From a virus, in IMG/VR virus record IMGVR_UViG_3300005436_000033, positions 1-26,240 of that record: DNA of 26,240 bases; one strand, 5' to 3'. Positions 1 to 26,240 of the stretch are shown in pieces. The translations under genes were made by a program, and so were the position numbers. Numbering within the stretch: position 1 is the first letter of the stretch; each line of letters begins with the position of its first letter. Below the pieces are notes generated by a model. The model saw only the letters and a list, made by a program, of their open reading frames with translations. It was not told the DNA's origin and made no database searches.

Positions 1-54
1 GGCCAACCTAACATGCAGGCCAACGTCAGATCTCAGCAACCGATAGGACCATGA
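1..54 (+). CDS. C-terminal end of an upstream structural-operon gene (partial)
   Basis: Only the last 17 codons are inside the window. Frame 1 is open from base 1 and ends with TGA at 52-54, which overlaps the ATG of the next gene as ATGA. The tail is rich in Gln, Asn and Pro (GQPNMQANVRSQQPIGP). The other two forward frames stop at 44-46 and 8-10, so this is the only candidate. In phages of this kind the gene before the small zinc-ribbon and nuclease genes could be the portal protein, but nothing in the visible 17 residues proves that. Confidence 0.5.
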   Translation, partial: GQPNMQANVRSQQPIGP

Positions 55-206
55 TGGCTCAGTGTGTGAAGTGCGGGCACGACCCGGACCGAAACAAGTG
101 TCCGTACTGTGGTGCGGACAACCGAACCCTCGGCAACTTCGATGGTAAGATCCTTACCGTTTGCTGCCAGAAGGACCCGAACAAGCAGCCGAAGACTACT
201 AAATGA
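51..206 (+). CDS. Small zinc-ribbon peptide (51 aa)
   Basis: This 51-residue reading frame starts with two consecutive ATG codons (51 or 54) behind a GATAGGA ribosome-binding sequence. It carries four cysteines in a zinc-ribbon arrangement, CVKCGHD at residues 5-8 and CPYCG at 17-20, followed by a CC pair near residue 39. Such a knuckle usually binds one zinc ion and can contact nucleic acid or protein. Its TGA overlaps the ATG of the endonuclease VII gene (ATGA at 203-206), so the two are probably translationally coupled. The partner and role are unknown; a cofactor of the downstream nuclease would fit the position but is only a guess. Confidence 0.65.
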   Translation: MMAQCVKCGHDPDRNKCPYCGADNRTLGNFDGKILTVCCQKDPNKQPKTTK

Positions 207-637
207 AAGCCTGTACCAAGTGTGGAGTTGTTTCTGATAACTTCAAACCGAAGTACAATAAAACTGGGCCACCTCGTCCAAGGGCTCAGTGCCGAGTCTG
301 TGACGCGGCCTACGAGAAGTCGCGCCGTGATCCTCGATCTACTCGTGATATTGGGCTGAAACATAAGTTCAATATCACTCTTGCGGATGAGGAGAGGCTG
401 CTACGTGAACAAGATGGCTGTGCTATCTGTCATACGTGGGAGCCCGGTACCGGCCCTGGTGGTGGGTGGACTATCGACCATGATCACTCTTGTTGCCCAC
501 AGAAAGGTCGGTCGTGCGGTAAGTGCGTGAGGGGTGTTTTGTGCCAACCATGCAATCGCGGTCTTGGTCAGTTCCGAGACAACATCGATCGCCTTAAGTC
601 TGCGGTCAACTATCTAGAGAGGTTTGAAAATGAGTAG
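203..637 (+). CDS. Endonuclease VII family (HNH/His-Me finger) nuclease
   Basis: The 144-residue product has the signature of the recombination endonuclease VII family: a zinc-binding CAIC at residues 73-76, the catalytic IDHDH at 91-95, a second Cys pair CQPCN at 114-118, and the trailing GLGQFRDN. An additional Cys pair set (C4/C7 and C30/C33) suggests a second metal site at the N-terminus. The family cleaves branched DNA such as Holliday junctions and replication forks; in T4 it debranches DNA before packaging. Here the gene sits inside the structural operon, which suits a packaging-linked role, although free-standing homing HNH genes also land in such places. It overlaps the previous gene by ATGA and the next by ATGAGTAG, so it is well integrated rather than a loose insertion. 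Confidence 0.85.
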   Translation: MKACTKCGVVSDNFKPKYNKTGPPRPRAQCRVCDAAYEKSRRDPRSTRDIGLKHKFNITLADEERLLREQDGCAICHTWEPGTGPGGGWTIDHDHSCCPQKGRSCGKCVRGVLCQPCNRGLGQFRDNIDRLKSAVNYLERFENE

Positions 638-896
638 CTTCATTCAGCAGGTCGATTTTTCTCAGGCGAATCCGCCTGAGCAGCCGAACACAGGCAGTAT
701 GGGTCCTCGATTCGTGCAGCAGCCGATGGGCTCCGAGGCTCCCGTCACCGGGTTCGTTGAGGCGCCGGATGAGGTTCCGGATCTCCGTATCCGTGGCTAT
801 CGTACTCCGCCGATCGGCGGCAGTGCCGCCCCGGGCGTTCCGAACTCGGAGGGCAACAGCACCGAGAAGTCTCAGGCTTCCGGCCCTACTTACTGA
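630..896 (+). CDS. Hypothetical Pro/Gln/Gly-rich small protein (88 aa)
   Basis: The chosen start is ATG at 630, overlapping the stop of the nuclease gene (ATGAGTAG), with AGAGAGG at 616-622 as the ribosome-binding site; an in-frame TTG at 624 is less likely. The protein is 88 residues, polar and low in hydrophobic core, with many Pro, Gly, Gln and Ser residues and a central acidic patch (EAPDEVPDL). It is probably mostly disordered. No domain is recognised. Its place between an endonuclease VII gene and small virion-type genes makes it a probable late-expressed protein of unknown function. Confidence 0.65.
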   Translation: MSSFIQQVDFSQANPPEQPNTGSMGPRFVQQPMGSEAPVTGFVEAPDEVPDLRIRGYRTPPIGGSAAPGVPNSEGNSTEKSQASGPTY

Positions 897-909
897 CAAG
901 GAGATAGTG

Positions 910-1158
910 ATGGACGACGAACTTGAGAATGATGTGGTTATGTTGACCATCACTCCCCGGCAGTTCAGGAAGTGGGATTTCGCAGCGGTGGGTCTTCAGA
1001 TGATGGCCCGAGTCACGGGAGCTGTTTCCGACGCTTTCGTAGATGTTGCGGGCATCCTTCTACGACAGAGCGAGTACGAGCAGTCGCGGCACAACTTCCA
1101 TGAAGATGCTGCGTATGAAATGGAGCAGCTGATCTCGGAAGTTGAGGGCCTGGACTAA
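910..1158 (+). CDS. Hypothetical acidic helical protein (82 aa)
   Basis: The start is ATG at 910, seven bases after an AAGGAG ribosome-binding site; longer in-frame starts would overlap the preceding gene heavily. The 82 residues look folded and mainly helical: an acidic N-terminus (MDDELEND), a TPRQFRKWDF segment, a hydrophobic stretch around VSDAFVDVAGILL, and an acidic C-terminal helix (YEMEQLISEVEGLD). Small proteins with this look occur near portal genes in actinophages, but no function is known to me. Its TAA overlaps the ATG of the next gene. Confidence 0.7.
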   Translation: MDDELENDVVMLTITPRQFRKWDFAAVGLQMMARVTGAVSDAFVDVAGILLRQSEYEQSRHNFHEDAAYEMEQLISEVEGLD

Positions 1159-1757
1159 TGGCTCTGCCTACCGAAGCACAAGGACCAGTGGGGGCAAGTT
1201 CGAGCGGTCGTGGTGGTTACCAGGCCCCGAACAACCCAGCTCCGGTCTCTGGTCCAGGCGCCATGAGCGCCCGTACTGATGGTGGCCCTCAGGCCATCCA
1301 ACAGCTCGCCAACGCTAAGTATGGCGAACAGTCTGCCTTCCGGCAGATTCAGCAAGGCGCTCCCATGGCTGGAGGAATCTCCCCTTCTGGTGGGCCTCCG
1401 CCGAGCGCCTTTCGCCAGGCCTCACAGGCTGGCGGTGGGAATGCTGTCGTGCCTCTATCCGAGCCCACACAGCGCCCTGGAGAACCTGTTACCGCAGGAG
1501 CGGCATCCGGAGCCGGTCCGGGCACTGAAGCCCTGAACCTGTCTCCGTCTGTTAATCAGCAGGATTTTGCAGCTCTGCGCCCTGCCCTGCCGATGCTCCA
1601 ATTCCTGGCCAATCTCCCGGGGGCGCACCCAGGTAGCCAGCAGTTCGTACGGTATCTCCAGTCGGGTGGGTTGCCCGCTGGCCAAAGCCAGGGGCAGCTC
1701 CCCGCGAATGTTCCCAACCCGACAATCTTTGGAGGACAGGGTGGGGCTGGCCAATGA
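1158..1757 (+). CDS. Hypothetical Gly/Pro/Gln-rich structural-region protein (199 aa)
   Basis: The gene starts at the ATG sharing a base with the preceding TAA (TAATG), a sign of coupled translation. Residues 1 to about 125 are low-complexity Gly/Ala/Pro/Gln and probably disordered. A more ordered part follows, around SVNQQDFAALRPALPMLQFL to QQFVRYLQSGG, and the end returns to Gly/Gln-rich sequence. The pattern of flexible head plus short helical part is seen in minor virion proteins, but no family is recognised. It lies two genes upstream of the giant 1622-residue virion protein and is presumably co-transcribed with it. Confidence 0.65.
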   Translation: MALPTEAQGPVGASSSGRGGYQAPNNPAPVSGPGAMSARTDGGPQAIQQLANAKYGEQSAFRQIQQGAPMAGGISPSGGPPPSAFRQASQAGGGNAVVPLSEPTQRPGEPVTAGAASGAGPGTEALNLSPSVNQQDFAALRPALPMLQFLANLPGAHPGSQQFVRYLQSGGLPAGQSQGQLPANVPNPTIFGGQGGAGQ

Positions 1758-1974
1758 TATTGGGAAGGCCCTTACTGCCTTCTCCGGGGCCATTGTGGCA
1801 CAGTCTAACTCGCAGGAAGTTCCGAAGGGTTCAACTCCTGTGTCAGACGCCAACTTGGTGAACGAAGGTATACTGGGTCTTGCCTATGATGTGGGCACGG
1901 CGCCCGTATCATATGCTAAGGGAAAAACAGGGGTACCTCCGGTACAGGCTCTGAACTCCCTACCCAACGAATAG
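1741..1974 (+). CDS. Hypothetical small protein with GTG start (77 aa)
   Basis: The start is GTG at 1741, placed five bases after GGAGG at 1731-1735, and overlaps the end of the previous gene by 17 bases. The only upstream in-frame ATG candidates would overlap that gene far more. The 77-residue product has a small hydrophobic N-terminal helix (MGLANDIGKALTAFSGAIVA), then polar sequence ending SLPNE. It is not recognised. The following 12 bases lead directly to the giant virion gene. Confidence 0.6.
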   Translation: MGLANDIGKALTAFSGAIVAQSNSQEVPKGSTPVSDANLVNEGILGLAYDVGTAPVSYAKGKTGVPPVQALNSLPNE

Positions 1975-1986
1975 GATGGTAGGTAC

Positions 1987-4900
1987 ATGGGTCTCGGCAC
2001 CTTCCTTAGTGGAGCCATCCACGACGTCGCACATTACGGGGGCGATGTCGGTAGCTTCCTCAACCGTGACGTGGGTCGCCCCGTTATCGGGGCTGCGGAG
2101 AAGGTTCCTGGTCTCGGTACGGCGGTGCACGACACGGGGCGCGCGCTGACCAATCTAGCGCAGTGGGATAGGGACGCCTACACATGGGCAGTTTCTCGAC
2201 CGACATCTACCCTTGGTCTTGTTGGTATCAACATGAACAGCTGGGGTGACATGTTCAAGGGGAGCACCTGGTCTAAGTCCTGGGATGAGTCTTCTTACGT
2301 GTCCCCCGGCCAGTCGCTCATGGGTAACGTGGATGCGGTCTTCAATTTTGACGGGGACACCCGAAACGCGCGTCAGGAAGATCAGTACCTGCAAGGTGTT
2401 TTCTCGGATCCCAATTCTGTCGATACGTACTTCCACCACGGGTCGATGTTGGATAAGCTTGGTTCTGGTTCTTACGATGCGGGACTGGGTTGGTACTCTG
2501 ACCCATCTGTCCTCGTAGGCCACGGACTGAGTGGTATTCGTGCGGCTGCCCACAGCACCGCTGGTATCCAGACCGCCTCTGATGCTGCTAAGGCACTGTC
2601 TCGTAGCGCCACCCAGAAGATGCTTGACGCTACGGATAAGATGACGGCTTACCAGTCTAAGCGACTGCCGTTTATCTCCAAGTCTGCTAACCCAGATCTT
2701 CTGGCCAGCATCTTCAACCAGACGGTTGACCGTGGTCTCCGCGAAGCTGCTTATCGGTACATGACTTCTGACGGGCAAGATGCGATATCCCGTCAGGCGC
2801 TCCAGGATGCAGTTGAAGAGGCCAACCAGGCGGCTAAGACTCCGCTTGATTATGCGACAGCAGAAGACGCTCTGCGCACCCGGGCTAAGACCGGGTGGGG
2901 TTCTCTGTCAGATCAAGCCGGTGGCATCATGGAATCCATTGCCAACGCCCAGCAGAAGATCAATCCTCTGATCAAGCTTTCTCATGTAGAAGGGATGGCT
3001 GGAGGTCCCCAGGGTTGGAATACTCTTTCTGACGCGCTTCATGGCGCGGCAGATGATCTCCAGAAGAAGATTAATCTTCCAGGCACCCAGAACCGCTTGG
3101 CCCAGGACATCCTCAATATGAAGGGCCACATCACGTGGCAGCCTGGGCGATTTGATGTTCCGATCGCAAACATAAAGTCAGCCTTCCAGGGTGCGGATAA
3201 GTTTGGTGATATTAGTAAGATTGCTCCTCACATTCCGGGAGCCGACACTCTCCCGGGTCAGTGGGTCACCCAGGTTCTGTACAAGGGCCTGTACCAGACC
3301 CCCTTGAAGGTTCTCCGGGCTTTCGGGGATGCTTGGCCCGATGGGTGGATTGACTACACCAGTCCTCGTGCTGGTAACACCCTGGAGACCTTCCTGGCCC
3401 GAGCCAGGGGTATGGACTCTGCTACCCGACAGAGCTTCATCAACCAGTTCTATGAGGCTGGTAGTGATGTGGGTAAGCGACAGCAGGTCGTAGCTTCTGC
3501 TGAACACGCAGCAGGCAAGCTAACTCTGATGGCACGAGGCGCATCAGAAGAGGACGCCGACGCCATCCTTGATGGTACGTACCAGATGCGTAAGAACCGG
3601 ATGGACTTCACCTCCCAGAGGGCCAGTAGGCCGATGTCTCAGGCCTTCTCTGCTGCAAAGACTGCGGCAGGAACTCCGGCGGATGTCTTGGTGCACTCAC
3701 TGGACGATGAGGATGGTGTCCCGATTCATGTCCCCATTCTGGAGACGATGAAGAGGCAGGGCACTCCTCTGCTGGATCTCGACAAGCTCGACTCCTGGGC
3801 GAGCCGTAACATGGGCAAGTTCCAAACTCTGAAGAGTGCCTTCGGCACCTCCGCAGATGTGGTCTCCAATTCGGCTGATCTGTTCAACAGCATCTGGAAG
3901 AACGGTGTTCTTCTCCGGTTCGGCTTCACCCCTCGGGTGATGACGGACATGGGTCTCCGCGCCGTGTCCACTCTCGGTGCCGCCCGTGTCCTCGGGCTGG
4001 CACAGGAAGCGCAGAGTGTGGTTCTCCACAACCTCGGTGTGTCCGGCTCAGACCTTATCAACCGACTGTTGAAGAATCGCCTGTTTGCACCTGACACGAT
4101 CAAGTCTCTCAACGACCGAGCTGGTTTGGTCACGTCTGCACGCGATGCGGCTAAGTCAGATTACACAAACGCTCTCATGCAGCGAAAGATGGATGAGCAA
4201 GCTACTGCTGCTGGACTGCCTAGTCTGGCAGGTACTCCTAGCCAGGAGTATGTAGACGGTCTCAAGTCTCGTCTGGACTCTCTGGAGCAGAGCCTGGAGT
4301 TGGCTCAGTACGAAGCCAGTAAGTACCAGAAGACCCGGTTCGGTGACGGTGCCCGCCAGTACAAGGGTGTGACCCTCACAGACATCTACGGTGCAGAAAA
4401 CCGTGAATGGCTCTCCCAGCAGATGTCCTCTTCCCGAATGATCGGGAAGACCTTCCAACGTAACGCGGACATGGAATCCGGTCTTTCCGGGTCTGGTGCG
4501 TGGGATACTCTTCGTGCCGACAGTCAGAACGAGCTGGAGGCCGCTAGTCACCCGAAGGCGTGGAGACACGCCATCAACAACCAAATCCTTGGTGACACGC
4601 TTGGTGCCCAAATCGTTCGCAAGAACTGGAACGAAGACGACATCTACAAGTGGTTGAAAACTCCGCAGGGTAAGGCCTATCTGGAGAACATCCCTGGCAA
4701 CTTCAAGGGAGACCTTCAAGACTACGCCCACCGTGTGGCGTCGCACATCCACTACACGGTGCCTTCTGAGATTCGCCAGGAGATTAGCAACAAGAATCTC
4801 CGTGGTGTCAGCCAGAAAGACCTGGACCGCTTGGCTCCATCCATCAGTGACCGGCCAGATGTCAACGGACAGCTGTTGAACCTAAGCATGGGTAAGACAG

Positions 4901-6855
4901 ATGGTATTACGGGTGCCCTTCAGCACTGGCAGCACGCGATGCACAAGTATTTGGGTACTATGCCCCTGGACACCTTTGTGTACCACCCCACTGCCGCTGC
5001 GTACTACCGGGCCCACCTCCGTGAGTCTATCGACAAATACATCTCTTTCAACGGTCTTGAAGACGCCAAGACTCTTCAATGGACTCCTGGACTTCAGGCT
5101 CGTATCGAGAAGGAAGCTTTTACTCAGGCCAAGAATGATGTGTGGTCTATCATGTATGATACCACACAGACTTCTACTGCTGCTCACCAGTTGAGGTTCA
5201 TCTTCCCGTTCCTCAACGCGCAGCAGGAGATCCTGCGTCACTGGTTCAACATTGCGCTCGACCACCCGTACATCGTGGGACGGGAACAGCAGATCTGGAA
5301 CAGCCCCGCTAAGGCGGGACTGGTGTACGACAGCACGACGGGAGAGCAGGCTACCCCCGACACTCCGCTGGATAACCAGGTCATCCGGTTCCAGATTCCT
5401 CATGGGATCTCCAGTCTTCCTGGACTGGGTGCCTTGAACGACATGGGGCAGATGCAGATCTCTAAGGGGTCTATCAACCCGATTCTCCAGGGGCAGAACT
5501 TCTACATCCCTGGTGCGGGTCCGATAGTCCAGGTTGGTGTGCAGGCCCTTGCCAAGTTCAATCCGGGCGTTATGGACAACAGCAACCTGAAGCTCATCAT
5601 GCCGTATGGACCCGGCGACAACCTGATAGGGGCCATTCTCCCCTCTTGGGCGAATCGACTGGAGTCTGGTTTCAATGTGAACAGCTCACAGTATGCGTCT
5701 ACCTTCGCCAAGGTGTACCAGGCGGAGACGGTACGATACAACGAAGGCCTCAGAACATCTCCTCCTACTATGCAGGAGATGACGGATCGAACGAGGCAGC
5801 TCCTGCTCATGCAGGCGCTAGGGTCGGCTGTACTGCCGTTCTCAGCCGTGTTCAACCCCGGCACCCAGACAGGTGCTCAGAGGCCGCGAGCGTCCGTGAC
5901 AAGCGGTCTGGAAACGGCTTCCGCGCCGGACTTGTCTAAGGTGCCGATTCAGGGCCTCATCGACCAGTACAAGAAGTTGGAGTCTGTGGACCCTGCTCAT
6001 GCGGCCACGAACTTCTACAACAAGTATGGTCAGGCGCTGTTCGCACTTACCATGTCCACCACGAAGTCCAACGCCAGTGTTCCCGCCACTGCCGCCGGTT
6101 TGGCGGCAATCGAGAACCCCGACATTCGGGCTATGATCCAGGCTGACCCCAGCGTAGCTTACGCTATTGTAGGTCCTCAGGCTACACAAGGTTCGTTCGA
6201 CATGGCCGCGTACAACGCGGAGATGAATTCTCAGATCGGTGGAGGCCACTCTGAGAATTTCCGCCAGCGTCTTGATCCGGCGGACATGGTGAAGGAGCAG
6301 CAGGCTCAGCAGGGATGGCAGCAGTATGACCAGCTGACTTCTGTGCTGAACGCTAAACTGGCTGAACGAGGTCTCACTTCCTTGAACCAAGGAGGTGCTG
6401 AAGACCTTCGGACCATAAAGGCTCGGTTCCTGTACAACATGAATGACCCGAACAACCCGGATTACAATCCGGATTGGTACGAGCAGTATACAGGGGCTAG
6501 CACTGACTGGAATGCACGTATCCAGTCTCTGACCGCACTGGTGTCGGATGTGAATATCGTGAATAACCCGGCGCGTACGGACCTTAAGGTCTTAGGCCAG
6601 TATCTTGAAGGTCGGCAGGAGATCAACCAGTACCTGAGTTCCCGTCCGAATAAAGAAGGTCTTCCTTCCACTTTGGCCGACAGCTCAAACTCGGATCTCG
6701 CTTCCCAATGGGATGCCTTCGTGTCTCAGCTGGTAATGAGCAACACCAACTTTGCATTGATCTATCAGCATCTACTGGGAGGAGATCCGGTGAACTCGAA
6801 CCTTAAGAGTAACCAGTCCTTCCAGCAGTCTCTTAGCGGAATTGTGGGGCAGTAA
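1987..6855 (+). CDS. Giant virion protein, probably internal/ejection protein (1622 aa)
   Basis: At 1622 residues this is by far the largest product in the window. It begins at ATG 1987 with GGTAGG just upstream and ends by overlapping the next start (TAATG). It is mostly helical and Ala/Gln/Asp-rich, with no signal peptide. A Gly-rich amphipathic N-terminus (residues 1-60) and hydrophobic patches around residues 640-672 (LLRFGFTPRVMTDMGL) could contact membranes. Around residues 1061-1096 is a FPFLNAQQEILRHWF segment, a motif I associate with very large actinophage virion proteins. The C-terminal 300 residues are Gln/Asn-rich helices. Size, position before cell-wall-domain proteins, and absence of tail-tube genes suggest a podovirus-type internal protein ejected with the DNA. 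A long minor tail or head protein is the main alternative. Confidence 0.6.
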   Translation: MGLGTFLSGAIHDVAHYGGDVGSFLNRDVGRPVIGAAEKVPGLGTAVHDTGRALTNLAQWDRDAYTWAVSRPTSTLGLVGINMNSWGDMFKGSTWSKSWDESSYVSPGQSLMGNVDAVFNFDGDTRNARQEDQYLQGVFSDPNSVDTYFHHGSMLDKLGSGSYDAGLGWYSDPSVLVGHGLSGIRAAAHSTAGIQTASDAAKALSRSATQKMLDATDKMTAYQSKRLPFISKSANPDLLASIFNQTVDRGLREAAYRYMTSDGQDAISRQALQDAVEEANQAAKTPLDYATAEDALRTRAKTGWGSLSDQAGGIMESIANAQQKINPLIKLSHVEGMAGGPQGWNTLSDALHGAADDLQKKINLPGTQNRLAQDILNMKGHITWQPGRFDVPIANIKSAFQGADKFGDISKIAPHIPGADTLPGQWVTQVLYKGLYQTPLKVLRAFGDAWPDGWIDYTSPRAGNTLETFLARARGMDSATRQSFINQFYEAGSDVGKRQQVVASAEHAAGKLTLMARGASEEDADAILDGTYQMRKNRMDFTSQRASRPMSQAFSAAKTAAGTPADVLVHSLDDEDGVPIHVPILETMKRQGTPLLDLDKLDSWASRNMGKFQTLKSAFGTSADVVSNSADLFNSIWKNGVLLRFGFTPRVMTDMGLRAVSTLGAARVLGLAQEAQSVVLHNLGVSGSDLINRLLKNRLFAPDTIKSLNDRAGLVTSARDAAKSDYTNALMQRKMDEQATAAGLPSLAGTPSQEYVDGLKSRLDSLEQSLELAQYEASKYQKTRFGDGARQYKGVTLTDIYGAENREWLSQQMSSSRMIGKTFQRNADMESGLSGSGAWDTLRADSQNELEAASHPKAWRHAINNQILGDTLGAQIVRKNWNEDDIYKWLKTPQGKAYLENIPGNFKGDLQDYAHRVASHIHYTVPSEIRQEISNKNLRGVSQKDLDRLAPSISDRPDVNGQLLNLSMGKTDGITGALQHWQHAMHKYLGTMPLDTFVYHPTAAAYYRAHLRESIDKYISFNGLEDAKTLQWTPGLQARIEKEAFTQAKNDVWSIMYDTTQTSTAAHQLRFIFPFLNAQQEILRHWFNIALDHPYIVGREQQIWNSPAKAGLVYDSTTGEQATPDTPLDNQVIRFQIPHGISSLPGLGALNDMGQMQISKGSINPILQGQNFYIPGAGPIVQVGVQALAKFNPGVMDNSNLKLIMPYGPGDNLIGAILPSWANRLESGFNVNSSQYASTFAKVYQAETVRYNEGLRTSPPTMQEMTDRTRQLLLMQALGSAVLPFSAVFNPGTQTGAQRPRASVTSGLETASAPDLSKVPIQGLIDQYKKLESVDPAHAATNFYNKYGQALFALTMSTTKSNASVPATAAGLAAIENPDIRAMIQADPSVAYAIVGPQATQGSFDMAAYNAEMNSQIGGGHSENFRQRLDPADMVKEQQAQQGWQQYDQLTSVLNAKLAERGLTSLNQGGAEDLRTIKARFLYNMNDPNNPDYNPDWYEQYTGASTDWNARIQSLTALVSDVNIVNNPARTDLKVLGQYLEGRQEINQYLSSRPNKEGLPSTLADSSNSDLASQWDAFVSQLVMSNTNFALIYQHLLGGDPVNSNLKSNQSFQQSLSGIVGQ

Positions 6856-7931
6856 TGGCTACCGATCCCACTCCGACCTCATCGGCGACGTCTAACGCCG
6901 ATCTTCTCGCCGCAGCACAGGGGAGTAACGGCTCGCTCGTTACCGGGCCGTCTCTCCCTGTGAACGATATCTCTCAGCTCTCCGGGGCTATGAGTATGTA
7001 CCTCAGTGGTGGGGGAGAACCTGCTAACCCTCGGTACAACCCGAGGGGGCCGAACGCAGATGTTGGCAATGGCAACCCCTACCAGACAACTACGGTAGCG
7101 GACTGGCTGAACAAGTTCTACACCCAGATTGCCAGTAACTCCTCATCTCTCCAGCAGTTCTCCACGGAAGCCCAGCTTGCTGGGCTGGTTGGTGCGAATG
7201 CTAATATTGCACAGTTGTACTCCGCCTGGCAGAAGCTTATCGTGCAGGCGTACAACTACAATATCAACAAGCAGGACTTGACTCCGTGGGATGTGCTGGC
7301 GAACTCCATTCCTGGAGTGAGCGCGGGAACCTACAAGAACAACAACGGGTACTCGTTCATCACTGGGATGACCGCGCAGCAGGCAGCCTCAATTGCTTCC
7401 AAGGCAGCAGCCACCAGCAAGCAGTCTAGTTCGTCTCAGATCGATATCAACTATACTGATCCGGACACTGCTAGGTACGTCCTCAACCAGGCGTCTGAAC
7501 AGCTTCTTGGTCGGCAGGCTACCAACGATGAGATTGCAGCGTTCACCAAGAACCTGAACTCGAACGAGGCTAACTTCCCGAAGATGACCCAGGACATCAA
7601 GTCTTCGTCTGGGTCGTCTGTTACCACACCTGGTACTGGTACGTCCACCCTGGGAAGCCAGGGCCAAACTGTTGTGGGGTATGACGCCGCCGGTAACCCG
7701 ATCTATGGGCCCACGGGTGGGGGCTCTAGTACGAGTGCGACAGGGAACACCACCGATACGGTGGTGTCTTTGGGAGAACAGGACTACACCCGGTATGGCC
7801 GTGAGCAACTGGCACAGGACGCCGCTAAGGCGTCGCCAGACTACGGTGCTTACCAGGCCGCAGGGCCACTCTTCCAGGCCTTCCTAGGCGCTCTCAAGGG
7901 CGCTGTACCGGGTGTGGGGAGTAACCAGTAA
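6855..7931 (+). CDS. Putative internal virion protein with low-complexity linkers (358 aa)
   Basis: Translation starts at the ATG that shares a base with the stop of the giant gene, and ends the same way with the next gene, so it is part of one coupled series. Residues 1-80 are Ser/Gly/Asn-rich. Residues 85-160 form a probable helical unit (VADWLNKFYTQIA, AQLYSAWQKLIVQAY). A second unit at about 205-240 contains QASEQLLGRQATNDEIAAF, a pattern recurring in large phage virion proteins. Then come about 75 residues of Gly/Ser/Thr linker and a C-terminal helical part. No catalytic motif is seen. By context it is likely a minor or internal virion protein. Confidence 0.55.
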   Translation: MATDPTPTSSATSNADLLAAAQGSNGSLVTGPSLPVNDISQLSGAMSMYLSGGGEPANPRYNPRGPNADVGNGNPYQTTTVADWLNKFYTQIASNSSSLQQFSTEAQLAGLVGANANIAQLYSAWQKLIVQAYNYNINKQDLTPWDVLANSIPGVSAGTYKNNNGYSFITGMTAQQAASIASKAAATSKQSSSSQIDINYTDPDTARYVLNQASEQLLGRQATNDEIAAFTKNLNSNEANFPKMTQDIKSSSGSSVTTPGTGTSTLGSQGQTVVGYDAAGNPIYGPTGGGSSTSATGNTTDTVVSLGEQDYTRYGREQLAQDAAKASPDYGAYQAAGPLFQAFLGALKGAVPGVGSNQ

Positions 7932-8560
7932 TGGCCGATGAAGAGACTGCCTCAGCGGAGCTTCCAGAGCCGTCTGAGAACAACCCCGATCCGGAAGCCC
8001 TTCGCACTGCTGCGGTGCAGCAGCACCAGCAGACTTGGGCCAGCACTGATTGGATGCCGCAGAGGGAAGTCCACGGAGCCCACATCGTGTCCGACGCAGT
8101 TGACCAGATAGGTCAACCTTTCCTCTGGGGTGGCAACAAGCCTGGCGGCTTTGACAGCCAGGGACTTGCCAAGTATGCCTATCAGAACAACGGCATCCCG
8201 ATGAGCCACCTGTTGCACAACCAGCTACAGCACGGCGAGGCAGTTGAGCCGGGCCAGTTGCAGCCGGGAGACCTAGTGTTCGTGGCTACCGGTAGCCCTC
8301 AGGTGCCAGATCGTACCGGCATCTATGTGGGAGATGGTGTCATGGTGCACTCCTCCCCCAGTGCTGGTGTGGTGGCGAGTAGGATTTCCCACGTGGGACG
8401 TATTGTGAGTGCCACTCACTTACAGTCCGTGGTGAGGACTCCGACTAAGAAGCCTCAACCGATCCCGAAGGGATTGTACGAGACTGACGAGGTCATGCCT
8501 CACAACCGTATCTCACCTGCCCTGAAAGAATCCATCACCAATGTAGCGGGGGTGCACTAG
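7931..8560 (+). CDS. NlpC/P60-fold virion protein with lost catalytic residues (209 aa)
   Basis: Residues 50-165 follow the NlpC/P60 cysteine peptidase layout: a helix ending IGQPFLWGG, then GGFDSQGLAKYAY, then LQPGDLVFVATG, then DRTGIYVGDGVMVH. Active members read FDCSGL and HVGIY. Here the nucleophile position is Ser76 (AGC at 8156-8158) in a DSQG context, and the general-base His is Arg128 (CGT at 8312-8314). His140 of the VMVH strand remains. The fold is therefore probably kept while peptidase activity is lost, pointing to a binding or structural role in wall contact. The N-terminal 45 residues are acidic and the C-terminal 45 basic and extended. The gene is coupled to both neighbours (TAATG, TAGTG). 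Confidence 0.75.
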   Translation: MADEETASAELPEPSENNPDPEALRTAAVQQHQQTWASTDWMPQREVHGAHIVSDAVDQIGQPFLWGGNKPGGFDSQGLAKYAYQNNGIPMSHLLHNQLQHGEAVEPGQLQPGDLVFVATGSPQVPDRTGIYVGDGVMVHSSPSAGVVASRISHVGRIVSATHLQSVVRTPTKKPQPIPKGLYETDEVMPHNRISPALKESITNVAGVH

Positions 8561-9468
8561 TGGCTATCGACCTCAATCAGCCGTACTCTCCTACGAACAA
8601 CGGCAAACCCACCATTAACCCTCAGCAGTTGGCTGAGCAGTATGGGTGGGCGTACAGCTTCCTCACCTCTGTTCCAGAGCTGAACACGTTGTTTAAGCAG
8701 GCGGTGGCTGAAGGTTGGGACGCCACGAGGTTCCAGGCGGAGTTGCAGAACACCGAGTGGTTCAAAACCACTGCTGCCTCCGCTCGGGCCGCACAAGTAC
8801 AGAAGGTCATTGACCCCGCTACCTACTCACAGCAGGTGGCCAATGAGAGGGCCGTCATCTTGGAGCAGGCAGCCGCTGAAGGCGCTGCCATATCCAACTC
8901 CCTCGCTTCCACCATCGCTACCCAGCAAGTAACTTATGGCTGGGATGCGGCCCAGGTGAAGCAGGCCCTTTCTGGCTACATCAAGATGAATGCCAGTGGG
9001 TCGTTCGGTGGGCAGGCGGGACAGAACGCCATGGCGTTGAGTGAGCTCGCCTACAACAACGGGGTCACTCTTCCGCCCGGCACGTTGCAGAACCTGCTCC
9101 AGAACATTGCCGGGAACAAGTCCTCTCTGGAGGACGCTCAGGGGCTCATCCGCCAGATGGCGGTAAGCAAGTTCCCCGGTCTGGCAAAGCAGATCTCAGC
9201 TGGTGAGGATGTGTCTTCCTTGGCGCAGCCATACACCAGCACTATGCAGAACCTGCTGGAGACTGGCCCCGGTTCTGCCAACCTGGACAACCCGCTGGTG
9301 CAGAGAGCCCTCAATGGGCTCGACGCCTCTGGTCAGCCTACCGGTATGAACATGGTGGACTTCCAGAACCTTCTCCGGGCGCAGCCCGCATGGAGGCAGA
9401 CTCAGAACAGCCAGGATTCGGCTATGTCCGTGGCTAAGAACATTCTACAAACGTTTGGATTTAGCTGA
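8560..9468 (+). CDS. Putative internal virion protein, paralogue of the next gene (302 aa)
   Basis: The start is GTG at 8560, overlapping the TAG of the previous gene (TAGTG). Nearly the whole protein matches, in order and with few gaps, the C-terminal two thirds of the following 449-residue protein: PQQLAEQYGWAYSFL against PQELAQQFGFAYSML, GWDATRFQAELQNTEW against QWDATRFQAALMNTQW, SSLEDAQGLIRQMA against TSLEDAEGYLRKQA, and the endings ILQTFGFS against ILQSFGFSI. It is helical and Gln/Ala-rich with no catalytic motif. It probably arose by tandem duplication and assembles with its paralogue in the virion. The exact role is unknown. Confidence 0.65.
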   Translation: MAIDLNQPYSPTNNGKPTINPQQLAEQYGWAYSFLTSVPELNTLFKQAVAEGWDATRFQAELQNTEWFKTTAASARAAQVQKVIDPATYSQQVANERAVILEQAAAEGAAISNSLASTIATQQVTYGWDAAQVKQALSGYIKMNASGSFGGQAGQNAMALSELAYNNGVTLPPGTLQNLLQNIAGNKSSLEDAQGLIRQMAVSKFPGLAKQISAGEDVSSLAQPYTSTMQNLLETGPGSANLDNPLVQRALNGLDASGQPTGMNMVDFQNLLRAQPAWRQTQNSQDSAMSVAKNILQTFGFS

Positions 9469-10817
9469 TGGCGTGGTCTATTTTCTCTGACGGTGGTGGT
9501 AGCGGGGCAGCACGCACCTGGGCAGTGGAATTCCTCCAGGCTCTCGGTGCCCCAGTTACCTCTTCAAACATCGACTTCGTGTACCAATGGGAGGCCTCTG
9601 AAGGAGGCGGCGGTAAATACAACCCGCTGAACCAGGGAGATGTTCCTGGAAACAATTCTCTGACGAGCACTGGTAGTCAGTACGGGGGTGGAGCAGCTGA
9701 CTATGTTTCCTGGAACGCAGGAATTCAGGGTGCGGTTGACTATCTCCATATGTCCAACTACAAGGCGGTCCTGGCCGGGCTGATGGCCGGTAACGGGCAA
9801 CAGGCCATGAAGGCTTTGTGGGCCTCTCCCTGGGCCGCCAGCCACTACGGGTATGGGGCCAACTGGTCTTCCGATGCTGCTCCTGACACAGGCAGTGCAC
9901 TGCAAGGCCAGTCCGGACAGCTACAGCCGTATAGCCCCACGGGTAACACACAGGCTACTGTCAGCCCTCAGGAACTGGCCCAGCAGTTCGGCTTCGCCTA
10001 TTCCATGCTTCAGGCCATTCCGGAGCTGAAGAAACTTTTCAATGAGGCTGTCTCTGGGCAATGGGATGCAACGCGATTCCAAGCCGCGTTGATGAACACC
10101 CAGTGGTACAAGGATCACAGTGCCGCCCAGAGGGCGTGGGTTGCTGAAGGATATGCTGACCCTGCCACTCAGCAGGCTCAGCTGAAGTCTCAGATGGCTA
10201 CTGTGGAGGCAGCCGCCTCCGCACTGGGTGCGGTCCTCCCTCAGTCTGTCCTCAAGCAACTGACGCAGCAGTACCTGATGAACGGCTGGAACACTGACCA
10301 GCTTCAGCAGGCCATGTCTGGCTATATCCAGTTCGACGCAAACGGTGCGTTGGGTGGAACTTCCGGGCAGGAAGAGATGCAGCTTCGTGGGCTGGCCAAC
10401 AGCAACGGTGTGACCATCTCCAACAACTGGCTGTTGAACACTGCACGTGGCATCGCGGATGACACGACTTCCCTGGAGGACGCGGAGGGTTACCTCCGCA
10501 AGCAGGCGGAGAACTTGTTCCCCGAGTATGCCAAGCAGATTGCTGCTGGACAGAACATGTCCGATCTCGCGTCCTCGTACATGCAGGACTACCAGAAGAT
10601 TCTGGAAGTCGGCCCCGGGCAGTTGAACCTCTTCGACCCCACCTTGACCAAAGCCTTGCAGTACAAGGATCCCAGTGGGCAGAACGCTTCCATGCCGCTC
10701 TGGCAGTTCGACCAGACCTTGCGGAACGATCCGCGTTGGAAGCAAACACAGAACGCACAAGACAGTGTGATGGGCACCGCCCATTCCATTCTTCAAAGCT
10801 TCGGCTTCAGCATCTAG
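9468..10817 (+). CDS. Lysozyme-like domain fused to duplicated internal-protein domain (449 aa)
   Basis: Residues 15-130 resemble the lysozyme/glucosaminidase-like domain of phage virion proteins: a helix, then WEASEGGGGKYNPLNQG at 41-57, then DYVSWNAGIQGAVDYL and ALWASPWAASHYG. Glu42 or Glu45 is the likely catalytic acid, by analogy with W-x-x-x-E-G-G...NPL motifs. After a Ser/Gly/Pro linker at 135-165, residues 166-449 are homologous to the preceding 302-residue protein. In T7-type phages a virion transglycosylase locally opens peptidoglycan during DNA entry, and a similar role is inferred here. ATG 9468 overlaps the upstream TGA. This is the likeliest functional wall hydrolase of the virion, since the neighbouring NlpC/P60 domain lacks its catalytic residues. 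Confidence 0.7.
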   Translation: MAWSIFSDGGGSGAARTWAVEFLQALGAPVTSSNIDFVYQWEASEGGGGKYNPLNQGDVPGNNSLTSTGSQYGGGAADYVSWNAGIQGAVDYLHMSNYKAVLAGLMAGNGQQAMKALWASPWAASHYGYGANWSSDAAPDTGSALQGQSGQLQPYSPTGNTQATVSPQELAQQFGFAYSMLQAIPELKKLFNEAVSGQWDATRFQAALMNTQWYKDHSAAQRAWVAEGYADPATQQAQLKSQMATVEAAASALGAVLPQSVLKQLTQQYLMNGWNTDQLQQAMSGYIQFDANGALGGTSGQEEMQLRGLANSNGVTISNNWLLNTARGIADDTTSLEDAEGYLRKQAENLFPEYAKQIAAGQNMSDLASSYMQDYQKILEVGPGQLNLFDPTLTKALQYKDPSGQNASMPLWQFDQTLRNDPRWKQTQNAQDSVMGTAHSILQSFGFSI

Positions 10818-10830
10818 GGAGGTATGACGC

Positions 10831-11889
10831 ATGGCTACAGACGGTACCATCAACCTGAATCCTCCCCCGCCTGCTGGTCTTCCTGTGAAGGGCGGACAGC
10901 CCTCTTCTGGGCCCTCTCAGCCCACGAGTGGTACTCAGGTACCCGTGCAGGGTGGTAGGCCGCCTACGGGCCCTTCAGGGCCCACCAAGGGCGGTACCAC
11001 GCCTGGCGCTCCCGGGACGACTCCGCCGTCCATCCTGGACACGATGATTAACTCTCTGTCCGGGTCGAACAGGGACGCCTTCGTGGCCCTGGAAACTCTG
11101 TTCACTAGCTATGGACTCGGCTCCCTGGTGAACGACATCTTCAACTTTATCCAGCAGGGATACAGCCAGGACACCATCTCGTTGCTTCTTCAGCAGACTC
11201 CTGCATACCAGCAGAGGTTCGCAGGCAACGCCATCCGGCAGAAGAACGGCCTCGCTGTTCTCTCTCCCGCTGACTACCTCGCCACGGAGTCCAGCTACTA
11301 CCAGGTGGTGAAGGCTGCTGGTCTCCCCATCAGCTTCTACGACAGTCCTTCAGACTGGACCAACTGGATTGGCAACGACGTGTCTCCCTCGGAGGTGCAG
11401 TCCCGAGTTCAGATGGCACAAGTTGCGACGGAGCAGGCACCGCAGGATTTGGTACAGGCACTGGGTCAGATGGGTGTTCCGAAGGAATCCCTTGTGGCCT
11501 ACTTCCTGGACGACACCAAAGCCTTGCCCCTGCTTCAGAACCAGTTCAACGCCGCGCAGATTGGCGCGGCTGCTCTGCGCAACAACCTGGTCATGGACCC
11601 CGCGAGAGCTACCATGCTGGCGAACATGGGCATTTCATCCGATCAGGCTAACACTGCGTACCAGCAGATTGGGGAAAGTCTACCCACGCTGGAAGAGCTG
11701 GGTAGGATTTACAACCAGAACTACACCCAGCAGACGGCTGAGAATGCTATATTGTTCGGTAACTCGCAGGCACAGCTGGAGACTTCTCAGCTGAACGCCA
11801 AGGAGCAGGCCGCATTCAGCGGCAACATAGGTGCTGCGGGTAGCCAGGGTGGTCTCACCCAGTCTTCCGCTGGTGCGGGTAGGTTCTAA
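10831..11889 (+). CDS. Putative internal virion protein with Pro/Gly-rich N-terminus (352 aa)
   Basis: A good ribosome-binding site (GGGAGG) precedes ATG 10831, after a 13-base gap. Residues 5-65 are Pro/Gly/Thr-rich and contain two related units, PVKGGQPSSGPSQPTSG and PVQGGRPPTGPSGPTKG. The rest is helical: DAFVALETLFTSYGLGSLVNDIF, then a motif FIQQGYSQDTISLLLQQTPAYQQRF that recalls the GWDATRFQAELQNTEWF unit of the two preceding proteins. It may therefore be a distant third relative. The C-terminus is Gln-rich and ends AGAGRF. It closes the internal-protein series; the next 100 bases are non-coding. Confidence 0.55.
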   Translation: MATDGTINLNPPPPAGLPVKGGQPSSGPSQPTSGTQVPVQGGRPPTGPSGPTKGGTTPGAPGTTPPSILDTMINSLSGSNRDAFVALETLFTSYGLGSLVNDIFNFIQQGYSQDTISLLLQQTPAYQQRFAGNAIRQKNGLAVLSPADYLATESSYYQVVKAAGLPISFYDSPSDWTNWIGNDVSPSEVQSRVQMAQVATEQAPQDLVQALGQMGVPKESLVAYFLDDTKALPLLQNQFNAAQIGAAALRNNLVMDPARATMLANMGISSDQANTAYQQIGESLPTLEELGRIYNQNYTQQTAENAILFGNSQAQLETSQLNAKEQAAFSGNIGAAGSQGGLTQSSAGAGRF

Positions 11890-11989
11890 CAAGCTCACTC
11901 GGGATAATCCGGCACCCGAGTTGTATAAAGTCCGGTTTTCATCTGCTGACTCCCCCGGTCAGTGGGTCGTATACTAAGGGAGAGCTCGA
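11890..11989 (+). promoter_or_regulatory. Non-coding gap with two hairpins and a weak promoter-like sequence before the scaffold gene
   Basis: This 100-base gap is one of the largest non-coding stretches of the late block. It holds a 7-bp stem (ACTCGGG at 11897-11903 with CCCGAGT at 11915-11921) and a 5-bp stem (CTGAC at 11946-11950 with GTCAG at 11958-11962). A promoter-like pair, CTGACT at 11946-11951 and TATACT at 11970-11975, has an 18-base spacer, but a start near 11982 would leave an almost leaderless message. No T-run follows either stem. The position just before scaffold and capsid, where output should rise, makes a control or RNA-processing site likely. Confidence 0.4.
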
Positions 11990-12499
11990 ATGAGCAACGA
12001 CTGGGACGAGATGAACGACGAGATCCCCGCCGAGAATGAAGGTACTGAAGGTATCGCGAATCTCCGTAAGGCCTATGAGCGTAAGGCTAAGACCGAGAAG
12101 GAACTTCGTGAGAAGCTTGTAGCGCTGGAGTCTCGGGAGCGAGTGCGGACTCTGAGTGAAGCTCTCTCGGAAAAGGGAGTGAACGCGAAGCTGGCCAATC
12201 TTTACCCGGCTGATCGCGAGACCTCCCCGGAGAAGGTGGAGGAGTGGCTGACTGAGTATGCGGACGCCTTTGGCCAGGCGCCCCGGCGACAGGAAGCAGC
12301 CCCGCCGCAGGTCTCCCCGGAACTTCGTAGTATCTACGAAAACTTCCAGCAGCCTGGGTTGAATAGTCCCTCACCGACTGAAGTCGATGCTATCCGTAAC
12401 TACCAGTTCGGCAATCCTGCCGACAGTGAGGCGGAGATGCAGAAGTTCATGGCGTGGATGAGGAGCAACCCCACGGCTATTCATAACCCGGGCGTGTGA
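11990..12499 (+). CDS. Probable capsid scaffolding protein (169 aa)
   Basis: The 169-residue protein sits directly before the major capsid gene, where scaffolds normally lie. It is strongly charged and acidic at the start (DWDEMNDEIPAENEG), then forms a predicted coiled coil at about residues 25-62 (LRKAYERKAKTEKELREKL to RVRTLSEALS). A helical middle follows (SPEKVEEWLTEYADAFG), then a Gln/Pro-rich linker and a C-terminal part ending AIHNPGV. Acidic, coiled-coil, Met-poor composition is typical of head scaffolds. GGGAG at 11979-11983 precedes ATG 11990. There is no protease motif, so it is a scaffold alone, not a protease-scaffold fusion. Confidence 0.7.
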   Translation: MSNDWDEMNDEIPAENEGTEGIANLRKAYERKAKTEKELREKLVALESRERVRTLSEALSEKGVNAKLANLYPADRETSPEKVEEWLTEYADAFGQAPRRQEAAPPQVSPELRSIYENFQQPGLNSPSPTEVDAIRNYQFGNPADSEAEMQKFMAWMRSNPTAIHNPGV

Positions 12500-12537
12500 C
12501 GCTCATGACTCTCTAACACTGAAGGAGATGCCCCCTA

Positions 12538-13503
12538 ATGGCTAACGCCTTTACTGGGACAGCTGCTGTCAGCAATGTGGTGCAGACCGCTTATGACCGG
12601 ATGGTCGAGTTCGCGCTGCGTTCGCAGCCCCTCTTCCGCCAGGTTGCTGACAAGAAGCCCGCAGAGCAGGCTATGCCTGGCTCGTCCGTCGTCCTGGAAA
12701 TCTACCAGGACTTGGCTCAGGTCACCTCGACCCTTACTGAGACGGTTGACCCCGACGCTGTTGCGATCGGTAACCCGTCCACTGTTTCCATCACTCTGAA
12801 CGAGTACGGCAACACGGTCCTCCAGACCCGACTGCTGAACCTCTTCAGCTTCACGGATGTGGCTCCGGCCATCACCAACCAGGTCGCCTATAACATGGCG
12901 AACTCCATCGACCTCGTGGTCCAGAACGTCCTGCGGGCTGGTATCACCAACGTCATCATGGAGAATGGTGGTGCTCTGGTCCCGTCTGGCGGCACGATCA
13001 CCTCGATCGTCGGCACCGACGTTCTGAAGTCTCGTGATGTCCGTGCTGCGGTTGCGCAGCTGCGGAACAACCAGGCTGTGCCGAAGAAGAACTCCCTGTA
13101 CTACACCGCTATCCACCCACTGGTCTCTTACGACCTTCGGTCGGAGACCGGTGACACCGGCTGGCGTCAGCCGCACGACTACTCGGCTCCCGGTTCCATC
13201 TGGGCTGGCGAAATCGGCGAGTACGAAGGTGCGTTCTTCGTTGAGACCCCGCGTGCCTTCTCGGCTCAGGCCGGTAACGGTGCGGGTGCCTCTCAGATTC
13301 GTGTCTTCAACACCTACGTGCTCGGCCAGCAGGCCCTTGCGGAAGCCCTCTCTGAGGAGTTCCACGTGGTCTTCGGTCCGGTCGTGGACAAGCTCATGCG
13401 GTTCCGTCCGGTGGGTTGGTACGGTGTGGCCGGTTGGTCCATCTACCGTACTGCTGCCAGCCAGATGATCCAGACCGCCGCTACTCTGCGGCAGACCACC
13501 TGA
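12538..13503 (+). CDS. Major capsid protein, HK97-fold type (321 aa)
   Basis: The 321-residue product matches what I know of actinophage HK97-type major capsid proteins: the N-terminal RMVEFALRSQPLFRQVADKKP region, a GSSVVLEIYQDLAQVTSTLTE strand, the VSITLNEYGNTVLQT segment, SIDLVVQNVL, and a C-terminal peripheral region (NTYVLGQQALAEAL, KLMRFRPVGWYG). It builds the icosahedral shell around the scaffold. AAGGAG at 12522-12527 precedes ATG 12538. Codons are strongly biased to C or G at the third base, more so than in many neighbours, as expected of the most abundantly made virion protein. Confidence 0.88.
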   Translation: MANAFTGTAAVSNVVQTAYDRMVEFALRSQPLFRQVADKKPAEQAMPGSSVVLEIYQDLAQVTSTLTETVDPDAVAIGNPSTVSITLNEYGNTVLQTRLLNLFSFTDVAPAITNQVAYNMANSIDLVVQNVLRAGITNVIMENGGALVPSGGTITSIVGTDVLKSRDVRAAVAQLRNNQAVPKKNSLYYTAIHPLVSYDLRSETGDTGWRQPHDYSAPGSIWAGEIGEYEGAFFVETPRAFSAQAGNGAGASQIRVFNTYVLGQQALAEALSEEFHVVFGPVVDKLMRFRPVGWYGVAGWSIYRTAASQMIQTAATLRQTT

Positions 13504-13513
13504 TCGGAGTAAA

Positions 13514-14548
13514 ATGCCCGTCGTCAAGTCCTTCACCACCGATAGTGGAACTGACACCAATGCGACCTTTACGCTTGGTAGCCCTCCGGCAGTGGGGGAC
13601 TTGATGGTGGCGTGGCTGGCCTTGGATACTCCTCTGAGTATCCACCAGCCGCTGATCAGTACCACGAACGTACAAGACCAGTGGGTGCCGTTGTTCGGCA
13701 CCTCTGACGGTCAACAGCAGAACCAGTTCGGTGAAGGCGCTCTGCGCCTGTATTGCTTCTACAAGACAGCCAATGTCACCGATGCTACCACGAACACTTT
13801 CACCTTCACGTTCCTGCCCTACACGGATAACTCAGGGCAGGCAGGAGTTCCCCAGTATCCCACGTCAGACTTCGCGGGAATCCTTGTAACTTACGGTACC
13901 AGTACTACGGGTTTCGCCGGGTTGGACACTGCGTCCCCCCAGGCTCACAGGTCTGGTTCCTTGGGAACTACGTTCTCACTTCCCTCGGTGGACACCAACG
14001 GGGGCAATGACGTGTTCTGGACCGCTGTTGCAGGGCTGAATATGGGAGTTCCTTCGCTGACTGATCCGGCTGCTACCGTGGTCGCTTCGGCTACGGTAGC
14101 CAGTCCGGTCTATGAGTCAACGCCGCTGGCGTTGTACCTCTTCGGTAGCACCTTTAGTGGTATGGAATATCCTTTCCAGGTGAAGACTACCAAATCTCCA
14201 GCGTCCATACAGACCGGCATCACCGGTCTACAGGACGCCTCCAATTGGTACTACAACGGCCCGTTCGTGCGGGAAGGTTATCCGTATGAAGGTCCGGACC
14301 AGATGCTCATCCTCCGGTATCCTTACCACTGGGCGTTCACAGTATTGAAGACCTCCGGTATCATCACCATCGGACAGTTCTTCTCACAGGATCAGCTCAA
14401 TGCAGCCGATGTGGTGTATTACCAGAATCAGCTTATCCCAGAAGCGGACAGGGATGCTATCCTGGCCGCTGGTGTGGGCGGAGACTTCCGCCCTTCCATT
14501 CAGGTGCCAGGTCCCTACGTAAATCCCTGGAAGTATGTGCCGATCTAA
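13514..14548 (+). CDS. Beta-rich virion protein, possible head decoration (344 aa)
   Basis: It begins ten bases after the capsid stop, with CGGAG before ATG 13514. The sequence is almost entirely beta-type, full of Thr/Ser/Gly and alternating hydrophobics (NATFTLGSPPAVGDLMVAW, TFTFTFLPYTDN), and looks like one or two sandwich domains. The end, around GVGGDFRPSIQVPGPYVNPW, looks extended and may anchor to another protein. Immediate linkage to the capsid gene suggests a head decoration, head fibre or minor capsid protein, but no family is recognised. A terminator-like hairpin begins at its stop codon. Confidence 0.6.
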   Translation: MPVVKSFTTDSGTDTNATFTLGSPPAVGDLMVAWLALDTPLSIHQPLISTTNVQDQWVPLFGTSDGQQQNQFGEGALRLYCFYKTANVTDATTNTFTFTFLPYTDNSGQAGVPQYPTSDFAGILVTYGTSTTGFAGLDTASPQAHRSGSLGTTFSLPSVDTNGGNDVFWTAVAGLNMGVPSLTDPAATVVASATVASPVYESTPLALYLFGSTFSGMEYPFQVKTTKSPASIQTGITGLQDASNWYYNGPFVREGYPYEGPDQMLILRYPYHWAFTVLKTSGIITIGQFFSQDQLNAADVVYYQNQLIPEADRDAILAAGVGGDFRPSIQVPGPYVNPWKYVPI

Positions 14549-14610
14549 AGTTGCCAGTTATGGCATTCTTGCCAGTAGGTGGCAACAACCAGGAAATTGG
14601 CAACTTTTTC
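14547..14610 (+). terminator. Terminator-like inverted repeat with alternative pairing
   Basis: AAAGTTGCCA at 14547-14556 pairs perfectly with TGGCAACTTT at 14598-14607, which runs into a T-tract at 14605-14609. A competing partner, TGGCAAC at 14580-14586, can pair with the same left arm, and TGGCA-TTCT-TGCCA (14561-14574) forms a small inner hairpin. The region lies between the capsid pair and the next small genes, and just before the GGAG of ATG 14622. It may lower transcription beyond the capsid genes. The long loop of the outer stem makes it weaker than a classic terminator. Confidence 0.5.
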
Positions 14611-14621
14611 TAAGGAGTGTA

Positions 14622-14807
14622 ATGGCTAAGCCGAACTCTAAGGCTCCGCTCGGAGAGGGTGGACGCTTCGCCGCTGTGGCTAAGGCTGCTGGTGGTGGTA
14701 AGAAGGGAGCCGCTATCGCGGCTGCCGCGGGTCGTGCGAAGTACGGCCAGAAGAAGATGACTGCCTTGTCCAAGAAGGGCAAGAACGACGCCAAGAAGGG
14801 TAAGTGA
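14622..14807 (+). CDS. Small basic Lys/Ala/Gly-rich protein (61 aa)
   Basis: The start is ATG 14622 behind TAAGGAG; longer in-frame starts would run back through the hairpin region. The 61 residues are highly basic, with about one Lys in four and very few acids, and contain GEGGRFAAVAKAAGGGKK and GRAKYGQKKMTALSKKGK. Many phages encode small proteins with a G-x-G-x-RF start and a GRKKYGxKKF-type centre, and this looks like one, but I know of no function for them. Charge alone would permit DNA or capsid-interior binding. TGA 14805-14807 is followed by the next ATG after one base. Confidence 0.7.
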   Translation: MAKPNSKAPLGEGGRFAAVAKAAGGGKKGAAIAAAAGRAKYGQKKMTALSKKGKNDAKKGK

Positions 14808-14808
14808 C

Positions 14809-15036
14809 ATGGCTGGAGAGGCCAAGGTTGACCACGGGCAGTTCCAGGGAACCGTCCAGACCGCACATGGAGTTGACGGTGACCGAGGTGGTTCCGGCTC
14901 CAAGCATGTTCTCCCGGATGCGCCGCCGAAGGATGGCGCTCGTTCGGAAGAGGGCTTCGAGCAGGGTTCCCACCGACTGATGTCCCACGCGAAGCCGACG
15001 GGTGATGCCAGTGGCCACCACCAGAAGTTCGACTAA
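14809..15036 (+). CDS. Hypothetical Gly/His/Asp-rich small protein (75 aa)
   Basis: ATG 14809 lies one base after the previous stop, with AAGGG inside the end of that gene as the ribosome-binding site. The 75 residues are polar, with many Gly, His and Asp (DGDRGGSGSKH, GDASGHHQKFD at the end) and almost no hydrophobic core, so the chain is probably extended or dependent on a partner. Similar polar peptides occur between capsid and tail genes in actinophages. Function unknown. Confidence 0.6.
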   Translation: MAGEAKVDHGQFQGTVQTAHGVDGDRGGSGSKHVLPDAPPKDGARSEEGFEQGSHRLMSHAKPTGDASGHHQKFD

Positions 15037-15214
15037 GCGCGCTGCGCCTGATCTGGTCGGAGACAACTTCGATCCCGGTGCCATTCGGCACTCGGAGAGT
15101 ATCCCTCGTGTTGAAGGTTCCGGAACGAAGTATACTTCAGTAGAGGGCGACAACTACCAGGACCCGAGCACTGGCTCACACATGATCACCTACCCTGCAA
15201 GAGGAAACGGATAG
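15005..15214 (+). CDS. Hypothetical small protein (69 aa)
   Basis: The frame is open from GTG 15002; ATG 15005 is preferred and overlaps the previous gene by 32 bases, while GTG 15011 is also possible because the Shine-Dalgarno match is weak. The product is polar with a basic N-terminus (TTRSSTKRAAPD) and a middle and end that look like a short beta element (GTKYTSVEGDNYQDPSTGSH). No family is recognised. It stays in the same small-gene run as its neighbours, which argues that it is real. Confidence 0.5.
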   Translation: MPVATTRSSTKRAAPDLVGDNFDPGAIRHSESIPRVEGSGTKYTSVEGDNYQDPSTGSHMITYPARGNG

Positions 15215-15219
15215 CCACC

Positions 15220-15600
15220 ATGGCACGAGACAACTACGGCGCCTATGAGGCCAAGGGTTCTCCCCTCGTGCCCATGGAGCCGGAATGGGGTAACCCTGAC
15301 GAGGGCAGTGCTAAGCTTCGTCAGGTGCTGGACAACTACTACGTGGACAAGACCCACCCGGACACGTGGAAGTCTGACTCTGACGCGTCCAACCCGAACC
15401 GGCGTATCCCCAAGGGATACGTCCCCGAGCAGAATCAGTATGACCCGTACTGCAACTATGATGGGTACGAAGGCGGCAATAAGACGCTCGTCAACTGGGA
15501 CGAGTATAAGATTGCTGAAAGTTCTGTTCTCGCCGTACCTGTTGTGTACGCCGAAGACTTCCAGACCATCAACGGACAGAACGGCAAGGAGAGAATTTAA
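15220..15600 (+). CDS. Hypothetical Tyr/Asp-rich protein (126 aa)
   Basis: The 126-residue product is rich in Tyr, Asp, Asn and Pro (DNYYVDKTHPDTW, NQYDPYCNYDGYEGG) and acidic overall. Its last third is more hydrophobic (ESSVLAVPVVYAEDF). There is no membrane segment and no known domain. A GAGGAAACGG ribosome-binding sequence lies upstream of ATG 15220, at rather long spacing. Its TAA overlaps the next ATG (TTTAATGG at 15600), so translation is coupled to the following beta protein. Position between capsid and adaptor genes suggests a minor head protein. Confidence 0.6.
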   Translation: MARDNYGAYEAKGSPLVPMEPEWGNPDEGSAKLRQVLDNYYVDKTHPDTWKSDSDASNPNRRIPKGYVPEQNQYDPYCNYDGYEGGNKTLVNWDEYKIAESSVLAVPVVYAEDFQTINGQNGKERI

Positions 15601-15959
15601 TGGCGACGGGAAGTACTGTTTTCACCGCCCTTAGCAACGCGACCACTGCTCCGACAACTGGAGTTCTTCAGACGGTATCCATCTCTTTCGGTGGACAGGC
15701 CGTTCTTCAGGCTACCTCCACCTTGTACCTTGATGTTGAGCTGAGCGACCCGACAAATACTGGTGACCCTGCCACGTTCTCCGTTCAGGTGAATGGCGGT
15801 ATTGGCAACGCCAACAACCCGATTGGTACTCCGATTACCGTGGTCGGACCTGTTACCGTTCTGGCAAACTCTCCCATCACGGAATGGCAGTTGGTCTTGA
15901 CCTCCCTTACCGGGGGTGTCGCTCCCTCGATTACTGTTCGAGGGGTGGCGGGAGAATAA
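15600..15959 (+). CDS. Small all-beta virion protein (119 aa)
   Basis: The start ATG shares a base with the preceding TAA, and the stop TAA shares a base with the next ATG. The 119 residues are Thr/Val/Gly-rich with clear alternating strands (LQTVSISFGGQAVLQAT, STLYLDVELSD, TPITVVGPVTVLA, TEWQLVLTSLTGG), consistent with a small beta sandwich. Such proteins are often capsid decoration or tail-surface proteins. No specific family is assigned. It shares size and composition with the 125-residue product two genes downstream. Confidence 0.6.
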   Translation: MATGSTVFTALSNATTAPTTGVLQTVSISFGGQAVLQATSTLYLDVELSDPTNTGDPATFSVQVNGGIGNANNPIGTPITVVGPVTVLANSPITEWQLVLTSLTGGVAPSITVRGVAGE

Positions 15960-16267
15960 TGCCGAGACGACGCAAGGGAGTCAACTGCTCTGTCGGCTGC
16001 CCCACCAAGAGTCACTACACCTTCGGTGAGTGTCTCCGTGACAAGGGTGTGGGTGCGGTCGGGTACCAGATCAGCAAGCGAATGGAGCACAAGGACACGC
16101 ATCGTACCGATCGTGAACTGAGTGCCTTTCGCGATGCTGTCAACCAGGGCATCGAACCTGATGGCACGACTATGCAGAAGGTCCAGGATGCCGTGATTCT
16201 TTCCAACGAGCGAGGTGCGGCGTATGGCCGCGACTTCAACGTTGCCACTCCGATGGGAGAAATCTAA
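15959..16267 (+). CDS. Conserved actinophage small protein with Cys motif (102 aa)
   Basis: ATG 15959 overlaps the previous stop; the longer in-frame start at 15884 is rejected because it lies inside the previous gene. The protein opens with a basic MPRRRKG, then NCSVGCPTKSHYTFGECLRDKGV, with cysteines at 9, 13 and 24. Small actinophage proteins of the GCPTGSH...GECLR type look the same, then continue, as here, with a helical KRMEHKD...LSAFRDAVNQGIEPDGT segment and an LSNERGAAYG end. The family is, to my knowledge, uncharacterised. The Cys/His spacing might bind a metal. It is coupled to both neighbours. Confidence 0.7.
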   Translation: MPRRRKGVNCSVGCPTKSHYTFGECLRDKGVGAVGYQISKRMEHKDTHRTDRELSAFRDAVNQGIEPDGTTMQKVQDAVILSNERGAAYGRDFNVATPMGEI

Positions 16268-16644
16268 TGCCCGGCTCAGCACGAATCGAAACGATGCCGG
16301 TGGTTCCTGCGCCGACCAGTATTCTTGGGGATATGATCACCTCGGGTACTGCAGCCCCCCTGTTCACCATCCCTGCTGGTCGTACGTGGTTCGGCTCCAT
16401 GGCTGTTGAATGCTCGGGGACTACCGCCAATGCTCAGGCAGTTATCCTGCTTACCGGCTCTACCGTGACCCCCGCAGCGGGTAACATCTTGCAGGCAGAC
16501 GCCAATAGTGCGGCTGCTGGTACGGGAAACGCCAACAACAACCAGATCTCTAACGTGTACATCTCCGCTGGCACTTCCAGTGCCACGGTGTCTGGAACTA
16601 TCACAGGTACGGGATCTGTCACTGCGTGGGGGATTCTACTGTAA
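16267..16644 (+). CDS. Small all-beta virion protein (125 aa)
   Basis: The gene starts and ends with one-base stop/start overlaps. The 125 residues include a proline-containing N-terminal arm (METMPVVPAPTS-like region), then PLFTIPAGRTWFGSMAVEC and QAVILLTGSTVTPAAG, an Asn/Ala-rich loop, and terminal strands (SATVSGTITGTGSVTAWGILL). The predicted fold is a small beta sandwich. It lies next to the adaptor gene and resembles the 119-residue beta protein in composition. A decoration or connector-surface role is plausible but unproved. Confidence 0.6.
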   Translation: MPGSARIETMPVVPAPTSILGDMITSGTAAPLFTIPAGRTWFGSMAVECSGTTANAQAVILLTGSTVTPAAGNILQADANSAAAGTGNANNNQISNVYISAGTSSATVSGTITGTGSVTAWGILL

Positions 16645-17549
16645 TGACACTCATCGCATCGACATTCCTTGACCTTCAGAATAGGGTCAAGCAGCTGCTG
16701 TACGGTATCACCTGGGACCAGGAACAGTACACCTACCTGACCAACAGTATCGGTGCGGGAGATCTCACGTTCACGGTCAACGACGCCACCCAGGTGAGTC
16801 GTGGCCTGATCGAAATCGACACTGAGCTGATGAACGTGCAGACGTTTAACCCGACGACCAACCAGATCACCATCTTCCCTTTCGGTCGAGGGTTCTACGG
16901 GTCCACGGCTTCCACCCATTCAGCAAACGCATCGGTAATCAACAACTCCAAGTTCCCGAAGATTCGGGTGCAAGAAGCCATCAACGATATCATCAATGAA
17001 GTCTATCCGACTCTGTTCGTTGTGAAAAGCGCAGACTTGAACAAGATTGCTGTGCAATACGGTTACGGTCTGCCCGCTGACGCGGATGATGTGCTGAATG
17101 TGAACTACGCAGTCATCGGTCCGTCCCAGATCTGGCCGAGTATGCGCCGTTGGCGCTTCGAACCGAACGCAGATGCTTCCAACTTTCCTACGGGGAAAGC
17201 CATCCAGTTGCTGGAAGAGGTCACCCCCGGTCGTATCATGAGGGTGACCTATGTGTCCCAACCCTCCAACCTGGTGAATGACACGGACGGTTTCGCCGCC
17301 GTGTCCGGTCTTCCGGAGACTGCCAAGGACGCCATTGTGTACGGCGCAGCAGCTAAGCTCATGGTGGCTTACGATGCCGCTCGTCTCCAGATGGACAGCG
17401 TGGAGTCTACCGAGCGTGCTGCGTTGACGCAGCCCACCTCAGCAGCGAACACTAGTAAGTACTTCATGGCCATTTACCAGGAACGGCTGGACCTCGAAGG
17501 CAAGAAGCTTCGTGACCGCTACCCGACCTACGGTACTCAGATCAGCTAG
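16644..17549 (+). CDS. Putative head-tail adaptor with an N-terminal beta domain (301 aa)
   Basis: ATG 16644 shares a base with the previous TAA; an upstream in-frame GTG at 16626 is less likely. After a short helix (FLDLQNRVKQLLYG), residues 31-103 form a beta domain ending in FGRGFYGSTASTHSANASV. The remaining 200 residues have the helical outline of podovirus adaptor/tail accessory proteins: RVQEAINDIINEVYPTLF, a central beta part, AAAKLMVAYDAARLQMD, and a C-terminal helix FMAIYQERLDLEGKKLRDRYPTY. Adaptors of this kind join portal to tail. The assignment rests on fold outline and gene order rather than a diagnostic motif. Confidence 0.55.
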   Translation: MTLIASTFLDLQNRVKQLLYGITWDQEQYTYLTNSIGAGDLTFTVNDATQVSRGLIEIDTELMNVQTFNPTTNQITIFPFGRGFYGSTASTHSANASVINNSKFPKIRVQEAINDIINEVYPTLFVVKSADLNKIAVQYGYGLPADADDVLNVNYAVIGPSQIWPSMRRWRFEPNADASNFPTGKAIQLLEEVTPGRIMRVTYVSQPSNLVNDTDGFAAVSGLPETAKDAIVYGAAAKLMVAYDAARLQMDSVESTERAALTQPTSAANTSKYFMAIYQERLDLEGKKLRDRYPTYGTQIS

Positions 17550-17558
17550 GAGGCTGAC

Positions 17559-19169
17559 ATGGCTGGTCCTGGACAGGCCAGGTTTTACAGTAGCACATTC
17601 GTACAGACCTCTCTCGCCTCCGGTATCTCTGCCGGTGCACTGACCTTCAATGTGGGCACCACGACTGGTGCCCCAGGCACTCCGTTCGTGGTTTCCGTGG
17701 ACCAGAATACGGCAACAGAAGAGCTCATGCTCGTCACCAATGTCTCAGGTCTCACCTACACAGTGACCCGAGGCGTGGGAGGTACCGCCGCGCAGAGCCA
17801 CAGCAACGGCGCCCCTGTTGTACACGTCATGTACGCTCAGGATCTCACGGATGCCTCGGCCCACATTGGGGCGTTTGACAATGTACACGGTCTCGCCGTG
17901 AACTCTCTGGTCGTCGGTACCACCGACACCCAGACTCTCACCAACAAGACCCTAGCTACCCCGATCATCAACAACCCCACGATCAGTACTCCTACCATTA
18001 CCGGTACCGCCACAATGGGGTCTGTTGCTGCCTCAGGTACCGTCTCCGGCTCGGAGTTCATCCCTGTCGGACTGACTGGTGCGCAGAATGCTTCTGCGTA
18101 TGTGGGCGCCACGGTAAGTGGTGCACCTGTCACTGGGTCTTTCATTGTCGGTAACTATGTAATTGACCGAACCGGACTCCTCTGGATTTGTACCGCCGCA
18201 GGGTCTCCTGGTACCTGGATCTCTTTGGCCAACACCAGCGCAGCGCAAACGCTGACCAACAAGACCCTCACCTCTCCTGTGATAAGTGGTTCCGCCACAG
18301 GAACTGGCAGCGTCACGCTGTCAAACTTTATAGTCGCCAATGAGTTCATCGCCAATGGAGTAACCGGCGCTACCGCTGCGTCTACCTACGCAGGTGGAAC
18401 TGCCAGCGGTGCGCCTAGCACAGGAGCTCATAGTGTAGGCGACTTCATCGTAGACCAGACAGGCTTGATCTGGGTTTGTACGGTGACTGGAACTCCCGGT
18501 ACGTGGATTTCTCTCGTCAACGTCAGTGGAACTCAGACGCTCTCCAACAAGTCACTCTCCGCTCCTGCGAGTGCAGGTCTTACTGGGGCTACCGCTGCTT
18601 CACGATGGGTCGGTGCCACCGCAAGCGGTGCACCTGCCTCTGGTACCTTCGTGGTGGGAGACTTCGTTATCGACCAGACGGGCAACGTCTGGGTGTGCAC
18701 CACGGGCGGCTCTCCGGGCACCTGGCAGCCTGTCGGTGGCGCCCGAGGGATAATGGCTGCACCGGTCACTACCAGCTCCGCAGGGACCGCCACCAGCACC
18801 ACCACGGAGACGTTTGACGCGGTGCTTGGCACCTACCAGTTCAACGCCGTCACCGGACGGCGCTACAAGGTGGTGCTGGAAGGTCTGCAAGGCAGCGCCA
18901 CGGCAGGTGACGTGTACAAGATTCTAATCCGCAACTCCGGGTCGGCCTCATCGCCGACCACGGGATCTACGGTCAATGCCACATCCCAGTGGGTGTGTAC
19001 GTCTACTGGTGGTACCGGCCAGGCAAGCATTCCGGTAGAGGGTAATTTCTTGGCGGGTAGCACGTCTGTTAACACCATCGAGATGTCAGCCACTCGACTG
19101 AGTGGCACCGGTTCGTTCACCCCTGTCGGTGCCCGAAGCATGTATGTTGAAGACATAGGTAATGTCTAA
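17559..19169 (+). CDS. Tail fibre / receptor-contact protein with three repeats (536 aa)
   Basis: A strong AGGAGG precedes ATG 17559. Residues 17-93 form a beta domain ending TRGVGGTAAQSHSNGAPV, related to the one in the preceding adaptor gene. Residues 124-150 are a TQTLTNKTL...TPTITGTA fibre shaft motif, repeated at 229-237 and 325-333. Three 50-residue modules follow the pattern LTGATAAS-x-WVG...DFVIDQTG-x-WVCT-x-G-x-PGTW at about 172-221, 268-319 and 341-390. A distinct C-terminal beta domain (400-536) may be the receptor-binding tip. Such modular, Gly/Thr/Ser-rich chains are typical trimeric fibres. No chaperone gene is evident next to it. Confidence 0.75.
   Translation: MAGPGQARFYSSTFVQTSLASGISAGALTFNVGTTTGAPGTPFVVSVDQNTATEELMLVTNVSGLTYTVTRGVGGTAAQSHSNGAPVVHVMYAQDLTDASAHIGAFDNVHGLAVNSLVVGTTDTQTLTNKTLATPIINNPTISTPTITGTATMGSVAASGTVSGSEFIPVGLTGAQNASAYVGATVSGAPVTGSFIVGNYVIDRTGLLWICTAAGSPGTWISLANTSAAQTLTNKTLTSPVISGSATGTGSVTLSNFIVANEFIANGVTGATAASTYAGGTASGAPSTGAHSVGDFIVDQTGLIWVCTVTGTPGTWISLVNVSGTQTLSNKSLSAPASAGLTGATAASRWVGATASGAPASGTFVVGDFVIDQTGNVWVCTTGGSPGTWQPVGGARGIMAAPVTTSSAGTATSTTTETFDAVLGTYQFNAVTGRRYKVVLEGLQGSATAGDVYKILIRNSGSASSPTTGSTVNATSQWVCTSTGGTGQASIPVEGNFLAGSTSVNTIEMSATRLSGTGSFTPVGARSMYVEDIGNV
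18072..18731 (+). repeat. Three diverged in-frame repeats inside the tail fibre gene
   Basis: Three units of about 150-160 bases (18072-18224, 18360-18518, 18579-18731) encode the module LTGA-x-x-AS...GAP-x-x-G-x-x-x-VG-x-x-x-ID-x-TG-x-x-W-x-C-T-x-x-G-x-PGTW. Units 1 and 2 are followed by spacers containing QTLTNKTL or QTLSNKSL. The third is the closest to the consensus seen in other fibres (ATAASRWVGATASGAP). They are similar in protein but clearly diverged in DNA, so they look like old duplications. Confidence 0.8.
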
Positions 19170-19178
19170 GGAGGAGTC

Positions 19179-21146
19179 ATGGTAAACATTCCTGGCCCTC
19201 TTATCGTAAACCCTCTGTCGGGTGGGGCCTTCAACGGCCCTCCCCGATTGGGGGGAGAGACCAGTTCCGCCACTTCCATGTTCACCCGGTCGGACATCAA
19301 CTACGATTACGCCATCGCAGGAATTCCATTCCTGTCTGGCGTGTCAAACCGGAACAGTTACTTCCGCCGTAGGTACACCCGAGACTTGCAGCAGATCACC
19401 AAGGCTCAGTTCGACAATGGGCAGGCTGTGGGTGAGCAGTCTTTCAACGGATGGTGGCTTCGAAGTGGGCTGTCCTTCCACGGTGGCGCTGGTATTCTGT
19501 ACAGCGACACCGGGATCGACACCTCTCTCGGTATCCGATTCCAGGACAGCTATGGCGTGAATCCGTGGACGGTGAACCAGCTCACCCTGTTGAACACGAC
19601 GAACAGGGTGACGACCACGACTAACGCCAACCTTCAAATTCGAGGTATCCGGGTAGGTACTACCGACTACCTGCTCCACTGTTCTGGGTCCAGTTTGCTG
19701 CGCCTGACAGGAACAGGTATCGACCTCACCTACACTGTCACTGGTTTGTCTGGGTCCATCTCCTCTATCGCAGATGACGGGTCCAACTACTTCGTGGCTT
19801 CCACGAGTGGAATCTACTCTGGTCCTCTCGACAACTCTGTGGCAGGCACTCTGTACGCCTCCACCAATGGTTCGAGCCACGTGACCTTGGCGTATGTAAA
19901 GGGCCGTCTCGTTGTCGCCCAGGACAACAGTGTGTACATCGGAGTTCCCGGAGGTGGCGGTGCTTTGCCCGCCGCCAACTTCAGTCACACCAACACACAT
20001 TGGGTTTGGAACTCCATTGATGACGGGCCGACCGCGATATACTTCGCTGGTTCGGCAGGTGCGCTGAGCCAGATCTGGTATGCTGCGGTAGACAATTCCG
20101 GGGCAGTGCCGAATACCATTTCGGCTGGTGTCATCGCGGCAGAGATGCCGCGTGGTGAGATCATCAACCAGATCTATGGATACCTGGAGACGTTCGTCGG
20201 CATTGCCACGAACAAGGGCTTCCGAGTGGGGACGTTCACCACCAATGGGCTGACCTATGGTCAGCTCCTGTGGAGCACAGACCCGAACCTGCCTGGCCCT
20301 TCAGGGGCCATTGCAGCCTTCGACCGGTTCATGCTGGTGGGTACGAACAACAACATCAATGGCCAGTCCGGACTTGTCCGGGTAGACCTAGGTACCACCA
20401 CCACTGGTTCAGCTCCGAACTCCAGCTTCGCCTACGCGAAGGACATCTCTTCGCACTTCACCGGCACGGTGACTTCTGCGGCCACACTGGGCAACTCTCA
20501 GTTAGCCGCCGTGGCTATCGCCAGCGTAGGTGTGTTCGTGCAGGACCCGAGCAACCTGGAAGCATCAGGTGCGTTCATCACTTCACGCATCCGGTACAAC
20601 ACTACGGAACCGAAGCTGTTCAAGTACCTGTCTCTGAGGTGCCCCAACGCATTCGCAGGGTCTATCGCTATCGCGGTAACCGACCCGACAGGGGCGACCA
20701 ATACTATCACCACTGTGGATCAGAATACCTTCACCTTGAGTAATATCGGGTTGAGGTATCCGCTGACCGCGCAGGAATGGATATCTTTAACCTTCACCCT
20801 GCAACGAGGGTCCACCACAACTGGACCCACGTTGAACACCTGGCAGGTGAAGGGCTACCCCGGTACAACCAGACAGCGGTTGATCACCGTACCTCTCTTG
20901 ATGTTCGATCACGAGAAGGACAAGTTTGGTATCCGTGTTGGCCAGAACAGCAAGGCATGGAACATCCTCCAGCAGTTTGAACAACTAGCCACAACAGGTG
21001 ATGTGGTCCTGTTCCAAGACCTGAGCACAGGAGAGAATCTACTAGTCATTATCAATGACTATGAGTTCGAAATGCTGGCTCCACCTCAGCCACAAGAGGA
21101 AGGTATTGGTGGGTTCCTTACCGTTTCCCTCTTGACTATCGTATAG
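19179..21146 (+). CDS. Nozzle-like / minor tail beta-propeller-type protein (655 aa)
   Basis: AAGGAGGA lies just before ATG 19179. The 655-residue protein is nearly all beta, with repeated strands and turn motifs that look like propeller blades in the middle (about residues 150-400: GSISSIADDGSNYFVAS, VTLAYVKGRLVVAQDNSVYIG, FDRFMLVGTNNN). The C-terminal part has TWQVKGYPGTTRQRL and VVLFQDLSTGENLLVIINDYEFE followed by GGFLTVSLLTIV, an ending seen in phage tail proteins that form a ring or tip. Gene order after adaptor and fibre fits a tail nozzle (T7 gp12-like) or distal tail protein. Function is inferred from fold outline and context only. Confidence 0.55.
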   Translation: MVNIPGPLIVNPLSGGAFNGPPRLGGETSSATSMFTRSDINYDYAIAGIPFLSGVSNRNSYFRRRYTRDLQQITKAQFDNGQAVGEQSFNGWWLRSGLSFHGGAGILYSDTGIDTSLGIRFQDSYGVNPWTVNQLTLLNTTNRVTTTTNANLQIRGIRVGTTDYLLHCSGSSLLRLTGTGIDLTYTVTGLSGSISSIADDGSNYFVASTSGIYSGPLDNSVAGTLYASTNGSSHVTLAYVKGRLVVAQDNSVYIGVPGGGGALPAANFSHTNTHWVWNSIDDGPTAIYFAGSAGALSQIWYAAVDNSGAVPNTISAGVIAAEMPRGEIINQIYGYLETFVGIATNKGFRVGTFTTNGLTYGQLLWSTDPNLPGPSGAIAAFDRFMLVGTNNNINGQSGLVRVDLGTTTTGSAPNSSFAYAKDISSHFTGTVTSAATLGNSQLAAVAIASVGVFVQDPSNLEASGAFITSRIRYNTTEPKLFKYLSLRCPNAFAGSIAIAVTDPTGATNTITTVDQNTFTLSNIGLRYPLTAQEWISLTFTLQRGSTTTGPTLNTWQVKGYPGTTRQRLITVPLLMFDHEKDKFGIRVGQNSKAWNILQQFEQLATTGDVVLFQDLSTGENLLVIINDYEFEMLAPPQPQEEGIGGFLTVSLLTIV

Positions 21147-21153
21147 GATCAAC

Positions 21154-21471
21154 ATGGACTCTGTGCCTACATGGGGGTTGTTCGTGCTGGGCGCCATTAC
21201 GGCGTTCATAACCGTGGGGATCAGCAAGTACTCCACGAAGTTATTCAACGGCAAGGGCATCAAGGAGATCGTTGACAGTGCGAACGCGGTCATCCAAATG
21301 TACGAGAAGCACGTAGGTGCTTTAGAACTGGAAGTCACCAACCTGAAGAACCAGATCGAGAAGCTTGAGGGCAAGCTGGACGAGACCCTGAAGCACAACG
21401 AGGCTCTTCAGAAGCTCCTGCTTGTGAGCCCCGCTGTGACCCTCCCAGCAGCGGGTGGTAAGAGTGAGTAG
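21154..21471 (+). CDS. Small membrane protein with coiled coil, lysis-cassette member (105 aa)
   Basis: Residues 7-24 (WGLFVLGAITAFITVGIS) form one transmembrane segment after a short N-terminus. A long charged coiled coil follows at about 47-88 (MYEKHVGALELEVTNLKNQIEKLEGKL and on), then a Pro/Ala tail. One N-terminal membrane anchor plus a coiled coil is the plan of spanin-like or accessory holin proteins. Its position ahead of the lysin and holin supports a lysis role, but Gram-positive-type phages seldom carry classical spanins. AGGA precedes ATG 21154. Confidence 0.6.
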   Translation: MDSVPTWGLFVLGAITAFITVGISKYSTKLFNGKGIKEIVDSANAVIQMYEKHVGALELEVTNLKNQIEKLEGKLDETLKHNEALQKLLLVSPAVTLPAAGGKSE

Positions 21472-21727
21472 GTTCCGCTCTGAAAGTCGCTTCATGGACC
21501 CTCACAGGCCCGCCACGGGCCAAGCACGGCGCATCACTGCCTTCTTCGTGACGAACACCAACATCGAAGATGTGTACAACGAGGCACACAACGAGGGCTT
21601 CGACTTCACTTTGGATCGTGACGACGCTGTGCAGGGCCACCCCATCCAATCCCGTGTCGGAGCTTACCGCCGTGGCTTCCGACGCAGCGGGCCGGAAATC
21701 GGCGAAGGAAAGAATGTGAACGGTTAA
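21464..21727 (+). CDS. Hypothetical basic small protein, GTG start (87 aa)
   Basis: The start is GTG 21464 within GTGAGTAG, overlapping the stop of the membrane protein; ATG 21494 is the alternative, shorter start. The 87-residue product has a basic N-terminus (SRFRSESRFMDPHRPATGQARR), a middle that looks like a small alpha/beta unit (ITAFFVTNTNIEDVYNEAHNEGFDFTL), and a basic end (GAYRRGFRRSGPEIGEGKNVNG). No family is recognised. It is coupled to both the membrane-protein gene and the lysin gene (TTAATGA). Confidence 0.6.
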   Translation: MSRFRSESRFMDPHRPATGQARRITAFFVTNTNIEDVYNEAHNEGFDFTLDRDDAVQGHPIQSRVGAYRRGFRRSGPEIGEGKNVNG

Positions 21728-22398
21728 TGACTCGTACCATGTACGACGCCATCAACGTAAACAGTCTCCCCGCGGGGGGTGATCTGTATGCGGGATATGT
21801 GGATGGCCACTGGCCGGACTACTCAGCCATTGCCAGCAAGTTTGGCAAGGACAACACGGTGGGGATCGCTACCAACCCGAATGACGACAACGGGACCATC
21901 GGTGATGGACCGCCGGACAACGGCACGTGGCCTGAGTGGGTCGCCTGGACGGTCCGCAGGCGGGCCGCAGGGGTTGACCCTACCATCAACACCAACGTGT
22001 CCAACTGGGACGCTGGTAAGGCCGCCTACGCCTCCGCCAAGGTGGCGGAGCCTCACTGGTGGATCGCGCACTACGACAACGATCCGACTATCCCGGCTGG
22101 CGCCGTAGCCAAGCAGTACGCCAGCAACAACCTGTACGACACCTCCAGTGTCGCTGACTACTGGCCGGGCGTGGACCCGGTTCCTACCCCGCCTCCCGTC
22201 ACTACTTCCGAAGAGGATGACATGCGTCTTATCCAGTCCCCCGCCGGTATCTGGCTGCTCTCCGGCAACCTGTACGTGCACATCGACAACACCTCCGCTG
22301 TGAACAGCTTCACGGACGCTGGTGTGCAGACCGTCCATGTGGACGCTGCGGAGCACGCCCTTCTGGTGGCCGCGTCCTCCACTCCGAACGCTACCTGA
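21727..22398 (+). CDS. GH25-like / DUF1906-like endolysin candidate (223 aa)
   Basis: ATG 21727 shares a base with the previous TAA. Residues 5-150 resemble the glycoside-hydrolase-like lysin of many actinophages: MYDAINVNSLP, YAGYVDGHWPDYSAIASKF, VGIATNPND, WVAWTVRRRAAGVDPTINTN, HWWIAHYDNDPTIPAGAVAKQY and SVADYWPGVDP. This is the outline of a TIM-barrel muramidase. Instead of the usual acidic Asp-x-Glu strand the centre reads GTIGDGPPDNG (residues 56-66), so the catalytic acids are unclear. A Pro-rich linker (151-160) leads to a 60-residue C-terminal domain, probably for wall binding. The holin follows 10 bases later, supporting the lysis role. Confidence 0.7.
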   Translation: MTRTMYDAINVNSLPAGGDLYAGYVDGHWPDYSAIASKFGKDNTVGIATNPNDDNGTIGDGPPDNGTWPEWVAWTVRRRAAGVDPTINTNVSNWDAGKAAYASAKVAEPHWWIAHYDNDPTIPAGAVAKQYASNNLYDTSSVADYWPGVDPVPTPPPVTTSEEDDMRLIQSPAGIWLLSGNLYVHIDNTSAVNSFTDAGVQTVHVDAAEHALLVAASSTPNAT

Positions 22399-22408
22399 TA
22401 GGAGAACC

Positions 22409-22696
22409 ATGCACGTACGGCTGCTGGAGAAGTTTGCCAAGTGGTTCGCTTCAGCGGCCGGTGTGTGGCAGACTTTCCTCTTCTCTGCGGGAATCGTCAC
22501 TGCGGAATTCACTGGGCTTGTCCACGACAAGAACGGTTTCTGGCTGTTGTACGGATACACGGTATACTCCGGTATCACACAGCCTTTGCTGGCCTACGTG
22601 AACAAGCTTGATACAGACCGTGGAGAAGATCTCCTCGAAGAGATTCGCGATGACGTCGAGGAGATCTCACACAAAACCCCTTCGAAGGAGAACTAA
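22409..22696 (+). CDS. Holin candidate, two transmembrane segments (95 aa)
   Basis: GGAGA precedes ATG 22409; longer in-frame starts lie inside the lysin gene. The 95-residue protein has a short amphipathic, basic N-terminal helix (LLEKFAKWFAS), a first membrane span at about 17-36, a turn with HDKNG, a second span at about 43-63 (GFWLLYGYTVYSGITQPLLAYV), and a charged, mostly acidic C-terminus (DTDRGEDLLEEIRDDVEEI). This is a class II holin plan. Being directly after the lysin gene makes the call firm. Its TAA overlaps the next ATG. Confidence 0.8.
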   Translation: MHVRLLEKFAKWFASAAGVWQTFLFSAGIVTAEFTGLVHDKNGFWLLYGYTVYSGITQPLLAYVNKLDTDRGEDLLEEIRDDVEEISHKTPSKEN

Positions 22697-23031
22697 TGTC
22701 CGGACAGGACGACATCAATTACACGACCACGGCGACTCTCACAGCCGCCTACACGGTCAGCGCGAATGACTTTGTCATCTTCTACGACCCGACCAACGCC
22801 TATGTCATCACCCTTCCGGCCGCCTCTGCGGCTCTGAAGGGCCGTAACTACACGTTCGTTCAGGTTGTGTCCAACGCGGGCCAGGTCACCATCAAGACCG
22901 CTGGTGGTACCATCAATGGCACCGCTGCTGGTACCGGCATCGCCGTTACCGCCTCTAAGATCGGTCAGTTCGACGTGTTCTGTGATGGCACCAACTGGTG
23001 GGGTGGCAACTCCACCGCTGGTCTCCTGTAA
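22696..23031 (+). CDS. Small beta protein resembling tail-fibre or spike C-termini (111 aa)
   Basis: This is the last gene of the plus-strand block, coupled to the holin by a TAATG overlap. The 111 residues show TLTAAYTVSANDFVIFYDP, YVITLPAASAALKGRNYTF, QVTIKTAGGTINGTA and GQFDVFCDGTNWWGG. This is the pattern found in the ends of many phage fibres, spikes and head decorations, where an LPAA strand, a GRxYT strand and a DGxxW end recur. As a free-standing protein it could trimerise and decorate head or tail. A strong terminator follows 13 bases after its stop codon. Confidence 0.65.
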   Translation: MSGQDDINYTTTATLTAAYTVSANDFVIFYDPTNAYVITLPAASAALKGRNYTFVQVVSNAGQVTIKTAGGTINGTAAGTGIAVTASKIGQFDVFCDGTNWWGGNSTAGLL

Positions 23032-23044
23032 GAACACATGAAGA

Positions 23045-23077
23045 AGCCCCGCCTCCTAATGGAGGCGGGGCTATTTT
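23045..23077 (+). terminator. Strong stem-loop terminator between convergent gene blocks
   Basis: A perfect 12-bp stem, AGCCCCGCCTCC at 23045-23056 with GGAGGCGGGGCT at 23061-23072, closes a TAAT loop and runs into ATTTT. It lies 13 bases after the last plus-strand stop and three bases before the last minus-strand stop, so it ends the late transcript. Because the stem is symmetric it probably also slows minus-strand transcripts, though the flank on that side (TCTTCATG) is less T-rich. Confidence 0.92.
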
Positions 23078-23079
23078 CA

Positions 23080-23241
23080 TTACTTCTTCTTCGGAGGAAG
23101 AATCTCGATATCTCCACCGCGAGAGATGTTGTCCAGCTGCTTGGTCACGGAGTCCTTATCGCCATACACGGTGTCTTGGTAGACGTTACCATTGGGGGTC
23201 TTGTACTCGTACTCCACGGCCTTCTCGTCCTTCTTACCCAT
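23080..23241 (-). CDS. Hypothetical small charged protein (53 aa)
   Basis: Reading the minus strand, ATG at 23241-23239 opens 53 codons ending in TAA at 23082-23080. The product begins MGKKDEKAVEYEYKTPNGNVY and ends with a hydrophobic strand and lysines (GGDIEILPPKKK). It is compact, charged and without cysteine. AAGGG lies upstream, inside the end of the 45-residue gene, two bases from which it starts. It is the last gene of the minus-strand group, directly before the bidirectional terminator. Not recognised. Confidence 0.65.
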   Translation of the reverse strand: MGKKDEKAVEYEYKTPNGNVYQDTVYGDKDSVTKQLDNISRGGDIEILPPKKK

Positions 23242-23243
23242 CG

Positions 23244-23381
23244 TCACTTACCCTTCGGCTTGTCCTGCTTGGGCTGAGTGGACTGCGCCCACTCGTAGGC
23301 GTCACGACCACCGTCGTGCTTGGGCTCGTAATCACGCCCTCCGCCAACCTTCTGGTTGTCCTCGTTGCCGTGCTTACCCAT
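23244..23381 (-). CDS. Hypothetical small polar protein (45 aa)
   Basis: On the minus strand ATG at 23381-23379 is preceded by GAGGAG, a strong ribosome-binding site, and the frame ends at TGA 23246-23244. The 45-residue product is polar: MGKHGNEDNQKVGGGRDYEPKHDGGRDAYEWAQSTQ-type composition with a Lys-rich end (KPKGK). It shares the MGK start and lysine-rich tail with the next gene but no clear homology. Probably intrinsically flexible. No function is known. Confidence 0.65.
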   Translation of the reverse strand: MGKHGNEDNQKVGGGRDYEPKHDGGRDAYEWAQSTQPKQDKPKGK

Positions 23382-23389
23382 GATACTCC

Positions 23390-23644
23390 TCACCAGAGAT
23401 TCTGAACCGGACCGGGGATAACACCCTCTCGGGTTTTGAGCACCACTGTGGTGGTGCCCGCCGCGCTGAGCAGACTGAAGTCCTTATCCTCTCTGCCTTG
23501 GCAGAACTGCTTAGACACCTTCAGCATAAGAGAACCACGAGGTGAGTAGTATGCGTACCCCACCTTGACAATTCCTGTGGACGAGGCAGAAGACAGGATG
23601 TAGTCAAACTCCTGTATCTGTGTTCCAAATACATCATACCACAC
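23390..23644 (-). CDS. Hypothetical protein, GTG start (84 aa)
   Basis: The chosen start is GTG at 23644-23642, seven bases after AGGAG that lies within the last codons of the DNA polymerase gene; a longer frame up to 23695 would overlap the polymerase by 49 bases. The 84 residues look like a small alpha/beta or all-beta protein (EFDYILSSASSTGIVKVGYAYYS, GSLMLKVSKQF, GTTTVVLKTREG). No family is recognised. It is in the polymerase transcription unit, so an early or replication-linked role is possible. Confidence 0.6.
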   Translation of the reverse strand: MWYDVFGTQIQEFDYILSSASSTGIVKVGYAYYSPRGSLMLKVSKQFCQGREDKDFSLLSAAGTTTVVLKTREGVIPGPVQNLW

Positions 23645-23646
23645 GT

Positions 23647-25479
23647 TCAGACTCCTGTCAAGTACTCTTCCAGGCTGATTCCTGCACCGCCCCATCCGTG
23701 GGGGAAGATCTCAATATCGGTAGGGGTAGGAATCCCTGCGTACCCCATCTCCATCACTGACCGTACAAAGGAAATGACTTCTTCGACTTTCGCAGAGGGG
23801 ACATCCATAAGAATCTCGTCGTGGAACGTCATCACCAGGTACTCGTCGTACCTCTCGCTGATGGCGATCAGCCGCTTCATGAGCTCGTCCCGAGCCGTCC
23901 CTTGACAGGCACTGTTGATGGCCTTGTACAACCGGCCCGGGTCCTGAGGGACGTACCTTCCAGACTCCAGCTTCACAGTCGGCAAAGTCTGCAAGTACTT
24001 GCTGTAGGCTTCGATCGCCGGGGCTGCCTTCTTCCACTGACCTCTCACCTCTGTAATGTCTCTGAGTGTAACATCCGTCCAACCGTCCAGGTACTTAGCC
24101 TGACGGACAAGAGTCGGAGCACCTGCTCCGTACAGTGTGCCCAGGATCACACGCTTGATCTTCTTACGCTGAGCAGGTGTGAAGTTAGGACCGAAGACTG
24201 CGTTGGCAGCAGCAGAGTACACGTCGATCCCGTAGTACAGATCTGGGATCAGATTCTCCTCGATTGCCAGACCCACAGCCACCCTCGGCTCAATCTGCCC
24301 GAGGTCGGCAGAGATGAGCACGCCGTCCTCGTACCGGCTGACGAACACGGAGCGGCAAGGGTTGCCGCTAGCTACCGTCTGCACCGCTGGCTGAGTCACG
24401 CTCCACCGACCTGTAACCGTCCCAAGGGTGGAGACACTGGGATGCACTACCCCCGCAGAGTCTACAAATCCCTCTAAAGTGGTCAGAAAGGTAGCTACGT
24501 TGTAGTTCTCCGCCACTGTCGTCAACAACTTCAGCGGCTCGTTCTCCGGGTACTCCTCCGTCAGCTCCTCGATCACCTTCGCTGTCAGTTGCCACTGTCC
24601 CTCCGTAAACTTCTCCGAGGGAGCGGTACGCTTTGTCAGCTTCACTCCGCTCTCGATTAAGACATCTGCCCTTTTCGGAGATCCTGCAACACAACCATAT
24701 CGGTCCAGCCATGTACTTCGCGCAGTCTCTAACCGACTCCCCCACTCCTCCAGAAGTGCGTCGAGAGTTGACCGAGAAGTCTGCATCCCTCGCATTCTCA
24801 TCCGGGTGGCTATCGCTCTGGTCTTGCACTCGTCCGGCCATGCAGTGTGCACCCCCTTCTCATACATCAGGGCTTCCAGGACATAGAACAGTTTGCGCAC
24901 TGCGTACGCGTCAGCACCGGCATACTTGGTGAACACCGGATCATACGTACCGATGATCCGGAAGCCTTCACCGATCTGCTTCTGGGTGAGCTTGATCTCC
25001 TCACCCTTCTTGTTATACCTCACCGGCTTGTTCAGGAGCTCCCGGAAACGGGCGTGAAGGGCTCTCTCAGCCGCCTGCAGCTCCGGTCCTACATAAGTAC
25101 CCGCCAGGGTCTTCAAGTCCCTGTCTACGCCCGTCTCAGGCCACAGGAGACGGGCCATGATGAGGGTGTCGTAGTTCCGGTTCGTGATGTCGATCCCGAA
25201 GTGCATCTTGACTGCGATGCAGTCGGCATCGTTGTGGCTGACGAACTGAGGAGCACCCTCCAGAATGATCCTGGCGGCCTCATTGTGCTCAGGGTTCGAC
25301 ACGTCGAAGATGTAGGTGCACACCCCATCATCGATCTGTACAGTCCGGAGCTTCCACTCCGGGTCCCAGTAGTTGAGGCTGGTGAACTCGGTATCAAGAC
25401 CGAGAAGGTCGCCTTCGGCGACAAGACGTTCGGCCACGTCCTTCAGAGGGTAAGGAAACTTTGGCCCTTCAATGTGCAT
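23647..25479 (-). CDS. Family A DNA polymerase with 3'-5' exonuclease (610 aa)
   Basis: ATG at 25479-25477 follows AAGGAGG and is preferred over an open extension to 25575 that would read through a folded RNA region. Exonuclease motifs: LGLDTEF (Asp29, Glu31), FVSHNDAD (81-86), and YAGAD (Tyr186, Asp190). Polymerase motifs: TGRWS (356-360), motif A DLGQIEPRV (392-400), motif B RKKIKRVILGTLYG (438-451) and motif C TFHDE (551-555). No 5' nuclease domain is present, as in other phage replicative polymerases of this size. Motif A has Leu-Gly for the usual Tyr-Ser and Pro after Glu, and motif B has Leu where Phe or Tyr is normal. All catalytic carboxylates are kept, so the enzyme should be active. 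Confidence 0.93.
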   Translation of the reverse strand: MHIEGPKFPYPLKDVAERLVAEGDLLGLDTEFTSLNYWDPEWKLRTVQIDDGVCTYIFDVSNPEHNEAARIILEGAPQFVSHNDADCIAVKMHFGIDITNRNYDTLIMARLLWPETGVDRDLKTLAGTYVGPELQAAERALHARFRELLNKPVRYNKKGEEIKLTQKQIGEGFRIIGTYDPVFTKYAGADAYAVRKLFYVLEALMYEKGVHTAWPDECKTRAIATRMRMRGMQTSRSTLDALLEEWGSRLETARSTWLDRYGCVAGSPKRADVLIESGVKLTKRTAPSEKFTEGQWQLTAKVIEELTEEYPENEPLKLLTTVAENYNVATFLTTLEGFVDSAGVVHPSVSTLGTVTGRWSVTQPAVQTVASGNPCRSVFVSRYEDGVLISADLGQIEPRVAVGLAIEENLIPDLYYGIDVYSAAANAVFGPNFTPAQRKKIKRVILGTLYGAGAPTLVRQAKYLDGWTDVTLRDITEVRGQWKKAAPAIEAYSKYLQTLPTVKLESGRYVPQDPGRLYKAINSACQGTARDELMKRLIAISERYDEYLVMTFHDEILMDVPSAKVEEVISFVRSVMEMGYAGIPTPTDIEIFPHGWGGAGISLEEYLTGV

Positions 25480-25493
25480 AGATCCTCCTTCCG

Positions 25494-25564
25494 TGCCGAG
25501 TGGGGGATCGAACCCCTCGCATGCCTGCGTAGCCCGTTCGGGTTGTCGCCCGAACTCCTCGGCG
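25494..25564 (-). ncRNA. tRNA-like cloverleaf without a normal anticodon loop, in the polymerase leader
   Basis: The minus-strand RNA can fold into a closed cloverleaf. The end stem is GCCGAG/CTCGGC (25558-25563 with 25495-25500). The first arm is GTTCGGG-CGACAA-CCCGAAC (25536-25555). The middle arm is CGCA-GGCA-TGCG (25518-25529). The third, T-arm-like hairpin is GGGG-TTCGATC-CCCC (25502-25516). Length and the TTCGATC loop are those of a tRNA, but position 8 is not U, the first arm lacks the D-loop GG, and the middle loop has four bases and no U33-anticodon. It ends a few bases before the AAGGAGG of the DNA polymerase gene. It may be a decayed tRNA, a non-decoding tRNA mimic or a leader control element. 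Confidence 0.45.
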
Positions 25565-25630
25565 AAGCGGCCCACAGACTCAACTTGCGTCCAAGCAATA
25601 CCTGTGAGGAACGTTAGATCAGCCGCTTCG
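25563..25630 (-). repeat. 9-bp inverted repeat joining the tRNA and the cloverleaf
   Basis: CGAAGCGGC at 25563-25571 is the exact reverse complement of GCCGCTTCG at 25622-25630, with 50 bases between. On the transcript this stem starts directly at the 3' end of the tRNA(Met) and ends at the foot of the cloverleaf. The loop includes a small hairpin, CTTG-GACG-CAAG (25584-25595). It may guide tRNA end processing or separate the two RNAs. No reading frame of note lies here. Confidence 0.6.
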
Positions 25631-25705
25631 TAGCGGAGGCAGGATTTGAACCTGCGATCTCTGGATTATGAGCCCAGCGGGGACTCCGAACTCCCCTACT
25701 CCGCG
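25631..25705 (-). tRNA. tRNA-Met(CAU), initiator-like
   Basis: On the minus strand this 75-base sequence folds as a tRNA: acceptor CGCGGAG/CTCCGCT, D-stem GGGG/CCCC, anticodon stem CTGGG/TCCAG with loop CTCATAA (anticodon CAU), variable AGATC, T-arm GCAGG-TTCAAAT-CCTGC, discriminator A. Several features match initiator rather than elongator tRNA: no Watson-Crick pair at 1-72 (C against U), purine-pyrimidine at 11-24 (G-C), and three consecutive G residues at 29-31 facing U39-C40-C41. The T-arm and the CTGGGCTCATAA segment are very close to bacterial tRNA(fMet). CCA is not encoded (CGA follows). The D-loop lacks the usual A21. Confidence 0.88.
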
Positions 25706-25746
25706 TTGTGAGGCGTGCCGCTTACTTGTTACGGTCGCTTAGCCTC

Positions 25747-25775
25747 GTTCTAACAGACGAGGTACCTCAGGTCAA
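25747..25775 (-). promoter_or_regulatory. Sigma-70-like promoter candidate for the tRNA/polymerase unit
   Basis: On the minus strand TTGACC (25775-25770) is followed after exactly 17 bases by TAGAAC (25752-25747), matching the -35 consensus at five of six bases and the -10 at four of six. Transcription would start near 25740, some 35 bases before the tRNA. A 6-bp inverted repeat, CCTCGT/ACGAGG (25743-25748 with 25757-25762), overlaps the spacer and -10, and could be an operator or a weak terminator for the gene before it. Confidence 0.45.
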
Positions 25776-26123
25776 TCAGGAGAGACTGGCAGCAGCCTCG
25801 GTGAAGAGGCTGAGAATGTCTAGCTCGGTCGTGCTGTTGCGGTCGTTGTACGCATAGACGGCAACCTCAGGTGAGTAGCCTATGGTACGCGGCTCGCGCA
25901 GGCGGACAACCTTGGCCAGCGCATGGATGTCCGCCCGGTGCTCGGGGTCGAACGGCATGTAGGCATCCAACTCATCGTCCGAATCCTGCCCAGACACACC
26001 CGTGTAGGCGATGTTCAGCGCCCCGAGGGCGCACACACAACCCGTGTTCAGGTTCTCCAGGTCTCCGTCCTGGGTCAACCCCCGCTGAGAAAGAATGTCA
26101 CGTGCCTCAAGAAGCTTGGTCAT
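25776..26123 (-). CDS. DUF6197-like protein (115 aa)
   Basis: ATG at 26123-26121 is chosen because it overlaps the stop of the upstream gene (TGATG) and has AGAGG before it; the frame is open back to 26204 but that part overlaps another frame with better coupling. The protein starts LLEARDILSQRGLTQDG, then NTGCVCALGALNIAY, and ends VYAYNDRNSTTELDILSLFTEAA. This matches my recollection of the DUF6197 family (a GW-QG-like start, a C-x-x-GA centre and a YND...LF-x-A end), found in actinobacteria and their phages, with no known function. The two cysteines at about residues 31 and 33 are shared with the family. Confidence 0.6.
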   Translation of the reverse strand: MTKLLEARDILSQRGLTQDGDLENLNTGCVCALGALNIAYTGVSGQDSDDELDAYMPFDPEHRADIHALAKVVRLREPRTIGYSPEVAVYAYNDRNSTTELDILSLFTEAAASLS

Positions 26124-26240
26124 CAGAACCTCTCGTTTGGGTACATAGGGACACCACTCAAGTGAACATCCATCGCCGCGATGGCGATGGCATGTGCAGG
26201 CCACGATCCGAGGAAGGCCTCAACGACTATCCCATCGAAG
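26123..26240 (-). CDS. C-terminal end of an upstream minus-strand gene (partial)
   Basis: The minus-strand frame is open from the window edge and ends with TGA at 26125-26123, one base of which is the A of the next ATG. The visible 38 residues begin FDGIVVEAFLGSWPAH, continue with an Ala/Ile-rich stretch (AIAIAAMDVHL) and end GVPMYPNERF. The family cannot be named from this fragment. The coupled overlap with the following gene supports this frame over the alternative that would lengthen that gene. Confidence 0.5.
   Translation of the reverse strand, partial: FDGIVVEAFLGSWPAHAIAIAAMDVHLSGVPMYPNERF

Follow-up and report, generated by a model that had tools for sequence, protein, structure and literature searches.

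Loss of the catalytic Cys and His of an NlpC/P60 domain throughout a small clade of soil phages with short-tailed Streptomyces viruses as relatives

When an NlpC/P60 domain encoded among the structural genes of a phage carries neither catalytic residue, does it still cut the cell wall, and if not, what may it be kept for? The question is raised by a 209-aa protein encoded in the window (the whole stretch of 26,240 nt that was analysed, from IMG/VR record IMGVR_UViG_3300005436_000033). The initial annotation had read Ser76 and Arg128 in place of the catalytic Cys and His and proposed a pseudo-enzyme kept for binding peptidoglycan stem peptides or for virion structure, dividing the labour with a lysozyme-like enzyme encoded shortly downstream. 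The protein matches the Pfam family NLPC_P60 (PF00877) at 4.8e-18, scoring 65.5 bits where the family cut-off is 23. Its gene shares 1 base with the stop of the preceding gene and 1 base with the start of the next one, overlaps that mark a coupled operon. The features of the gene and its protein are as follows.

7931..8560, plus strand: pseudo-NlpC/P60 gene, 209 aa (open reading frame list and sequence)
7931..8065, plus strand: N-terminal extension, residues 1-45, under weaker constraint (pN/pS 0.45-0.61)
8066..8422, plus strand: NlpC/P60-fold core, residues 46-164 (Pfam match 61-154), from Pfam, alignment, AlphaFold2 model and superposition
8120..8122, plus strand: Phe64 in the conserved Tyr column (62/62 relatives have Tyr, the 5 other clade members His), from the alignment
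8156..8158, plus strand: Ser76 in the catalytic Cys column (Cys in 62/62 related phage domains), from the alignment
8159..8161, plus strand: Gln77 in place of the DCSG-motif Ser that 62/62 relatives have, a position equivalent to the substrate contact S384 of RipA, from the alignment and a published contact list (PMC6628586)
8312..8314, plus strand: Arg128 in the catalytic His column (His in 62/62 related phage domains), from the alignment
8348..8350, plus strand: His140, the third triad residue, kept in all clade members, from the alignment
8441..8557, plus strand: C-terminal tail, residues 171-209, conserved (pN/pS 0.18-0.42)

The active site and its fixation in the clade

The gene defines a small clade of phages from soil, whose relatives are short-tailed Streptomyces viruses and of which six full-length sequences are known. 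Besides that of the window, scans of IMG/VR returned full-length copies on five contigs (L001, L002, L003, L011 and L012) at 65-76% identity, together with two cut contigs (L004/L016 and L005) that also carry the gene and agree wherever they are readable.

Related phages were gathered via the major capsid protein and the phrog_6654 domain, and the 62 other distinct NlpC domains of the alignment all keep the catalytic Cys, the Ser that follows it, Tyr64, Arg93 and the base His (62/62). Comparison with these domains confirms both replacements read by the initial annotation, and the losses go beyond the two it had listed: the whole of this strictly conserved active-site set (Y64, C76, S77, R93 and H128) is rewritten in the clade, position 77 being Gly in L012 instead of Gln, and not one Cys is present in any of the six full-length clade proteins. 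From its spacing to the catalytic Cys, we take Tyr64 to be the counterpart of the active-site Tyr of E. coli Spr. Measured by what characterizes a C40 enzyme, the catalytic Cys of the D-C-S-G motif is replaced by Ser76 and the base His by Arg128, and the third polar residue (His or Glu) is present as His140 in 6/6 sequences. The clade retains the scaffold residues G61, W66, G67, D75, G78, G88, G102, G113, D114, Y132, G134 and G136, and by the alignment the residues retained are those that hold the fold and the residues rewritten those that line the active site. A metal site formed by extra histidines was considered and rejected, since position 64 has Phe in the window, position 93 has Gln in L012, and a His at 93 is also common in RipA/RipC-type enzymes.

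Ser76, Arg128 and His140 occur in 6/6 full-length clade members and in the readable parts of the fragments. Across the NlpC region pN/pS is 0.17-0.29 with synonymous sites close to saturation, and between the similar sequences of L002 and L003 dS is 0.33 and dN 0.007, values that show strong purifying selection on the domain. The initial annotation had named relatives with Cys/His, together with a sequencing error, as one way its reading might fail. Because the same Ser and Arg recur in independently assembled contigs of such divergence, and because pN/pS is this low, we regard a sequencing error or a decaying gene as excluded for all practical purposes.

Outside the clade, the catalytic Cys and His are intact in all nine phages of wider, unrelated groups and in 80/80 bacterial loci, and a clade-motif scan of genome contigs for bacterial relatives with the Ser/Arg form came up empty. 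In the tree the clade is monophyletic (support 100/100) and sits on a stem of 1.8-3.0 changes per site with short internal branches, as would be expected for a shift of function in which a burst of change was followed by a new constraint. A first tree favoured capture of a RipC-like domain from the host (97/90), a signal that was lost when more bacterial rows were added; tests of a phage-peptidase versus a host RipC-like origin gave p-AU values of 0.45 and 0.30 and rejected neither, and the NlpC domain could descend from either source.

Might the protein nonetheless be an enzyme, with Ser76 or another residue acting as the nucleophile together with His140? The invariance of Ser76 in the six sequences and the retention of His140 would suit such a mechanism, but Arg takes the place of the base His throughout, the conserved Tyr is missing, and Gln or Gly follows the nucleophile position instead of Ser. 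We know of no active NlpC/P60 protein with a Ser-Arg pair and the Tyr and Ser of this set lost, and consider residual catalysis very improbable. Since the nucleophile, the base and the Tyr are gone, no Cys is left, and this state is fixed in the clade under purifying selection, the reading of the protein as a pseudoenzyme, so far as sequences can tell, is well supported.

Fold, inactive precedents and the substrate cleft

The structure prediction and superposition proposed in the initial annotation bear out the papain-like NlpC/P60 fold. The AlphaFold2 model, built from 68 sequences, has a pLDDT of >90 across most of the NlpC core and superposes on structures of active NlpC/P60 peptidases with Z ~18 at 1.6-2.1 Å over 114-125 residues. 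The solved sequence closest to the clade profile is that of Mycobacterium tuberculosis RipC (PDB 8IDC; 4e-20, 44% identity across the aligned core), which has a Cys-His-His triad and is active. On the strength of the superposition and of the profile and sequence matches, the domain belongs to NlpC/P60 by predicted fold and by sequence, yet it lacks what makes such a domain an enzyme.

Inactive NlpC/P60 domains are already known, and the closest precedent is mycobacterial RipD (Rv1566c, PDB 4JXB), which has an NCBIfam model of its own (NF033743, NlpC_inact_RipD). RipD and the window protein share the NlpC/P60 fold and the replacement of both nucleophile and base, the loss of catalytic Cys and His that typifies RipD. 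They differ in that RipD carries Ala83-Ser132-Glu144 and is a secreted bacterial protein that binds peptidoglycan, whereas the window protein carries Ser-Arg-His and belongs to a phage; NF033743 scores the latter at 44.1 bits against a cut-off of 215, which places it outside the RipD family. An NlpC/P60 domain is also found in a phage-tail-like particle, the diffocin, whose hub-hydrolase (PDB 8V3W) superposes on the model with Z 17.2; that domain, however, retains DCSG and the His and lies within a long hub protein of the baseplate. Wall-peptidase folds that are dead and maintained for protein contacts are likewise on record in the degenerate LytM domains of EnvC and NlpD (PMC9662197), which share the principle and not the fold, the M23 zinc fold being unrelated. 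In the literature searched, coverage of which was partial, we found no description of an inactive NlpC/P60 domain fixed in a phage virion module.

Like RipD, an accepted non-catalytic peptidoglycan-binding NlpC/P60 protein (PMC12067865), the window protein might hold a wall peptide in its dead cleft and so fix the particle to the wall. Superposition of the model with RipD gives Z 15.2, and His140 is retained, as is Asp75, the counterpart of the RipA residue D382 that contacts gamma-D-Glu (PMC6628586). RipA is reported to contact its substrate through D382, S384, S402, V428, Q431 and D447 (PMC6628586), and two of the contacts mapped are lost in the clade, S384 having become Gln77 or Gly and S402, mapped by gap-free offset from the Cys, Leu or Ile95. 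These losses weaken the case for stem-peptide binding, Tyr64 and Arg93 are replaced too, and our searches found nothing for RipD-type binding through so rewritten a cleft. Of the two halves of the original proposal, the pseudo-enzyme thus stands and stem-peptide binding is not supported; we consider a RipD-like anchor rather unlikely.

The tails bear on a different kind of contact. Residues 190-209 of the C-terminal tail are predicted by the AlphaFold2 model to be disordered when the protein is alone, and since the tail is conserved despite the predicted disorder of this part, its character would fit binding to a partner.

Gene order, phrog_6654 and the wall enzymes

The neighbours of the gene are encoded as follows.

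1987..6855, plus strand: large protein, 1622 aa, phrog_10618, in the same order as in Beephvirinae
6855..7931, plus strand: phrog_13037 protein, 358 aa, encoded upstream in the operon of the pseudo-NlpC gene
8560..9468, plus strand: phrog_6654 helical domain as a protein of its own, 302 aa; in Beephvirinae-like phages this domain follows the active NlpC within one fused protein
9468..10817, plus strand: 449-aa protein with an N-terminal domain (9468-9926) and another phrog_6654 domain (9963-10814), in the position that the SLT 'glycosylase' has in Beephvirinae

Among isolated phages the nearest are the Beephvirinae, Streptomyces podoviruses, the major capsid protein of the window being ~60% identical to that of Manuel; Abafar, a member of this group, is a podovirus with a 16-nm tail (PMC11536984). 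Beephvirinae genes run from the large protein through a 'hypothetical', a 'peptidase' and a 'glycosylase' to a phrog_8424 protein, the peptidase being an intact NlpC fused to phrog_6654 and the glycosylase an SLT domain joined to another copy of phrog_6654. The window encodes the NlpC-like protein and the phrog_6654 protein in separate genes that overlap by 1 base, and the 9468-10817 protein with its own phrog_6654 domain comes next. The locus matches that of the active peptidase-phrog_6654 fusion: in Immanuel3, Manuel and FlowerPower, the protein annotated as 'peptidase' or minor tail protein lies, like the window protein, between the gene block of a large ~1600-aa protein and the glycosylase-phrog_6654 gene, and has the same NlpC/P60 fold and the same link to phrog_6654. 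Theirs, however, is fused and keeps Cys-His-His intact, whereas the window protein is a separate 209-aa subunit with neither Cys nor base His.

By its major capsid protein and the gene order of its structural block, the window belongs to a wider Beephvirinae-like group; it falls outside Beephvirinae sensu stricto, which combine a tRNA cluster with the NlpC-phrog_6654 fusion, as its genes are split and the window and G001 hold at most one tRNA and G002 none. The window has a lone tRNA-Met (25630-25705) near the DNA polymerase gene, whereas in Beephvirinae 15 to 22 tRNA genes are clustered between the capsid genes and the phrog_8424 gene.

The phrog_6654 domain, which occurs twice per genome in these phages, is confidently predicted to be all-helical over ~285 residues (pLDDT mostly >90). 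A fold search returned phage relatives only in BFVD and no significant match in the PDB, for a model queried whole (449 residues), so that a domain match may be missed; the prediction is possibly that of an undescribed virion fold. Synteny suggested that the separate genes arose by fission of a fused active enzyme, a route not supported by the phrog_6654 tree, where the two copies of the window are sisters (100/99; alternative topology at p-AU 0.28, not rejected). The split arrangement also exists with an intact peptidase in the distant phages L134, L149 and L153, which have one copy of phrog_6654 each, the catalytically intact NlpC lying apart from it at the end of the gene before. The L153 protein, judged by eye, has an SLT-like N-terminus too. 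In the IMG/VR copy of Streptomyces phage JXY1 (L164:5591-6894), the NlpC-phrog_6654 gene is read as two overlapping frames of 110 aa and 350 aa, by either a frameshift or an assembly error.

The proposed division of labour between a binder and a cutter found no confirmation. The gene at 8560-9468 stands between the pseudo-NlpC gene and the supposed lysozyme-like fusion, and the N-terminal domain of the 9468-10817 protein has no lysozyme or SLT match and no reliable match of any kind in Pfam, PHROGs, NCBIfam, the PDB or phage records. Profile comparison with its positional counterpart, the Beephvirinae SLT domain, produced no alignment, and a single PDB match to an alcohol oxidase (0.003) was judged to be chance. 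The first 153 residues (9468-9926) are strongly conserved in the clade, with the motif QWExSEGGGGxxNPLNQ and invariant E42 and E45, and stand in the place of the SLT domain; the protein may be an enzyme.

This neighbour bears on a further reading, in which the window protein would regulate or activate a nearby wall enzyme, as the degenerate LytM (M23) proteins EnvC and NlpD act on amidases through a dead groove. Tight coupling to phrog_6654 proteins in one operon would suit such a role, as would the N-terminal domain that one of them has in place of the Beephvirinae glycosylase, and dead-groove activation is documented for M23 folds (PMC9662197). As the searches returned no enzyme match for that domain, we consider an activator improbable.

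Wall enzymes elsewhere in the genomes differ as well. The two 44-kb records of the clade each carry one NlpC/P60 domain, the inactive one, and a GH25 endolysin, and neither has a CHAP, M23 or Amidase_2 domain. At the place of their clear GH25 endolysin, the window encodes a 223-aa protein (21727-22398) whose GH25-like match is weak and below threshold; it may be a divergent or partial endolysin. Immanuel3, Manuel and FlowerPower have no GH25; they encode the active NlpC/P60 together with an Amidase_2-type match, which exceeds the cut-off in two of these phages. From its absence in the two 44-kb records, we provisionally regard the clade as having no recognisable peptide-cutting enzyme, a pattern that would be consistent with a shift to glycan cutting having made peptidase activity dispensable.

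A probable non-catalytic role in the virion

A part in virion structure, the other half of the original proposal, is made plausible by the position of the gene, by the annotation of its homologues as 'minor tail protein' or 'peptidase' and by the conserved tails. We consider it probable that the protein is a non-catalytic part of the virion, serving as a structural element or adaptor. In the ancestor of the clade, a peptidase of NlpC/P60 fold encoded in the head/tail-injection block of a podovirus-type phage would have lost the nucleophile, the general base and the conserved Tyr, and it would since have been maintained as a non-catalytic subunit under purifying selection. Together with its N- and C-terminal tails, the fold would pack on partner virion proteins, the likeliest of them being the adjacent, co-translated phrog_6654 helical proteins, and wall breaching and lysis would be left to glycan-cutting or unidentified enzymes. 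We infer that the protein is present in the virion, contacts phrog_6654 and has no activity at all. Evidence against a structural subunit is found in the retention of His140, Asp75 and a recognisable cleft, which could reflect ligand binding, and a role outside the virion would also be compatible with the data.

More tentatively, a peptidase of the entry apparatus may have become a non-enzymatic part whose pocket was rebuilt for a new ligand, either a host-surface molecule or a virion partner, while the recognisable wall enzymes turned from peptide-directed (NlpC/P60 and Amidase_2) to glycan-directed (GH25); we rate this combined scenario as possible, although doubtful.

NlpC/P60 domains of phage particles are routinely annotated as peptidases, and the clade shows that this label can be wrong. 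With an active fused enzyme in some phages and a fixed inactive separate subunit in others, this one locus offers a natural comparison for asking whether NlpC/P60 domains are present in virions for cutting or for architecture.
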